This document shows positions 1 through 56,560 of a DNA stretch of 56,560 bases, in pieces. Every line of letters starts with the position of its first letter. Positions within the stretch are counted from its first letter, which is position 1. Source of the stretch: Meiothermus sp. (GTDB lineage Bacteria > Deinococcota > Deinococci > Deinococcales > Thermaceae). The stretch spans positions 1 through 56,560 of the forward strand of contig NZ_JANWVH010000008.1 in NCBI RefSeq assembly GCF_025056915.1, given 5' to 3'. Position numbers and translations under genes: made by a program. The notes under the pieces were generated by a model. That model was not told the DNA's origin. It worked only from the letters and a program-made list of their open reading frames with translations, and did no database searches.

Positions 1-1
1 C

Positions 2-1069
2 CCCCTGATCCGCAGCGCCTACAGCCCCAGTGTAAGCGGCAGCCCGGCCTGTCTGCAAAACGGGCAGAACGCCACCATCACGGTGAGCTACAGCCTCATC
101 CCCACCAGCGCTAAGCTCTGGCTGGGCGAGGAACTAACCGACCAGACCCTGGGCTTTGCGCGGGAGAACCTAAACAGCAGCGCCACCCTGAACCCCAACC
201 CCAGCGCGAGCACCCGCGGGGGTGAGGGGCTCACCTTCGACCGGGAGGGCAACCTCTGGCTCTTCGGGGGCACCACCGCAGACCCTCACCTCCTGCGCTA
301 TCCGGCCTCGAGCCTCACCGGCAGCAGCCCCACCCCCGACCGCAGGCTCGACATCCAGGGCCTCACCTGCATAGGCGGTTTGGACAGCCTGGCCTTCGAC
401 CCGGAGGGAAACCTCTGGGCCGGCTCCAAGTGCGCCAACCGGGTCTACCGCCTGAGCAAAGACCAGCTCGCGGGGGCCGGAAGCGGCCGCACCAGCCTGA
501 GCGCCGGGGTCGTATTCCAGGTAGAAGCGCCCAACAGCCTGGCCTTCGACCGCGAAGGAAACCTCTGGCTGGGCCGGGGCGGCAGCTCGGACGGTACGGT
601 GGTGCGCTTCGACCGCTCACGGCTGGGCGCCTCCTACAGCGGCCCGCCCGACCGCGAGCTTATCTCGAGCGACAGTTTGGGCCGGCTGGACGCCCGTCAC
701 CTGGCCTTCGACGCCGGGGGCCACCTCTGGGTGATGGCCTTCGGCGACAACGCGCTGTACCGTCTCACCCCAGGCGAGCAAAGCGGCACGGGGAGTACCA
801 GCCTGACCCCTTCGGTACGGGTCTACCTGGGGGCGGGGCCTCTGCTCGAGGGCATGGCCTTCGACGAGGGCGGGGGGCTTTGGATTACTTACACCGCCGA
901 TAAGTTTGCCCGCCTGGCCCCTTCCCAGCTCAGCGGGGTAAACTCACCCGGAAGCCCGGTGATTCCGGAGCGGGTCTTTACCGTGGGCACCGGGGGAACC
1001 CAGTACCCCCTCTCCCCGGCCCTCTACCCGGCCCCGGCCGGCCTGCCGCTCTACCATAGGCTGCCCTAG
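2..1069 (+). CDS. Beta-propeller (NHL/SMP-30-like) repeat protein, 5' end missing
   Basis: The reading frame is open to the left edge, so the N-terminus lies outside the window; 355 residues are visible. Five blades carry the pattern (L/M)(A/T)FD-x-EGNLW (for example GLTFDREGNLW, SLAFDPEGNLW, HLAFDAGGHLW, GMAFDEGGGLW). This is typical of six- or seven-bladed propellers of the NHL, SMP-30 or Vgb kind. No catalytic residues can be assigned. A strong rho-independent terminator follows directly. The neighbours are two exported lipoproteins, so an extracellular or periplasmic binding or scaffold role is an inference. The propeller assignment is fairly sure; the function is unknown. Confidence 0.75.
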   Translation, partial: PLIRSAYSPSVSGSPACLQNGQNATITVSYSLIPTSAKLWLGEELTDQTLGFARENLNSSATLNPNPSASTRGGEGLTFDREGNLWLFGGTTADPHLLRYPASSLTGSSPTPDRRLDIQGLTCIGGLDSLAFDPEGNLWAGSKCANRVYRLSKDQLAGAGSGRTSLSAGVVFQVEAPNSLAFDREGNLWLGRGGSSDGTVVRFDRSRLGASYSGPPDRELISSDSLGRLDARHLAFDAGGHLWVMAFGDNALYRLTPGEQSGTGSTSLTPSVRVYLGAGPLLEGMAFDEGGGLWITYTADKFARLAPSQLSGVNSPGSPVIPERVFTVGTGGTQYPLSPALYPAPAGLPLYHRLP

Positions 1070-1086
1070 CCCCCGGAAGCCCCCCA

Positions 1087-1109
1087 CCCCGCCTGCGGGC
1101 GGGGTTTTT
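1087..1109 (+). terminator. Rho-independent terminator after the propeller gene
   Basis: A perfect 7-bp GC stem, CCCCGCC (1087-1093) with GGCGGGG (1098-1104), has a 4-nt loop and is followed by five T. It lies 17 nt after the stop codon and separates this gene from the next promoter. Confidence 0.9.
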
Positions 1110-1110
1110 C

Positions 1111-1144
1111 GTTCATGGCTTGTTCAAGGAGGGGGCTCTACCCT
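1111..1144 (+). promoter_or_regulatory. Activator-type promoter with 11-bp direct repeats
   Basis: GTTCAT (1111-1116) and GTTCAA (1122-1127) lie exactly 11 bp apart, followed by an 11-nt spacer and the -10-like TACCCT (1139-1144). There is no normal -35 at 17 nt from this -10. The identical layout precedes the protease gene (3013-3046). The 11-bp GTTCA repeat and its distance to the -10 match PhoB/PhoP-family (OmpR-type) operators. The regulator itself is not visible. Confidence 0.6.
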
Positions 1145-1171
1145 GGGAGCACCCTGTGAGGAGGTGCAAGA

Positions 1172-2944
1172 ATGAAGACCATTTCCAGACTGCTCATCTC
1201 CCTGGCCGCCGGGCTGCTGGCCGCCTGCAGCCAGCCCCAGCCCCCCGAGGAGGAACCCGCGGTGGTGGTGCCCGAGACCACCAAGGTGCTCGACCAGGGG
1301 AGCCGGGCCGCCCTGAGCGCGGTGGAACCCGACGGCACGCTGCGCTTTAGCCCGGGTAGCGGGATTGAGGACCGGCTCAAGCCGGGCGATGTGGTGGTGA
1401 GCGAGCCCGCCCAGGCCATCCCCGACGGCCTCTTGCGCAAGGTGCGGGCGGTGCGGGTGGAGGGCGGTGGGGTGCGGGTGGAGACCGAGCCGGCCAAGAT
1501 TCAGGAGGCCATCCACCGGGGCAGCCTGCGCGTGCGGCGCGAGCTCAAGCCCGAAGACCTGCGCAGCTCGGTCTCGCTGCAGCGCGGGGTCTCGGTGCAG
1601 GGTTTTCGCCATACCCTGGACACCGACTTTGGCACCGGGGGGCGCATCCGGGCCACCGGCAGCCTGGAGATCAATCCGGTGCTGGACTTCGACCTGGACC
1701 TGCGCTGTGACGAGACGGTGCGGCTGCCGGTGGTGGGCCGGGTCTGCCGGGAGATACCCGACCTCATCGTGCTGGTGCGGGTGGGGGTGGAGGAAAACGC
1801 CCGGCTGCGCCTAACGGGCGACCTGGCCTACTCCTTCGAGCGGGAATGGCCCATCGCCACCCACCACTTCGCCCCCCTGACCTTCTCCATCGGGCCGGTG
1901 CCGGTGGTGCTCACCCCTAGGCTCACCCTCTTCCTGCGGGCCGACGGCGAGGTAACCGCGCGGTTTGCCTTCGAGGTACAGCAGTCGCTCACCCTGATTG
2001 CGGGCTTCGAGTACAACTCCGACCTGGGCTTCCGCGACCTGAGCGAGCGCCGGGCCAGCCTCAGCCTGCTGCCCCCCACCCTGGAGGGCCGGGTAGCGGC
2101 CCAGGCCGCCGCCGGGGTGCGCTTCCAGGTGATGCTGTATGGGGTGGTGGGGCCCTTTGGCGAGCTGCGGGGCGGCCCCAGCTTCGAGGCCAGCCTACAG
2201 GGCCTTGGCGGGGGGGTGCTGTGGAGGCTCGAGGCCTGCCTCACCCTCTCGGTGGGCATCACCTCGGTGGAGGTGCTCGACTTGCGCTACAGCCGCGACC
2301 TGGGACGGGCCTGCCTGCCCATCACCCGGCGCGACAACACCCCACCCAGCGTGAGCATCGCGAGCCCCACCCCCGGCAGCGAGATTTTCCGGGGCCAGGT
2401 GGTGGCCCTGCGAGGGCTGGTGAACGACCCCGACGCAGGGTTGGGCCAGAGCGTGAACTGCCGCTGGACCTCGAGCAACCCAGCCGACCCCAGCCCCACC
2501 GGCTGCGAGGCCAGCATCACCTTTGCCACCACCGGCAGCCGCACCCTCACCCTCACCGCCACCGACGCCGCCGGGGCCAGCCGGAGCGCCAGCGTGAGCG
2601 TTGCCGTGCGCGAGCCACCCACCATACTGGTTAGCATCAACAGCCCTAGAGACGGTGAGTTCATCCTGCCTTCGGATACCATAAACCTTTCGGGCTCGGC
2701 CAGCGGCGGCAGTAGCCCTTACACCTTCACCTGGCGGGTGGCCTTCCCTACCAACAACGCGGGCATTGGGGGCACGGTTTACACCATCGGCAACGGGGCC
2801 AGCCGGAGCTGGCGGCCCAGCGACACCATCCCAGGCCTGAGCTGCGCTACCGATGCCTATGCACGGCTTACCCTCGAGGCCCGCGATGCGGGGGGCCTGC
2901 TGGGTACACGCTCCATCGTGATTCGCATCTGGTCCCTCTGCTGA
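1172..2944 (+). CDS. Secreted lipoprotein with C-terminal Ig/PKD-like domains
   Basis: The 590-residue protein starts at an ATG with GGAGG eight nt upstream (1160-1164). A signal peptide ends in the lipobox LLAAC with the lipidated Cys at residue 19. The region 30-380 is rich in beta-strand-like sequence with several Cys, matching no family I recognise. From about residue 388 there are two Ig/PKD-like modules, each opened by a PPSVSIASPTPGSE- or PPTILVSINSPRDGE-type edge. The same module type closes the protease encoded downstream, so the two proteins probably act in the same place on the cell surface. The promoter carries the same tandem repeats as that gene. The function is unknown. Confidence 0.8.
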   Translation: MKTISRLLISLAAGLLAACSQPQPPEEEPAVVVPETTKVLDQGSRAALSAVEPDGTLRFSPGSGIEDRLKPGDVVVSEPAQAIPDGLLRKVRAVRVEGGGVRVETEPAKIQEAIHRGSLRVRRELKPEDLRSSVSLQRGVSVQGFRHTLDTDFGTGGRIRATGSLEINPVLDFDLDLRCDETVRLPVVGRVCREIPDLIVLVRVGVEENARLRLTGDLAYSFEREWPIATHHFAPLTFSIGPVPVVLTPRLTLFLRADGEVTARFAFEVQQSLTLIAGFEYNSDLGFRDLSERRASLSLLPPTLEGRVAAQAAAGVRFQVMLYGVVGPFGELRGGPSFEASLQGLGGGVLWRLEACLTLSVGITSVEVLDLRYSRDLGRACLPITRRDNTPPSVSIASPTPGSEIFRGQVVALRGLVNDPDAGLGQSVNCRWTSSNPADPSPTGCEASITFATTGSRTLTLTATDAAGASRSASVSVAVREPPTILVSINSPRDGEFILPSDTINLSGSASGGSSPYTFTWRVAFPTNNAGIGGTVYTIGNGASRSWRPSDTIPGLSCATDAYARLTLEARDAGGLLGTRSIVIRIWSLC

Positions 2945-2961
2945 ACAAAACCACCCAAGAA

Positions 2962-2987
2962 CCCTGCCCCGCCGGGCAGGGTTTTTT
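2962..2987 (+). terminator. Rho-independent terminator
   Basis: Stem CCCTGCCC (2962-2969) pairs with GGGCAGGG (2974-2981) around a 4-nt loop, followed by six T. It ends the lipoprotein transcript just before the protease promoter. Confidence 0.92.
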
Positions 2988-3012
2988 GATGGGGCGCTCG
3001 CTCTGGGCAGGT

Positions 3013-3046
3013 GTTCATGGCCCGTTCAACCCCTCGCCCCTACCCT
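3013..3046 (+). promoter_or_regulatory. Second copy of the tandem-repeat promoter
   Basis: GTTCAT (3013-3018), GTTCAA (3024-3029), an 11-nt spacer and TACCCT (3041-3046). All spacings are identical to those at 1111-1144, although the spacer sequences differ. Co-regulation of the two secreted proteins by one OmpR/PhoB-family regulator is the simplest reading. Confidence 0.6.
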
Positions 3047-3089
3047 GGAGACGACTTCGGGAGAACCCGAAGACCCCAGGAGGAAAACC

Positions 3090-5570
3090 ATGAAAAGCAA
3101 CCCCGCCCGCTCGCTCCTCAAGGTCGCTTTGCTGGCCATCTCGCTGCTCCTGATGGCCGCCCAGTGTGGCGGTGGAACCAGCCCCAACCAGCTGCCCCCG
3201 TCCACCTTCCGCATCGTACCCTCGCTCAGCCCGCAGGTAGCCGCCATTCCCGACCCCGACGGCGGCGCCCCCCGACCGGTGGGGGCCCTGCGCGGCAAGA
3301 GCGGTCTTCAGAGCGAGTTTGTGCTGAACGAGCTGCTGGTTAGCAGCGACGACACCGCCAAGGTGGAGGCCCTGGCGGCCCGCTACGGGGGGCGAGTTCT
3401 GCGGACAATTGCCCTCGAGGGCGCCCCCAAGCTGCACCTGGTGCGGGTTAACGCCAGCCCTGCCGTCGAGGCCCAGCTGGCCCAGGACCTGCAAACCCTG
3501 GTGCCCGGCGCCCGCAGCGACCTCGAGTTCTCCAGCCAGGAGGGGCTCAACCTGCTGGCCACTGCCGCCCGCGAAGGGGTTAGCCAGAACCTCAAGGTCT
3601 CGCTCAACTTTGTGCTAAACCCCCAGGGCTTCGCCGAGGCCACCGCCCTCGAGGCCGGTATTAGCTCGGTGGCTGCCGCCGAACGTGATCTCTACAACTC
3701 CAACGCCTTTGGCTGGCCCTACATGAACCGAGGCAGCGCCCAGGACATCGGCGTAGGCGAGGCCTGGCGGCTGCTCCAGGCAGCCGGGCGGCTCTCCAGC
3801 CGGGTCAAGATCGCCATCATAGACGGTGGCTTTGAGCGCGACCACCCCGACTACCCCGCCCAGCGCAGCATTTACGGGGGCGCCAGTTGGGGGGCCGCCA
3901 ACCCCCAAAACTGCGGTGGAGGGCCCTGCCCCTGGCATGGCACCTTGGTTGCCCAGGCCGCTATGGGCCAGCCCGACAACAACCAGGGCGCAGCCGGCCC
4001 AGCAGGCCCCATCGCCGAGTTGATGGCGGTTCAGGTGCCCGGCGACTTCTTCGAGTTCCTACGCTTCGTGGTCACCACCCTGGCCGGGGCCCTGGCCGAA
4101 CGCCCACGCATTATCAACATGAGCGCAGCCGGAGCCATACCTGCGGTGCCCGGCGCTCTGCTCGACGCCACCGTAACCCCCCTTCTACTGACCATTGAAA
4201 CCAGCCCTTTCCGCCCGATTTTCTTTGCCTCGGCGGGCAACAACGGGCGCAACGTGGACGCCGAAGACTGCTTCCTGGGCATCTGCTGGGAGGAAGACCT
4301 CTGGGTGCCCTGCGAGCTGCTGGGGATGATTTGCGTAGGTGGCATGGGCTGGGACAGCGCCGCCCGAGCGGCAAACTCGAACTTCGGCAGCAACTCCAAT
4401 TTCTTTTCGGTAGACATCTACGGCCCCTACACGGTCTGGGCCGGCCCCGACCCCGAGCGGCGGGAGGTGCGCCGGGTGAACGGCACCAGCTTCGCCTCCC
4501 CCTTTGTGGCCGGGGTCGCCGCCCTAATCTGGGCGGCCAACCCGGCCCTGCTGCCTTTCCAGGTCGAGCAGATTCTCTACGAAACCGCTCACAACGGCGG
4601 CGTACACGGTTCAGGCGGACACCAGCGGCGGGTCAACGCCTTTGCTGCGGTCAGCCGGGCTTTGGGCAACGTGCCCCCCTTCGTGCGCATTGACAGCCCC
4701 AGGGAAGGGCAGGTTTTCTCCTGGCGGCTACCCGTACTCCTGAACGCGACCACCTACGACCCCGACACCCCCGGCACCCCCAGCCTGAGCTGGAGCAGCA
4801 ACCTCGAGGGGAACTTGGGGAGCGGCAACGGAATCAGCGCATCTACCCTGCGACCCGGCAACCACCGCATCAGCGTTGCCGCCACCTCAGGCGGCCAGAA
4901 CGCCAGCGCCGGTGTGAACATCAGCATTCGCAACGACCCACCCACCGTTCAAATCGTGGAACCTGTCAGCGGCAGCACGCTTTGCACCAACACCCCCATT
5001 GACTTCCGGGCCACCGTGAGCGACCCCAACAACTTTGGCGCGTACCCCTTCCCCAGCGGCAACGTCGTCTGGCGCATCGGCGGCACCAGTTTTGCAAGCG
5101 GCCTTTCCGCGAGCCGCGCCTTCAGCAGCCCCGGTAGCTATACCGTGAACGTCCAGGCCACCGACGACGCTCCGGCCCCGCACGCCCTCTCCAGCACCGA
5201 TAGCCGCACCATCACCGTACAAAGCTGCGTCAACAACCCACCCAGTGCGAACATCACCCACCCGGCCAGCGACCTGAACGTGTACGCCGACCGCAACGAT
5301 GCCAACGGGTGGTATTACGAGTTGACCCTGCGGGCCAGCGCATCCGACCCAGACGGCGACCCCCTGACCCTGCAGTGGTTCACCGACCGCGCCGATGTGC
5401 AACCCGGCCCCCCGGCCAGCGGCGAGCAGCTGCTGGGCAGCGGAAGTGAGACCACCGTCAGGCTGTATGGCGGCAGCTGCGGCGTGTCGCACAACATCAC
5501 CCTGCGGGTTTCGGACAGGGTGAACACCATCGTGCGCACACGCCTGATCCGGGTGAATGTCCTTTGCTGA
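3090..5570 (+). CDS. Subtilisin-family (S8) serine protease with Ig-like repeats, putative lipoprotein
   Basis: This 826-residue secreted protease has AGGAGG at 3078-3083 before the ATG. The catalytic triad is visible: Asp245 in IAIIDGGFERDHPDY, His283 in HGTLVAQA and Ser467 in NGTSFASPFVAGVAAL. A FASAGNNG motif supplies the oxyanion Asn. Residues about 30-215 look like an inhibitor-type propeptide. After about residue 530 there are three Ig/PKD-like modules, opened by PPFVRIDSPREG, PPTVQIVEPVSG and PPSANITHPASD. The signal peptide ends MAAQC-GGG: the Cys is placed as in a lipobox, but Gln at -1 is unusual, so lipidation is uncertain. It is related by its C-terminal modules and its promoter to the lipoprotein encoded just upstream. 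Confidence 0.93.
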   Translation: MKSNPARSLLKVALLAISLLLMAAQCGGGTSPNQLPPSTFRIVPSLSPQVAAIPDPDGGAPRPVGALRGKSGLQSEFVLNELLVSSDDTAKVEALAARYGGRVLRTIALEGAPKLHLVRVNASPAVEAQLAQDLQTLVPGARSDLEFSSQEGLNLLATAAREGVSQNLKVSLNFVLNPQGFAEATALEAGISSVAAAERDLYNSNAFGWPYMNRGSAQDIGVGEAWRLLQAAGRLSSRVKIAIIDGGFERDHPDYPAQRSIYGGASWGAANPQNCGGGPCPWHGTLVAQAAMGQPDNNQGAAGPAGPIAELMAVQVPGDFFEFLRFVVTTLAGALAERPRIINMSAAGAIPAVPGALLDATVTPLLLTIETSPFRPIFFASAGNNGRNVDAEDCFLGICWEEDLWVPCELLGMICVGGMGWDSAARAANSNFGSNSNFFSVDIYGPYTVWAGPDPERREVRRVNGTSFASPFVAGVAALIWAANPALLPFQVEQILYETAHNGGVHGSGGHQRRVNAFAAVSRALGNVPPFVRIDSPREGQVFSWRLPVLLNATTYDPDTPGTPSLSWSSNLEGNLGSGNGISASTLRPGNHRISVAATSGGQNASAGVNISIRNDPPTVQIVEPVSGSTLCTNTPIDFRATVSDPNNFGAYPFPSGNVVWRIGGTSFASGLSASRAFSSPGSYTVNVQATDDAPAPHALSSTDSRTITVQSCVNNPPSANITHPASDLNVYADRNDANGWYYELTLRASASDPDGDPLTLQWFTDRADVQPGPPASGEQLLGSGSETTVRLYGGSCGVSHNITLRVSDRVNTIVRTRLIRVNVLC

Positions 5571-5590
5571 AGGCGCTGGGAGGGCCTTTT
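5570..5590 (+). terminator. Weak terminator-like hairpin after the protease
   Basis: AAGGC (5570-5574) pairs with GCCTT (5584-5588) and is followed by further T. It lies in the 22-nt gap between two convergent genes. The stem is short, so confidence is moderate. Confidence 0.45.
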
Positions 5591-5592
5591 GC

Positions 5593-6879
5593 TCAGAAGG
5601 CGGTTCTGACCACCCCCGCCGCAACCAACGCCCGAATTTGCTCCGGCGTATAGCCCAGCACCTCGCTCAGCACAGCCCCGGTGTGTTCGCCCAGCAGCGG
5701 CGGATGCGCCGGGGCCTGGGCCGGGGTGCGGGATAGGTGGGCCAGCGGCGAGCCCAGCAGGGGAATCGAGCCCAGGGTGGGGTGTTCGACCTCCTGAAGC
5801 ATCCCCCGGGCCCGGGCCTGCGGCTCGGTAAAGGCCTCGGCCAGGTTGTTCACCGGGGTCACCGGAACCCCGGCCAAGGTGAAGCGCTCGAGCCACTCCC
5901 GGCGGGGGCGGCTACGCAGGATGGCCTCGAGCTCAGGCAGCAGCTCGGCCCGCCAGCGAACCCGACCCGCATTGGTCTGGAAGCGTTCATCTGCCCAGAG
6001 CTCCGGGCGCTCGATGGCCTCGCAGACCCGACGGTACTGCTCATCGTTGCCCACGGTCAGCATAAACCAGCCATCTGAGGCCGCAAACGCGCCGTAGGGG
6101 ACAATCTGGGGGTGGGCGTTGCCCAGCCGTTCGGGCAGCTGCTGGGTCAACAGATAGCTCTGCGCCAGGTTGACCATGGCCGCCAGCCCCACATCAAACA
6201 GTGCCAGGTCGAGGTGCTGCCCCAACCCGCTGCGGGCCCGCTCCTGAAGCGCCGCCAGGACGGCCACGGCCCCCATCATGCCGGTCATGAGGTCAATCCA
6301 GGCCACCGGAACCCGCATGGGCGCGCCTTCGGGCTCCCCCGTGACCGACATGATGCCGCAAAGCCCCTGTATGGCCACATCGTAGCCGGGCTCCGCGGCG
6401 CGGGGGCCGGTCTGGCCGTAGCCGGTGATCGACAGGTAGATGAGCCCTGGGTTCTTCTGAGAAAGGCTGGCATAGTCCAGGCCATAGCGGGCCAGGTCGC
6501 CCGTTTTATAGTTTTCCACCAGCACATCGGCCTGATGGGCCAGGTCTTGCACAAGTTGCTGGCCCAGGGGGTCTTTGAGGTTCACCACCACGCTCTTCTT
6601 GCCCCGGTTGCAGGAAAGGTAATATGCGCTCTCCCCCTCCGGGGCCACCTCCCATCCCGGCCCACCTTTTCCATCGGAGACCGAGCCCTTCTCTTCCGGA
6701 GGCTCGACCCCTGACCCCCGTCCCCTGATAAAGGGGGGGCCCCAGGTTCGGGTGTCGTCGCCCCTGGGGGGCTCAATTTTCCAGACTTCCGCGCCTAAGT
6801 CGGCCAGCATCTGCGTGCAGTAGGGGCCGGCCAGAATGCGGGAAAGGTCGAGCACTTTGAGACCATCCAGTGCACCCAT
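5593..6879 (-). CDS. CaiB/BaiF family (class III) CoA-transferase
   Basis: This 428-residue enzyme should move CoA between carboxylic acids through an aspartyl-CoA anhydride. Family motifs are present: LKVLDLSRILAGPYCTQMLADLGAEV at the N-terminus, the catalytic-Asp region ALFDVGLAAM, and the ENYKTGDLARYGLDY and YLSITGYGQTGP blocks. The open frame extends further upstream, but the homologous N-terminus begins at MGALDGLKVL (start 6879). That ATG lies 7 nt from a TAGTAT -10, so the message is probably leaderless. About 28 Gly/Pro/Glu-rich residues interrupt the usual WGPPF...GESAYYL stretch. The gene is divergent from galE. The CoA substrate cannot be told from sequence. Confidence 0.92.
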   Translation of the reverse strand: MGALDGLKVLDLSRILAGPYCTQMLADLGAEVWKIEPPRGDDTRTWGPPFIRGRGSGVEPPEEKGSVSDGKGGPGWEVAPEGESAYYLSCNRGKKSVVVNLKDPLGQQLVQDLAHQADVLVENYKTGDLARYGLDYASLSQKNPGLIYLSITGYGQTGPRAAEPGYDVAIQGLCGIMSVTGEPEGAPMRVPVAWIDLMTGMMGAVAVLAALQERARSGLGQHLDLALFDVGLAAMVNLAQSYLLTQQLPERLGNAHPQIVPYGAFAASDGWFMLTVGNDEQYRRVCEAIERPELWADERFQTNAGRVRWRAELLPELEAILRSRPRREWLERFTLAGVPVTPVNNLAEAFTEPQARARGMLQEVEHPTLGSIPLLGSPLAHLSRTPAQAPAHPPLLGEHTGAVLSEVLGYTPEQIRALVAAGVVRTAF

Positions 6880-6886
6880 GGTCAAA

Positions 6887-6911
6887 ATACTAAGGCTTTT
6901 ACGGGTAGAAT
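6887..6911. promoter_or_regulatory. Divergent pair of leaderless promoters
   Basis: On the minus strand TAGTAT (6887-6892) ends 7 nt before the CoA-transferase ATG. On the plus strand TAGAAT (6906-6911) ends 7 nt before the galE ATG. Only 39 bp separate the two start codons, so both transcripts should begin at or next to their ATG. Confidence 0.7.
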
Positions 6912-6918
6912 CGGGCCC

Positions 6919-7923
6919 ATGAAGGTTCTGATTACGGGCGGAGCAGGGTACATCGGCAGCACCGTTGCCCACGCGCTTCTCGACACCGGCCATGTGCCGG
7001 TGCTGCTGGACTCGCTGGTCACGGGGCCCAGGGCCTTTACCCAGGGCAAGATTTTTTATGAGGGCGATATCGCCGACCGAGCGCTCCTGGAGCGCATCTT
7101 CCGGGAACACCCCGAGATCCACAGCACCATCCACTGCGCCGCGCGGATTGTGGTCCCGGAGTCGGTGCAGGAGCCCTACCTCTACTACCACGAGAACGTC
7201 TGCAAAAGCCTGGAACTGTTCAAGAACCTGGCCGAGCTGGGCTACCCCAGGGTGGTGTTCAGCTCCTCGGCCTCCATCTACGACGCCGTGCCGGGGTTCA
7301 AGGTGACCGAAACCTCGCCCCTCAAGCCCAGCTCCCCCTACGCCCGCACCAAGTACATGATGGAGATGGTGCTGGAAGACCTGTGCAAAGCCACCCCACT
7401 TCGGGGCATTGCTCTGCGGTACTTCAACCCCATCGGGGCCGACCCCAAGCTGCGCTCGGGCATCCACGTGCGCGAACCCAGCCACGTGCTGGGCAAGATG
7501 GTGGACGTGGCCCTGGGCAAGTTGCCCGAGTTCACCCTCACCGGCGTGGACTGGCCCACCCGCGACGGTTCGGGCATCCGCGACTACATCCACGTCTGGG
7601 ACCTGGCCATGGCCCATGTGAAGGCGGTGGAGCAGTTCGATGCGGTCATGCAAAAAACCAAAAGCGCCTATGTGGTGATTAACCTGGGCACCGGCCATGG
7701 GGTGACCGTGAAGGAACTGCTTGCGGCCTTCGAGCGGGTGTACGGCAAGCAGATTCCCAAGCGCGAAGCCCCGTCCCGCCCGGGTGATGTGGCCGGGGCC
7801 TACGCCAACGCCGACCGGGCCTTAGAGCTGCTGGGCTGGAAAGCCGAGCACTCCATTGACGAGGGCATCGCCAGCGCCCTGGCCTGGGGTCAGAAGCGCA
7901 GGGAAGTCCTGGGGTATGCCTAG
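6919..7923 (+). CDS. galE: UDP-glucose 4-epimerase-type SDR enzyme
   Basis: This 334-residue extended short-chain dehydrogenase interconverts UDP-glucose and UDP-galactose. It shows the NAD-binding GGAGYIGS at the N-terminus, the FSSSASIYD serine block, the catalytic SPYARTKYMME (YxxxK) and the ALRYFNPIGAD substrate loop. The C-terminal GDVAGAYANADRALELLGW is typical of GalE. The start follows a TAGAAT -10 by 7 nt and lacks a Shine-Dalgarno sequence, as expected for leaderless mRNA. The TAG stop is the first three bases of a repeat element (see 7921). Epimerases with other nucleotide sugars cannot be excluded, but GalE is the best match. Confidence 0.93.
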   Translation: MKVLITGGAGYIGSTVAHALLDTGHVPVLLDSLVTGPRAFTQGKIFYEGDIADRALLERIFREHPEIHSTIHCAARIVVPESVQEPYLYYHENVCKSLELFKNLAELGYPRVVFSSSASIYDAVPGFKVTETSPLKPSSPYARTKYMMEMVLEDLCKATPLRGIALRYFNPIGADPKLRSGIHVREPSHVLGKMVDVALGKLPEFTLTGVDWPTRDGSGIRDYIHVWDLAMAHVKAVEQFDAVMQKTKSAYVVINLGTGHGVTVKELLAAFERVYGKQIPKREAPSRPGDVAGAYANADRALELLGWKAEHSIDEGIASALAWGQKRREVLGYA

Positions 7924-7936
7924 AGCGCTCTTCACA
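7921..7936 (+). repeat. Left end of the TA-bounded short repeat (fragment)
   Basis: TAGAGCGCTCTTCACA is identical over its first 14 bases to the left end of the copies at 33252 (minus) and 9256 (minus). Its TAG is the galE stop codon. I find no matching right end downstream, so this is a truncated copy or a solo end. Confidence 0.6.
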
Positions 7937-8175
7937 GGGTATGGGAGCATGCCGCTGAACCGCCACACAGCACCAGCCCGGGCGCAGCGTCAGCGGTAGA
8001 TCAACGGCAGTAGCAGCAGGGTGAAAGACACCGAACATCTTAACCGTGGGGTCGTCCGGGGCGCGAACCCGCCCCACTCGACCAGAGATTCCCCGTCGGC
8101 TCTGCTCGAGCCCAACGGTTCGCCTCGGTTCTGCTGGACAAGCCCAAGCAGTACCGCTTTCTCTAAAGGCAAAGC

Positions 8176-8207
8176 AAAACACGAGGGGGCCCAGCGGCCC
8201 CCTCGTG
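8176..8207 (-). terminator. Rho-independent terminator of rpmI-rplT
   Basis: A perfect 12-bp stem, CACGAGGGGGCC with GGCCCCCTCGTG, has a 4-nt loop (8192-8195) and is followed on the minus strand by TTTT. It lies just beyond the rplT stop. The stem is also stable on the plus strand but has no T run there. Confidence 0.9.
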
Positions 8208-8218
8208 CGTTTCAGGCG

Positions 8219-8566
8219 TTAGGCCCTGGCTTTGCTCACCAGCTCGGCAAAGGCCTCGGGCTGGCGCACGGCAATATCGGCCAGAATCTTGCGGTCGAGT
8301 TCGATCCCGGCCTTTTTCAGGCCGTGCATGAACACGCTGTAGCTCAGGCCATGCTGACGCGCCGCGGCGTTGATGCGCACAATCCACAGGCGGCGCATGT
8401 CGCCTTTGCGCTTGCGGCGGTCGTTGAAGGAACGCATGGCGCCGCTGAACAGGGTTTCGCGGGCTTTGCGAACGCTCTTGGAGCGCAGGGCATAAAAACC
8501 CTTGGCGCGTTTGAGGATGGCTTTGTGTTTACGACGACGGACTACACCGGTTTTGGCGCGCGGCAT
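8219..8566 (-). CDS. rplT: 50S ribosomal protein L20
   Basis: The 115-residue protein begins [18 protein letters not shown] and contains the RNA-binding signature [19 protein letters not shown] and the [16 protein letters not shown] block, all diagnostic of L20. It binds 23S rRNA early in large-subunit assembly and often represses its own operon. GGAGAGGTG precedes the start. It is second in a two-gene operon with rpmI, 16 nt apart, and ends in a strong terminator. Confidence 0.98.
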
Positions 8567-8582
8567 CTGTTCTCACCTCTCC

Positions 8583-8783
8583 TTATACGTCGTAGGGCAT
8601 GAGCCGGTGAACACGGCGCTCTTCGCCTTTGGAGAAGGTGAAGTCGCGCCCCTTCTGACGGCGGCTGCTGCCCGACTTGTGCCAGTTGAGGTGGCGCTTC
8701 CCCGGCTTCTTGCCAACTACCTTGCCAGTGGCCGTGATTTTGACACGGTTTTTGGCGCCCTTGTGGGTCTTCATCTTGGCCAT
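8583..8783 (-). CDS. rpmI: 50S ribosomal protein L35
   Basis: The 66-residue basic protein MAKMKTHKGAKNRVKITATG...KRHLNWHKS has the usual length and N-terminus of L35. The frame is open for another 25 codons upstream, but the conserved protein begins at the ATG at 8783, preceded by AGGAGC. It is co-transcribed with rplT. It is separated from infC by 470 nt holding a terminator and a new promoter, so the classical infC-rpmI-rplT operon is split here. Confidence 0.97.
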   Translation of the reverse strand: MAKMKTHKGAKNRVKITATGKVVGKKPGKRHLNWHKSGSSRRQKGRDFTFSKGEERRVHRLMPYDV

Positions 8784-8848
8784 GATGTGCTCCTGTTTTT
8801 GCGGCCTGAGTGCCTCTGGCGAGGACTTATAAACTCGGCAGCCTTGTG

Positions 8849-8854
8849 AGTATA
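8849..8854 (-). promoter_or_regulatory. -10 element of rpmI-rplT
   Basis: TATACT on the minus strand lies 65 nt upstream of the rpmI ATG and gives a leader of about 60 nt. A weak TGGCAA sits 17 nt further upstream. L20 commonly controls its operon through the leader, so this leader is a candidate site, but I see no clear L20-binding mimic. Confidence 0.5.
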
Positions 8855-9024
8855 GCATCTCCTCGCGCCCTTTGCCAGCGAGGGGCCCCTTTCGAGCAGC
8901 GAAGGCACTTCACATACGGGGGTGAGGAAGCAGGGCGTGGAGACCCACGACCCCCCCGCTCACCTTGTTGAAAGCTGCTTGTGCGCCTGAAGGGGGTATG
9001 AGCGGCTGCCAAACCGCCCCATGC

Positions 9025-9052
9025 AAAAAAGCCCGACCCCACAGGCCGGGCT
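9025..9052 (-). terminator. Terminator downstream of infC
   Basis: On the minus strand AGCCCG (9052-9047) pairs with CGGGCT (9035-9030) around an 11-nt loop, followed by TTTTT. It lies just past the repeat that abuts the infC stop and uncouples infC from rpmI-rplT. Confidence 0.8.
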
Positions 9053-9079
9053 ATCTTGAGTGATGCAGCAAACGAACCC

Positions 9080-9256
9080 TATCGCACTCGTCAGAGATGT
9101 GGCCGCCTGCGAAAACGAGCATGCGTATGGGCCCAGACACTTGCGACGCACCCAGGCCCGCAGGTGCTTGGGTTTTGAGTTTCCAGGCGGCCCCAGTTCT
9201 GTCCAGGACAAAGCCTTCTCAAACCCACATGGCTTAGGCGGGTGAAGAGCGCTCTA
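9080..9256 (-). repeat. TA-bounded short repeat, long copy, starting in the infC stop codon
   Basis: On the minus strand it begins TAGAGCGCTCTTCACC at the infC TAG stop. It ends with the complement of TATCGCACTCGTCA at 9080. The flanks match the copy at 33147-33252 closely (the GTCCAGGACAAAGC block is identical). About 70 extra bases are inserted in the middle, between the GCCGCC and GGCGGC arms of the internal hairpin. Confidence 0.8.
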
Positions 9257-9811
9257 AGCCGGATTGCTCGACGAAGCAGCGGGGGTTACCGGAGCCGAGG
9301 GCTTGGAGCCAGGGGCCATGACCATGTTCATGTCGCGGCCCAGCATCTCCGGGCGCATCTCCACGAATCCGATGCCTTCCAGGTCTTTAGCAATTCGTTC
9401 CAGAAGCCGGTAGCCCAGTTCCTGGTGGGCCATCTCACGCCCGCGGAACATAATGGTCACCTTGACCTTGTGGCCCTCCTCGAGGAAGCGCCGAATGTGC
9501 CCGAGTTTGGTGTTGTAGTCGTGGGCCTCGATTTTGGGCCGCAGCTTCATGCTCTTGAGTTCGGTGCGCTTGGCTTTCTTGCGGGCCTCTTTCTCGGCTT
9601 GCTGCTGCTCGTAACGCCACTTGCCATAGTCGAGCAGGCGGGCCACCGGTGGAACCGCGTTGGGCGAAACCAAAACCAGGTCGTATTCACGTTCCCTGGC
9701 CAGTCGCAGGGCATCGCGGGTGTCCACCACCCCCACCTGCGTCCCATTCTCGTCAATCAGGCGTACCTGGCGCACCCGGATACGTTCGTTCACTGGAACA
9801 TCTTTCGTTAT
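9254..9811 (-). CDS. infC: Translation initiation factor IF-3, probable AUA start
   Basis: IF-3 binds the 30S subunit and proofreads start-codon pairing. The core NERIRVRQVRLIDENG, the linker KAKRTELKSMKLRPKI and the C-domain KVKVTIMFRGREMAHQELG are diagnostic. A GTG at 9793 is the first usual start, but its Shine-Dalgarno would be 25 nt away. A perfect GGAGGTGA (9823-9816) lies 7 nt from an in-frame ATA at 9811. Starting there gives M-TKDVPVNERIR, which aligns with the M-SKDFIINEQIR start of B. subtilis IF-3. Rare starts (AUU, AUC, AUA) are a known device by which IF-3 represses its own translation. The product is 185 residues. The TAG stop is shared with a repeat. Confidence 0.93.
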   Translation of the reverse strand: MTKDVPVNERIRVRQVRLIDENGTQVGVVDTRDALRLAREREYDLVLVSPNAVPPVARLLDYGKWRYEQQQAEKEARKKAKRTELKSMKLRPKIEAHDYNTKLGHIRRFLEEGHKVKVTIMFRGREMAHQELGYRLLERIAKDLEGIGFVEMRPEMLGRDMNMVMAPGSKPSAPVTPAASSSNPA

Positions 9812-9815
9812 AACT

Positions 9816-9823
9816 TCACCTCC
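9816..9823 (-). promoter_or_regulatory. Start-deciding Shine-Dalgarno of infC
   Basis: GGAGGTGA is fully complementary to the 16S rRNA 3' end. It sits 7 nt from the ATA at 9811 but about 25 nt from the GTG at 9793, which is why the AUA start is preferred. Confidence 0.8.
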
Positions 9824-10013
9824 GCAAGCAACAAACCCTGTTGAGCTTAATCACCTACGCCCTCGAGTGTACACAAAAAGCGGGCCGACGGGCAACGTGG
9901 AGGCTTACTGGGTCGGTTTTTGAGTCCACCACCCCTGCTCCAAACCCATTGAGAACCCGGGAAGCGGCTGACATCCGGGGGTCTGGCTTTTCATTCCTTC
10001 CCCCCTCAAGCCT

Positions 10014-10019
10014 TAGCAT
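10014..10019 (+). promoter_or_regulatory. -10 element of a leaderless promoter
   Basis: TAGCAT ends 6 nt before the ATG of the enoyl-CoA hydratase gene. Confidence 0.6.
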
Positions 10020-10025
10020 AGGAGC

Positions 10026-10793
10026 ATGAGCGTACTCGCTAGTGAGGTGGAGGGTATCCGGCTGCTCACCCTGAACGACCCCCAAAGGCGCAACCCCCTC
10101 TCCCCCGGCCTGGTGCGCGGCTTGCTGGAAGCCCTCGAGGCCGCCGAGCAAGACCCAGCCACCCGGGCCGTGGTGCTGACCGGCGCCGGCCCGGCCTTCA
10201 GTGCGGGGGCCGACCTGGACTTCCTCCAAAGCGTCACCAGCGCCGGCGCCGAGGCCAACTACGCCCACTCCCGCGAGCTGATGCGCCTGTTTCACCGCAT
10301 CTACACCTTCCCCAAACCCACCCTGGCCGCCATCAACGGCCCCGCGGTGGCGGGTGGGGCCGGGCTGGCCACGGCCTGCGACCTGGCCGTGATGAGCGAG
10401 GACGCCAGAATCGGCTACACCGAGGTCAAGATTGGCTTCGTGGCGGCGCTGGTGGGGGTGATTCTGGTGCGCAACGTGGGGGAGAAACACGCCAAGGAGC
10501 TGCTGCTGACGGGCCGGCTGGTCTCGGCTCCGGAAGCCTACCGGATGGGGCTGGTGAACCGCGTGGTGCCCGCCGAGCAACTGCTGGACGAAACCCTGGC
10601 CCTAGCCCGGGAGGTGTGCGCCAATGCCCCCACCTCGCTTTCGCTAACCAAAGAGCTGCTCCATGCCCTGCCCGGCATGGGCCTCGAGGACGGCTTCCGG
10701 CTGGCCTCCATCGCCAACGCCTGGGTACGCGAGACCGGCGACCTGGCCGAGGGCATCGCCGCCTTTTTCGAGAAGCGACCCCCCCGTTTTTAG
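10026..10793 (+). CDS. Enoyl-CoA hydratase/isomerase family protein
   Basis: This 255-residue crotonase-fold enzyme should act on an acyl-CoA thioester. The oxyanion-hole segments AFSAGADL (after VVLTGAG) and AAINGPAVAGGAGLATACDL are intact. The glutamate-bearing IGYTEVKIGFVAA block also fits the family. The usual C-terminal LTKELLHALPG helix and EGIAAFFEKRPPRF ending are present. The ATG lies 6 nt after TAGCAT, suggesting leaderless transcription. It stands alone, convergent with the DUF2089 gene; their stop codons overlap by two bases. The particular reaction (hydratase, isomerase or dehydratase) cannot be fixed. Confidence 0.92.
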   Translation: MSVLASEVEGIRLLTLNDPQRRNPLSPGLVRGLLEALEAAEQDPATRAVVLTGAGPAFSAGADLDFLQSVTSAGAEANYAHSRELMRLFHRIYTFPKPTLAAINGPAVAGGAGLATACDLAVMSEDARIGYTEVKIGFVAALVGVILVRNVGEKHAKELLLTGRLVSAPEAYRMGLVNRVVPAEQLLDETLALAREVCANAPTSLSLTKELLHALPGMGLEDGFRLASIANAWVRETGDLAEGIAAFFEKRPPRF

Positions 10794-11188
10794 CGTTTCC
10801 TGAGCGCCCTCAGCCGTTCGGCAGCTTCGGCAGCGCCAATCTGGCCTTTTTCCAGCGCGGCCAGGATGGCCTCTTTCTCTTCGGGCGATGGGCCGGTCTC
10901 GGGAAGCTCCTGGTACTCGTAGCCCAGCACCCGGAGCAACCCCTCGAAGCGGGCCCGCACGGTGGGGTAGGACACCCCCAGAATCCGCTCCACTTCCTTC
11001 AGGTTGCCCCGCACCTTGATGTACAAGCGCAGGAATTCCAGCGGCTCGGGGGGCAGCAGGGCAAACTCGTTGGGCTGGAACTCGCCTTTAATCTCGGTGC
11101 GACAATCCGGACACACCAGACCGGTCACGTGCAGCCGCCCGTTGCAACCCTGAACCGGGCACTCGGTGGGCATGGGAAAGACCTTCAT
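10790..11188 (-). CDS. DUF2089 family zinc-finger protein (YvlA-like)
   Basis: This 132-residue protein has an N-terminal zinc ribbon (CPVQGC...CPDC). A central segment resembles a helix-turn-helix (FLRLYIKVRGNLKEVERILGV then SYPTVRARFEGLLRVLG), typical of DUF2089. Its last 30 residues, EEKEAILAALEKGQIGAAEAAERL, repeat the helical motif at the N-termini of two neighbours. I start at 11188 (MKVFPMPTECPV), which has GGAG just upstream; an ATG at 11209 is possible. It is the last gene of the operon. DUF2089 proteins accompany envelope-stress genes in Firmicutes. A DNA-binding role is inference. Confidence 0.85.
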   Translation of the reverse strand: MKVFPMPTECPVQGCNGRLHVTGLVCPDCRTEIKGEFQPNEFALLPPEPLEFLRLYIKVRGNLKEVERILGVSYPTVRARFEGLLRVLGYEYQELPETGPSPEEKEAILAALEKGQIGAAEAAERLRALRKR

Positions 11189-11212
11189 AGGGACTCCAAC
11201 TCGAGCCATATT

Positions 11213-11554
11213 TCACCACAGCCCGATCTTGACATACAGCGGCTTGAGGGCTTTGGGCTTTGTCTCGACCTCCACCAGGGCCAAGGGCGGTATCTTCCGC
11301 AGTTCCCAGGTCTGGCCGCGCAGGGCCTCGAGGGTGTGCAGGGCAAAGGCCAGCTGGGGGTCGGGGCCCTGGGCTCTCCGGATCGCCCATATGCCCATCA
11401 TCAGGAAAAACTCGAGCATCACCAGGGGCGCGAACAAAAAGAGGGGCACCGGGATTTCTGGCAAGCGCACCCACACGTACACAAACCGGGGCCGAAGCAA
11501 GCTCAGCTTCGAGAACCCATCCGCTCTGGGGAACGCTTTCGACACTGCGAGCAT
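11213..11554 (-). CDS. Small membrane protein of the envelope-stress operon
   Basis: The 113-residue product contains one clear membrane segment (IPVPLFLFAPLVMLEFFLMMGIWAI, about residues 34-58). A soluble C-terminal part follows. GGAGAG lies before the ATG. It sits 26 nt after the preceding gene and 24 nt before the DUF2089 gene, so the five genes are likely one transcript. I do not recognise its family; by position it could be a membrane partner of the cassette. Confidence 0.7.
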   Translation of the reverse strand: MLAVSKAFPRADGFSKLSLLRPRFVYVWVRLPEIPVPLFLFAPLVMLEFFLMMGIWAIRRAQGPDPQLAFALHTLEALRGQTWELRKIPPLALVEVETKPKALKPLYVKIGLW

Positions 11555-11580
11555 TTTATTCTCTCCAGGGGGCCCACCCC

Positions 11581-12024
11581 TCAGACCACCTCAATCAAGA
11601 CCCGCATGGGGCCCGACATCCTGGTTTCGCCCTCGCTCACCTTGGCCACGTCGCTGATTTCCACATCCACCAGCCGGCCCTCGGGCAGCTCGCCCTTGAG
11701 CATGTCCAGGATGCCCGCAATGTCAATGCCCTGAGCGCTCAACTGCTGCTTGGCCTCGGGGGGGATGAAGTTGGAGGCGAAGCGGGCCAGGGCCGCAGGC
11801 ACATTGACCTTGACCTTGACATCCTCCCCGTCCACCACGATGCGGATCATCTTGGCGAGGCCTTTAGGGGGGGGTGGGGTGGTGGCCACTGCGTAGGCGT
11901 AGCCTGCGCTGGGGGCCGCCGTCTGGGGTCGCCCAGAGTCCATGGCTTCCAATAGGCGAATGGCCTCCTCGGCGGTAATTTTGCCTTCCTTGACCATGTC
12001 CATGATGCGCTTTTTGTCTTCCAT
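11581..12024 (-). CDS. SHOCT-like N-terminal helix protein of the envelope-stress operon
   Basis: This 147-residue protein starts MEDKKRIMDMVKEGKITAEE, followed by AIRLLEAMD. This is the short helical hairpin also seen in the two neighbouring proteins. A Pro/Ala-rich linker (residues 30-53) leads to a charged domain (GEDVKVKVNVPAALARFASN...DVEISD). GGGGAG precedes the ATG at 12024; the longer open frame upstream lacks such a site. The C-terminal part resembles the end domain of some DUF4097-associated proteins, but I cannot name it with certainty. Context suggests sensing or signalling at the membrane. Confidence 0.75.
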   Translation of the reverse strand: MEDKKRIMDMVKEGKITAEEAIRLLEAMDSGRPQTAAPSAGYAYAVATTPPPPKGLAKMIRIVVDGEDVKVKVNVPAALARFASNFIPPEAKQQLSAQGIDIAGILDMLKGELPEGRLVDVEISDVAKVSEGETRMSGPMRVLIEVV

Positions 12025-12128
12025 AGTCTCCCCTTCCAGAGTAAAAAACGTTGGAAAAACCAGCCGTCGGGTGTCGGGTTGGTTCACAACTCGAGGCCGA
12101 ACCCGCTTTGGGCTTATGGGGTCGGGGC

Positions 12129-12872
12129 CTACCTCGCCTTTACCTCCAGGTTGCCCATGCGCACCGAGACCTCGAGGCTGGCCCGGCCCTCCCCCAGCCG
12201 CCGGGCGGCTCCGTTCGCCGTGCGGTCAAATCCGCGTATCTCCTGGTTGCCCAGGCTCACGCTGGGGCTGAGGCATACGCTGCTGCCGGGTAGCATTTCC
12301 AGCTCGACGTTGCCCATCGAGGCCCGCAGGCGGTGCTGACCCTCGCGCAGCAAAAGGGAGCCGTCAATGTTGCCCGCCGTGACCTCGAGGTCGAGCCCTT
12401 CCACGGCCTGAAGCTCCACATTGCCCGCCGCCACCCGGCCCTTGAGGAATGCAACGCCCTCGGCTTCCACCTGAGCCGCTTTGCCGTCTATCTCCAGCCC
12501 CCAGCCGGGCGGGAGGCGCAATTCCAGCGAACCAACCCGGCCCAGCAAGCCAAAAAAGCCCTCCCCCGCCGTCTCGGGCCACACTTCGAGGTCGGCCCCC
12601 ACCGAACGCACTTCCGCCGGCCCTTCAACCACCGGCATCTGGAGGCTCTCGTCGAGCCGGGCCTCGAGCTGGCCTGCCGTAAGTTTGACCCGCACCCAGC
12701 GCAACCCTTCGGGCTGCCAGCTGGCCGGGGCGGCGTACTGCTCGCCCAGGGTGGCCTGGGCCTGTTGGGTTGCGGTGTCGCCTTCCTCGAGGGCCGCCAG
12801 CAGTATGTCGGCTTCCTGCTGGGTGATTTTGCCCGCTTGCAATAAGGCCTGGATTCGTTCAGTTTCAGACAT
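12129..12872 (-). CDS. DUF4097 (YvlB-like) beta-repeat protein
   Basis: This 247-residue protein begins MSETERIQALLQAGKITQQE plus ADILLAALEEG (SHOCT-like), then a linker. A repetitive beta-strand domain follows with NVELQAVEGLDLEVTAGNIDGS and NVELEMLPGSS turns. That pattern is typical of DUF4097 single-stranded beta-helix-like proteins such as B. subtilis YvlB. GGAGG lies 5 nt before the ATG at 12872. There is no signal peptide. YvlB belongs to a cell-envelope stress operon; the same role here is inference from domain and context. Confidence 0.82.
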   Translation of the reverse strand: MSETERIQALLQAGKITQQEADILLAALEEGDTATQQAQATLGEQYAAPASWQPEGLRWVRVKLTAGQLEARLDESLQMPVVEGPAEVRSVGADLEVWPETAGEGFFGLLGRVGSLELRLPPGWGLEIDGKAAQVEAEGVAFLKGRVAAGNVELQAVEGLDLEVTAGNIDGSLLLREGQHRLRASMGNVELEMLPGSSVCLSPSVSLGNQEIRGFDRTANGAARRLGEGRASLEVSVRMGNLEVKAR

Positions 12873-12912
12873 AAGAACCTCCACTGGGAGCTTCAGACTC
12901 ACTTCTGGTTAC

Positions 12913-13116
12913 TCAAGCCCCGCGCAAGCGCCGGTTGGCTCGGTTCACGCCGGGGGCAGGCTCTAAAGCCTCGGCCCAGGCCCGAAGCTGCTGGGCAACA
13001 CGACGGCGGAAAGCCTGCTTGGGCCGTTGCCGCTCCCGCTCGGCTTCCTGGCGGTAGGCGTCGATTTTGGCTGTGATGATGGCGGCCAATTCGTCTTGAT
13101 TGAAATTTCCGAACAT
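12913..13116 (-). CDS. Small hypothetical protein, first gene of the envelope-stress operon
   Basis: The 67-residue product is short, strongly charged and predicted helical (NQDELAAIITAKIDAYRQEA, then an Arg/Gln-rich tail). AGGGGGGAAG lies before the ATG at 13116. A strong TTGACA-N18-TATAGT promoter is placed so that the 13116 start has a leader, which argues against the longer frame. The stop lies 40 nt before the DUF4097 gene. I do not recognise a family. Confidence 0.7.
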   Translation of the reverse strand: MFGNFNQDELAAIITAKIDAYRQEAERERQRPKQAFRRRVAQQLRAWAEALEPAPGVNRANRRLRGA

Positions 13117-13135
13117 GGCTTCCCCCCTGGTCATC

Positions 13136-13165
13136 ACTATAAACCAGGATTTTACTTTTTGTCAA
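13136..13165 (-). promoter_or_regulatory. Promoter of the five-gene envelope-stress operon
   Basis: On the minus strand TTGACA (13165-13160), an 18-nt spacer and TATAGT (13141-13136). It sits in an AT-rich island of about 75 bp carrying five GTAAA motifs on the minus strand (plus-strand TTTAC at 13151, 13173, 13179, 13189, 13208), a possible regulator site. Confidence 0.75.
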
Positions 13166-13197
13166 TATCGTGTTTACATTTACTGAGTTTTACTTTT

Positions 13198-14964
13198 CTA
13201 TTGATTATTTACCATTTGCTCAAATTGCTCGATTCGCCTGACCAGGACAGCCATTCCCTCTTGCCAGAAGATCTCCGATTCCAGGTCGAAGCCAAACCGG
13301 GCGGCCAGCTCTTCGACGCGGTACTTCCCCACCGAGGCCAGGAGCTGATCGTACTGGGCCACAAAACCTGCCCCCTCTTCCAGGTATCGCCGGTACAGCG
13401 CCAGGCCAAACAGGAGCCCGAAGGCGTAGGGGAAGTTGTAGAAGTTCGAGCCGTAGTAGTGCCCCTTCACCGCCCACATATAGGGGTGGTAGGTGGCCAG
13501 GGCCTCCCCGTAGGTCTCGAGCTGGGCCTCCAACATGGCCTGGCAGAACTCCTCTGCCGAAAGCTCCCGCTCGCGCCGCTTAGCAAACACCGTCTGCTCA
13601 AACAAGAAGCGGGCATGAATGTCCACAATAACCTGGGCCGCGTTTTGCAGGCCGCCCTCGAGCACCCCCAGCTGCTCAGCGGGGGGTAGCACCCGCAAGG
13701 CAGCCTCCCCCACCACGGTCTCGTTCATGATGGAAGCGGTCTCGGCCAGGGTCATGGGCTCCTGGCGCAGCAGGTAGGGTACTTCCCGCAAGCAGTGGTT
13801 GTGGTAGGCGTGGCCCAGCTCGTGGGCCAGGGTCGAGAGGGAATCGAAACTGTCCTCGTGGTTGAGCAGGATGCGCGAACGCCCCTGCCCGACCGGCGTG
13901 CAGTAGGCCCCGCCCACCTTGCCCTTGCGCGGGGGCGCATCCAACCAGCGCTCGGCATAGGCCCGCCGGGCCAGGTCGGCAGCCGCCTGCGAGAAGCCGG
14001 CCAGGTGCTCGGTGATGAACTGCTGCCCCTCTTCCCAGCCCCACTTTTTGGGCGTGACCCCAGGCCGTAGCACGGGGGCAAACAGGTCCCACCAGTCGAG
14101 CCGGTCCTTTCCCAGGGCCCGGGCTTTGATCGCAAAATAGCGCCGCCAGTGCGGAAAGCTGTCCACCATCGCCTGCTGCATGGCCCAGAGGGTCTTGCGG
14201 GAGATGCGGTTTTCGAAGAGGGCTGGGGCCAGGTCATCCGGCCAGCCGCGCTTGCGGTTCAGGGTCGAGACCTCGCCCTTGTAGCCGTTGAGGGCTGCGG
14301 CCAGGGGTATTTCATGGGCTTTCCAGGCCTGGAGTTCGGCCTCGTAGGCGGCCTTGCGCACGGCCTCGTCGGGGTGCATGGCCAGGTTCCGCACGGCGCT
14401 GATGGGCAGCTCCTCCCCCTGCACCACTGCGCTGATCTGGCTGGTCAGGTTGCCGTGCAGCTTGACCCAGGCCCGCCCCCCGGAGAGCGAGAGTTCGGAG
14501 GCCAGCACCTCTTCAGGCTCGGACATCAGGTGCTGGGTCTGGGTTCTGGCTTCCTCGAGCAGAATCCGGTAATCACCCGCCTGCACTGCGTCGGCATCGA
14601 GCTGGGCCAGCCAGCGCTGGAGCCTGGGGCGCAGTTTCAGGTACTCGAGGTAGAGCAGCTCGAGCTCCGAAAGCTTGGCCTGGGCGGCCAGGTCGGCGCT
14701 ATCGGCATCCACCCGCATCAGCACATAGGCATACAAGGGCCCCAGGGTATCGCCAAAGGTGTTGAGCTTTTCCAGCATGGCGCCGAAGGTCTTTGGGTCG
14801 GTCAGAGCGCCCTCCTGGCCAATCCGGTGGGCCTGCATGAAGTCCTGCAAATCCTGGAGTTGGGTCTTTACCTCGCGCCAGGTGGTCAGAAACTTTTCGG
14901 ACTCAAAGCCTGGAAACAGGGCGTCCAAATCCCAGGTCGGAAGCTCGGCGGTGGCCTGGCTCAT
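13198..14964 (-). CDS. M3 family oligoendopeptidase F
   Basis: This 588-residue zinc metallopeptidase cleaves short peptides in the cytoplasm. The zinc motif HELGH is in LSTLAHELGHAYHNH, and the distal glutamate is in the following ETASIMNETVV helix. The NLTSQISAVVQGEELPISAVR and GKVGGAYCTPVGQGRSRILLN segments match oligoendopeptidase F. The ATG at 14964 follows a TATACT -10 by 7 nt, so the message is probably leaderless. It is divergent from a thioesterase gene with 47 bp between start codons. Length is normal for the family. Confidence 0.95.
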   Translation of the reverse strand: MSQATAELPTWDLDALFPGFESEKFLTTWREVKTQLQDLQDFMQAHRIGQEGALTDPKTFGAMLEKLNTFGDTLGPLYAYVLMRVDADSADLAAQAKLSELELLYLEYLKLRPRLQRWLAQLDADAVQAGDYRILLEEARTQTQHLMSEPEEVLASELSLSGGRAWVKLHGNLTSQISAVVQGEELPISAVRNLAMHPDEAVRKAAYEAELQAWKAHEIPLAAALNGYKGEVSTLNRKRGWPDDLAPALFENRISRKTLWAMQQAMVDSFPHWRRYFAIKARALGKDRLDWWDLFAPVLRPGVTPKKWGWEEGQQFITEHLAGFSQAAADLARRAYAERWLDAPPRKGKVGGAYCTPVGQGRSRILLNHEDSFDSLSTLAHELGHAYHNHCLREVPYLLRQEPMTLAETASIMNETVVGEAALRVLPPAEQLGVLEGGLQNAAQVIVDIHARFLFEQTVFAKRRERELSAEEFCQAMLEAQLETYGEALATYHPYMWAVKGHYYGSNFYNFPYAFGLLFGLALYRRYLEEGAGFVAQYDQLLASVGKYRVEELAARFGFDLESEIFWQEGMAVLVRRIEQFEQMVNNQ

Positions 14965-14971
14965 AGGCCCA

Positions 14972-15004
14972 AGTATAGGGATTCAAGCGGGGTCAGGATA
15001 GAAT
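14972..15004. promoter_or_regulatory. Divergent pair of leaderless promoters
   Basis: Minus strand: TATACT (14977-14972), 7 nt before the M3 peptidase ATG. Plus strand: TAGAAT (14999-15004), 7 nt before the thioesterase ATG. The two -10 elements are 21 nt apart. Confidence 0.7.
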
Positions 15005-15011
15005 CCAGGGC

Positions 15012-15416
15012 ATGCGTTTTCCGGTGCGAGTTCCCCTCGAGGTGCGCTTTAGCGACCTGGACACCCTCAAGCACGTCAACAACGCGGTTTATCTGACCTA
15101 CGACGAGGTGGCCCGGGGCCACTACCTCCAGCGCGCCGGCGCCGCCATAGACAGCGGCCATTTTGTGATGGCGCGGGCCGAGGTGGACTACCTCACGCCC
15201 ATTTTGTTCGGTCAGAAGGTGGAAATCGCCCTGCGGGTGGAGCGGGTGGGAAACTCGAGCTTCCGCACCCATAGCGAGATCTGGGCCAACGGCGGGCTGG
15301 CCGCCCGCATCAAGGTGGTGGTGGTCTGGCTGGAAGAAGGCAAGCCCGCCCGCATCCCCGACTGGTTGCGCGAGGCCATCCGGGCGCTGGAAACCGAGCC
15401 GGTGGAGGGCTTGTGA
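15012..15416 (+). CDS. 4-hydroxybenzoyl-CoA-thioesterase-type (YbgC-like) acyl-CoA thioesterase
   Basis: This 134-residue single hotdog domain shows the family signature VRFSDLDTLKHVNNAVYLTY (catalytic Asp in SDLD). The strand VDYLTPILFGQKVEIALRVERVGNSSF follows. It should hydrolyse acyl-CoA thioesters in the cytoplasm; the acyl group is unknown. The ATG follows TAGAAT by 7 nt, as for a leaderless message. It is monocistronic. The 232 nt downstream show no gene. Confidence 0.9.
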   Translation: MRFPVRVPLEVRFSDLDTLKHVNNAVYLTYDEVARGHYLQRAGAAIDSGHFVMARAEVDYLTPILFGQKVEIALRVERVGNSSFRTHSEIWANGGLAARIKVVVVWLEEGKPARIPDWLREAIRALETEPVEGL

Positions 15417-15648
15417 AGCGCCGGGCAAAGGCCAGTCCAGCCATCGCTGCCTGAACACCTGGCCGCTGTGGGAGCGGTGAGGCAGGGCGCAGGGGTGAGG
15501 GTAGGAAGCCAGTGCATCCGACCACCCCCACCTCTTGTATTCCTGAAAGTTACTCGAATGCCCAAAGCTGGTATTACCCCCGCCAAACGCCATTAGAGAC
15601 TGCTCTGGGCTGACTTCGACCCAGGCCTCTTGGCCACGCCGAGCGAGA

Positions 15649-16917
15649 TTACTCCTGCTCCACCCCCACATTCACACCCATCAAAAGCTCAATGGCTTTT
15701 TCCAGCATCAGGTCGCGGCCTTGGGCCAGGGCCTGAAAGTCGTCGGCGAAGCTCACGCTGGGGGTCACGCGGTCGGGGTAAAAGCTGCCGTCCTTGCGCT
15801 GGGCCCTCGAGGTGGTCACCTGCAAACCTGAACCATCGCTCAGCCTCAGGAAGATGGTGGCGGTGTTGCCCACCCCGGCGGTGGGCTGTCCGATCACCGG
15901 GGCCTGGCGGCCCTCTTGCAAATCGAAGGTGAAATACTCCGCGCACGAGGCGGTGCGTTCGTTCACCAGCACCACCACCGGGGCTGTCCAGCGAACGGCC
16001 TGCACCTCGTACTGGGGCCGGTCTCGGCCTCCCGAGCGGAAGTAGTAGTAGCCGTCTTTGTAGCCCTGTTCGCTGGCCCGCAGGTTGTCCTGCAAGCGTC
16101 GGTAGGTCTCCTGCACAAAGGCCCCAGCCCCCACCAGGCACTCGCTCAAGACCCCCCCGCCGTTGTTGCGCAGGTCAATCACCATGCCCTTGGCCCCCGC
16201 TGCCTGGGCCTGGCGCACCAGCTCGTGGATGCGCGGCCCCACCTGCTGGTAGCCGCTAAAGGAAGGGATGCGCAAGACTGCAATCCCATCCGGGCGCAGG
16301 CTGAGCGAGGGTAGCTGGCGCAGGGAGATAATCCGGGGGCGCACTTCCACCTCAAAACGCTGTTGAACCCGCTGGATGGTCAGGCTCACCGGGGCGCCGG
16401 TGGCGAGGCGCTCCCGCAAAAAGTTGCTGCGCTCCGTTTCGGCCTGGGGCAAGGGCTCGCCATTTACGGCCAGAATGCGGTCACCCCGGCGCAGACCCGC
16501 TTCCTCGGCGGGGGTCTCGGGGCTGACCTCCACCACCAGCAGGCCCTCCAATCCCGGCACCACCTGGAGCTGCACCCCCAGTTGAGGGCGGCTGCTGCTG
16601 GTTCCGGCCAGGCGACGCTGGATTTCGGCGTAGTCTTCGGGGGTGAAGTAGCGGGTGTGGCGGTCTCCAATCTCGGCCACCAGCGAAGCAATCACCGTGT
16701 AGGCCTTGTTCGCAGGGCAAACCACTTCCTGGGCGCAGATTTTCTCAAGCTCCCCCTGGTATTTCTGGCGCAGTTCCTGCGGCCTGACCTGGGAAAAACC
16801 TCCGTAGTAGTCGTTCAGCAAACGACTCACTTCGTTGAGCAAATCCTGGGCGGGGCTGGCCAGGCCGAGCCCGGCCCACAACACCAGCACGACCCCCCAA
16901 AACCGCCGTTTGTCCAT
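15649..16917 (-). CDS. S41 family C-terminal-processing peptidase, secreted
   Basis: This 422-residue protein has a signal peptide (cleavage after about ASPA, residue 23). A PDZ domain follows, centred on LLVVEVSPETPAEEAGLRRGD. The S41 core contains KGMVIDLRNNGGG and the nucleophile region NERTASCAEYFTFDL, with Ser in TASCA; QRKDGSFY may hold the catalytic Lys. Such proteases act in the periplasm on C-termini of envelope proteins. The start context (TAAAAA 6 nt before ATG) also fits a leaderless transcript. It ends 42 residues after DGSFYPDRV, a normal length. Confidence 0.93.
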   Translation of the reverse strand: MDKRRFWGVVLVLWAGLGLASPAQDLLNEVSRLLNDYYGGFSQVRPQELRQKYQGELEKICAQEVVCPANKAYTVIASLVAEIGDRHTRYFTPEDYAEIQRRLAGTSSSRPQLGVQLQVVPGLEGLLVVEVSPETPAEEAGLRRGDRILAVNGEPLPQAETERSNFLRERLATGAPVSLTIQRVQQRFEVEVRPRIISLRQLPSLSLRPDGIAVLRIPSFSGYQQVGPRIHELVRQAQAAGAKGMVIDLRNNGGGVLSECLVGAGAFVQETYRRLQDNLRASEQGYKDGYYYFRSGGRDRPQYEVQAVRWTAPVVVLVNERTASCAEYFTFDLQEGRQAPVIGQPTAGVGNTATIFLRLSDGSGLQVTTSRAQRKDGSFYPDRVTPSVSFADDFQALAQGRDLMLEKAIELLMGVNVGVEQE

Positions 16918-17044
16918 GCTCTATTTTTAGCGCCCAAGTCTGAAAAATGGGTTGCCCAAATCACAACTGCGCAGGCGATATGGGTTCGTTATGAGGTGTA
17001 CTCGAAAAGTGTCGCAGGTCAAAAAGCTTTCGGCTTTCGGCCTC

Positions 17045-17764
17045 CTATGGCATCCGAAAAGTCTCCGGCCCCAGCACCGGGTTGACCCTAGCCTGGCGCA
17101 CCTTGACCTCGGCAAACAGGGTGCCATCGGCATAAAGGCGGGCCTGGAAGGGAATCTGGAGGCCTGAGACTCGCCGCAGGTCGGCGTAGAGCACCGTTAG
17201 CTGTCCCTGGCTGTTCTGGTAGCGCTCGGCGATGAGCTGGTGCTGGGCATTCACCAGGTAGGTGGTCTGGCTGCCCTGGGTCGTGACCTCTACAGCGGTT
17301 CCGGTTCGGTCGCCAAAGGTTCGACGCCCCAAAAGCTGCGCCCGTTCACGCCCGCTGCCGCCCAGCCGCAGGCCATACCAGGTCTGGAACAGGCCGTTGC
17401 GCAGTTCCTGGGAGAGGGTGGCCTCGAGGGCCTTGCTCCCCGAGACCACGCTCCAGCTCTGGCCGCCGGCAGGGGTTACCTGGAGCACCTGAATCAGCTT
17501 GGAACCGTCGCGGTACTCCACCCTGAGCTTTTTGGAGGGAAAATCCACATACGAAACCACCGTCAGCTCTCGCTCCGGCTCTGGCCCAGAAAAGGTGGTC
17601 AGGGTGGCGGTTTCCTGGTAGGTGCGCAGGTTCGCCAGGGCTGGCCCGCCGTGGGCGAGGCGCATCTTTTCCAGCAGTTGGGCGGCCTCCGGGGCCACCT
17701 GGGCCAGCCCCACCGCGCAAAGCATGGTTGCCAGCCCCAGCATGTACTTCCAACCCGGACTCAT
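17045..17764 (-). CDS. Secreted protein, LolA-like fold suspected
   Basis: The 239-residue product has a signal peptide ending LCAVGLAQ. A beta-rich body follows: MRLAHGGPALANLRTYQ, EYRDGSKLIQVLQVTPAGGQSW and LIAERYQNSQGQLTVLYADL. The last part resembles the outer-membrane lipoprotein-sorting (LolA/DUF4292) strand pattern. I start at 17764 because TACCCT ends 7 nt before that ATG; the frame is open 61 codons further, overlapping the divergent S10 gene. No active-site residues are visible, so the function is only a guess. Confidence 0.7.
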   Translation of the reverse strand: MSPGWKYMLGLATMLCAVGLAQVAPEAAQLLEKMRLAHGGPALANLRTYQETATLTTFSGPEPERELTVVSYVDFPSKKLRVEYRDGSKLIQVLQVTPAGGQSWSVVSGSKALEATLSQELRNGLFQTWYGLRLGGSGRERAQLLGRRTFGDRTGTAVEVTTQGSQTTYLVNAQHQLIAERYQNSQGQLTVLYADLRRVSGLQIPFQARLYADGTLFAEVKVRQARVNPVLGPETFRMP

Positions 17765-17771
17765 CCTGCCC

Positions 17772-17777
17772 AGGGTA
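17772..17777 (-). promoter_or_regulatory. -10 element of a leaderless promoter
   Basis: TACCCT on the minus strand, 7 nt before the ATG at 17764. Confidence 0.5.
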
Positions 17778-17844
17778 TCGCAGGATTCTGAGAAGGTCTT
17801 CCTGGGCATCGCTGGCCGCGATTTTGAGCCTTTGTGCTTCGCGC

Positions 17845-17850
17845 TATAGT
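17845..17850 (+). promoter_or_regulatory. -10 element of a leaderless promoter
   Basis: TATAGT ends 8 nt before the S10 peptidase ATG at 17859; an overlapping TAGTAT (17847-17852) would give a 6-nt gap. No Shine-Dalgarno is present. Confidence 0.65.
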
Positions 17851-17858
17851 ATGACCCC

Positions 17859-19367
17859 ATGCCGGAAGAAACCAAAACCACCGAAGCCAAACCCACGCCG
17901 CAAGACCAACTGACCACCACCCAGCACAGCCTCCGCATTGGAGGCAAGGAACTGCGCTACAGCGTAACCTGCGGAACCGTGGTGCTGCGCGAGGAATCGG
18001 AAAAGGACGGCACGGCCGAAGGACACAAGCCCAAAGCCAAAGTTTTCTTCATCGCCTACACCAAGGAGGGCGTGGCGGACCGCAGCCAGCGCCCCATCAC
18101 CTTTTCCTTCAACGGGGGGCCGGGCTCGTCGTCGGTCTGGCTGCACTTAGGCCTTTTGGGGCCCAAACGGGTGGAGATGGGCGACGCCGGGGCCCTTACG
18201 CCGCCGCCCTACCGGCTAGTGGACAACGAACACACCCTGCTCGAGGTCAGCGACCTGGTCTTCATTGACCCGGTCGGAACCGGCTACAGCCGCATGGTGG
18301 AAGGGGAGAAAACCAAGGAGTACCACGGCTTCAAGCGCGACCTCGAGAGCGTGGGGGAGTTCATCCGCCTCTACACCCACCGCTACGGGCGCTGGAACAG
18401 CCCCAAGTACCTGATTGGCGAAAGCTACGGCACCACCCGGGCGGCGGGCCTCTCGGGGTATTTGCAGGAGCGGCACGGAATGTACCTGAACGGCCTGATG
18501 CTGGTCAGCAGCATTCTGGACTTCTCCACGGCCCGCTTTGGCCCCGGCCACGACCTGCCGCACCTCCTGTTTTTGCCCAGCTTTGCTGCTACCGCCTGGT
18601 ATCACCGAAAGCTTCCCAAAGACCTTCAGCAAAAGCCGCTCGAGGCGGTCTTGCAGGAGGTGGAAGCCTTCGCCGAGGGCGAGTACGCCCTGGCCCTGAT
18701 GCAGGGCAGCAAGCTAACCCCCGCCGAGCAAAAGCGCATCGCCCAGAGGCTCGCTCGCTACACCGGGCTCTCGGAAGCCTACGTGCAGGCTTGCAACCTG
18801 CGTCTGGAGATTTTCCGCTTTACCAAAGAGCTCCTTCGCGCCGAGCGTAAAACCGTGGGCCGGCTGGATAGCCGCTTTACCGGCACCGACCGCGACGCTG
18901 CCGGAGCCACCTTCGAATACGACCCCAGCTATGCCGCCATCCAGGGGCCCTACACCGCCACCCTCAACCAGTACGTGCGGCAGGAGCTGGGCTTCGAGAG
19001 CGACCTGCCCTACGAAATTCTGTCCAACCTGTACGAAAGCTGGAGCTACAAGGAGTTCGAAAACCAGTACCTGAACGTGGCCGAAACCCTGCGCAAGGCC
19101 CTCTCCATGAACCCCTTCCTGCGGGTGTACGTGGGCAGCGGCTACTACGACCTGGCCACCCCCTACTTTGCTACCGACTACACCCTGAACCACCTGAGCC
19201 TCGAGCCCCACCTGCAACAAAACATCCAGGTGCACTACTACCCTGCCGGCCACATGATGTACGTGCACCTGCCCTCCTTAGCCCAGCAAGCCGCCGACCT
19301 GAAGGCGTTTGTGCAGGGCCAGCCCAAACCAACACCTCGTAAAAGCAGGGCTCGGGCCGACCGATAA
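17859..19367 (+). CDS. S10 family serine carboxypeptidase-like protein
   Basis: This 502-residue alpha/beta hydrolase has a complete triad: Ser189 in LIGESYGTTRA, Asp431 in GYYDLATPYFATDY and His465 in YYPAGHMMYVHLP. The FNGGPGSSSVW motif that marks S10 carboxypeptidases is intact. It would remove C-terminal residues from peptides. No signal peptide is visible, which is usual for this bacterial COG2939 branch, so a cytoplasmic site is likely. The N-terminal 20 residues are Lys/Glu/Thr-rich and probably disordered. It is divergent from the secreted protein and fits the peptidase-rich neighbourhood (M3, S41). Confidence 0.93.
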   Translation: MPEETKTTEAKPTPQDQLTTTQHSLRIGGKELRYSVTCGTVVLREESEKDGTAEGHKPKAKVFFIAYTKEGVADRSQRPITFSFNGGPGSSSVWLHLGLLGPKRVEMGDAGALTPPPYRLVDNEHTLLEVSDLVFIDPVGTGYSRMVEGEKTKEYHGFKRDLESVGEFIRLYTHRYGRWNSPKYLIGESYGTTRAAGLSGYLQERHGMYLNGLMLVSSILDFSTARFGPGHDLPHLLFLPSFAATAWYHRKLPKDLQQKPLEAVLQEVEAFAEGEYALALMQGSKLTPAEQKRIAQRLARYTGLSEAYVQACNLRLEIFRFTKELLRAERKTVGRLDSRFTGTDRDAAGATFEYDPSYAAIQGPYTATLNQYVRQELGFESDLPYEILSNLYESWSYKEFENQYLNVAETLRKALSMNPFLRVYVGSGYYDLATPYFATDYTLNHLSLEPHLQQNIQVHYYPAGHMMYVHLPSLAQQAADLKAFVQGQPKPTPRKSRARADR

Positions 19368-19400
19368 AGGGTTGGTTGGCCGCTATCCAAAGTGCACTTA

Positions 19401-19555
19401 CAGAGAACGGCTGCAATAACTGCCCAAGGATGATCGAAATCCAACAACGATACACCGGGCATTCCAAGGAGGTGTTGGCCGACGAGGAATCTGCTATGGC
19501 GCAAGGCTGGTGAATGTTGGGGATGTCAGGGCATCAGATGCCTCGCCGCACTCGG
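19401..19555 (+). repeat. Intergenic repeat of the TGTCATTCC family (copy 1, degenerate)
   Basis: It shares the CAGAGAACGGCTG start, the ATCGAAATCCAAC block, CATTCCAAGGAGGTG and GACGAGGAATCTG with the copy at 22327-22483. The terminal inverted repeats are decayed. It fills most of the 238-nt gap after the S10 gene; nothing else is visible there. Confidence 0.75.
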
Positions 19556-19614
19556 AAAAACACTTTTGACTGAGTTTTTTTGTGTCTTTCCTTTCACCGT
19601 TTTGAGTGGCTGCA

Positions 19615-20232
19615 ATGAATACCCAAAGGCCCGTAACCGTGGTTGATGTGGGCTACCGCTCCACCCACTACTGGGTGGTGAGTGCGGGTACTTCTCGCCT
19701 ACTGGTGGACATCGGCTGGCCCGGTACCCTCGGCACCCTCAAGGCCAATCTTGCGAAAATGGGAATCCCCTTGCACGAGATTCGCTACGCCCTGGCCACC
19801 CACTACCACATCGACCATGCGGGGCTTGCCGAGGAGCTCAAAAGGGAGGGGGTTCCGCTCCTGGTGCTCGAGGTTCAGCTCGAAGCCATCCCCCTCATGA
19901 AAACCTGGACCAAACCCGCAGACCGTTACGTGGAGATTACCGAAAAGGGCAACGTGATCCTTTCTTTCGAACAAAGCCGCGATCTCCTGGCCCAGATGGG
20001 CCTGGCCGGGGAAATCCTGCCCACCCCCGGCCACACCAACCACTGTGTCTCGCTCCTGCTGGACAACGGTTTCGCGTTCACCGGCGACCTTCCAGCAGAG
20101 GCCCTGACCTTCAATAACCCCGTCGCACTGGCAAGCTGGAGGCTCCTCCGGGAGAAAGGGGCGACCCGCGTGTACCCCGCACACGGGCCGGTGTGGTCTA
20201 TGGGCGACAGGCCAGTCAAACCGACCCCCTGA
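19615..20232 (+). CDS. MBL-fold metallo-hydrolase
   Basis: This 205-residue enzyme of the metallo-beta-lactamase fold shows the metal motif THYHIDHAG (HxHxDH). The third metal ligand lies in PTPGHTNHCVSLLL, the bridging Asp in FTGDLP and the last His in PAHGPVW. The ATG at 19615 (MNTQRPVTVVDVG) fits homologous starts; a GTG at 19606 is possible, and neither has a clear ribosome site. Substrates of such small MBL enzymes vary widely (thioesters, lactones, cyclic nucleotides), so no function is claimed. Confidence 0.88.
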   Translation: MNTQRPVTVVDVGYRSTHYWVVSAGTSRLLVDIGWPGTLGTLKANLAKMGIPLHEIRYALATHYHIDHAGLAEELKREGVPLLVLEVQLEAIPLMKTWTKPADRYVEITEKGNVILSFEQSRDLLAQMGLAGEILPTPGHTNHCVSLLLDNGFAFTGDLPAEALTFNNPVALASWRLLREKGATRVYPAHGPVWSMGDRPVKPTP

Positions 20233-20264
20233 GGCCCACCCGCTTTGGCTTCAAACTCGGTTGG

Positions 20265-20270
20265 TAGCAT
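20265..20270 (+). promoter_or_regulatory. -10 element of a leaderless promoter
   Basis: TAGCAT ends 6 nt before the ATG at 20277, within GGAGCC. Confidence 0.55.
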
Positions 20271-20276
20271 GGAGCC

Positions 20277-20798
20277 ATGCGAATGGGGGTTTTGCTTACA
20301 CCGGGTTTCCTCGAGGCCGAGGCGGCTTTGGTCCTGGAGGTGGCCCGGCTTTTAGGCTGGGAGCGGTTCACCCTGGCCAGGGGCCGCACCGCCCTGGAAG
20401 GCAGCGCGGGCGCAGTCTGGACACCCAAGTACACCTTCGCCGCCAGGCCCGAGCTCGACGTGCTGGTGATTCCCGGCGGGCCCCAGATGCGCAAACTGGG
20501 GCGTGATGCAGAACATCAAGACTGGCTGGGCGAAACGTGGGGAAGCCTGCGGGCGTTGTTCACGGGGGCCAACGGGGTGCTGTTTTTGTGGGAGGCCGGG
20601 CAGGTCTCGGGTAAGGTGGCCGCTCACCCCGTTGCCAAAGAAGCCCTGGCCGGAACCGCTTTAGAGCACACTAAAGAACCCTACCGCTGGCAGGGCAAGG
20701 TCTGCACCACCCGGGGCTACCTGGCCCTGGCCGGGGCCGTGCTGGACTGGGCCGGGTTTGCCGAGGAGGCCAGAGCCCACCTGGGCCTGGCAGGGTAA
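20277..20798 (+). CDS. DJ-1/PfpI-family protein lacking the catalytic cysteine
   Basis: The 173-residue protein has the DJ-1/PfpI layout: GVLLTPGFLEAEAAL at the N-terminus with the conserved Glu, LDVLVIPGG, and a C-terminal TTRGYLALAGAVLDW helix. At the nucleophile elbow, where relatives have a Cys (for example A-x-C-x-G), the sequence reads GVLFLWEAGQVSG, with no Cys. The only Cys is in VCTTRGY. It is therefore unlikely to act as a Cys-dependent protease, glyoxalase or amidase. A ligand-binding or regulatory role is possible. The start follows TAGCAT by 6 nt. Confidence 0.8.
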   Translation: MRMGVLLTPGFLEAEAALVLEVARLLGWERFTLARGRTALEGSAGAVWTPKYTFAARPELDVLVIPGGPQMRKLGRDAEHQDWLGETWGSLRALFTGANGVLFLWEAGQVSGKVAAHPVAKEALAGTALEHTKEPYRWQGKVCTTRGYLALAGAVLDWAGFAEEARAHLGLAG

Positions 20799-21170
20799 GC
20801 CCGGTGTTGCGCGGAACTGCGGTGGCCCGTTGATCTGAGTTTTGATTGCACAGTTGTAGGAACACCTCACCCGAAGGAGTTGATTACCCGCTCCCTCCCT
20901 ATGCGATTGAAGACGGACGGCGTGAGTCTCGGTTGGGCTGCGCTGGTATGAAGGACATCCCTATGAGCCTCTGACGCTGCGCCTGGTGACATGCCTCGCA
21001 TAGCACCCCCTTCGCCCGGGTCGGCCCATCATCTATCGCCGATGGAACCACCGAAGCGGGCATGGCGCAACCGGCCTTGTGCCTAGGATGGCCCCGCTTC
21101 AGGCTTTCAGCCGGTCTGGGTTAGAATGGGGGCTTGTGTGCAGGTTTAGTGACCTGCCCAGAGGAACCCC
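20799..21170. other. 372-nt non-coding gap upstream of ychF
   Basis: No open frame with a ribosome site was found. The stretch 20880-21060 has uneven, coding-like composition broken by stops in every frame and may be decayed gene sequence I cannot identify. TAGAAT (21122-21127) is a probable ychF -10, giving a leader of about 37 nt with AGAGGAA before the ATG. Confidence 0.5.
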
Positions 21171-22289
21171 ATGGCATCACTCGGAGTCGGCATCGTCGGT
21201 CTTCCCAACGTGGGCAAATCCACGCTCTTTAACGCCATTACCAAAGCAGGCGCCCTGGCCGCCAACTACCCCTTTGCCACCATTGACAAAAACGTGGGGG
21301 TGGTGACGCTCCCCGACCCACGCCTGACCGCCCTGCAAAAGCTCTTTGTGAAGGGCGAACGGGTGCCCCCCATCGTGCCGACCCACGTGGAGTTTGTGGA
21401 CATTGCGGGGCTGGTGAAGGGAGCCCACAAGGGCGAGGGGCTGGGCAACCAGTTTCTGGCCAACATCCGCGAGGTCGCCGCCATTGCCCACGTGGTGCGC
21501 TGTTTCGAAGACCCCAACGTGGTGCATGTGGCCGGCCAGGTGAACCCCCTGGACGACCTCGAGACCATCAACACCGAGCTGGCCTTAGCCGACCTCCAGA
21601 CCCTTGAGAAGCGCCTGGACAAGCTGCGCAAGTCGGCCCGCACCGACAAGGACGACAAAGCCCTGCTGGATGTCCTGGAACCGCTCCTGCAACACCTCTC
21701 GCAGGGCCAGCCCATCCGCACCTTTGCCGGGGCCGAGCCGGAACTCTTGAGCAAGGCCGCCCGCGAGATGGGCCTGCTTACCTACAAGCCGGTCATCTAC
21801 GTGTGCAATGTGGCCGAGGAAGACCTGCCCGACGGGGCCCAAAACCCGCACGTGCAAAAGGTGCGCGAGGCCGCCGCACGGGAGGGCGCCGAGGTGGTGG
21901 TGGTCTCGGCCAAGATCGAAGCCGAGCTGGCCGAGCTTTCCGAGGAAGAAGCTGCCGAATACCTGCAAACTTTGGGCCTGGAGGAGTCCGGGCTCAACCG
22001 GCTGGTGCACACCGCTTACCACACCCTGGGCCTGATTACTTTTTTCACCGCCGGCGAGAAAGAGGTGCGGGCCTGGACCATTCGTAAAGGCACCAAAGCG
22101 CCCCAGGCCGCCGGTGAGATTCACTCCGACCTCGAGCGGGGCTTCATCCGGTCCGAGGTCATCGAGTGGCACAAGCTGGTGGAGGCAGGCGGCTGGGCCC
22201 AGGCCAAGGAAAAAGGCTGGGTGCGCACCGAAGGCAAGGATTACGTGGTGCAGGACGGCGATGTGGTGTTGATTCTATTCAACGTGTAG
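21171..22289 (+). CDS. ychF: Ribosome-binding ATPase YchF (Obg-like)
   Basis: The 372-residue protein starts MASLGVGIVGLPNVGKSTLFNAITKAG. The nucleotide-binding G1 loop is NVGKST, G3 is DIAGLVKGAHKGEGLGN, and the coiled-coil region is about residues 130-200. The TGS domain is C-terminal (LGLITFFTAGEKEVRAWTI...HSDLERGFIR). YchF/OLA1 proteins prefer ATP to GTP and bind ribosomes. AGAGGAA precedes the ATG. It is monocistronic, followed by a repeat-rich gap. Confidence 0.98.
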   Translation: MASLGVGIVGLPNVGKSTLFNAITKAGALAANYPFATIDKNVGVVTLPDPRLTALQKLFVKGERVPPIVPTHVEFVDIAGLVKGAHKGEGLGNQFLANIREVAAIAHVVRCFEDPNVVHVAGQVNPLDDLETINTELALADLQTLEKRLDKLRKSARTDKDDKALLDVLEPLLQHLSQGQPIRTFAGAEPELLSKAAREMGLLTYKPVIYVCNVAEEDLPDGAQNPHVQKVREAAAREGAEVVVVSAKIEAELAELSEEEAAEYLQTLGLEESGLNRLVHTAYHTLGLITFFTAGEKEVRAWTIRKGTKAPQAAGEIHSDLERGFIRSEVIEWHKLVEAGGWAQAKEKGWVRTEGKDYVVQDGDVVLILFNV

Positions 22290-22326
22290 GCAATGGCCGA
22301 CGGTAAAGGGCGGCTGGCGCCAGCGA

Positions 22327-22483
22327 CAGAGAACGGCTGTCACAAAGGCAGAAGAATCGTCGAATCCAACGATAAACCGGTCGTTCCGAGGTGGTGTAGC
22401 CGACGAGGAATCTGACACGGCGCAGGAGTGGTGAGTGTTGGAGACGGTAGTGAACCCGATGCCTCGCTGCGCCAGGAATGACA
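22327..22483 (+). repeat. Intergenic repeat of the TGTCATTCC family (copy 2)
   Basis: It runs from CAGAGAACGGCTG to GGAATGACA. Its GACGAGGAATCTGAC core matches the copies at 19401, 28208 and 30716. The rest of the gap (22484-22613) carries only AT-rich sequence and a GGTTCAGC...GCTGAACA inverted repeat (22538-22556). Confidence 0.75.
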
Positions 22484-22613
22484 CCACTATCTTTGTTTTT
22501 TATCGCTTCACGGTGCTGAGCATCGGCATCCGTTCTGGTTCAGCTGTGAGCTGAACAATACACATAGCTCGCTTGAGCTGTAGACCCTCAGCCATCGGCT
22601 ATGAGGTCTGACC

Positions 22614-23348
22614 TCACTCCGCCGAGGCCGCAAGCTGAAAAGCCTGGCTCAGGCGGGCTTCGTCGGTCAGGTCGAGGCGCAGCGGTGTGAGGGCAATAAA
22701 GTTGTGGTTGAGGGCCCAGCGGTCGGTGCCCTCTTCGGGCTCGTGGTCGGGGTACGCGGCAAACCAGAAGTGCTCGCGCCCCATAGGGTCGGTGCCGGGC
22801 ACAATCCGGCCCTCGTACATCCGCACCGACTGGCGGGCCCACAGGATGCCCTTGGGCTTGGTGGGCAGGTTGACGTTGATCAGGAAGGGCTTGGGCTCAC
22901 GCAACAGGGCCTCCAGCACCCGTCCCACCCAGGGTTTGAGGGCCTCGAAGTCGGGCTCACGGCCATTGACGGGAGCGCTGAAGGCAATGGCGGGAATGCC
23001 CAGCAGCGCGGCCTGCTTGGCCGCCGCCACCGTGCCGGAGTGCCAGATTTCGTTGCCCAGGTTGGAGCCCAGGTTGATGCCGGAAAGCACCAGGTCTACG
23101 GTGTCCCAGTGGTGGGTGCCCAGGGCCACGCAGTCGGCGGGGGTGCCGTTCACGCGGTAGGCCTCGAGGCCCCCCAGCGGGGTGGCGCGGTAGTGCAAGG
23201 GGCGGGCTATGGTGATGGCATGGCCCATGGCCGACTGTTCCACATCGGGCGCCACCACCCGTACCTCGCCAAAGGCCGTGGCTACCTCGGCCAGCGCCAG
23301 AAGCCCAGGGCTGTAGATGCCGTCGTCGTTGGTCACCAGGATTCGCAT
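22614..23348 (-). CDS. surE: 5'-/3'-nucleotidase SurE
   Basis: This 244-residue metal-dependent phosphatase removes phosphate from nucleoside monophosphates and sometimes short polyphosphate. The metal-binding [19 protein letters not shown], the [16 protein letters not shown] loop, the [24 protein letters not shown] motif and the [16 protein letters not shown]-terminus are all typical. A Shine-Dalgarno-like AGAGAGGTAG lies just before the ATG. It is divergent from a glycosyltransferase gene. In Thermus thermophilus SurE is a well-studied nucleotidase, so the assignment is firm. Confidence 0.97.
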
Positions 23349-23467
23349 GGTCTACCTCTCTAAAGGGAGCGTGGAGGCCGAGCGTCAGAGCAGGGTCAGG
23401 CGGGTCAGCCAAATGTCAGGGGGCGTACCAAACCGGTCTGACAAAGGGGTTTTAATCTGAGGGAAAC

Positions 23468-24187
23468 ATGGTCAGTGTGTTGATTCCGACCTACAACCGG
23501 CCTCAGCTGCTGCTGCGGTCACTGCGCTCGCTCCAGCTTCAGCTTTACCCCGACTGGGAAGCGGTGGTGGTGGACGATGGCGACGGCTCCGGCATCCTGG
23601 CCGCCCACAGCCTGCGCGACCCCCGCATCCTGGGGGTTTGCAACGAGGGGCGGGGGCAGGTGCAGGCCCGCAACACCGGGCTGTCCCATGCCACCGGCTC
23701 GATAGTTGCCCTGCTCGACGACGACGACTACTGGCTCGACCCCACCCACCTGCACCGGGTGGTGCGGGCACTCAGGGCCCAGCCAGGGCTTGTTTACCGG
23801 GGTGGCTACCTGGTGCTCGAGCGCGATGGGCTGGAACTCGAGCGCATCCCTTTCGACCATAAAGCCAGCCCCCTCTCGCTCCGCACCGACAACCACCTGC
23901 TCGCCACCGGTGCCGCTTACCCCCGCTTTTTGCACGACGAGCTGGGGCTCTTCGACCCGGAGATGGCCGATTACTGGGACTGGGACTGGTATCTGCGGGT
24001 TTCCTCGGCGGGCTATCCACTCATCCAGCTTCCTGGCCGGGGGGTCGCGGTCTCCATGCACGGGGCCAATATGTCCTATGCCGCCCGCCAGGAGGAGCGC
24101 CAGAAAAACCTGGAGCGCCTCTCGCGCAAACACGGGCTGGGCAAGCTCGAGCTCAAAGACCACCGCATCATTGCCGGGGCCGCCTGA
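23468..24187 (+). CDS. Family 2 glycosyltransferase
   Basis: This 239-residue GT-A enzyme starts MVSVLIPTYNRPQLLLRSLRSLQLQ. The nucleotide-sugar Asp is in AVVVDDGDGSG and the metal-binding segment reads VALLDDDDYWLDPTHL. A likely catalytic region is ADYWDWDWYLRV. There is no membrane segment, so it should act at the cytoplasmic face. The donor and acceptor are unknown. GAGGGAA precedes the ATG. A TGTCAG...CTGACA inverted repeat lies upstream (about 23416-23443) and may hold a regulatory site. It is a single gene between surE and the ABC importer. Confidence 0.92.
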   Translation: MVSVLIPTYNRPQLLLRSLRSLQLQLYPDWEAVVVDDGDGSGILAAHSLRDPRILGVCNEGRGQVQARNTGLSHATGSIVALLDDDDYWLDPTHLHRVVRALRAQPGLVYRGGYLVLERDGLELERIPFDHKASPLSLRTDNHLLATGAAYPRFLHDELGLFDPEMADYWDWDWYLRVSSAGYPLIQLPGRGVAVSMHGANMSYAARQEERQKNLERLSRKHGLGKLELKDHRIIAGAA

Positions 24188-24307
24188 GCTCTCCGAGCCA
24201 AAAGCCCATCCCAACTGAGGCGAGACCGGCCACTGCCTGCCAGCACCCTGCGGTTCAGGCCCCAAACATGACCGATAACCACGGTTTTCGTAGCCCAACC
24301 CAACGTC

Positions 24308-24344
24308 TGTCCTGACCGCGGGCTGACAATAAACAGGACACAAT
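24308..24344 (+). promoter_or_regulatory. Candidate operator/promoter of the ABC importer
   Basis: Direct repeats CTGAC (24312-24316) and CTGAC (24323-24327) are 11 bp apart. They are followed by 11 nt and a weak -10, CACAAT (24339-24344), the same geometry as the promoters at 1111 and 3013. An inverted repeat TGTCCTG (24308-24314) with CAGGACA (24334-24340) overlaps it, so a dimeric repressor site is an alternative. Confidence 0.4.
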
Positions 24345-24380
24345 CACTACTGGGGGATAGAACCCTTCACCGGAGGCTTC

Positions 24381-25343
24381 ATGCAACGATTCTTTCTGGC
24401 TTCGCTGGTCGCGCTTGGGCTGGGCCTGGCCCAGCAGCAAACCATCACCCTCTACACCTCGGAAGTCCTGACCAACGTCAACCCCATGATTGAGCTGTTC
24501 AGGCGGGCCAATCCGGGCGTCAATGTACAGGTCTTCCGCAGCGGCACCGGCGAGGTGATTACCCGTCTGCGGGCCGAGCTCGAGGCGGGCAACCCCCAGG
24601 CCGACCTGCTGTGGGTGGCCGACGAGACCTTCTTCCGCGAGTTGGCCGCTGCCAACCGCCTGCGCCCGGTGCGGGCGACCACCCCGGGCTTTCCGGTCAG
24701 GTTCGCCTATCAGGGCGGGCGCTACTACGAAGTACGGCTCCTTTACAACGGCATTGCGGTGAACACCCGCAAGCTGGGCAACCTCCCCGAACCACGCTCC
24801 TGGCGCGACCTCTTGAAACCCGAATACCGCGATCTGGTGGGCATGCCCAACCCCAACTTCTCCGGGGCGGCCCTCTCCACCCTGGGCACCTTCAGCCAGC
24901 GCTTTGGCTTCAGCTTCTTCGAGCAGCTCCAGCGCAACGGCCTCAAGGTCGAGCAGTCCAACCCCATCCTTCAGCAAAAGCTGGCCGAGGGACAGTACGG
25001 CCTTGCCATCATCACCGACTTCGGCATCCGCGACCTGATCCGCCAGGGAGCGCCCCTCAAGATGATTTACCCCCGCGACGGGGCCATTCTGGTGCCCACC
25101 CCCATCGGCATTCTGAGCAATAGCCGCAACCCTGCACTGGCCGAGCGTTTTCTGCGCTTCCTGCTCTCGTCTGAGGCCCAGGCCCTGTTCGCCCAGCAAG
25201 GATACATTCCCGTCATCGCCTCGGCCCCCCGCCCCGCTGGGGTGAACGGGGAGGTGCTCTCGGTGCCCTCGGCGGCTGAGTTCATCCAGGCCAACCGGCA
25301 GAGCCTGTTGACGCAGTTCAATACGTTGTTCAATCTACGCTAG
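24381..25343 (+). CDS. ABC importer substrate-binding protein (Fe3+/phosphonate/polyol-phosphate type)
   Basis: This 320-residue secreted binding protein has a signal peptide ending LGLGLAQQ. The body resembles family 1 binding proteins such as FbpA and PhnS: TLYTSEVLTNVNPMIELF, DLLWVADETFF, LYNGIAVNT, GMPNPNFSGAAL and a late Pro/Gly hinge. CGGAGGC precedes the ATG. The permease and ATPase genes follow in the same direction. Ferric iron, 2-aminoethylphosphonate and sugar phosphates are all possible ligands. I cannot find an unambiguous FbpA-type Tyr-Tyr iron pair. Nearby polyphosphate genes and the Pho-like promoter make a phosphorus compound worth considering. Confidence 0.85.
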   Translation: MQRFFLASLVALGLGLAQQQTITLYTSEVLTNVNPMIELFRRANPGVNVQVFRSGTGEVITRLRAELEAGNPQADLLWVADETFFRELAAANRLRPVRATTPGFPVRFAYQGGRYYEVRLLYNGIAVNTRKLGNLPEPRSWRDLLKPEYRDLVGMPNPNFSGAALSTLGTFSQRFGFSFFEQLQRNGLKVEQSNPILQQKLAEGQYGLAIITDFGIRDLIRQGAPLKMIYPRDGAILVPTPIGILSNSRNPALAERFLRFLLSSEAQALFAQQGYIPVIASAPRPAGVNGEVLSVPSAAEFIQANRQSLLTQFNTLFNLR

Positions 25344-25445
25344 GAGCGAAAGCGGAAGGCCGAGAGCATGACGCATAGGGTCTGTGGTCTGGGGCCAAAG
25401 GTCAGAGTGCCCACCCCAGGCCTGAACCTTGCACGTCAGGTCAAG

Positions 25446-25462
25446 CCTCATCTGAGCCTCAT
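25446..25462 (+). promoter_or_regulatory. CCTCAT direct repeat, 11-bp period
   Basis: CCTCAT (25446-25451) and CCTCAT (25457-25462) are exactly 11 bp apart, as in OmpR/PhoB-type sites. They lie 50 bp upstream of the permease -10, further than in the other cases, so the assignment is weak. Confidence 0.3.
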
Positions 25463-25511
25463 TTAACGCCCCTGGCATGACCGCCCGATAAGGTGCTCAC
25501 CCCTCCACTGT

Positions 25512-25517
25512 TAGGAT
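25512..25517 (+). promoter_or_regulatory. -10 element of a leaderless promoter
   Basis: TAGGAT ends 7 nt before the permease ATG at 25525. It implies that the permease can be transcribed separately from the binding-protein gene, 181 nt upstream. Confidence 0.55.
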
Positions 25518-25524
25518 AACGCTG

Positions 25525-27006
25525 ATGCCCAGGGGACAACCCCTTGCCACCGTGTTCTGGCTACTCCTCTCGCTGGGGGTTGCCCTGCCGCTTTGGGTGC
25601 TGGCCTGGCGGGGGCTGGGCGACCTTGCCATTCTGCCCAGGGTGCTCGACCTGGCGGGGGTTTCGCTGCTGCTGGCGCTTTTGGGGAGTCTCTTGTGCCT
25701 GGGGGTGGGGGGCGGGCTGGCCTGGCTGGCCTTCCGGGCGCGGCTGCACACGGGGTGGGACACGCTGCTGCTGCCCGCCTACCTGGTGCCGCCCTTCGTG
25801 GGGGCGCTGGGGTTCCTGTACGCCTTGCAACTGGTGAACGTTCAGCCCTACGGGGTGGGCGGCATCCTGCTGGCCTGGACGGCCCACTACGCTCCGGTGG
25901 CCTACTTGCTGCTGCGCCCGGCCCTGGAATCCAAGCTGGCCCCGCTGTTGCTGGCCTGCGAGGTGCATGGCGTGACCGGCTGGAAGCGCGTGCGGGCCCT
26001 GGTGCCCCCGCTGTTTCCGGCGCTGGTAGCAGCTTTTGGGGCGCTCTACCTGACCCTGCTGGGCAACTTCGGGGTTCCGGCGGTGCTGGGGCTGCCCGCC
26101 CAGGTCTACACGCTGCCCACCCTGGCCTATGCCCGGCTCTTCTCCCCGGCCAGCCCCGACCCCCTGGGCGAGGCGGCGGCCATTGGGCTGTTGCTGGGGT
26201 TGCTGGCGGTTCCAGCCCTGTTGCTTTCCAGCCAGCCGACCGGCGAACCTTCTCCCCGGCCCCTCCGACCCAGGGGAGTTTGGGCAGCCAGAGGCGCCTT
26301 CATCCTGTTCGCGCTGCTGGCGGTGGTGTTTCCGCTGGTGGGCCTGGTGCGCCGGGCCCTTTTCAACACCTTTACCGGGGCTTTCCAGCCGGCTTTTGGC
26401 GACGCCTGGGCGCTGCCCCTGGTGCGGCAGGGGCTCTTCAACTCGCTGCTGCTGGCCCTGCTGGCTACGGGCCTGCTCCTGCTGCTGGGGCTCTTGCTGG
26501 CCCCCCATCGCGGCGCTTTGAAGCGGCTGAGGCAGGTGCTGGACCTGCACTACCTGCTGCCCGGAACCCTGTTGGCCCTGGGCCTGATTCTGCTGCTGGC
26601 CCCCACCCCGGTCTATGCCACCCCCTGGATTCTGCTGCTCGCGTACCTGCTCAACTTTGCTGCCTTGATGCTGCGCTCGATGGAGGCTGGGCTGGAAAGC
26701 GGCATCGAGCGGCTGGTGGGGGTGGGCAAGCTGTTTGGCCTGCGGCACGGGCGGGCCTGGTGGAAGATTGGCTTCCCCCTGCTGCGGCCCTACCTGGCGG
26801 CTGGGGTGTTTTTGGTGCTGCCGCTGTGCCTGGCCGAGCTGACCCTGTCGGCCATGCTCTACGCGCCGGGGAGTGAAACGTTGGGGGTGGCGGTGCTCTC
26901 GGCCCTGAACGGGGGGCTTTTCCGCGAGGCCGCTGCCATCGGGCTGATGCTGATGGCCCTGTCGCTGCTGCTGCTGTGGGTACCGCGCAAGGGCGTGGTG
27001 GGCTAG
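25525..27006 (+). CDS. ABC importer permease, fused two-half type
   Basis: The 493-residue protein has about twelve membrane segments in two homologous halves, like FbpB/ThiP permeases. Each half has an EAA-type cytoplasmic loop: EVHGVTGWKRVRALVPPLFPALVAAF in the first, and GVGKLFGLRHGRAWWKIGFPLL in the second. The start follows TAGGAT by 7 nt and has no Shine-Dalgarno. It lies between the binding protein and the ATPase genes and must pair with them. The very GC-rich second frame of the opposite strand is a shadow. Confidence 0.92.
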   Translation: MPRGQPLATVFWLLLSLGVALPLWVLAWRGLGDLAILPRVLDLAGVSLLLALLGSLLCLGVGGGLAWLAFRARLHTGWDTLLLPAYLVPPFVGALGFLYALQLVNVQPYGVGGILLAWTAHYAPVAYLLLRPALESKLAPLLLACEVHGVTGWKRVRALVPPLFPALVAAFGALYLTLLGNFGVPAVLGLPAQVYTLPTLAYARLFSPASPDPLGEAAAIGLLLGLLAVPALLLSSQPTGEPSPRPLRPRGVWAARGAFILFALLAVVFPLVGLVRRALFNTFTGAFQPAFGDAWALPLVRQGLFNSLLLALLATGLLLLLGLLLAPHRGALKRLRQVLDLHYLLPGTLLALGLILLLAPTPVYATPWILLLAYLLNFAALMLRSMEAGLESGIERLVGVGKLFGLRHGRAWWKIGFPLLRPYLAAGVFLVLPLCLAELTLSAMLYAPGSETLGVAVLSALNGGLFREAAAIGLMLMALSLLLLWVPRKGVVG

Positions 27007-27122
27007 TTTAGCCTGCACGCAGGTGTTCGCACCGAGTAACCCACGATTTTTCTACCGTTTCTTGCTATCGGCCATAGACTGTAGACCATCGGCTTTCCAG
27101 AGTTACCCCTGAGACTTCCACC

Positions 27123-28133
27123 ATGCTACGTCTGGAGAACCTCACCAAAAACTTCGGCAAGGCAGGGGTGTTTGGGGCCAGCCTGCACCTTACGCCCGGC
27201 GAAATTGTGGCCGTGCTGGGGGCCTCGGGCTCCGGCAAGACCACCCTGCTCAACCTGGTGGCGGGGCTTTTGGAGCCCGATTCGGGGCGCATCTTTCTGG
27301 GAAACGAGGACGTGACCCGTCAACCGCCCGAGAAGCGCGGGCTGGGTTACGTGTTCCAGGATCATGCCCTGTGGCCCCACCTGAGCGCCCTCGAGCACCT
27401 CCTGCTGGTGATGAAGACCCCCGACCGGGCGCAGGCCCATCACCTGCTGGAGCGGGTGGGACTGGGCGGCCTCGAGGCCCGCAAACCCCACCAGCTCTCA
27501 GGGGGGCAGAAGCAGCGGGTGGCCCTGGCCCGGGCCCTGGCCGCCAAACCCCGGCTGCTGCTCCTGGACGAGCCCTACTCGGCGCTCGACCCGGTGCTAA
27601 GGGAAGAGTTGCGGCTCGAGGTGGCCTTGCTCCTGCGGGCCGAGCAGGTCAGCGCCCTCCACGTCACCCACGACCCCGACGAGGCCCTGGCGGTGGCCGA
27701 CCGGGTGGCGGTGATGGAGGGGGGGCGCATCGTGCAGGTGGACACCCCCGCCGAGGTCTATGCCAGGCCCCAGACCCTCGCCGCAGCGCGGGCTTTCGGG
27801 CGGCTCAACCTGCTGGCCGTGGAGGTACAAGGCGGCCAGGTTCAGCTGGGCGGCCAAACCTGGGCCGTTCACGGCCTGGAAAGGGGGCCGGGCCTGCTGG
27901 CCTTCCGCTACGAAGACCTGGCCGTTGCACCCGAAGGGCTGCCGGCAAAGGTGCTGGCAGTCTACGGCGGTCGGGGCGAGCGGCTGTGCCGGGTGAACCT
28001 GGGGGTGGGGGAAGCGGTGGTGAAGCTCAGCGCAGCGCCGGGGGAGCAGGTTCGGCTGGCGCCATTGGGTGAGTTGCGGGTATTTCCATTATCACAGGAG
28101 GCAAGGGCCCACGAACAGGGCAAAGCACGGTGA
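27123..28133 (+). CDS. ABC importer ATP-binding protein
   Basis: This 336-residue ATPase powers the importer encoded upstream. Walker A is GASGSGKTT, the signature [15 protein letters not shown], Walker [14 protein letters not shown] and the switch His is in [11 protein letters not shown]. After about residue 235 there is a TOBE-like beta domain ([16 protein letters not shown] ... [16 protein letters not shown]), as in the CysA/PotA/FbpC class. It begins 116 nt after the permease. The intervening gap contains a short ATCGGCCATAGACTGTAGACC-type intergenic repeat and no gene. Confidence 0.95.
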
Positions 28134-28207
28134 GGAATCCCGTCTCTGTCGTGTTCTGCGGTTCGCTAACCCCATGCAGTACCAATCCTCGGAAAGACAG
28201 AGGGGTT

Positions 28208-28312
28208 TGTCATTCCGAGCCCAGCGAGGAATCTGACGCGCTTCCGTCCCCCGCATTCACCACCCCTGTGCAGCACCAGATTCCTCGTCGGCTATGCCTC
28301 CTTGGAATGACA
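28208..28312 (+). repeat. Intergenic repeat of the TGTCATTCC family (copy 3)
   Basis: 105 bp with terminal inverted repeats TGTCATTCC (28208-28216) and GGAATGACA (28304-28312). It also has inner GAGGAATCTG and CAGATTCCTC arms, so the element can fold into one long imperfect hairpin. Confidence 0.85.
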
Positions 28313-28365
28313 GCGTTTCACCCAGACAACCCACACAATCCCATCACCCGTGGAACAATGAAAGC

Positions 28366-28671
28366 GTGAAAACCTACTGGGTCTATATTCTGGCAAGTCA
28401 TAAGCGCGTGCTATACGTGGGCATGACCAGCAATATCGCAAAGCGAATGTACGAGCATCGCCACAAGCCAACCGGGGGATTCACCGCCCGCTACAACGTG
28501 AATCAACTGGTCTACTTCGAGCAAACCAATCAGGTCGAAGAAGCCATACGGCGTGAGAAGCAGATCAAGGGCTGGCGGCGCGAGAAGAAGCTCGAGCTAA
28601 TCCGCACCTTCAACCCCCACTGGCGTGACTTTTCCCAGCTCTTTCTTTCAGAGCAGCCCAAACCGGGCTGA
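28366..28671 (+). CDS. GIY-YIG domain protein (UPF0213/YhbQ-like)
   Basis: This 101-residue protein is a single GIY-YIG nuclease domain: YWVYILASHKRVLYVGMTSN carries the YVYIL and YVG motifs. The helix has RMYEHRH, and EAIRREKQIKGWRREKKLELI contains the metal-binding Glu. A GTG start at 28366 fits homologous N-termini; the frame is open further up through repeat sequence. It follows a copy of the TGTCATTCC repeat directly. Its cellular role is unknown; relatives are small single-domain nucleases of the UvrC superfamily. Confidence 0.9.
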   Translation: MKTYWVYILASHKRVLYVGMTSNIAKRMYEHRHKPTGGFTARYNVNQLVYFEQTNQVEEAIRREKQIKGWRREKKLELIRTFNPHWRDFSQLFLSEQPKPG

Positions 28672-28677
28672 AAAAGC

Positions 28678-30630
28678 CTATCCCCAGCGCTGCCCATCCC
28701 GCTTCCCGCCCCAGCGCCGCTCCATTCCACCCGGCAACAGGAGAAAGCTGTTGCGGTCGTCGGCCAGCTGGGCCTGCAAAATGTCCAGCACCTTGCGCTT
28801 GGCGCGCGCGTCCAGGATGGGGAAAAACAGCTCGTAGCGGCGGTCCAGGTTGCGCGGCATGGCGTCGGCGCTGCCGGCCCAGACCCGCCACTTGCCCTTG
28901 TTCTTGAAGGCGGCAATGCGGGCATGCTCCAGAAAGCGCCCCACCAGGCTCTTCACCTCCAGGCCCGCCCATAGGGTGGTCAGGGTGCTGCGAACCACCA
29001 GGTGCACCCGCGCCCCCCGGTTCAGGGCCTCCTCGAGGGCGCTCAGGATGGCGGGGTCGGTCAGGTGGTTGAATTTGAGTATTATCTCGCCCTTCTTGTG
29101 GGCCTCCACCTGGATGCTTTCCAAAAGCAGGTCGCGGATGGAGGAGGCCGTCCGGAGGGTGCTGAGGGCCGGGGGCTGGCTGTGCTCCAGGGCTTCAAAA
29201 AACGCCCGCACGTCGGCGGTGAGGGCCGGGTGGGCAGTGAAGAGCGAGAGGTCGGTGTAAAGCCGCCCGTTGACGGGGTTGTAGTTGCCGGTGCCCAGGT
29301 GCACGTACTCGCTCCCCGCCCGGCGCACGTACAGGGCCTTGGCGTGCACTTTTTTGTCTGGCAAGGGCAGCACCCGCACCCCGGCCCCGGCGAAGCGCAG
29401 GCTCCACTCGAGGTTGGCCAGCTCGTCGAAGCGGGCCCGCCCTTCCAGCAGCACCGCCACGTCCTTGCCAGCTTTGGCGGCCTGAATCAGCGACTGGGCG
29501 ATGCCGTTTTCCTCGCCAATGCGATACAGCGTGGCCCGCAGGGCTTCCACCTTGGGGTCTTGGGCAGCAGAGAGGGCGAAGGCTTCCACCGCGCCGTAAT
29601 CCTCGAAGGGGTGGTACAGTAGCAGGTCGCGCTTGTTGAGGTAGGCGAAGGGGTCTTTGGCGAAGCCCTTGGGCTTCTGGATGGCAATGGGCTTGAACTT
29701 TTCGCTGGCGGGCCCCCTCGAGACGATGGTAGATACAAAACTCAGGTCGAGGGGCGGGGGCAGCCGGAACACCTCCGGAGGCTCCAGCCCCAGGGCCACC
29801 CGGATGGTCTCGGCCCACAGAGGGGGAAAGTCTTCTTCGAGCTCGAGGTGGCTCACCTTGCCGTCCAGGCGGGTCTCTAAGGCCTCTGGTAGTTCGTCCC
29901 AGTCGGCGCGGGAGCGGGCCAGCTGGGCCAGTCGCACCAGGCGAAACTCATAGAGCGGGAGTTTCTGGTTCTCGGGCAAAAACAGGTCGCTGCGCATCCG
30001 CACCAAAGCCCCCAGCCGCACGAACCCGCCCTCCCGCCCGGGCACCTCCAGCAGCCTCGGCACGCTCTCGGGCAGCCGAATCAGGTGCTGCAACAGCCCC
30101 TCGCCGGAAGCGAAGTACAAAGCCTGGCTGGCCAGCTCGGGCAGGGCCTCAGGCCGAATCAGGTCGGTCAGGGGGGCTACCTCCTCGGCCAGGTAGGCCC
30201 CGAAGAACTGCTTCTCGGCCCGGGTCAGCTGGGAGGGCTCCAGGATGTGCAGGCCCAGCCCCTCCAGCGCCTTGAGGAACTCGAGGTAAAGCCTTCCAGC
30301 TTCCTCGGTCTGCTCCAGGGCTTCCTTCATCAGGGCCAGGTAGCTGGGGCTGCCCCGCTCCTCGGCAAAGGCCCGCGAAATCCGGGCGGCGTAGAACTCG
30401 TCCATGTTGGAAGCCCAGATCGCCAAAAAGCGCAGCCGCTCCAGCAGCGGAAAATCGGGCCGCCGGGTCTGCTCCAGCACCCGCCGGTTGAAGGAGAGCC
30501 AGCTCGCTTCCTGGGTCAGGTGGGTAGGGACAAAGCGCGGGGCCGGGGGCTTTTTGGGCATCGCCTCCAAGTCTTGGGCGGTTTTGTCAGGGGACGGTAA
30601 GGCTTTTTTCTTGACCTTGGTTTTTTTCAC
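28678..30630 (-). CDS. ppk: Polyphosphate kinase
   Basis: The 650-residue enzyme makes polyphosphate from ATP. The N-terminal domain has SWLSFNRRVLEQ and FLAIWASNMDEFYAARI. The phospholipase-D-like catalytic part contains LLLYHPFEDYGAVEAF, the ARFDELANLEW helix, the phosphorylatable His in KKVHAKALYV and HLGTGNYNP. The start is GTG at 30630, 9 nt after TAGACT. The first 30 residues are Lys/Pro-rich. It is convergent with the GIY-YIG gene and close to ppx and sixA, forming a polyphosphate block. Confidence 0.95.
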   Translation of the reverse strand: MKKTKVKKKALPSPDKTAQDLEAMPKKPPAPRFVPTHLTQEASWLSFNRRVLEQTRRPDFPLLERLRFLAIWASNMDEFYAARISRAFAEERGSPSYLALMKEALEQTEEAGRLYLEFLKALEGLGLHILEPSQLTRAEKQFFGAYLAEEVAPLTDLIRPEALPELASQALYFASGEGLLQHLIRLPESVPRLLEVPGREGGFVRLGALVRMRSDLFLPENQKLPLYEFRLVRLAQLARSRADWDELPEALETRLDGKVSHLELEEDFPPLWAETIRVALGLEPPEVFRLPPPLDLSFVSTIVSRGPASEKFKPIAIQKPKGFAKDPFAYLNKRDLLLYHPFEDYGAVEAFALSAAQDPKVEALRATLYRIGEENGIAQSLIQAAKAGKDVAVLLEGRARFDELANLEWSLRFAGAGVRVLPLPDKKVHAKALYVRRAGSEYVHLGTGNYNPVNGRLYTDLSLFTAHPALTADVRAFFEALEHSQPPALSTLRTASSIRDLLLESIQVEAHKKGEIILKFNHLTDPAILSALEEALNRGARVHLVVRSTLTTLWAGLEVKSLVGRFLEHARIAAFKNKGKWRVWAGSADAMPRNLDRRYELFFPILDARAKRKVLDILQAQLADDRNSFLLLPGGMERRWGGKRDGQRWG

Positions 30631-30715
30631 CCTGACCTGAGTCTATCGCACCTCCAAACACAGGGCCAGAAACAGGAAAACTGCCGAACCCTTGCCATCG
30701 CATAAAAAAGCACCC

Positions 30716-30830
30716 TGTCATTCCGAGGAGGCGTAGCCAACGAGGAATCTGGTGCTGCAGAGGGGTAGGGAATGCAGCGTACGGTAGCGCATCGGCTTCC
30801 TCACTTTGCTTTGCTCCGTTTGGAATGACA
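30716..30830 (+). repeat. Intergenic repeat of the TGTCATTCC family (copy 4)
   Basis: 115 bp bounded by TGTCATTCC (30716-30724) and GGAATGACA (30822-30830), with the CAACGAGGAATCTGG core. It fills the 305-nt gap between the divergent ppk and ppx genes; I see no other feature there apart from their unmarked promoters. Confidence 0.85.
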
Positions 30831-30935
30831 AGGTATGGGTGTTTGGGCAGTGTTGGGGAACCCAGGGGTCGCTTTTGAGGTTAGCCATACACCCGCCTTT
30901 ACGCCCCTCTGACTCTTCGGAAACACACTAAAAGC

Positions 30936-32501
30936 ATGACGCCAACCCTGACAGAACTTGAGCCTCCGGCGCTAAGGCCCTACGATGGGGCGGTGCGACG
31001 GCTGGGCATTGTGGATCTGGGGTCGGGAACCGCGCGGCTGGTGGTGTATGCCTACGAGCCGGGAAAGCAGTTTCGGCTGGTGGACGAGATTCGGGAGACC
31101 GTGCGGCTGGGCGAGGGGCTGGCCACCCAGGGCCGCCTGAGCAAAAGCGGGATGCAGCGGGCCCTCTCGGCCCTCAAGCTCTACGCCGATTTCGCCCAGG
31201 CCACCGACCTGGACGAGCTTAGGGTGTATGCCACCAGCGCCAGCCGCGACGCCGAAAACAGCGCCGATTTCATGCGTGAAGTGCGCAAGCTGGGCCTCCA
31301 GGTGCAGGTGCTCTCCGGCGAGGACGAGGCCCGCTATGGGGTGTTGGCGGTGGCCAACGCCTTCACCTTCGAGGAGGCCTGGGTCATGGACCTGGGGGGA
31401 GGCAGCGCCCAGCTTTCGCACATGGAAAACCGGCTGTACCGCACGGGCCGGGCCTATCCGCTGGGGGCGGTGCGGCTCACCGAGATGTTTCTGCGCTCAA
31501 ACCCCCCCAAGAAGGGCGAGATAGAAGACCTCGAGCGCTTCGTGCGCAAGGAGATGAAAGAGGTGCTAGCCCAGGTGCGCGAACACCCCCTGCCCCTGGT
31601 GGCGATGGGCGGCACCATCCGAAATCTGGCCAAGCTGGCCCAGCGGCGCAAAGACTACCCCCTCGACCTGGTGCATGGCTATTACCTTTCGCGGGAGGAG
31701 CTCGAGGCGGTGGTAGCGATGCTGGCCCAGCGCAGCACCGAGCAACGGCGGCAGCTCGAGGGCCTCCAGGCCGACCGGGCCGATGTGATTGTGGCCGGGG
31801 GGCTGGTCTACCGCACGGTGCTGCGCGAGACAGGGCTGGAGGGCCTCTGGATTTCCGGCCAGGGGGTGCGGGAGGGGGCCTTCTACCGCGAGTTTCTGAC
31901 CGCGCCCCACCTGCTGAGCGATGTGCGGGGCTTCTACGTGCGCAACCTCTTCGCCCGCTACCCCCAGGAATATGGCCACACCGCCCGGGTGCGCCACTTC
32001 TGCCGCCTGCTCTTTCGCCTGCTGGCCCCCCTGCACGGCTACGGCCAGGCCGAGGAGCGGCTTTTAGACGAGGCCGCCCTGCTGCACGACATCGGCATGA
32101 GCGTGGGCTACTACGACCACCACAAGCACGGCGAATACCTGATTATGAGCGCGGCCATCCCCGGCCTGACCCACCGCGAGCAGGTCTTGCTGGGGCTTCT
32201 GGTGCGCTACCACCGCAAGGGCGAGCCCCGGCCAGGGGCGTACCGCTCGGTGTTGCAGGAGGGCGATGCCAAGCGGTTGGTGCGGCTGGCCACCATTCTG
32301 CGCATCAGCGAATACCTCGAGCGCAGCCGGGCCGGGCGGGTCGAGGGGCTGGAGGTAGACCTTGGCCCCAAGCAGGTGCGCCTGACCCTGTTGGCCCAGG
32401 AAGAGCCCTGGGTGGAGATGTCCGAGACCCGCAAGCAGGCCAAGTTATTCCAGCAAGCCTTTGGGCGCGAGCTGCTGGTAGAATGGGCCCCACAGGCCTG
32501 A
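30936..32501 (+). CDS. ppx: Exopolyphosphatase / guanosine pentaphosphatase (Ppx/GppA) with HD domain
   Basis: The 521-residue protein has an actin-like Ppx/GppA part: LGIVDLGSGTARLVVY, YATSASRDAENS, SGEDEARYG, VMDLGGGSAQLS and VAMGGTIRNLAKL. A C-terminal HD domain follows with LLDEAALLHDIGMSVGY, YDHHKHGEY and ILRISEYLERS. It should shorten polyphosphate or pppGpp. The HD-containing C-terminus is usual for long Ppx forms. The start at 30936 is the first ATG before the conserved IVDLG. It is paired with ppk (divergent, 305 nt) and followed by a SixA-like phosphatase. Confidence 0.94.
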   Translation: MTPTLTELEPPALRPYDGAVRRLGIVDLGSGTARLVVYAYEPGKQFRLVDEIRETVRLGEGLATQGRLSKSGMQRALSALKLYADFAQATDLDELRVYATSASRDAENSADFMREVRKLGLQVQVLSGEDEARYGVLAVANAFTFEEAWVMDLGGGSAQLSHMENRLYRTGRAYPLGAVRLTEMFLRSNPPKKGEIEDLERFVRKEMKEVLAQVREHPLPLVAMGGTIRNLAKLAQRRKDYPLDLVHGYYLSREELEAVVAMLAQRSTEQRRQLEGLQADRADVIVAGGLVYRTVLRETGLEGLWISGQGVREGAFYREFLTAPHLLSDVRGFYVRNLFARYPQEYGHTARVRHFCRLLFRLLAPLHGYGQAEERLLDEAALLHDIGMSVGYYDHHKHGEYLIMSAAIPGLTHREQVLLGLLVRYHRKGEPRPGAYRSVLQEGDAKRLVRLATILRISEYLERSRAGRVEGLEVDLGPKQVRLTLLAQEEPWVEMSETRKQAKLFQQAFGRELLVEWAPQA

Positions 32502-32618
32502 GCGAAGGTGTGCATTCGTTCAGCACCTGCTTCCCTGGTTTTGAACCGAAACATCTGCACGCTAATGGCCGACCCCAGGGATGTAGGGGCCATTTAGACC
32601 TCAGCCAGAGCGACCCGT

Positions 32619-33089
32619 ATGGAACTCTATCTGATTCGCCACGCCATTGCCCTGGAGGCCGCGCCCGACCAGTCCGACGACGCCCGCCCGCTGTCCGAGG
32701 CCGGTATCCAAAAATTCAAAGAGGCCGTACAGGGCCTCAAACGCCTGGGGACTCGTTTTGACCGCCTCTACCACAGCCCCAAGCTGCGGGCCATCCAGAC
32801 CGCCGAACTGCTGGTGCCCCTGCTGGATGGCGAGACCGAGGTGACCCCCTACCTGGCCACCGAACCCGGCCCCGAGCTATTGAAAACGCTGGCGGGCGCG
32901 TCGGTGGGGCTGGTGGGGCACGAGCCCTGGATCAGCGAGTTGTGCGCCTGGCTCTTAACCGGGCACAAAAAAGGTGAGACCTTCCCCTTCAAAAAGGGGG
33001 GCGTGGCCTGGCTCGAGGGCACACCCAAACCCGGCGGCATGAGGCTACTGGGTTTCTGGTCCCCCAGGGTTCTGCGCAGGCTGGGATAA
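32619..33089 (+). CDS. SixA-like phosphohistidine phosphatase (histidine phosphatase family)
   Basis: This 156-residue protein starts MELYLIRHAIALEAAPDQSDD. RHA carries the nucleophilic His of the branch (RHG in others). SPKLRAIQTAELL and LVGHEPWISEL supply the remaining Arg and His. SixA removes phosphate from phosphohistidine in signalling or phosphotransfer proteins. It lies 117 nt after ppx in the same direction and may be read with it. Such small phosphatases are often found near polyphosphate genes; the target here is unknown. Confidence 0.9.
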   Translation: MELYLIRHAIALEAAPDQSDDARPLSEAGIQKFKEAVQGLKRLGTRFDRLYHSPKLRAIQTAELLVPLLDGETEVTPYLATEPGPELLKTLAGASVGLVGHEPWISELCAWLLTGHKKGETFPFKKGGVAWLEGTPKPGGMRLLGFWSPRVLRRLG

Positions 33090-33146
33090 GGCCAGCCCAG
33101 GTACAGGAGGAAGGAGCCCTCTCCCCTTCTGGGGAAGGCTGGGTCT

Positions 33147-33252
33147 TATCGCACTCTTCAACGACGTAGCCGCCCATCCCGGCGGCCACTGTTCTGTCCA
33201 GGACAAAGCTTTCTCAATCTCGAATGGCTCAGAATACGTGAAGAGCGCTCTA
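33147..33252 (-). repeat. TA-bounded short repeat, full copy
   Basis: 106 bp. Read on the minus strand it runs from TAGAGCGCTCTTCACGTATT to GAAGAGTGCGATA, giving imperfect terminal inverted repeats (TAGAGCGCTCTTCA and TATCGCACTCTTCA) with TA at both ends. An internal hairpin has GTGGCCGCC and GGGCGGCTAC arms. It lies 27 nt beyond the CPBP protease stop codon. Confidence 0.85.
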
Positions 33253-33279
33253 GGGTGGGTTTCCGGATGGGTGCGCCCC

Positions 33280-34140
33280 TCAAGGCGAGGCCTGGTAGGT
33301 CTCGATCAGGGCCCACGCAAAAGCCAGCCCCAGCCCCACCAGGGTGAGCAACAGGGGCAGTGAGCGTTCCGACCCCAGGGGGGTTTTGTCTGAAGGAAGC
33401 GGGTTGCGGCGAAAGAAGAAATAGGTTAGCAAAAGGCCCACCCCCAGGAAGAACGGCGCCGCAATGGGGTCACTCGAGGGCGTCTCGGCCAGCGCACCCC
33501 CATCGCGGCTGACCCCAAGGGCCCACAACGCAAAGGGCAGCGAGTTGCCCAGCGCGTGGGCAAAAATGGTTGTCCACAGGCTGCCGCCCCGGGCGATGTA
33601 GCGCCCCCATATCAGGCCGGCCCCCAGCGCATAAAGCACCACCGCCGGCAGCACGTGGGCCAGCGCAAACACCCAGGCGCTCAGCCACACCGCCGCTCGC
33701 ACCCCATCGTTGTGGCGAAACGCCCGCAACATCCACCCCCGAAACAGGGTTTCCTCGGCCAGCGGCACCACCAGGGCCACCACCACCCACAAGGGCAATA
33801 GCTCGCCCCATCCGGCACCGGAGGGCAAGGCCAGGTTGCCCTCGGCCCTGGGCAACCAGGCAAAGGCTGCCCCGGCCAAGCACCACGAGACCGGAACGCT
33901 CCACAGCGGCAAGCCCAGCAGTTCCCGCAGGCCAGGCCGCCGAAAAAGCCGGGGTTCTTGTCGGTAGAGCCCCCGCATCAGCACCAGGCCAAAAACCAGC
34001 AGGCCTGTACCGGCCCCCATTTGCTCGAGGAAGCCCACCTCCCCGCAAAAACCCACCTGGCAGGGAATCAGCCACAACAGGGTGCCGGCTGCCGCTGCCA
34101 GGTAAAACAGCCACAGCAAGTACACCGCCCGGCTGACCAT
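33280..34140 (-). CDS. CPBP family intramembrane glutamic endopeptidase
   Basis: The 286-residue membrane protein has about eight membrane segments. The family motifs are EETLFRGWMLRAF (motif 1, double Glu), VFALAHV (motif 2) and TTIFAHALGNS (motif 3). Members include CAAX-processing and bacteriocin-immunity proteases; bacterial targets are mostly unknown. It starts 5 nt after the stop of the upstream TPR-like gene, so the two are probably translated together. The last two segments are a poorly conserved extension. Confidence 0.9.
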   Translation of the reverse strand: MVSRAVYLLWLFYLAAAAGTLLWLIPCQVGFCGEVGFLEQMGAGTGLLVFGLVLMRGLYRQEPRLFRRPGLRELLGLPLWSVPVSWCLAGAAFAWLPRAEGNLALPSGAGWGELLPLWVVVALVVPLAEETLFRGWMLRAFRHNDGVRAAVWLSAWVFALAHVLPAVVLYALGAGLIWGRYIARGGSLWTTIFAHALGNSLPFALWALGVSRDGGALAETPSSDPIAAPFFLGVGLLLTYFFFRRNPLPSDKTPLGSERSLPLLLTLVGLGLAFAWALIETYQASP

Positions 34141-34145
34141 AAAGC

Positions 34146-35135
34146 TCAGGCCTGCCCCAGCCGAAAGGGGGTTTTGTGGCCCGCAAGGGCAATCTCGCGG
34201 GCCTCCACCGGAACCCAGGAAAGCCCCAGCACGGCCTGGTAGGCGCGAAGCGCCTGGTCACGCTGGCCCATCACATCGGCCAACTGCCCATACCGGGCCA
34301 GGGTGTAGCCCGGCAGGTAGGCGGGGTGCTGAAAATCGCTGTGGACAAGCTGCTCCAGGAGTGCAAAGGCATCTTCGGCTTGCCCGGCGGCCAGGTAGAT
34401 CTGCGCCGCGCAGTAGAGGGCTTCAGGGCCGTCCACTTCCTGCAACTGCTCGAGCAAAACCGCCCAGTCGTCCGTCTCGTTGAGCTGCCAGGCCCGGTCC
34501 AGCACGCTGCGCTGGCGCTCGAGTTCGGTAGGGGTGTGGGCCCCTGGCAATTGGTACAGCCCAGCCGGCAGGTGCTCCAGCAGCAGGGGGTACTCGAGCA
34601 CATCCACCAGCACCGCCACACGCCCCCACGAACCATGCAAGCGCTCGGCCACCTGTGCCATGCGCTGCCGCCGGAAGCCGGTGGCCGGGCCTTCGCCAAA
34701 AGCCTGCACGTAGCCCTGGTGGTAGGCCCTGAGCAGTTCCAGCAGTGCTTCCTGGGCAAAATCCTCTGGGGTGCGGGGGGTGCTGAGCAGCCTTTTCAGG
34801 GATTCCTCGAGGCCCTCTACTTTGCCCAACCACTGCTGTCCCCTGGGATACTGCCCCAGGGCTTCGCGGAAGAGATCTGCTTCGGCCTTGAGGTGAGCCT
34901 GGTCGTCCAGGGCCTGCACCGCCACCCCTGCCCTTTCGGCCCAGGGCAAAACGTGAAAGAATGAGACCTCGTTCTGGTCGCGCCAGCTCTGCGCCGCCAG
35001 TTCCTCAGGGCTGTAAGAGGCCAGGACTATCTTCTCGGGCTGGTGCGCCTTGACCAGCTCGGCAATCGTCACCCCGTTGTAGCGCGGGTGCAGAATGTGA
35101 AAGGGGCCCAGTGTAGGAATGACCAAGACCGACAC
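34146..35135 (-). CDS. Conserved hypothetical protein with C-terminal TPR-like helices
   Basis: I chose the GTG at 35135 because TAGAAT ends 7 nt before it; the frame is open 10 codons further. The 329-residue protein starts (M)SVLVIPTLGPFHILHPRYNG, followed by VTIAELVKAHQPEKIVLASY. That looks like a Rossmann-type first half with a possible metal or phosphate site. The last 110 residues (YCAAQIYLAAGQAEDAFALLEQL ... YGQLADVMGQRDQALRAYQAVL) look like two or three tetratricopeptide repeats. I do not recognise the family. It precedes a CPBP protease and overlaps by 17 nt the start of a divergent MFS gene. Confidence 0.75.
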   Translation of the reverse strand: MSVLVIPTLGPFHILHPRYNGVTIAELVKAHQPEKIVLASYSPEELAAQSWRDQNEVSFFHVLPWAERAGVAVQALDDQAHLKAEADLFREALGQYPRGQQWLGKVEGLEESLKRLLSTPRTPEDFAQEALLELLRAYHQGYVQAFGEGPATGFRRQRMAQVAERLHGSWGRVAVLVDVLEYPLLLEHLPAGLYQLPGAHTPTELERQRSVLDRAWQLNETDDWAVLLEQLQEVDGPEALYCAAQIYLAAGQAEDAFALLEQLVHSDFQHPAYLPGYTLARYGQLADVMGQRDQALRAYQAVLGLSWVPVEAREIALAGHKTPFRLGQA

Positions 35136-36345
35136 GCCCGGTATTCTAGACCTCAAAGACCGCAACTACCGTTTCGCAATGCTCAATGGCTGGTTCGTGC
35201 TGTTGGGCGACGCTTTTTTTAATGGCTCGATTGTGCTGGCCTCCTTTGCCGCCAAGCTGGGGGCCCCCAACTGGGTCATTGGCCTCCTGCCCGCCCTCTT
35301 GAACGCGGGTTCCATGGTGCCCCAGGTTTTCATCGCCCCCTATGTGGCCCGCCTGCCGGTCAAGGTTACCCTCTACCGGCGCATGGCCCTTTTGCGGGTG
35401 GCCAGCCTGGGCCTGGTGGCGCTGGGCGGGTTTGCGCTGGCCCAGCGCCCCGACCTGTTGCTGTGGGTTTTTGTCATCGGGCTTGCCCTCAACGGCTTTT
35501 TTACCGGATTTTCCAGCCTGCCTTTCTGGGAGGCCATCGGCAAGACCATCCCCATGGAACGCCGCAGCGGGCTTTTCTCAGCCCGCAACCTGGTGGGCGG
35601 AGCGCTGGCTTTTCTGGCGGGCTTTGTGGTGCGCTTCATCCTGGAACTGCCGCTGGCATTCCCCTATCCCTATGCCATCCTCTTCGCGCTGGGCACGCTG
35701 GCCTTTGCCTATGGCTGGCACGTCTTTGGCCTCATAGACGAACCGCCCGACAAAGAGACCCACACCGAGCGCATCTCGCTGGGCCTGCCCTTCCGCGACT
35801 TCTACTTTCGTCGCTTCTTGCGGGTACGCGTCTTGCTGGCGGTGGCCAGCATGGTCGAACCCTTTTACGCCGCCTACGCGGTGCGGGTGCTGGGCCACAA
35901 GGGGGAAATTGGGGTATATCTGATGGTCTATACGCTATCCTCGGTGCTTTCCAACCTGCTGTGGGTACGCATCTCGAGGCGTTATGGCTCGCGCAGCCTG
36001 ATTCTGATTGGGGCGGCCCTGGGCGCTCTGGCCCCCTTGCTGGCGTTGTTGCTGCCTGGCTCGGCTTTCTGGATGGTGTTTGTGCTGCAAGGGGCCTACC
36101 TGGCCTCCATCGGGGTGGGTACTTCCACCTATCTGGTGAACCTGGCCCCCACCGATGCCCGCAGCTCCTACATCGGCCTGTCCAACACCATCGTGGGCTT
36201 GCTGGCTTTTTCGCCGGTGCTGGGGGGCTTGCTGGCCGACCGGGTGGGGTATCTGGGGCCGATGGTGGTCGCCACCCTCTCTTATGCCTGGGCCCTGTAC
36301 GCAGGCCGACGCTTGAAGCTGCTCGAGGGTGCTCTGCCACGCTAG
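35119..36345 (+). CDS. MFS transporter
   Basis: The 408-residue protein has twelve predicted membrane segments. The N-terminal signature DRNYRFAMLNGWFVLLGDAFFNGS belongs to an MFS group common in Deinococcus-Thermus. GLLPALLNAGSMVPQVFIAPYVARLP is its loop 2-3. The start is uncertain. 35119 keeps the conserved DRNYRF. An internal ATG at 35179 lies 6 nt after TACCGT, in the leaderless layout seen elsewhere. The TAG stop is the first codon of a TA-bounded repeat. The substrate is unknown. Confidence 0.88.
   Translation: MTKTDTPGILDLKDRNYRFAMLNGWFVLLGDAFFNGSIVLASFAAKLGAPNWVIGLLPALLNAGSMVPQVFIAPYVARLPVKVTLYRRMALLRVASLGLVALGGFALAQRPDLLLWVFVIGLALNGFFTGFSSLPFWEAIGKTIPMERRSGLFSARNLVGGALAFLAGFVVRFILELPLAFPYPYAILFALGTLAFAYGWHVFGLIDEPPDKETHTERISLGLPFRDFYFRRFLRVRVLLAVASMVEPFYAAYAVRVLGHKGEIGVYLMVYTLSSVLSNLLWVRISRRYGSRSLILIGAALGALAPLLALLLPGSAFWMVFVLQGAYLASIGVGTSTYLVNLAPTDARSSYIGLSNTIVGLLAFSPVLGGLLADRVGYLGPMVVATLSYAWALYAGRRLKLLEGALPR
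35143..35148 (-). promoter_or_regulatory. -10 element of a leaderless promoter
   Basis: TAGAAT on the minus strand, 7 nt before the GTG at 35135. The same bases read TATTCT on the plus strand, so divergent transcription could start here. Confidence 0.55.
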
Positions 36346-36455
36346 AGCGCGCTTCAAATGCCATGCGACTCCCAGAAAGCTTTGTGCTGAACCGCAGCCA
36401 TCCGGGCGCGCAGGGTCGGCCTGATGGGCAAAAACTTTGCTTGAAGCCTTTCATA
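36343..36455 (+). repeat. TA-bounded short repeat, diverged copy, starting in the MFS stop codon
   Basis: It starts TAGAGCGCGCTTCAAATG and ends GCTTGAAGCCTTTCATA, giving inverted ends around GCTTCAA with TA at both borders. Interior matches to the 33147 copy include GCCAT-CGA and AGAAAGCTTTGT. It is about 113 bp long and more degenerate than the others. Confidence 0.65.
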
Positions 36456-36621
36456 CCATGGAAGCAGTGGTTAGGGCGTAGAAGGCAGGTGTTGGAGACC
36501 GACCCCCGCTCCCACCCGGTGTTTCCTTGAAAGTGCCTGTAGGCCTGAGGTTGGTATGGGGTCGCCGACCTTCCCTCCGCCCGCAAAACCGCACGGCCTT
36601 CTTCCACACAAAAGCCAAACC

Positions 36622-36650
36622 TTGGACAAAGCCCTGATTTGGCTTATGAT
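36622..36650 (+). promoter_or_regulatory. Consensus promoter of the second MFS gene
   Basis: TTGGAC (36622-36627), a 17-nt spacer and TATGAT (36645-36650). It overlaps the upstream part of the longest open frame, which rules out starts before about 36657. Confidence 0.75.
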
Positions 36651-36663
36651 TTCCACGGTCACA

Positions 36664-37902
36664 ATGGAATCCCGCCCTGGCATTCCGGCCCAGTTCCGCA
36701 ACCTATTGTGGGGTCAGACCAGCGTTACCTTTGGGGCGGTGGTGCTGGAAGTGGCCCTGCCACTGCTGGCCGCCATCACCCTGAAGGCCAGCCCGGCCCA
36801 GATGGGCCTGCTCGCCACCTTGCAAACCCTGCCCTGGCTGGTCATCACCCTGTTTGCCGGGGTCTGGATAGACCAGGGTTCGCCCAAGCGCATCATGACC
36901 TGGGCCAACTACGGGCGGGGCCTGTTGTTGCTCAGCATACCGCTGGGGGGGTGGCTGGGCTGGCTCAGCATCGAGTGGCTGTGGGTGGTGGCCTTCGCCT
37001 ATGGGCTGCTCAGGGTGTTTTTCGACCTGTCGGTAAGCGCTTTTGTGCCCAGCATTGCCGAGCGCGAACAGCTCGTAGCGGCCAACAGCCAGCTCGAGAG
37101 CAGCCGCCAGGTTGCTACCGTTGCGGGGCCGGGGGTAGCAGGCTTGCTGGTGCAGGCGGTAGGGGCGCCCCTCACGGTTTTGCTCAATGCCCTCCTGTAC
37201 TGGGTCTCGGCCTTTCTGATCAACCGCATCCCCAGCAACGAGACCCAGAAGGTGCGCAGCCCCAAGCTCATCTTCAGCGAAATCGGCGAGGGTCTGCGGC
37301 TGGTCTTTTCCGATGCCTACCTGCGCGCGCTGGTGCTCTCCAGTGCTACCTTTAACCTGCATATTGGCATGCTGGCCGGCCTTCAGATTCTGTTTTTGAG
37401 CCGGGTACTGGAAATTCCACCGGCCTGGATTGGCCTCATCTTTGGTGTGGTGGGGCTGGGTGCGCTCATCGGGGCCCTGACCGCCGCCCGTTTTACCGAC
37501 TGGCTGGGAACTGGCGGAATCATTATCCGGATGCAGCTGATCTCCTCCCTCACCGGGGTTGCCTTCGCTCTGGTGGTCGCGCCCCCTGTTGTGGCTGCCC
37601 TGCTGGTCAGCCTGCTCCTGTTTGTGAAGGCGGTTTCGACCGTGGTGCGCAATGTGAATGCGGTGAGCATCCGCCAGGCCCGAACCCCCAAGCACCTGCT
37701 GGGGCGGGTGGGCGGAACCAGTCAGTTTGTGGGCATTGGGCTGGGTTCGCTGGGGGGCATTCTGGGCGGGGCGCTGGCCGAATGGCTGGGCATCCGCGAG
37801 GCCACGCTCATCGCCGGGCTGATTGCCATGCTCTCCTTCACCTGGCTGTTCTTCTCGCCCATTCGAAGCCTGAAGGGTCTGCCCGAGCCCTTGCAGGGTT
37901 GA
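36664..37902 (+). CDS. MFS transporter (EntS/MFS_3-like)
   Basis: This 412-residue protein has twelve membrane segments. QTSVTFGAVVLEVALPLLAAITLKASPAQMGLLATLQTLPWL opens the fold. FAGVWIDQGSPKRIM is the loop 2-3 motif and QLVAANSQLESSRQVATVAGPGVAG is typical of the MFS_3/EntS exporters. The promoter at 36622-36650 would start RNA near 36657, so I choose the ATG at 36664 (MESRPGIPAQF). The longer frame from 36556 is probably not translated. It is convergent with the 13-codon microgene. Drug- or siderophore-type export is plausible but unproven. Confidence 0.9.
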   Translation: MESRPGIPAQFRNLLWGQTSVTFGAVVLEVALPLLAAITLKASPAQMGLLATLQTLPWLVITLFAGVWIDQGSPKRIMTWANYGRGLLLLSIPLGGWLGWLSIEWLWVVAFAYGLLRVFFDLSVSAFVPSIAEREQLVAANSQLESSRQVATVAGPGVAGLLVQAVGAPLTVLLNALLYWVSAFLINRIPSNETQKVRSPKLIFSEIGEGLRLVFSDAYLRALVLSSATFNLHIGMLAGLQILFLSRVLEIPPAWIGLIFGVVGLGALIGALTAARFTDWLGTGGIIIRMQLISSLTGVAFALVVAPPVVAALLVSLLLFVKAVSTVVRNVNAVSIRQARTPKHLLGRVGGTSQFVGIGLGSLGGILGGALAEWLGIREATLIAGLIAMLSFTWLFFSPIRSLKGLPEPLQG

Positions 37903-37929
37903 GTTGGGTCAGCACTCAGGGAAAATAGC

Positions 37930-37957
37930 AAAAAACCTGGGGGGCGTAACGCCCCCC
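37930..37957 (-). terminator. Terminator of the 13-codon microgene
   Basis: A perfect 8-bp stem GGGGGGCG/CGCCCCCC (37939-37946 and 37950-37957) has a 3-nt loop. On the minus strand it is followed, after AGG, by TTTTTT. It lies 33 nt after the microgene stop. Confidence 0.85.
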
Positions 37958-37989
37958 GTAACACTCTGGCTATAGGCCAAGTGGTTGAT

Positions 37990-38031
37990 TTAGTCGTTCC
38001 AGATGAGGATTCGGCGAGCAACCTTTGCCAT
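37990..38031 (-). CDS. 13-codon microgene MAKVARRILIWND
   Basis: ATG at 38031 is preceded at 5 nt by GGAGGG (38042-38037). It encodes MAKVARRILIWND and stops at TAA (37990-37992). A TTTACA-N17-TATCGT promoter would start RNA about 14 nt before the ATG, and a strong terminator follows. The peptide is cationic at the front, hydrophobic in the middle (ILIW) and ends ND. It could be a functional peptide, a leader peptide, or the coding part of a small regulatory RNA. I know of no family for it. Coding potential rests on the ribosome site and the surrounding signals only. Confidence 0.45.
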   Translation of the reverse strand: MAKVARRILIWND

Positions 38032-38051
38032 GTTTTCCCTCCTTGGCTGTA

Positions 38052-38080
38052 ACGATACCCAAGCAAGTAACGGTTGTAAA
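38052..38080 (-). promoter_or_regulatory. Promoter of the microgene
   Basis: On the minus strand TTTACA (38080-38075), a 17-nt spacer and TATCGT (38057-38052). The start of RNA would be near 38045. Confidence 0.6.
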
Positions 38081-38084
38081 CCCC

Positions 38085-38099
38085 TTGACAAAATGTCAA
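38085..38099. promoter_or_regulatory. Palindromic operator candidate next to the microgene -35
   Basis: TTGACAAAATGTCAA is a perfect inverted repeat (6 + 3 + 6), ending 4 bp upstream of the -35 box. Its position suits an activator or repressor dimer. Confidence 0.55.
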
Positions 38100-38129
38100 G
38101 TTTATGCTTTCAAACAAAGAGATTCTATA

Positions 38130-38144
38130 TTGTACTTGGTACAA
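38130..38144. promoter_or_regulatory. Second palindrome upstream of the microgene
   Basis: TTGTACTTGGTACAA is a perfect 6 + 3 + 6 inverted repeat with the same TTG...CAA ends as the one at 38085. The centres are 45 bp apart. Confidence 0.5.
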
Positions 38145-38266
38145 CGCAGCAGCACCTATTTCGCTGCTTCGGGTTAGCCGATGGTTCAGGCACTTTTGGG
38201 CAGCCGAGGCCCTTTTGTTTATACTGAGTTTATTTTTGGCCCTATGGTTGGACTATTAAGATTGGG

Positions 38267-38321
38267 GCGCCCTCGAGCCCCGCAAACCCAAACCGGACAG
38301 GCCAGCCGGGCTCGAGGGCGC
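38267..38321. repeat. Large perfect inverted repeat upstream of thrS
   Basis: GCGCCCTCGAGCCC (38267-38280) is an exact reverse complement of GGGCTCGAGGGCGC (38308-38321), with a 27-nt loop. No T run follows on either strand. It ends 8 bp before the thrS -35. Its role is unknown: a terminator without T run, a protein site or a repeat fragment. Confidence 0.7.
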
Positions 38322-38328
38322 TGCTGAT

Positions 38329-38357
38329 TTGACGCCCACCCCGCGCAGCCGTACACT
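38329..38357 (+). promoter_or_regulatory. thrS promoter
   Basis: TTGACG (38329-38334), a 17-nt spacer and TACACT (38352-38357). RNA would start near 38364, leaving a leader of about 110 nt. Confidence 0.75.
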
Positions 38358-38363
38358 TCTAGG

Positions 38364-38464
38364 CAAGATGGGGTTCCGGCAGACTACCCGGCTGGGGGAG
38401 AACTTCTAGCCTGAGGGCAATGGAGGTTCTCCCGGCTCGTGGTGGAGGGGCCGGGGTTTTTTTT
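38364..38464 (+). promoter_or_regulatory. thrS attenuator-like leader with exclusive hairpins
   Basis: Hairpin 1 pairs GGGAGAAC (38396-38403) with GTTCTCCC (38426-38433). Hairpin 2 pairs CCCGGC (38431-38436) with GCCGGG (38450-38455) and is followed by eight T (38457-38464), a terminator layout. The two share bases 38431-38433, so only one can form. I find no T-box consensus (GGGTGGNACCGCG), so the trigger is unknown. Confidence 0.6.
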
Positions 38465-38473
38465 GAGGTGACT

Positions 38474-40432
38474 ATGAACGCAGTGCTTCCCGACGGACGA
38501 AACCTGGAGCTAAAGCCCGGCGCCACCGCAGCCGATGCCGCCAAGGCCATTGGCCCCGGCCTGGCTAAAGCGGCGATAGGGGCCATCGCCAACGGTGAGC
38601 TCTACGATTTGTTCAAGCCCCTGCCGGATGGAGCCGAAATCCGTATTCTGACCGAGAAAGACCCCGAGTTTGTGCAGCTTTTCCGTCATACCCTGGCCCA
38701 CGTGATGGCCCAGGCGGTGCGCGAGCTCTATGCCGAGCGGGGCTTTGCCCCGGAGCAGGTCAAGCTGGCCATCGGGCCGGTGATTGAAAACGGCTTCTAC
38801 TACGACATGGACGCCCCCGAGCCCCTGCGCGAAGAAGACCTGCCGCTGATTGAGGAGAAAATGCGCCGGATTGTGGCGGCCAACCTGCCCCTGGAGCGCT
38901 TTGTGCTGCCGCGTGAGGAGGCCCTGAAGCGCTATGCGGGCATTGACCCCTACAAGACCGAGCTGATTCAAGACCTGCCCGAGCACGAGGAGCTGAGCTT
39001 TTACAAGCAGGGCGACGAACAGTTTGGCTTTACCGACCTCTGCCGGGGGCCCCACGTGCCCAGCACGGGCCGCATCCCCCCCCACTTCAAGCTGACCAGC
39101 CTGGCCGGGGCCTACTGGCGGGGCGACTCCAGCCGCCCCATGCTCCAGCGCATCTACGGCATCGCCTTTCGCACCAGGGAAGAACTCGAGCACTACCTCT
39201 GGCAGCAGGAGGAGGCCAAACGCCGCGACCACCGCAAGCTGGGGGCCGAGCTCGAGCTTTTCACCATCTCGGAGGAGGTGGGCAAGGGCCTGCCTTTGTG
39301 GCTCCCCCGGGGGTCGTTCATCCGGCGGCAGATGGAAGACTACATGTACCACAAGGAGCAGGCCTACGGCTATCACTACGTTTACACCCCTCACATCGCC
39401 AACGCCCGGCTCTACTACACCTCCGGCCACCTGCCCTACTACAAAGACGACATGTACGCCCCCATCGAGATTGAGGGCGAGGAATACTACCTCAAACCAA
39501 TGAACTGCCCGCACCACCACATGATTTACAAGGCCCGCCCCAAGAGCTACCGCGACCTGCCGCTAAGACTGGCGGAGTTTGGCACGGTCTACCGCTTCGA
39601 GCTTTCGGGCACCCTTTCGGGCCTCACCCGGGCGCGGGGCTTCACCCAGAACGACGCGCACATCTACTGCTCGAGGGCCCAGGTCACCGAGGAGTTCATC
39701 CGGGTCATCCAGCTTTTCGACGAGGTGTACCGCGACTTCGGCATCAGCGACTACTGGTTCCGCCTTTCGCTCCCCGACTTTGAAAACAACCCCGAAAAGT
39801 TCGGTCAGGAGAACGACAACTGGCGCGACTCCATTGCGGCCATCCGGGCGGCCCTCGAGCAGACCGGGGCCAAGTACGTGGAGGGCATCGGTGAGGCCAC
39901 CTTCTACGGCCCCAAGCTGGATGTGCAGATTCGCAGCGTGCTGGGCAAGGAAGACACCATCGCCACCAACCAGCTCGACTTTATCGTGCCCGAGCGGTTT
40001 GGCCTGGAGTTCACCAACGAGCGGGGCGAAAAGGAAACCCCGGTGGTCATCCACCGCGCCATCATGGGCAGCTTCGACCGCTTCTTTGCTTTTTACCTCG
40101 AGCACACCGCGGGCGACTTCCCCCTCTGGCTCTCCCCCATCCAGGCCGTGCTGGTGCCCATCTCAGACCGGCACCTGGCTTACGCCGAGCAGGTTGCCGC
40201 CCAGATGCGTAAAAACAAACTGCGGGTGGAGATAGACAGCCGCCCCGAGCGCATGAACGCCAAAATCCGCGATGCCGAGCTGCAAAAAATCCCGCTGATT
40301 CTGGTGGTGGGCGACAAGGAGGCCGAAGCCGGCACGGTGAACGTGCGCGAGCGGCACGTGAAGGAGCAGCGCAGCCTGGAAGTGGCGGCCTTGATTGAGG
40401 AGATGAAGGCGCGGGTGGAGGCGAGGCGGTAG
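38474..40432 (+). CDS. thrS: Threonyl-tRNA synthetase
   Basis: The 652-residue enzyme charges tRNA-Thr. An N-terminal TGS domain (LPDGRNLELKPGATAADAAKAI) leads to the editing domain (HTLAHVMAQAV). The class II core has motif 2 RLAEFGTVYRFELSG and the zinc ligands in KPMNCPHHHMIYK. The C-terminal anticodon domain is AVLVPISDRHLAYAEQVAAQM. The ATG at 38474 is preceded by GAGGTG; the frame upstream to 38420 runs through the leader hairpins. It is preceded by an attenuator-like leader. Confidence 0.98.
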   Translation: MNAVLPDGRNLELKPGATAADAAKAIGPGLAKAAIGAIANGELYDLFKPLPDGAEIRILTEKDPEFVQLFRHTLAHVMAQAVRELYAERGFAPEQVKLAIGPVIENGFYYDMDAPEPLREEDLPLIEEKMRRIVAANLPLERFVLPREEALKRYAGIDPYKTELIQDLPEHEELSFYKQGDEQFGFTDLCRGPHVPSTGRIPPHFKLTSLAGAYWRGDSSRPMLQRIYGIAFRTREELEHYLWQQEEAKRRDHRKLGAELELFTISEEVGKGLPLWLPRGSFIRRQMEDYMYHKEQAYGYHYVYTPHIANARLYYTSGHLPYYKDDMYAPIEIEGEEYYLKPMNCPHHHMIYKARPKSYRDLPLRLAEFGTVYRFELSGTLSGLTRARGFTQNDAHIYCSRAQVTEEFIRVIQLFDEVYRDFGISDYWFRLSLPDFENNPEKFGQENDNWRDSIAAIRAALEQTGAKYVEGIGEATFYGPKLDVQIRSVLGKEDTIATNQLDFIVPERFGLEFTNERGEKETPVVIHRAIMGSFDRFFAFYLEHTAGDFPLWLSPIQAVLVPISDRHLAYAEQVAAQMRKNKLRVEIDSRPERMNAKIRDAELQKIPLILVVGDKEAEAGTVNVRERHVKEQRSLEVAALIEEMKARVEARR

Positions 40433-40437
40433 GGCTC

Positions 40438-40714
40438 AGTTACATCCACTCGCAGCGGTGGCCTGCCCATCTGGTAAAAGTAACCTTCGGATGCAAAATC
40501 GGAGGCGCTTAACCCGGCCAGCGGAGCGCCGAACTCTTTCAGAGCGTTATACACAGCTTCTGGGTTTCTGTCGTCTATGGCGATGAGTATCAAGGTCTTT
40601 GGTAAAGCGCGGTTCGGTGTAGCGCATCACCGCATATCCCCCAACAATCAGGTAGCGAACCTTATGCTTTTTGAAAAGACTCAACAGTTCTTTGAAGTCG
40701 GGGCTGGTCAGCAT
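40438..40714 (-). pseudogene. Nucleotidyltransferase-fold gene, frameshifted and truncated
   Basis: From the ATG at 40714 the frame reads MLTSPDFKELLSLFKKHKVR, then YLIVGGYAVMRYTEPRFTKDLD. This is the start of a small nucleotidyltransferase with the GG-x-AV and T-x-DLD motifs. Near 40598 the frame breaks. The continuation IAIDDRNPEAVYNALKEFGAPLAG lies in another frame. It runs to RVDVT and then meets the thrS 3' end, so the C-terminus is lost. At least one indel plus truncation is needed. Relatives of this pair look like toxin-antitoxin or stress modules; here it is decayed. Confidence 0.75.
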
Positions 40715-40853
40715 GGCCTTCCCTTAGCAGCAGGTAATCCTTGACCATCTCAAAGGCCGCCTCAAAGATGGCCTCCACAGGCTGGCTCTGCCAGAAGCGC
40801 AGGTCGAAGTCATCCTCTTCGCCCAGCTTGCCGTAACGCTCACTTACCTGCAT
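40662..40853 (-). CDS. Small hypothetical partner of the broken nucleotidyltransferase
   Basis: The 63-residue product reads MQVSERYGKLGEEDDFDLRFWQSQP, then VEAIFEAAFEMVKDYL and a C-terminal RLQRTVESFQ. I recognise this pattern as the small gene that commonly precedes nucleotidyltransferase-fold genes. Its stop lies inside the next gene (overlap 40662-40714), the usual translational coupling. The start at 40853 is chosen from that pattern; an ATG eight codons earlier exists. It may still be expressed although its partner is broken. The function is unknown. Confidence 0.65.
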   Translation of the reverse strand: MQVSERYGKLGEEDDFDLRFWQSQPVEAIFEAAFEMVKDYLLLREGHADQPRLQRTVESFQKA

Positions 40854-40939
40854 AGATTCATTGTACCCGAGTCTCATCGTCCTCTGGCGTGGCCTCTGGG
40901 AGGCTGTCGTTCGCCCTCAAGGGGTGGGCCAGCTCAGTC

Positions 40940-43303
40940 TTAGGGCCTTAGCTCGAGCGTCCAGGTCGGGCCCCAGTCGGCAGGCCGGGTGCTCAGGGGC
41001 ACGGTTCGGTTGTCGCGCCAGAGCCACAAGAGGTCGTCGAAGTGGGGGCTGAACACATCGGCGGACTGGCCCATGGGGTAGATGATGCGGCTGTTGTCGG
41101 GGTCGGCCAGGTCGAAAAGGGTGCGCAGGCTGGCCCCGGAGGTGTGCACAAAGGTGTCCTGGTTGTAGTTGGCTACATTCACGGTGTGCATGGAGCCAGG
41201 GGTGGGCAGGGTGCGGTTGAACAGGCCGCCAATGAGGGGCGTGGAGGCCAGGGGCGAGATCAGGCTGGCCTGGTGCAGCCGGCCCCACTGCCACTGGGCG
41301 GGGTCGGGGCCTAGGCGGCGCTCGAGTTCCGCCCCGGCTTTCTCCAGGGCCTGGGCCATGAACTCCGCGCAGTTGCGAATCCCGGCGCTGGCGTTGCGGC
41401 ACCAGCGCCCATCCTCCCGCAGGGTCTGGACGAAGGTATAGGGCACCGGGGGGTAGCGAAGCTCGAGTTCGTCCTCCAGCATCCGGGAAATCTCGCGGTA
41501 GTAGAAGGCAAAGGCCGTGGCCCCCACCGAGTCCAGCTCGGCCCGCAAATCCCACCCCCGCACCGCACTCTGCAAGCGCCGCGCGGCCTCGCTTTGGGGT
41601 TGGAGGGCCAGCAGCGCGGGCAACATCTCCCGGGCAATGATGGAGTAGGTATCGCCCTGCCAGCGGGCCATGTCCTCGAGGCTGGCCCTGGGGGTCGCCA
41701 GAATCAGCTCGCGGATGCGCTGGGCCCGGAAAACCTCGGTGGTGTAGGTGGAGATGTCGGGCCCGCCGTGCGGCAACACCCGGTTGTTGGCGCTGCTGAC
41801 AAACCCCTCGCGGGGGTTCACCACCTGCGGCAGGCGCTCGAAGGCCACATAGCCCTTCCACTGCTGACCCAGCCGGGCGCTGGCCGGAAAGCGCCCGTCC
41901 CAGTCGCGCAGCGGAATCAGGCCGGGGGCAAAGTAGCCGATGTTACCGTCCACATCGGCATAAACGAAGTTCTGCATGGGAGCTGCGTAGCGCCGCAGGG
42001 CCTCGCGGAACTCGGCGGCATTGCGGGCGCGGTTCATGCCCAGGTAGGCATCCAGGGTGGTGTCCTCTGGCTCCAGGCCCGTCCAGCGCACCGCCACGGC
42101 CTGGTTCTCTCCGGCGATGGCGGTTCCAGCGGTCAGGCCAGGCCGCAAAAAAGCCCGGCCCAGGTCGGAAATCACCGGGCCGTATTCGCTTTCCCGCACC
42201 GTGAGGGTCACCGGGTCGGCCCCCCGCACCTGGATGATTTCCTGACGCAGGCGGAGCGGCACCAGGCCGGTGGGGGTTCGGTAGGCCTGCCCTTCCAAGT
42301 CCAGCACGAACAAATCCATCACGTCGGGCCGCACGTTGGTAGCCCCCCAGGCCACCCGGTCGTTGCGGCCCAGAAAGACCCCCGGCACCCCCGGAATGGT
42401 GGCCCCGATGGCCTGGTAGCCGGGGCCGCGCAGGTCGGCGATGTACCACAGGGCCGGGTTTTGCAGGCGCAGGTGGGGGTCGTTGGCCAGCAGGGGCTTG
42501 CCGGTGGTGGTGCGCGCGCCGCTCAGCACCCAGTTGTTCGAGCCCTGGTCGGGGGTGCGGGGGGCCAGGCGAAGGGTCTCGGAAAAGCGGGCCAGCTCTT
42601 CTAGCACAGCCAGCAAGTTTGCGGAGAGGGCGGGCGGTGGCGTGGCTTGGCTTTGTCCGGCCCGCTCGTTGGCACCGGGCAGGTCGCCGGGTTGCAGGAT
42701 GGTGGGCCAGCCCTGCGGATACACCCCCCGCAGGTTGTTGAAACCTTCCACCCCCACCTTGCTTAGGATGAAGGCATTGTCAATCTCGTCCTGCCAGACC
42801 TGGCCCAAGTCGTAGGATTGGAGCTTGCCCCAGGCCAGGGTGTCGGCGGGTGTCCAGGGCTCGGGGGTGAAGCCCAGCAGGGCAAAGGGCAGGGGCAGGT
42901 TGCCTTCGCGGATGAACTGGTTCACCCCTGCCGCGTAGGCCTCGAGGGCGCGGCGGGTGAACTCGGCGTGGTTAGGAAAGGACGCCTGCGCCGCGCGGTA
43001 GAAGCCCCAGGTGCGGAAAAAGCGGTCTTGCTCGAGGGCCCCGCTGCCCAGAATTTCCGACAACCGGCCCTGCGCCGCGCGGCGGCCCAGCTCCATCTGG
43101 AACAGCCGGTCGCGGGCGTGCACATACCCCTGGGCAAAAAACACGTCCATATCGCTCGAGAGGGCCCGGATATGGGGTATTCCCCAGCGGTCAAAGGTGA
43201 TGCTCACCGGCCCCGAAAGCCCCTGCACCTGCCGCACCTGGTTAACCGGCACGCACGAAATCAGCAACAAAAGCCCGGATAGCCAGAAAAAACGCCAGCG
43301 CAT
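40940..43303 (-). CDS. Penicillin acylase family (Ntn-hydrolase) lipoprotein
   Basis: The 787-residue protein has a signal peptide with lipobox LLLISC. The alpha-chain part opens VSITFDRWGIPHIRALSSDMDVFFAQGYVHARDRLFQMEL. The self-cleaving nucleophile is Ser255 in DQGSNNWVLSG. The beta chain has LLANDPHLRLQNPALWY and a downstream SSANNRVLP with the family Asn. Such enzymes cleave amides of hydrophobic acids, including acyl-homoserine lactones and beta-lactam side chains; the natural substrate here is unknown. GGAGG lies 7 nt before the ATG at 43303 and TAGAGT (43333-43328) is a likely -10. Confidence 0.93.
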   Translation of the reverse strand: MRWRFFWLSGLLLLISCVPVNQVRQVQGLSGPVSITFDRWGIPHIRALSSDMDVFFAQGYVHARDRLFQMELGRRAAQGRLSEILGSGALEQDRFFRTWGFYRAAQASFPNHAEFTRRALEAYAAGVNQFIREGNLPLPFALLGFTPEPWTPADTLAWGKLQSYDLGQVWQDEIDNAFILSKVGVEGFNNLRGVYPQGWPTILQPGDLPGANERAGQSQATPPPALSANLLAVLEELARFSETLRLAPRTPDQGSNNWVLSGARTTTGKPLLANDPHLRLQNPALWYIADLRGPGYQAIGATIPGVPGVFLGRNDRVAWGATNVRPDVMDLFVLDLEGQAYRTPTGLVPLRLRQEIIQVRGADPVTLTVRESEYGPVISDLGRAFLRPGLTAGTAIAGENQAVAVRWTGLEPEDTTLDAYLGMNRARNAAEFREALRRYAAPMQNFVYADVDGNIGYFAPGLIPLRDWDGRFPASARLGQQWKGYVAFERLPQVVNPREGFVSSANNRVLPHGGPDISTYTTEVFRAQRIRELILATPRASLEDMARWQGDTYSIIAREMLPALLALQPQSEAARRLQSAVRGWDLRAELDSVGATAFAFYYREISRMLEDELELRYPPVPYTFVQTLREDGRWCRNASAGIRNCAEFMAQALEKAGAELERRLGPDPAQWQWGRLHQASLISPLASTPLIGGLFNRTLPTPGSMHTVNVANYNQDTFVHTSGASLRTLFDLADPDNSRIIYPMGQSADVFSPHFDDLLWLWRDNRTVPLSTRPADWGPTWTLELRP

Positions 43304-43327
43304 GGTCAAACCTCCAGATTTGGCCTT

Positions 43328-43333
43328 ACTCTA
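43328..43333 (-). promoter_or_regulatory. -10 element of the penicillin acylase gene
   Basis: TAGAGT on the minus strand, 24 nt before the ATG; RNA would start about 17 nt before it and include GGAGG. Confidence 0.45.
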
Positions 43334-43504
43334 CCCGAGTCATGCCGGATTCCAAAGACCGCCTTCGAAGCGCACAGCCTCTTTTTGCATCCAATCGCCG
43401 CCATCCGGCAAACAAAATGACCGAATCCGCATGGAGGGCAAAAAACCAGGCTGCTCTGGCCAGAAAGCAACCAGCTCCAAAGCCATCTCTGCTGTTCTTA
43501 TGCT

Positions 43505-44605
<1,101 letters not shown>

Positions 44606-44958
44606 CGAGAGGCTCCCTTGGGTCGGCCAATGGCCGGGTGGGTTGAAACAAAGTTCGTCAGCAAAAGGGCCCAGCCGGTATTTCGATAAGTGCAGATTTT
44701 TTATTTCGGCGTGGCTGGGGTAGTGAGACCCCTGCACCTTTCCAACCCACGCTCATGAGTATATGCCACCCTTTCATAAAAGGCTGCCCTAAATGAACAC
44801 AGTCCAGCGCCAGCGCGGTGGTGGTGCGCTGTTTGCCTGGAGCGAATCGCCAATAGCCCCAGGGCTGAAGGCTAAATGACCGTATGGCCCCGCAGGCATT
44901 TCACCATGTCAAACCACTGTTTGCGACCTGAGACCACGTAGCGCGGCATCCCACCAGT
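44606..44958. other. 353-nt gap between pilT and the M28 peptidase gene
   Basis: It contains a TATACT (minus strand, 44763-44758) that may be the pilT -10, implying a leader of about 145 nt. A CAGGGG/CCCC hairpin lies around 44725-44735. No further coding sequence is evident. Confidence 0.4.
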
Positions 44959-46020
44959 TCAGGCCAGTTGGCGCACCAGCGCACGCGCGTATCCCAGGGT
45001 TTCTTCCACCGCTTTCCAGTCCACGCCGTCGGGCCGGTCGGAGGGCCAGTGCCAGTGGGGGGGTATCCCCTGCTCTAAGCGAATGAGGGTCAGGCAAGGA
45101 ATGCCCCGCGCGGCAAAGGGGCGGGTGTCGAAAAAGGCCAGGCGGTAGGCCAAGGGCCTTGCCCCCGGATTGGCCTGGGCCCGCTCGAGCATGCCCCCCC
45201 GGTAGGTGTGGTAGACCAGCATGCCCTCGCCGGTTGCATAAAACAGCTCCCCCTTGCCCACGTTGTCGAGGTTGAGCACCAGGGCGTCCGGTGGAACCCG
45301 CCCCGAACGCGCCAGGTACTCGGCCCCCCTGGCCCCCACTTCCTCGCTACCGGTGAGGGCCAGCATCACCCGGTAGCCCGGCAGGGGGTTTTGGGTCAGC
45401 TCCTCGAACAGCGCCGCTGCCACCGCTACCCCGGTGGCGTTGTCGTTGGCCCCGTTGACATAGGGTTCCCGGAGTTCACGCAGGGTCAGGAGCACGGCCT
45501 GAACCGAAAAATACAGGCCCAGCAACTGCGAGACTACCGGCAACAAGGCGCCCAGGGGCAGCACCGTCGCCAGCCCGGCATTGAGCAGGAAGTTGCGCCG
45601 GAAATACCGCACCTGCTGGGGGTGGTAGAGGAAAAAGGTCTTGGCGGAGTCGTAGTGGGCCATCAAGACCAGGGTTTTTGGGCCCTGGCCGGCCTCGGCC
45701 AGCAGGTTTTGCGAGGGGTAGCGGTCGAATAGGGGCCGCCAGGGCACCCACCAGCCCGAAAAATGCGCCCAGAAGCCATAGGTTCCCAGCAGGGCCAGCC
45801 ACCAGAGCCCCCCCAAACCACCCGAGGCCAGTAACAGGCTAATCAGGATGAGCTCGGGGCCGTAGCTGCGGGGAGCCCGGAAGGTTTGGGTCTCAACCGA
45901 GATGAGAGGCCCCAGACGCGCCCCCAGGTAATCCTTGAGTTTCTGTGCAGCCTGGGCCTCGAGGGCCGTGGCACTCCCCCGGTGCGGCAGGGCACAAAGT
46001 TCTTCCCATAGTGTTCGCAC
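44959..46020 (-). CDS. M28 family zinc aminopeptidase-like membrane protein
   Basis: The 353-residue protein shows the M28 metal ligands: His and Asp in LMAHYDSAK, Asp in GANDNATGVAVAA, Glu-Glu in LTGSEEVGARGAEYL, Asp in VLNLDNVGKG and a late His in PPHWHWPSD. Two pairs of hydrophobic segments (about residues 75-105 and 165-200) interrupt the usual fold, so it may be anchored in the membrane. The GTG at 46020 lies 6 nt after TATGCT, the leaderless layout; the frame runs 19 codons further. Substrates are unknown. Confidence 0.88.
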   Translation of the reverse strand: MRTLWEELCALPHRGSATALEAQAAQKLKDYLGARLGPLISVETQTFRAPRSYGPELILISLLLASGGLGGLWWLALLGTYGFWAHFSGWWVPWRPLFDRYPSQNLLAEAGQGPKTLVLMAHYDSAKTFFLYHPQQVRYFRRNFLLNAGLATVLPLGALLPVVSQLLGLYFSVQAVLLTLRELREPYVNGANDNATGVAVAAALFEELTQNPLPGYRVMLALTGSEEVGARGAEYLARSGRVPPDALVLNLDNVGKGELFYATGEGMLVYHTYRGGMLERAQANPGARPLAYRLAFFDTRPFAARGIPCLTLIRLEQGIPPHWHWPSDRPDGVDWKAVEETLGYARALVRQLA

Positions 46021-46026
46021 GGCCCT

Positions 46027-46032
46027 AGCATA
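46027..46032 (-). promoter_or_regulatory. -10 element of a leaderless promoter
   Basis: TATGCT on the minus strand, 6 nt before the GTG at 46020. Confidence 0.5.
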
Positions 46033-46133
46033 AGGCTCACGGCCCCATGCCCAAAGCAAAAGACGGAGCGCTAGCAACCTCCGCCCTCTGCGCTCTGTGC
46101 GCTACGCCCTTGGTCGCTGCAAAGTTCAGGGCT

Positions 46134-46139
46134 TAGACT
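46134..46139 (+). promoter_or_regulatory. -10 element of a leaderless promoter
   Basis: TAGACT ends 7 nt before the ATG at 46147. Confidence 0.6.
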
Positions 46140-46146
46140 TGAGGGC

Positions 46147-46446
46147 ATGGGCAAGAAACGTCGGGAAGAAAAGCTCAAGCGCAAAGCCCAGCAGCGCACC
46201 CCGCTTTCAGGCCGGGACATGCTACGCATTTTTCCCAGCCTGTTGCTGCGGGCCTTTATTGTGGTGATGCCCCTCACCCTGCTCATGACCTTCCTGGGGG
46301 CCAGCGGGGTTACGCTCTTCAACAATTTCTGGGTTCAGATGGGCGCCTACCTGGCCGCCTACATCGTGTTCAACCGGTTTATCTTTGGCCCTGTTCGCAA
46401 CTATCGGCCCCAAAGCCCGCCCCACACCTCAACCAGGGCAAAGTAA
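46147..46446 (+). CDS. Small membrane protein, two predicted segments
   Basis: The 99-residue protein has a strongly basic N-terminus (MGKKRREEKLKRKAQQRTP). Two membrane segments follow (about residues 33-53 and 60-80), then a short polar tail. It lacks a recognisable family. The start follows TAGACT by 7 nt. It is divergent from the M28 gene. Its basic N-terminus should stay in the cytoplasm. The function is unknown. Confidence 0.75.
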   Translation: MGKKRREEKLKRKAQQRTPLSGRDMLRIFPSLLLRAFIVVMPLTLLMTFLGASGVTLFNNFWVQMGAYLAAYIVFNRFIFGPVRNYRPQSPPHTSTRAK

Positions 46447-46792
46447 GGACTCGGTGGTAAAGATACCCATACCATCCGGCAGATTCCAACGAGAATAGCC
46501 CTCAACCCCCTCCCTAACCCGTAGGGGCGGTGGGGAAGGGTATTTGCCGAGGCGCTCAACCTGCATGATTGCCTGAAGGGCCAGGTCTGCAACCCCACCG
46601 GGCCTCCCCTACCTGGTAAGGGAGGGGCAGAGCAAGGCCAGGCAAGGACACAAGCCGCGGGTCGCAGGCCAAAAGTGCGGCTGGGGCCAGACATCACGGG
46701 ATTCTTTTATAAGGCAGTGGGCTTTGAACCATCGCCCATAAGAGCCCACTTCTGGCCTTCAACTTTCGACATCTGAACGGCCCGCAGGCCGC
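46447..46792. other. 346-nt gap with an inverted-repeat element
   Basis: CCCCTCCCT (46507-46515) and AGGGAGGGG (46619-46627) bound about 120 bp and may mark another small mobile repeat. GCGGCC-TGC-GGGCCG (about 46780-46795, minus strand) is a weak hairpin after rsfS. No gene was found. Confidence 0.45.
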
Positions 46793-47137
46793 TTACAGCC
46801 GCTTTGCATCGGCCCAGAAGCCTTCCAGGTCGTAGTACTCGCGGGCCTCGGCGCTCATCAGGTGCACCAGCACCGGGCCATAGTCCAGAAGAATCCAGCG
46901 CGGGCTGGGCCCCTCGACCTTGTGGGCCCGGATGCCCTCTTCTTCCTGGAGTTTTTCCCGCACGGCCCGCTCGAGGGCTTGCAGGTGGGGCTGGGAGGTT
47001 CCGGTGGCAATCACAAAGTAGTCCAGCGAATCGGAGACGCCGGTCAGGTCCAGCGCCACCACGTTTTCGGCCTTTTTGTCTTCCAGGGCTTGCTTAACGT
47101 GCGCAATTAGCGTTTGGGTATCAATGGTTTTGACCAT
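46793..47137 (-). CDS. rsfS: Ribosomal silencing factor RsfS
   Basis: The 114-residue protein binds L14 and blocks subunit joining in starvation. The family core AENVVALDLTGVSDSLDYFVIATGTSQPHLQAL and HKVEGPSPRWILLDYGPVLVHLMSAEAREYYDLE is complete. It begins 24 nt after the obgE stop, yet TACAAT (47151-47146) lies 8 nt before its ATG, so it has its own near-leaderless promoter. In many bacteria nadD and yqeK sit beside rsfS; here yqeK lies on the far side of rplU and nadD is absent from the window. Confidence 0.96.
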   Translation of the reverse strand: MVKTIDTQTLIAHVKQALEDKKAENVVALDLTGVSDSLDYFVIATGTSQPHLQALERAVREKLQEEEGIRAHKVEGPSPRWILLDYGPVLVHLMSAEAREYYDLEGFWADAKRL

Positions 47138-47145
47138 TCGTTCCT

Positions 47146-47151
47146 ATTGTA
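47146..47151 (-). promoter_or_regulatory. -10 element of rsfS
   Basis: TACAAT on the minus strand, 8 nt before the rsfS ATG, in the short space after obgE. Confidence 0.55.
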
Positions 47152-47161
47152 CACAATCGGC

Positions 47162-48412
<1,251 letters not shown>

Positions 48413-48423
48413 GGCAAGCCAAA

Positions 48424-48460
48424 AGCCGAAGGCCAAGCACGGGGGCTAGAGCCTTCGGCT
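48424..48460 (-). terminator. Hairpin between rpmA and obgE
   Basis: A perfect 10-bp stem AGCCGAAGGC (48424-48433) with GCCTTCGGCT (48451-48460), loop 17 nt; on the minus strand TTTT follows. It may lower obgE expression relative to the ribosomal genes, as a partial terminator or a processing site. Confidence 0.55.
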
Positions 48461-48471
48461 ACCGATTTACG

Positions 48472-48747
48472 TCAGTCGCCAGCCTTGGCCAGCTCGAGGG
48501 GCTTGACCCGCACATAGCGGCCCATGCGGCCTTTGTCGGCGAACTCCACCACCCCGTCAATCAGGGCGAACAGGGTGTAGTCGCGGCCCAGGCCCACGCC
48601 CTCACCGGGGCGAAACTTGGTGCCGCGCTGGCGCACCAGCACGTTCCCGGCCTTGACCACCTGACCTTCGAAGCGCTTGACCCCCAGGCGCTTGGCTTGG
48701 CTATCGCGCCCGTTTTTGGTTGAACCCAGACCTTTTTTGTGTGCCAT
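48472..48747 (-). CDS. rpmA: 50S ribosomal protein L27
   Basis: The 91-residue protein [22 protein letters not shown] is L27 and lacks the Firmicutes N-terminal extension. The family core [28 protein letters not shown] is present. Its N-terminus reaches the peptidyl-transferase centre. GGAGGGA lies before the ATG. It is the middle gene of rplU-rpmA-obgE. Confidence 0.98.
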
Positions 48748-48823
48748 ATCGTCCCTCCAGAAGGCTGAAGGCTTTTAGCGAATGACCCAGGGCTAGCAGC
48801 TATGGGCTATCGGCTATCAGCTT

Positions 48824-49129
48824 TCAGGCGCGAATCTCCTTCACCACAATCTCGGTGTAGGGCTGGCGGTGGCCCCGCTTGCGGCGGTACTGGATTTTGG
48901 CCTTGAACTTGGCCACCACCACCTTTTTGCCCTTGCCATGTTCGACCACCTCGGCCACCACTTTGGCGCCGGGAACGGTGGGCGTACCCACCACGGTCTT
49001 CTCGCCGCCCAGCATCAGCGCATCGAACTCCACGGTATCGCCGGGGTTGGCCTCGAGCTTCTCCACGCGCAGCTTGCTGCCCGCTTCTGCGCGGTACTGT
49101 TTCCCACCCGTCTTAATGATTGCGTACAT
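48824..49129 (-). CDS. rplU: 50S ribosomal protein L21
   Basis: The 101-residue protein begins MYAIIKTGGKQYRAEAGSKL and ends KIQYRRKRGHRQPYTEIVVKEIRA, typical of L21. The frame is open 25 codons upstream, but those lie in the structured leader. It is the first gene of the rplU-rpmA-obgE operon, driven by a consensus promoter at 49211-49239. Confidence 0.98.
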   Translation of the reverse strand: MYAIIKTGGKQYRAEAGSKLRVEKLEANPGDTVEFDALMLGGEKTVVGTPTVPGAKVVAEVVEHGKGKKVVVAKFKAKIQYRRKRGHRQPYTEIVVKEIRA

Positions 49130-49141
49130 GACCACACTCTC

Positions 49142-49207
49142 CAGTTGGCCGTTTGGGATGCAGGGGCAATCCGGCAAACGGCTCGGGTCTATTAACCCAG
49201 CCAACTG
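49142..49207 (-). promoter_or_regulatory. rplU leader, three-way-junction fold (L21-leader-like)
   Basis: Outer arms CAGTTGGC and GCCAACTG (49142-49149 with 49200-49207) enclose two hairpins. One is GCCGTTTG with CAAACGGC (49148-49155 and 49175-49182); the other is GGGT with ACCC (49185-49188 and 49195-49198). RNA would begin just at the outer arm. Ribosomal-protein leaders upstream of rplU are known in other phyla; whether this binds L21 is untested. Confidence 0.65.
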
Positions 49208-49210
49208 ACA

Positions 49211-49239
49211 ACTATAGCGGTTATGCCGACTTGTTTCAA
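49211..49239 (-). promoter_or_regulatory. Promoter of rplU-rpmA-obgE
   Basis: On the minus strand TTGAAA (49239-49234), a 17-nt spacer and TATAGT (49216-49211). Confidence 0.85.
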
Positions 49240-49546
49240 GTGCCGGAAGCCTGGTGGGCCTGTATCGTTTTCAGGGCAACCACCTTCGTTTTGCCAGGGG
49301 GCGCTGCATCCTGAATTTGGGCCAGCAAAGAAAGCCCGCGAACTGAGCAAGCAGATACCTGTGCGTGCCCGAACAGTGTGGAAAGGACAAAACCCAACTG
49401 CATTTGCTCAAATAATGGCTCGAGGGTTGCGAGGCAATTGGGATGGCCATGGCCGAGCTTGGAAATTTCCAAAAATATGGTAGGCTTTTTGCTGCGGATG
49501 GGCAGGAGTTTCCAAAACCTGCTCCCGCCCTCGGCGGAGGCTTCAC
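49240..49546. other. 307-nt gap between divergent rplU and yqeK
   Basis: Apart from the rplU promoter at its left edge, an AT-rich GGAAATTTCC palindrome (about 49459-49468) and nearby TATGGT may belong to a yqeK promoter. Two short overlapping frames on opposite strands have no support. Confidence 0.4.
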
Positions 49547-50116
49547 TTGACCCGCACGATCTCTGTCGTTGATCTGTCCGAAAAGGTGCGCCAGCAGGTC
49601 AGGCCTGAGCGCTTTGCACACATCTTACGGGTGGCCGAACTGGCCGCCCAAATCGCCAGGGCCAACCGGCTCGACGTGGAAAAAACCTATCTGGCGGCCA
49701 TCCTGCACGATGCGGCCCGCGACCTGAGTGACCAGAAGTTGATGGAACTTGCGCCGCCCGTAATAGCCCTTGAATTGAGCCACCCCCTTTCGCTTCATGG
49801 CCGTGCGGGCCGCAAGCTGGCCGAACAGTGGGGCATCGAGGACGAAGAGGTGCTCGAGGCCATCGAGGGCCACGTGTACGGGGTTCGCCCCGACCACCCG
49901 ATTGGCATGGCCCTCTATGTGGCCGATGTCTCGGAGCCGGGCCGTGGGGTCAACCACGATATCCGCGAACTGGCGCTGGCCGGGCGGCTTCTGGAAGCGT
50001 ACCAAAAGGCCGTCATCTGCAAGGTCAGATACCTTGAGAGCAAGGGCATTGAACCCCACCCCAGAACCCTGGCGGCCTACAGGGCCGTTCTGGAGCAGCT
50101 CGAGGCCGACACTTAG
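49547..50116 (+). CDS. yqeK: YqeK-type HD phosphohydrolase (Ap4A hydrolase)
   Basis: The 189-residue HD-domain protein has ERFAHILRVAELAAQIARAN, the HD pair in LAAILHDAARDLSD, and EAIEGHVYGVRPDHPIGMALYVADVSEPGR. This fits YqeK, which splits diadenosine tetraphosphate symmetrically. The start is TTG with GGAGG six nt upstream; no ATG is nearby. The related nadD is not adjacent, unlike the common nadD-yqeK-rsfS order. An LCP gene with its own promoter follows. Confidence 0.9.
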   Translation: MTRTISVVDLSEKVRQQVRPERFAHILRVAELAAQIARANRLDVEKTYLAAILHDAARDLSDQKLMELAPPVIALELSHPLSLHGRAGRKLAEQWGIEDEEVLEAIEGHVYGVRPDHPIGMALYVADVSEPGRGVNHDIRELALAGRLLEAYQKAVICKVRYLESKGIEPHPRTLAAYRAVLEQLEADT

Positions 50117-50169
50117 GGGTTGCCTGGCCCTTTTGAATGGTCTGTTACGCTTTAGTGGTTCAGGTTTTG

Positions 50170-50175
50170 TAGTCT
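50170..50175 (+). promoter_or_regulatory. -10 element of a leaderless promoter
   Basis: TAGTCT ends 7 nt before the ATG at 50183. Confidence 0.55.
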
Positions 50176-50182
50176 ATGGGTC

Positions 50183-51454
50183 ATGGCGCAACCACGAATA
50201 CCCCCTCGGGCTCGAGGGAGGTTGTGGGTTCGTAGGCGACGGGCGGGGCCTCGGCCCTCCCTGGTTTTGCTGGGGCTGGCCTTGCTGACCCTGGCTGGGG
50301 CCCTGGCGTATGGGCCGCAGCTTCGGGAAGTGCAGGCCGGACTGTTTGGCGGGTATCGGGGCAGCGGCCCTGTTGAGGAACTGAGCCTGGTGGTGGCCGC
50401 CCGCGACACCGAGTACTGCGGCTACCACACCGCCTGCGGGCCGGGGCTTCGCACCGACACCATCTTTTACCTTCGCTTGCGCGGTTCGGAGGCCACCGTG
50501 GTGGCCATCCCGCGCGACCTGCGCTACAGCGGCGAGACGCCCGCGGGGTATTACGAAGGCAAGATTAATTCGGTCTACGAGCGGGGCGGCGGGGCCGAAG
50601 GCTTGCGGCAGGCCGTTGAGCAGCTGCTCGGCGTGCCGGTGCAGCACTACCTGATTCTGACCTTCGAAGCCGTGATGAAACTGGTGGATGCGGTGGATGG
50701 GGTGGATGTGGTGTTGCCCTATCCGATGAAATACACCGACCGGGCGGCAGGCCTTTACATAGATTTTCCGGCGGGGCCCGTGCACCTGAACGGAAAGGAT
50801 GCCGTCAAGTACATGCGCTTTCGCCGCTGGGAAGGCTCCGATTTGGGCCGGCTGGATCGCATCAAGGAAGTGATGGAGCTGGCTCTGCGCAAAGCCCAAA
50901 GCCCCCGCTACTGGCCTCGTCTGCCGGGGGTTGCCGGGGCATTGTGGAGCTCCCTCGAGACCACCCTCCCCCTCGGCGAGGCCCTGCAACAGCTGCCCAA
51001 CTTGAAGGGCCTGACCCTCAAAAGCGCCACCCTGCCCACCCTCGAGGAAGGCCGCTTCCTGGTGCTCGACCAGGCGGCCATGGCTTCCTTTACAGCCGGA
51101 CTGCTGGGCCACACCCCCGAGACCCTGGTGATGGCCCGGCTGGTGCAGGCCGAGGCCCTGGGCCTCAAAACCTTGCTTTTAGACCGGAGTGGAGCGGGCT
51201 TGGGTGAACGCTACCGGCAGGGTTTTGTGGAGCTGGGCATCCCCCCACCAGAAGTACAGGTAGGCGAGGTCGGGGGCGAGAGCATGGTGCTGGTGCGGAG
51301 CGGGGTCTCGATTGTGGGGCGGGAGACGCCCGCCTTCCTGCTGGCTAGGGAGTACGCCGACCTGCTTCACCTGCCCCTCCAGACCCGCATCCGCCTGGAG
51401 CCCGGGGGCTACGACGTACTGATCGTGCTGGGGCCGCCCCAGCAGGCCCGCTAA
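50183..51454 (+). CDS. LytR-CpsA-Psr (LCP) family cell-wall glycopolymer ligase
   Basis: The 423-residue protein has a basic N-terminus and one membrane anchor (LVLLGLALLTLAGALAYG, about residues 29-46). The LCP domain contains RTDTIFYLRLRG, VVAIPRDLRYSG, GKINSVYERGG and the Arg-rich KYMRFRRWEGSDLGRLDRI. A C-terminal LytR_C domain follows. LCP enzymes attach glycopolymers to the wall outside the membrane. The start follows TAGTCT by 7 nt. In Thermaceae, yqeK and an LCP gene are usual neighbours of obg. Confidence 0.93.
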   Translation: MAQPRIPPRARGRLWVRRRRAGPRPSLVLLGLALLTLAGALAYGPQLREVQAGLFGGYRGSGPVEELSLVVAARDTEYCGYHTACGPGLRTDTIFYLRLRGSEATVVAIPRDLRYSGETPAGYYEGKINSVYERGGGAEGLRQAVEQLLGVPVQHYLILTFEAVMKLVDAVDGVDVVLPYPMKYTDRAAGLYIDFPAGPVHLNGKDAVKYMRFRRWEGSDLGRLDRIKEVMELALRKAQSPRYWPRLPGVAGALWSSLETTLPLGEALQQLPNLKGLTLKSATLPTLEEGRFLVLDQAAMASFTAGLLGHTPETLVMARLVQAEALGLKTLLLDRSGAGLGERYRQGFVELGIPPPEVQVGEVGGESMVLVRSGVSIVGRETPAFLLAREYADLLHLPLQTRIRLEPGGYDVLIVLGPPQQAR

Positions 51455-51462
51455 GGGGCCAC

Positions 51463-51672
51463 CTACGGTTCACCCCGGGGCACCCGATGCTCTTCCTCGG
51501 GCAGGGGCTCTTCCTCGGGGTCGAAGGCGTAATAGAGCCTGAGGGGGTGTAACGAGACCACCCGCAATACTTCAGAGCAGTCCGGGCACTCCACCTCGAG
51601 GCCCACCCAGGGGCCCGCCACCTCCACCAGCCCGTCACACACCGGACACTTGGTCACTTCCAGGGTTTCCAT
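51463..51672 (-). CDS. LysW-like mini zinc-ribbon protein without the EDWGE tail
   Basis: This 69-residue acidic protein has the LysW layout: KCPVCDGLVEV, then GLEVECPDCSEVLRVVSLHPLRL, with two CxxC zinc pairs. True LysW ends in EDWGE, whose last Glu carries the lysine-biosynthesis intermediate. This one ends PEEEHRVPRGEP instead. It is therefore a paralogue, or a carrier using another group. No lysine genes are nearby. GGAGGTGAAGG lies directly before the ATG. Confidence 0.8.
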   Translation of the reverse strand: METLEVTKCPVCDGLVEVAGPWVGLEVECPDCSEVLRVVSLHPLRLYYAFDPEEEPLPEEEHRVPRGEP

Positions 51673-51839
51673 CCTTCACCTCCCGAAGCTATGGCAGAAC
51701 CCAACCCTTCGCCGTATCCCCAGCATGACAGCTCCGGCAAAACCAAATGTCCCTGGACGACGCCTCAAAGCCTACCTGGGGTTGCCACCATCCGCTGCTA
51801 TGACGCCGTTTCCTTCCCCCCAAGTATAGCAGCCTGGGC

Positions 51840-51845
51840 TATAAT
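51840..51845 (+). promoter_or_regulatory. -10 element of deoC
   Basis: A consensus TATAAT; RNA would start near 51852, giving a leader of about 25 nt that includes GTGAGG before the ATG at 51877. Confidence 0.6.
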
Positions 51846-51876
51846 CGGCCTTACCTGGCCAGACGTGAGGCCACTT

Positions 51877-52857
51877 ATGGCAACCATCACCGCACCCCAA
51901 GCCCACGCCGTACCGGAGCGCAACCCCGGTACGCCCTTCGACCCCAGCGCCCTCGAGGCCCGGGTCAACCGCAGCGCCATCGAGCGCCGGGCCGCCACCC
52001 TGCCCACCCGCCGTACCGTCAAAAAACAGTGGCAGGCGGCCTGGCTCCTGCATGCCATCCGCACCATTGACCTGACCACCCTCTCCGGCGACGACACCCC
52101 CGGCACCGTGCGGCGGCTGTGCGCCAAAGCCCGCCAGCCGGTGCGCCCCGAGCTGCTGCAAGACCTGGGCGTCAGCGGCCTGCGGCTCTGCACCGGCGCG
52201 GTCTGCGTTTACCACGAGATGGTGCCCACCGCAGTCGCCGCCTTAGAAGGCTCGGACATTCCAGTGGCCGCGGTCTCGACGGGTTTTCCGGCGGGCCTCA
52301 ACCCGCACCGCCTCAAGCTTCAGGAAATCGAGGCCTCGGTTGCGGCGGGCGCCCGCGAGATTGACATTGTGATCTCGCGCCGCCACGTGCTGACCGGCAA
52401 CTGGAAGGCGCTGTACCAGGAGGTGCGCGACTTCCGCGAAGCCTGCGGCCCGGCCCACATGAAGAGCATTCTGGCCGTGGGTGAGCTGGGCACCCTCAAC
52501 AACGTGTACAAAGCCAGCCTGGTCTGCATGCAGGCCGGCTCCGACTTCATCAAAACCTCCACCGGCAAGGAAAGTGTGAATGCCACCCTGCCCAACAGCC
52601 TGGTGATGGTGCGGGCCATCCGGGCCTATTACGAGCAGACCGGTCACAAGGTGGGGTTCAAGCCCGCCGGGGGCATCCGCAGCGCCAAGCAGGCTCTGGA
52701 CTGGCTGATTCTGATGAAGGAGGAGCTGGGCCTGGAGTGGATGCAACCCCACCTCTTCCGCATTGGGGCCAGCGCCCTGCTCAACGACATCGAGCGGCAG
52801 CTCGAGCACCTCGCCTACGGGCGCTATGCCTCGATGCAGTACCAGCCGCTGGGGTAG
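51877..52857 (+). CDS. deoC: Deoxyribose-phosphate aldolase
   Basis: The 326-residue class I aldolase splits 2-deoxyribose 5-phosphate into glyceraldehyde 3-phosphate and acetaldehyde. Lys226 in SDFIKTSTGK is the Schiff-base residue, and Lys262 in VGFKPAGGIRS assists. The ATG at 51877 follows a TATAAT promoter; the frame is open 62 codons upstream but untranscribed by this promoter. It belongs to the longer DeoC group, about 80 residues longer than the E. coli enzyme at the N-terminus. An aldehyde dehydrogenase gene follows after 52 nt, suited to oxidising the acetaldehyde. Confidence 0.95.
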   Translation: MATITAPQAHAVPERNPGTPFDPSALEARVNRSAIERRAATLPTRRTVKKQWQAAWLLHAIRTIDLTTLSGDDTPGTVRRLCAKARQPVRPELLQDLGVSGLRLCTGAVCVYHEMVPTAVAALEGSDIPVAAVSTGFPAGLNPHRLKLQEIEASVAAGAREIDIVISRRHVLTGNWKALYQEVRDFREACGPAHMKSILAVGELGTLNNVYKASLVCMQAGSDFIKTSTGKESVNATLPNSLVMVRAIRAYYEQTGHKVGFKPAGGIRSAKQALDWLILMKEELGLEWMQPHLFRIGASALLNDIERQLEHLAYGRYASMQYQPLG

Positions 52858-52909
52858 CGGCCAGCCGGCCATCTGCCCCAACACCGCCTATCCCAACCCG
52901 GAGCCAACC

Positions 52910-55291
52910 ATGACCCTGACCGAACTGATGGACACCCTTCCCTATGGCCCCGCTCCCGAGGCGGCCCAACCTGCGCTGGACTGGCTGAAGGCCCACGAGG
53001 GCCGGTTCCGGCTTTTCATTGGGGGTAAGTGGCGCGACCCGGCCCAGCCGGAGTGGTTCGCCACCCACAACCCCGCCAACGGCCAGCCGCTGGCCGAGGT
53101 CGCCCAGGCCGGTGCAGCCGATGTGGACGAAGCCGTCAAGGCGGCGCGGAAAGCCCTGGCAGGCTGGCAACAGACCCCCGGCCACCTGCGGGCCCGCTAC
53201 CTCTATGCCCTGGCCCGGCAGGTGCAGAAGCACGCCCGGCTGTTTGCGGTGCTGGAGACCCTGGACAACGGTAAGCCCATCCGCGAGACCCGCGACATTG
53301 ACATCCCCCTGGTGGCCCGCCACTTCTACTACCACGCAGGCTGGGCCCAGCTGATGGAAAGCGAGCTGCCGGGCTATGTGCCGGTGGGCGTGGTGGGCCA
53401 GATTATCCCCTGGAACTTCCCGCTTCTGATGCTGGCCTGGAAAATTGCCCCGGCCCTGGCCATGGGCAACACGGTGGTGCTCAAGCCCGCCGAGTTCACC
53501 CCGCTCACTGCGCTATTGTTTGCGGAAATCTGCCAGAAGGTCGGCCTGCCGCCGGGGGTGGTCAACATCCTCACCGGCGACGGCAGCACCGGGGCGGCCC
53601 TGGTGGCGCACCCGGGGGTGGACAAGATTGCCTTCACCGGTTCGACCGAGGTGGGGCGGCTCATCCGCAAGGCTACGGCGGGCAGCGGCAAGAAGCTCTC
53701 GCTCGAGCTTGGCGGCAAGTCGCCCTTCCTGGTCTTCGAGGACGCCGACCTCGACAGCGCGGTGGAGGGGGTGGTGGACGCCATCTGGTTCAACCAGGGG
53801 CAGGTCTGCTGCGCGGGCTCGAGGCTTTTGGTGCAGGAGGGCATCGCCGAGAAGATGTACGCCAAGCTGCGGGCCCGCATGGAAAAACTCCGCTGCGGCG
53901 ACCCGCTGGACAAGGCCGTGGATTTAGGGGCCATCGTCTCGCCGGTGCAGCTTCAAAAAATCCAGCGGCTGGTGCAGAAGGGGGTAGAAGAAGGGGCCGA
54001 ACTCTGGCAGCCAAGCTGGGCGGTGCCGAGCCAAGGGTGCTTCTACCCTCCCACCCTGTTCACCCAGGTCGCCCCGGCCTCCACCATCGCCCAGGAGGAA
54101 ATTTTCGGGCCGGTGCTGGCTGCCCTGACCTTCCGCACCCCGGAAGAAGCCGTCCGGCTGGCCAACAACACCCGCTACGGGCTGGCCGCCTCCATCTGGA
54201 GCGAGGACATCAACCTGGCCCTGGACGTCGCCACCCAGATCAAGGCCGGCACCATCTGGATCAACAGCACCAACCTCTTCGACGCGGCCAGCGGCTTTGG
54301 CGGCTACAAAGAGTCGGGATTTGGGCGCGAGGGGGGCAAGGAGGGGCTTTGGGAGTACGTCAGGAAGGCCGAAAGGCCAGGGCCAAAAGCCCAAAGCCGT
54401 AAAACCAAGGCATCGTCTAAGGCCAGAGAAACGGCCAGCCTTCAGCCTGTAGCTACTAGCCTTCGGCCTGCCATAGACCGCACCGCCAAGCTCTTCATCG
54501 GGGGCAAGCAGACCCGGCCCGATAGCGGTTACAGCCAGGCCGTGTACGGCCCGGACGGGCGTCTGGTGGGCGAGGTGGGGCTCGGCAACCGCAAGGATAT
54601 TCGCAACGCGGTGGAGGCCGCCCGCGCGGCTTTCGAGGGCTGGCGCAAGGCCACCGCGCACCACAAGGCGCAAATCCTCTACTTCCTGGCGGAAAACCTC
54701 TCCGAGCGGGCTGAGGAGTTTGCCCGCCGCCTCCAGGAACAGACCGGCGAGGACGGCGGGGCCGAGGTCGAAGCGGCCCTCGAGGCCCTGTTCGCGGCAG
54801 CGGCCTGGGCCGACAAATACGAAGGGGTGGTGCACCCTACGCCCATCCGCAACGTGACCCTGGCCCTTCCCGAGCCGGTTGGCGTGCTGGGCATTCTCTG
54901 CCCCGACGACAAGCCCCTGCTGGCCCTGGCGAAGCTGGCCGGAACCGCGCTGGCTATGGGCAACACCCTGGTGGTGGTGCCCTCGCCGGCGGCGCCCTTG
55001 AGCGCCACCGACTTTTACCAGGTGCTCGAGACCTCCGACATCCCCCCGGGCACCTTCAACATTGTGACCGGCGAGCGCGACGAACTGGCCAAAACCCTGG
55101 CCGAGCACGACGACGTGGACGCGGTCTGGTACGCCGGGCCCCAGGCCGGACACGCCCTGGTCGAGCGGGCCAGCGCTGGCAACATGAAGCGCACCTGGAC
55201 GCTGCCCGAGCGCGGGGCCCTGCCCGATACCGACGAGATTCTGCGCCAGGCCACCCAAATCAAGAACATCTGGGTTCCCTACGGGGCCTAG
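52910..55291 (+). CDS. Tandem aldehyde dehydrogenase with degenerate second half
   Basis: The 793-residue protein is two ALDH domains in one chain. Residues about 30-490 are complete: NFPLLMLAWKIAPALAMGNT, Glu266 in LELGGKSP, Cys300 in FNQGQVCCAGSR and the EEIFGPVL motif. A basic linker (about 485-525) leads to a short second domain (LFIGGKQTRPD...EPVGVLGILCPDDKPLL...NTLVVVPS). That domain stops before the catalytic block and has no Cys nucleophile, so it is probably structural. deoC lies just upstream, so acetaldehyde from deoxyribose is the likely substrate. The TAG stop opens a TA-bounded repeat. Confidence 0.92.
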   Translation: MTLTELMDTLPYGPAPEAAQPALDWLKAHEGRFRLFIGGKWRDPAQPEWFATHNPANGQPLAEVAQAGAADVDEAVKAARKALAGWQQTPGHLRARYLYALARQVQKHARLFAVLETLDNGKPIRETRDIDIPLVARHFYYHAGWAQLMESELPGYVPVGVVGQIIPWNFPLLMLAWKIAPALAMGNTVVLKPAEFTPLTALLFAEICQKVGLPPGVVNILTGDGSTGAALVAHPGVDKIAFTGSTEVGRLIRKATAGSGKKLSLELGGKSPFLVFEDADLDSAVEGVVDAIWFNQGQVCCAGSRLLVQEGIAEKMYAKLRARMEKLRCGDPLDKAVDLGAIVSPVQLQKIQRLVQKGVEEGAELWQPSWAVPSQGCFYPPTLFTQVAPASTIAQEEIFGPVLAALTFRTPEEAVRLANNTRYGLAASIWSEDINLALDVATQIKAGTIWINSTNLFDAASGFGGYKESGFGREGGKEGLWEYVRKAERPGPKAQSRKTKASSKARETASLQPVATSLRPAIDRTAKLFIGGKQTRPDSGYSQAVYGPDGRLVGEVGLGNRKDIRNAVEAARAAFEGWRKATAHHKAQILYFLAENLSERAEEFARRLQEQTGEDGGAEVEAALEALFAAAAWADKYEGVVHPTPIRNVTLALPEPVGVLGILCPDDKPLLALAKLAGTALAMGNTLVVVPSPAAPLSATDFYQVLETSDIPPGTFNIVTGERDELAKTLAEHDDVDAVWYAGPQAGHALVERASAGNMKRTWTLPERGALPDTDEILRQATQIKNIWVPYGA

Positions 55292-55380
55292 AGCGCTCTT
55301 CATAGCGAGCCTCGAGTTCGAGAAAGCCCTGAACAGAACCGTGGCTGCCCGGATGGGCGGCCACGGCGAAGAGCGCGATA
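55289..55380 (+). repeat. TA-bounded short repeat, full copy, starting in the aldehyde dehydrogenase stop codon
   Basis: 92 bp, from TAGAGCGCTCTTCATAG to GAAGAGCGCGATA. The ends are inverted (TAGAGCGCTCTTC and TATCGCGCTCTTC). An internal hairpin pairs GTGGCTGCCC (55341-55350) with GGGCGGCCAC (55355-55364) around GGAT. It has a good match to the 33147 copy in the opposite orientation. Confidence 0.85.
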
Positions 55381-55424
55381 GACTTCTGCCGAAAGCGCGT
55401 CTCGGTCGGGCGCGGCCTTCGGCT

Positions 55425-56560
55425 TTACCTCTGCGGCAGGGTCAGGGTGTAGGTGTAGCTGCGGCTTTGGCCTGGGGCCAGGGTGAAGCGCAGGCGGTAG
55501 CCCTCGGGAAGGCGCTCGAGGCCCTCGCCCTCCAGCGTGAAGGGCTGGGGCATCTGCTCCAGAATTTCAACCTCCACCGCATAAGGCTTGGGGTTTTGCA
55601 CGCGGGTGGTCACCCGGAAGCGGTTGCGGGCCTGCTGCTCCACCTGCCGGGTGGCCCGGCCTTCGGGGTCGGGGCCCAGCATCAGGCTCACTTGGTTGCC
55701 TCTGGCCGTATCGCCGGTGGCCGCCTGCCCCACAAACACCCCCTGCTCGCGGAGGCTCACCACGCCGGCGGCCAGGTTTTCCGGGGCCGCGAAGCGAAAC
55801 CCCCGCACAAAGGCCAGCTCGCGTTCGGTGCTGAAGCCGGTCTGCAAGCGCCACAAATAAACTGGCTGCACCCGGGTGCGAAGGAAAGGCAGCTCGGTCA
55901 GGCCGGGCTCGAGCGTCACCTCCCCCGGCAGCCGGTAGCGGTAGGTACCCGCCGCCTCGCCCACAAATTCGGCCTCCGCTACCTCCGCTGCGGCAGGCGC
56001 GGCCTGCAACATCCGGGTTTCGGGGCGGGGGGCGGGCACGCTAAACCCCCCTTCCAGCAGGGGCACGCTCCCGGCCACCAGCTCGGTGCGGCCCAGTCGT
56101 ACCGTGCGCCCCAAGCCGTTGGTCAGGGTGGCCCAGCCGGTTAGCTCGCCGTCCTCGAGGGTGTAGCGAAGGTTCCAGGTCAGGCCTCGAGTCAGGTAAG
56201 CCAGCGTGCCCGCCCCGCCCCCCGCGTAGCGGAAAATCACCCTGGGGCCAGGCGTCGCGCTGAATCCGCTGGGGTCGGGATAAGCCACCGTTCCCGGCAG
56301 CCCCACCAGGTAGCGGCCCTCGTACAGGTACAGGTTCTGCTCGGCGCTCACCAGGGTGGCCTTACGCCACTGGCCCTCCCAGTAAAACTGCACCTCCTTG
56401 CCCACATAAGCGGCCAGGGGGTTCGGCTGGGCGGCTACCTGCACCCGGCGTGACTGCTCGGTGACCCCAATCAAACGCAGCGTTCCAGGCACCAGGCTTT
56501 GAAACAGGGTCTCGCCCGGCTCCCAGACCCATTCATTGGGGGGCAGCGTCTGCGGCTGCC
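55425..56560 (-). CDS. DUF4139 domain protein, 5' end missing
   Basis: The frame is open through the right edge, so the N-terminus is outside the window; 377 residues are visible. EVQFYWEGQWRKATLVSAEQNLYLYEGRY, RGLTWNLRYTLEDGELTGWATLTNGLGRTV and the C-terminal YAVEVEILEQMPQPF fit the DUF4139 beta-rich domain. Such proteins are exported or surface-linked in many bacteria and have no known activity. An Ala/Glu-rich stretch (about AAPAAAEVAEAEFVGEAAG) separates the two sheets. It is convergent with the aldehyde dehydrogenase gene. Confidence 0.8.
   Translation of the reverse strand, partial: QPQTLPPNEWVWEPGETLFQSLVPGTLRLIGVTEQSRRVQVAAQPNPLAAYVGKEVQFYWEGQWRKATLVSAEQNLYLYEGRYLVGLPGTVAYPDPSGFSATPGPRVIFRYAGGGAGTLAYLTRGLTWNLRYTLEDGELTGWATLTNGLGRTVRLGRTELVAGSVPLLEGGFSVPAPRPETRMLQAAPAAAEVAEAEFVGEAAGTYRYRLPGEVTLEPGLTELPFLRTRVQPVYLWRLQTGFSTERELAFVRGFRFAAPENLAAGVVSLREQGVFVGQAATGDTARGNQVSLMLGPDPEGRATRQVEQQARNRFRVTTRVQNPKPYAVEVEILEQMPQPFTLEGEGLERLPEGYRLRFTLAPGQSRSYTYTLTLPQR

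What the first reader, a model, noticed from the sequence alone, without database searches (positions are those of the whole stretch)
55289..55380. A TA-bounded mini-repeat that begins inside gene stop codons
Four copies of one short element (here, 9080-9256, 33147-33252, 36343-36455) and a solo left end (7921) have inverted ends: TAGAGCGCTCTTCA on the left and TATCGCACTCTTCA as the complement of the right. Both ends carry TA, as expected for IS630/Tc1-like MITEs that duplicate a TA target. In four of the five the left TAG is exactly the stop codon of a gene: galE, infC, an MFS transporter and the tandem aldehyde dehydrogenase. Because the element starts with G, insertion at the TA of TAA or TAG would rebuild a TAG stop. 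The internal hairpin may also act as an mRNA 3' end. Insertion at stops could be selected, targeted, or both.
Basis: partly seen in the sequence, partly recalled or inferred. Interest (0 to 1): 0.8.

Follow-up and report, generated by a model that had tools for sequence, protein, structure and literature searches.

The report
Mini-transposon that rebuilds stop codons
A short, high-copy mobile DNA element of Meiothermus bacteria often sits exactly inside genes' stop codons; its left end writes a new stop, so the gene survives, and this happens more often than its taste for TA sites and the loss of harmful insertions seem to explain.

Summary
The element is a high-copy MITE-like repeat of Meiothermus: 172 left ends at <=1 mismatch in the 3.02 Mb genome, 0 for the reversed pattern. 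It duplicates a TA, as empty orthologous sites show. In an 802 kb sample 33 of 99 left ends are exactly a called gene's TAG stop. Of 23 such genes with an aligned relative, 19 have one stopping at the same codon: native stops were hit. Right ends cannot give a stop, and a gene runs into only 1 of 74. Expected stop share: 9% for flank-weighted intergenic TAs; observed 38%. Stops are used about 3-4 times as often as equally weighted TAs 1-60 nt downstream. Three other species show the bias, one strongly. Most follows from a YTAR target, a left end starting with G, and loss of harmful insertions; the residual is unexplained. Pneumococcal BOX elements are a published precedent (PMC3049150). IS630 descent was not confirmed: no DDE_3 at home, no partner in 87 transposase loci. 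An mRNA 3'-end role is untested.

The parts
55289..55380 (+). complete short copy; left TAG is the stop of the aldehyde dehydrogenase gene 52910-55291; right end GCGCGATA
   Evidence: the one fetched relative (L103, G013) ends the gene with TAG at the same codon without the element
9080..9256 (-). complete long copy (177 bp); left TAG is the stop of infC (9254-9793, -)
   Evidence: five of five fetched relatives stop at the same codon with TAG; empty site GCC TAG GGTTTATTTG in G015 (L123) and G003 (L126)
33147..33252 (-). complete 106-bp copy, intergenic, some 30 nt after the stop of a Rce1-like gene (33280-34140, -)
36343..36356 (+). left end (1 mismatch) of a decayed copy; TAG is the stop of the MFS gene 35119-36345; no recognisable right end
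   Evidence: the one fetched relative (G013, L142) stops at the same codon with TGA
7921..7934 (+). solo left end; TAG is the stop of the epimerase (galE-like) gene 6919-7923
   Evidence: all 17 relatives' genes listed stop at the same codon (TAG 10, TGA 5, TAA 2), TAG in the three closest, with no element at the stop (in G015, L074, and G008, L079, element ends lie tens of bases further on)

Best explanation
A non-autonomous, hairpin-forming DNA element (MITE) of Meiothermus that inserts at TA within YTAR-like tetramers and duplicates the TA. Its ends are asymmetric: the left starts with G, so an insertion into the TA of a TAA or TAG stop with the left end facing the gene writes TAG and leaves the protein unchanged; the right end (TAT or TAC) would destroy the stop. 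Insertions inside genes or with the wrong end at a stop are lost, so stop codons, which are nearly ready-made YTAR sites, are among the few tolerated places close to genes. Shown: TA duplication, native stops hit, end asymmetry, excess at stops. Inferred: loss by selection, and mobilisation by an unidentified transposase. A residual 2- to 4-fold excess over equally good TA sites just downstream remains unexplained.
For: Copy number and control. TA duplication by empty sites: infC GCC TAG GGTTTATTTG in relatives against GGCT-TA[element]TA-GGGTTCGTTTG here, and element 3 CAG TAG GCTAAAGGCTCG in G013 against CAA-TA[element]TA-GACCAAAGGCTCG. Target bias: left base T26 C12 A12 G3 of 53 non-stop copies; right base A30 G21 T5 C0 of 56 copies, stop and non-stop. 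33 of 99 left ends at stops; 19 of 23 genes with aligned relatives stop at the same codon in at least one, 16 of 23 in the closest. Exact left ends: 43 of 141 at stops over five genomes; right ends: one gene running in of 74; G013-type right ends: one of 17. A second TA-bounded repeat with C-starting ends in relatives: a gene runs into 3 of 110. Flank-weighted expectation 9.2% against 38.4% (33 of 86), or 21.2% against 52.4% (33 of 63) on the 3' side of genes only.
Against: Target taste plus loss does not account for all: 3.9-fold (1.9-8.6) over left ends and 2.9-fold (1.5-5.7) over right ends at equally weighted TAs 1-60 nt downstream; the weights rest on only 34 non-stop copies. The stop share does not rise with age when interiors only are compared (10 of 33, 8 of 33, 12 of 34; p 0.54), so slow differential survival is not seen. 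No partner transposase was found. 4 of 23 stop genes have no relative stopping at the same codon. Genes were called by my own script.
Confidence: 0.7

Rival explanations
1. Insertion is directed to stop codons: the integration machinery prefers something about translation or transcription ends, or a wider sequence context found at stops.
For: Residual 2.9-3.9-fold excess over equally weighted neighbouring TAs; youngest third of copies already 10 of 33 at stops; the same stop is occupied in two species by copies with species-typical interiors at two genes: element 43 in G000 and G003, element 67 in G000 and G008.
Against: No wrong-orientation insertions at stops are seen that would show directed insertion; by eye no preference beyond the tetramer; fast loss of other insertions would give the same picture; the share differs by species (exact left ends: G003 5 of 25, G013 5 of 31, G008 10 of 23).
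Confidence: 0.15
2. Copies at stops are kept because the transcribed hairpin right after the stop protects or ends the mRNA.
For: Two conserved helices, 94.1% of cells paired; three pairs of the inner hairpin changed on both sides in 7-8 of 28 sequences; 23 cells with a change on both sides against 5.6 in shuffles.
Against: An inverted repeat kept for transposition as DNA covaries too; cells count sequences, not events; the number of pairs with a double change is not above shuffles (4 against 3.1); no terminator-like site around the index copy; stop copies are not less diverged than others.
Confidence: 0.1
3. The stops are truncations: the element landed inside coding ends and created new in-frame stops.
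For: In 5 of 23 genes the closest relative runs 2-14 codons further (elements 10, 22, 31, 42, 44); for element 42 all five relatives run 10-14 further.
Against: 19 of 23 have a relative with the same stop position; in two of the other four (74, 87) relatives stop earlier, not later; genes running on into the left end in the other two frames are almost absent (2 'inside +' of 99; 0 of 141 exact ends).
Confidence: 0.03

Closest known systems
BOX elements of Streptococcus pneumoniae (PMC3049150, sections 6 and 9 read, further passages)
   Same: Small modular repeat of variable length; the paper reports 58 CDSs overlapping BOX, 36 at the extreme 3' end with BOX encoding the stop codon and no strong evidence of truncation.
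   Different: Different host; in the parts I read there is no test against TA sites, no codon-by-codon native-stop comparison and no end asymmetry. Sequences were not compared.
RUP of S. pneumoniae (PMC2229807, passages read)
   Same: 107-bp MITE, target with TA, inverted ends.
   Different: RUP ends match IS630-Spn1; no such partner found here. The passages mention no placement at native stops.
Correia elements of Neisseria (PMC2229807, passages; TA target recalled)
   Same: Repeats of 107 and 155 bp, size classes.
   Different: The passage reports the 107-bp class fused into reading frames, not placed at native stops.
ISTth6, an IS630 of Thermus (PMC6352166, table passage)
   Same: Related host genus; 2-bp direct repeats.
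   Different: 1000-1400 bp with its own transposase; its ends were not compared here.

Membership tests
MITE (miniature inverted-repeat transposable element) | short, high copy, terminal inverted repeats | tested here: met
   172 left ends; 56 seed copies of 90-198 bp; TIR stem of 10 pairs
MITE (miniature inverted-repeat transposable element) | target-site duplication shown by an empty site | tested here: met
   single TA in relatives at infC and element 3
MITE (miniature inverted-repeat transposable element) | no transposase of its own | tested here: met
   seed copies are 90-198 bp; the long G013 form L236 holds a 496-bp piece of another IS
MITE (miniature inverted-repeat transposable element) | ends shared with an autonomous partner | tested here: inconclusive
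   none in 87 loci of PF13358, PF13340, PF01609; draft genome, most PF13358 and PF13340 matches not fetched, other families not searched with a working control
IS630/Tc1-derived MITE | TA duplication | tested here: met
   not specific, since several PF13340 (IS5-type, recalled) copies of this genus also show TA, TNA or CTAG repeats
IS630/Tc1-derived MITE | ends match an IS630 transposon of the host or its kin | tested here: not met
   0 DDE_3 in own genome; no matching ends in the 30 loci fetched of 72 genus matches
BOX-like stop-providing repeat | repeat supplies stop codons of intact genes | tested here: met
   33 of 99 left ends, 19 of 23 native
BOX | boxA/boxB/boxC sequence modules | not tested
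   sequences not compared; different phylum

The most novel reading that the evidence does not exclude
A bacterial mobile element whose insertion machinery is biased towards translation stop codons and whose left end has been shaped to rebuild a stop, making stop codons a safe harbour like an attachment site.
Probability: 0.18. Interest if true: 0.75.

Novelty: new member of a known kind. Interest (0 to 1): 0.5.

Why it matters
It gives a measured case of how a transposable element can live next to genes at little cost: a single first base turns every TAA or TAG into a permitted site. It would change native TAA to TAG and move whatever follows the stop away by 100-200 bp. With several related species carrying and lacking copies, targeted insertion versus selection can be tested directly.

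Tried and rejected
Partner transposase: PF13358 in own genome and genus (30 of 72 matches had loci, ends scanned at <=2 mismatches), PF13340 (30 of 117 matches), PF01609 in G000, G013 and G008 (all 27). Loci reach at most 1.5 kb to each side and many are cut by contig ends. L198, L303, L313 and L320 carry an element end (<=1 mismatch) near an IS: L198 and L320 were printed and read and are separate copies beside or broken by an IS; L303 is a separate complete copy judged from its end positions; of L313 only the junction was printed. PF07592 gave nothing, but its control was silent too. L236 looked like an element with a transposase, but the insert is an internal piece of another IS630-type element.

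One 167-bp copy was sought in the plasmid and phage collections at E 0.01: no match (records near this genome may be left out there). Rfam at gathering scores: none in the window. A first age test suggested stop copies are older (p 0.008); it demanded both ends, which favours old stop copies, and the interior-only test did not confirm it (p 0.54).

Papers: no hit for Meiothermus with 'miniature inverted-repeat'; the stop-codon phrase search found none; the IS630/CTAG/stop search gave one fungal paper; I saw listings and starts of abstracts. PMC2229807 and PMC6352166: passages only. So I found no report of this element in the held library; most subscription journals are not held.

Full report
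What was checked. Three are complete copies, one is a decayed copy with a good left end (36343) and one a solo left end (7921). Four of the five left TAGs are stops of called genes: an epimerase, IF-3, an MFS protein and an aldehyde dehydrogenase. Names such as galE and infC follow from these families.

How many. The left end TAGAGCGCTCTTCA occurs 172 times at up to one mismatch in the 3.02 Mb genome, against 0 for the reversed pattern; 9 of 17 same-genus relatives hold at least five, and the 23 genomes outside the genus hold 0-6. The genus is Meiothermus: a 20-base exact piece was found in three stretches, all of Meiothermus records, and two contig lengths of G003 (115497 and 95845) equal those of M. 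hypogaeus DSM 23238. That G003 is this strain is my inference.

Anatomy. 56 seed copies have lengths with peaks at 106, 150, 167 and 197: inner arms are optional. Ends: TA-GAGCGCTCTTCACA on the left, TA-TCGCGCTCTTCACA on the right (complement); G013 has besides this a right end TA-CAGCGCTCTTCACA. 28 short forms (14 of this genome, 14 of G002, G003, G005, G008 and G013; chosen by me, other listed copies left out) fold into an end stem and an inner hairpin; three inner pairs changed on both sides in 7-8 sequences. The number of pairs with a double change (4) is not above shuffles (3.1); the number of cells (23) is (5.6).

Sample. This favours intact left ends but not stops. Genes were called by my own hexamer script, a possible source of error. 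The profile gave 121 hits; 22 lack a usable left end and 99 have one: 33 at a stop, 36 intergenic with a gene 3' end upstream, 26 intergenic with a 5' end upstream, 2 and 2 inside genes. The solo end at 7921 is not among the 121.

Native stops. 16 gene ends were sought in five relatives and stretches fetched. Of 23 stop genes with an aligned relative, 19 have one stopping at the same codon; in the closest relative 16 of 23 do (TAG 7, TGA 5, TAA 4); in five the closest relative runs 2-14 codons further and in two it stops earlier. All 17 relatives' epimerase genes listed stop at the same codon (TAG 10, TGA 5, TAA 2). Empty sites show one TA. For element 4 a relative (L144) has TAA and the flank here also reads TA-A, consistent with a native TAA turned into TAG.

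Expectation. Of 86 left ends with intact TA, 33 are at stops. Expected: 5.8% if all intergenic TAs in both orientations and free TA stops are equal; 9.2% weighted by flanking bases (bootstrap 7.4-11.0%, weights from 34 non-stop copies); 21.2% if only sites on the 3' side of genes count, observed 33 of 63. Per unit of weight, stops are used 3.9 times (1.9-8.6) as often as TAs 1-60 nt downstream by left ends and 2.9 times (1.5-5.7) by right ends. Scaling by 19/23 for doubtful stops leaves about 2.4-3.2 (my arithmetic). Other species, with this genome's weights: exact left ends G008 10 of 23 against 7.6% expected, G003 5 of 25 against 6.6%, G013 5 of 31 against 5.9% (p 3e-6, 0.02, 0.03); on the 3' side only, p 0.0003, 0.11 and 0.04. 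For G013 the expectation comes from other stretches than most of the ends. Profile-based counts in relatives were 5 stops in 29 left ends and 17 in 65 (G008 10 of 16, G003 3 of 21, G013 4 of 28).

Orientation. Right ends cannot give a stop; a gene reads into 1 of 74 right ends, 1 of 17 G013-type ends and 3 of 110 ends of another TA-bounded repeat. So stop-destroying insertions are rare or lost. This fits selection and does not exclude targeting.

Age. By interior identity to the nearest copy, the youngest, middle and oldest thirds have 10 of 33, 8 of 33 and 12 of 34 at stops. The bias is therefore present early; an earlier positive result came from demanding both ends.

Origin. No DDE_3 domain in this genome. 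None of 87 transposase loci carries these ends as its own as far as the fetched flanks show. Several PF13340 copies of the genus (IS5-type, recalled) begin with GAG and have TA, TNA or CTAG repeats (my reading of the table), so an IS5-type partner is as open as IS630.

Precedent. In pneumococcus 36 of 58 BOX-overlapping CDSs take their stop from BOX without strong evidence of truncation (PMC3049150, section 9 read). The phenomenon is therefore known in kind; the element, the native-stop test and the measured excess are what this adds.

Verdict. A new MITE family member, with a well-supported stop-rebuilding left end and a moderate unexplained excess at stops.

Noticed in passing
L225, L227, L229, L230, L234, L236-L239, L241, L244-L247, L251, L252 (G013); L255, L259 (G008); L104 (G003): Other TA-bounded repeats (TACCGGATTCAAAAAGATA / TACCAGATTCGGTTAG, and GGTCTGGTAAC forms) are nested in or beside this element, giving composites up to 811 bp; none of the first kind was found in the own-genome loci scanned.
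   Followed up: partly
L236, element of 768 bp (G013): The element holds a 496-bp piece 100% identical to the inside of a 1106-bp IS630-type element of the same genome (L184), without that element's ends: apparent capture of foreign DNA.
   Followed up: partly
L037 / L104 and L057 / L257: The same stop codon is occupied in two species by copies with different, species-typical interiors, as if hit twice. A third flagged gene (element 77, L042) could not be resolved.
   Followed up: partly
alignment A2, about columns 75-82: The hairpin loop occurs in both directions (TGGAT and ATCCA), as if inverted within the palindrome.
   Followed up: no
G000 contigs C24, C27, C32, C99, C105, C107, C131, C172: Left ends lie within about 170 bases of contig ends: the element seems to break the assembly.
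   Followed up: no
G000, 749 called complete genes of the sample: TAG is as frequent a stop as TGA (300, 302) and twice TAA (147); 33 of the TAGs are written by this element.
   Followed up: no
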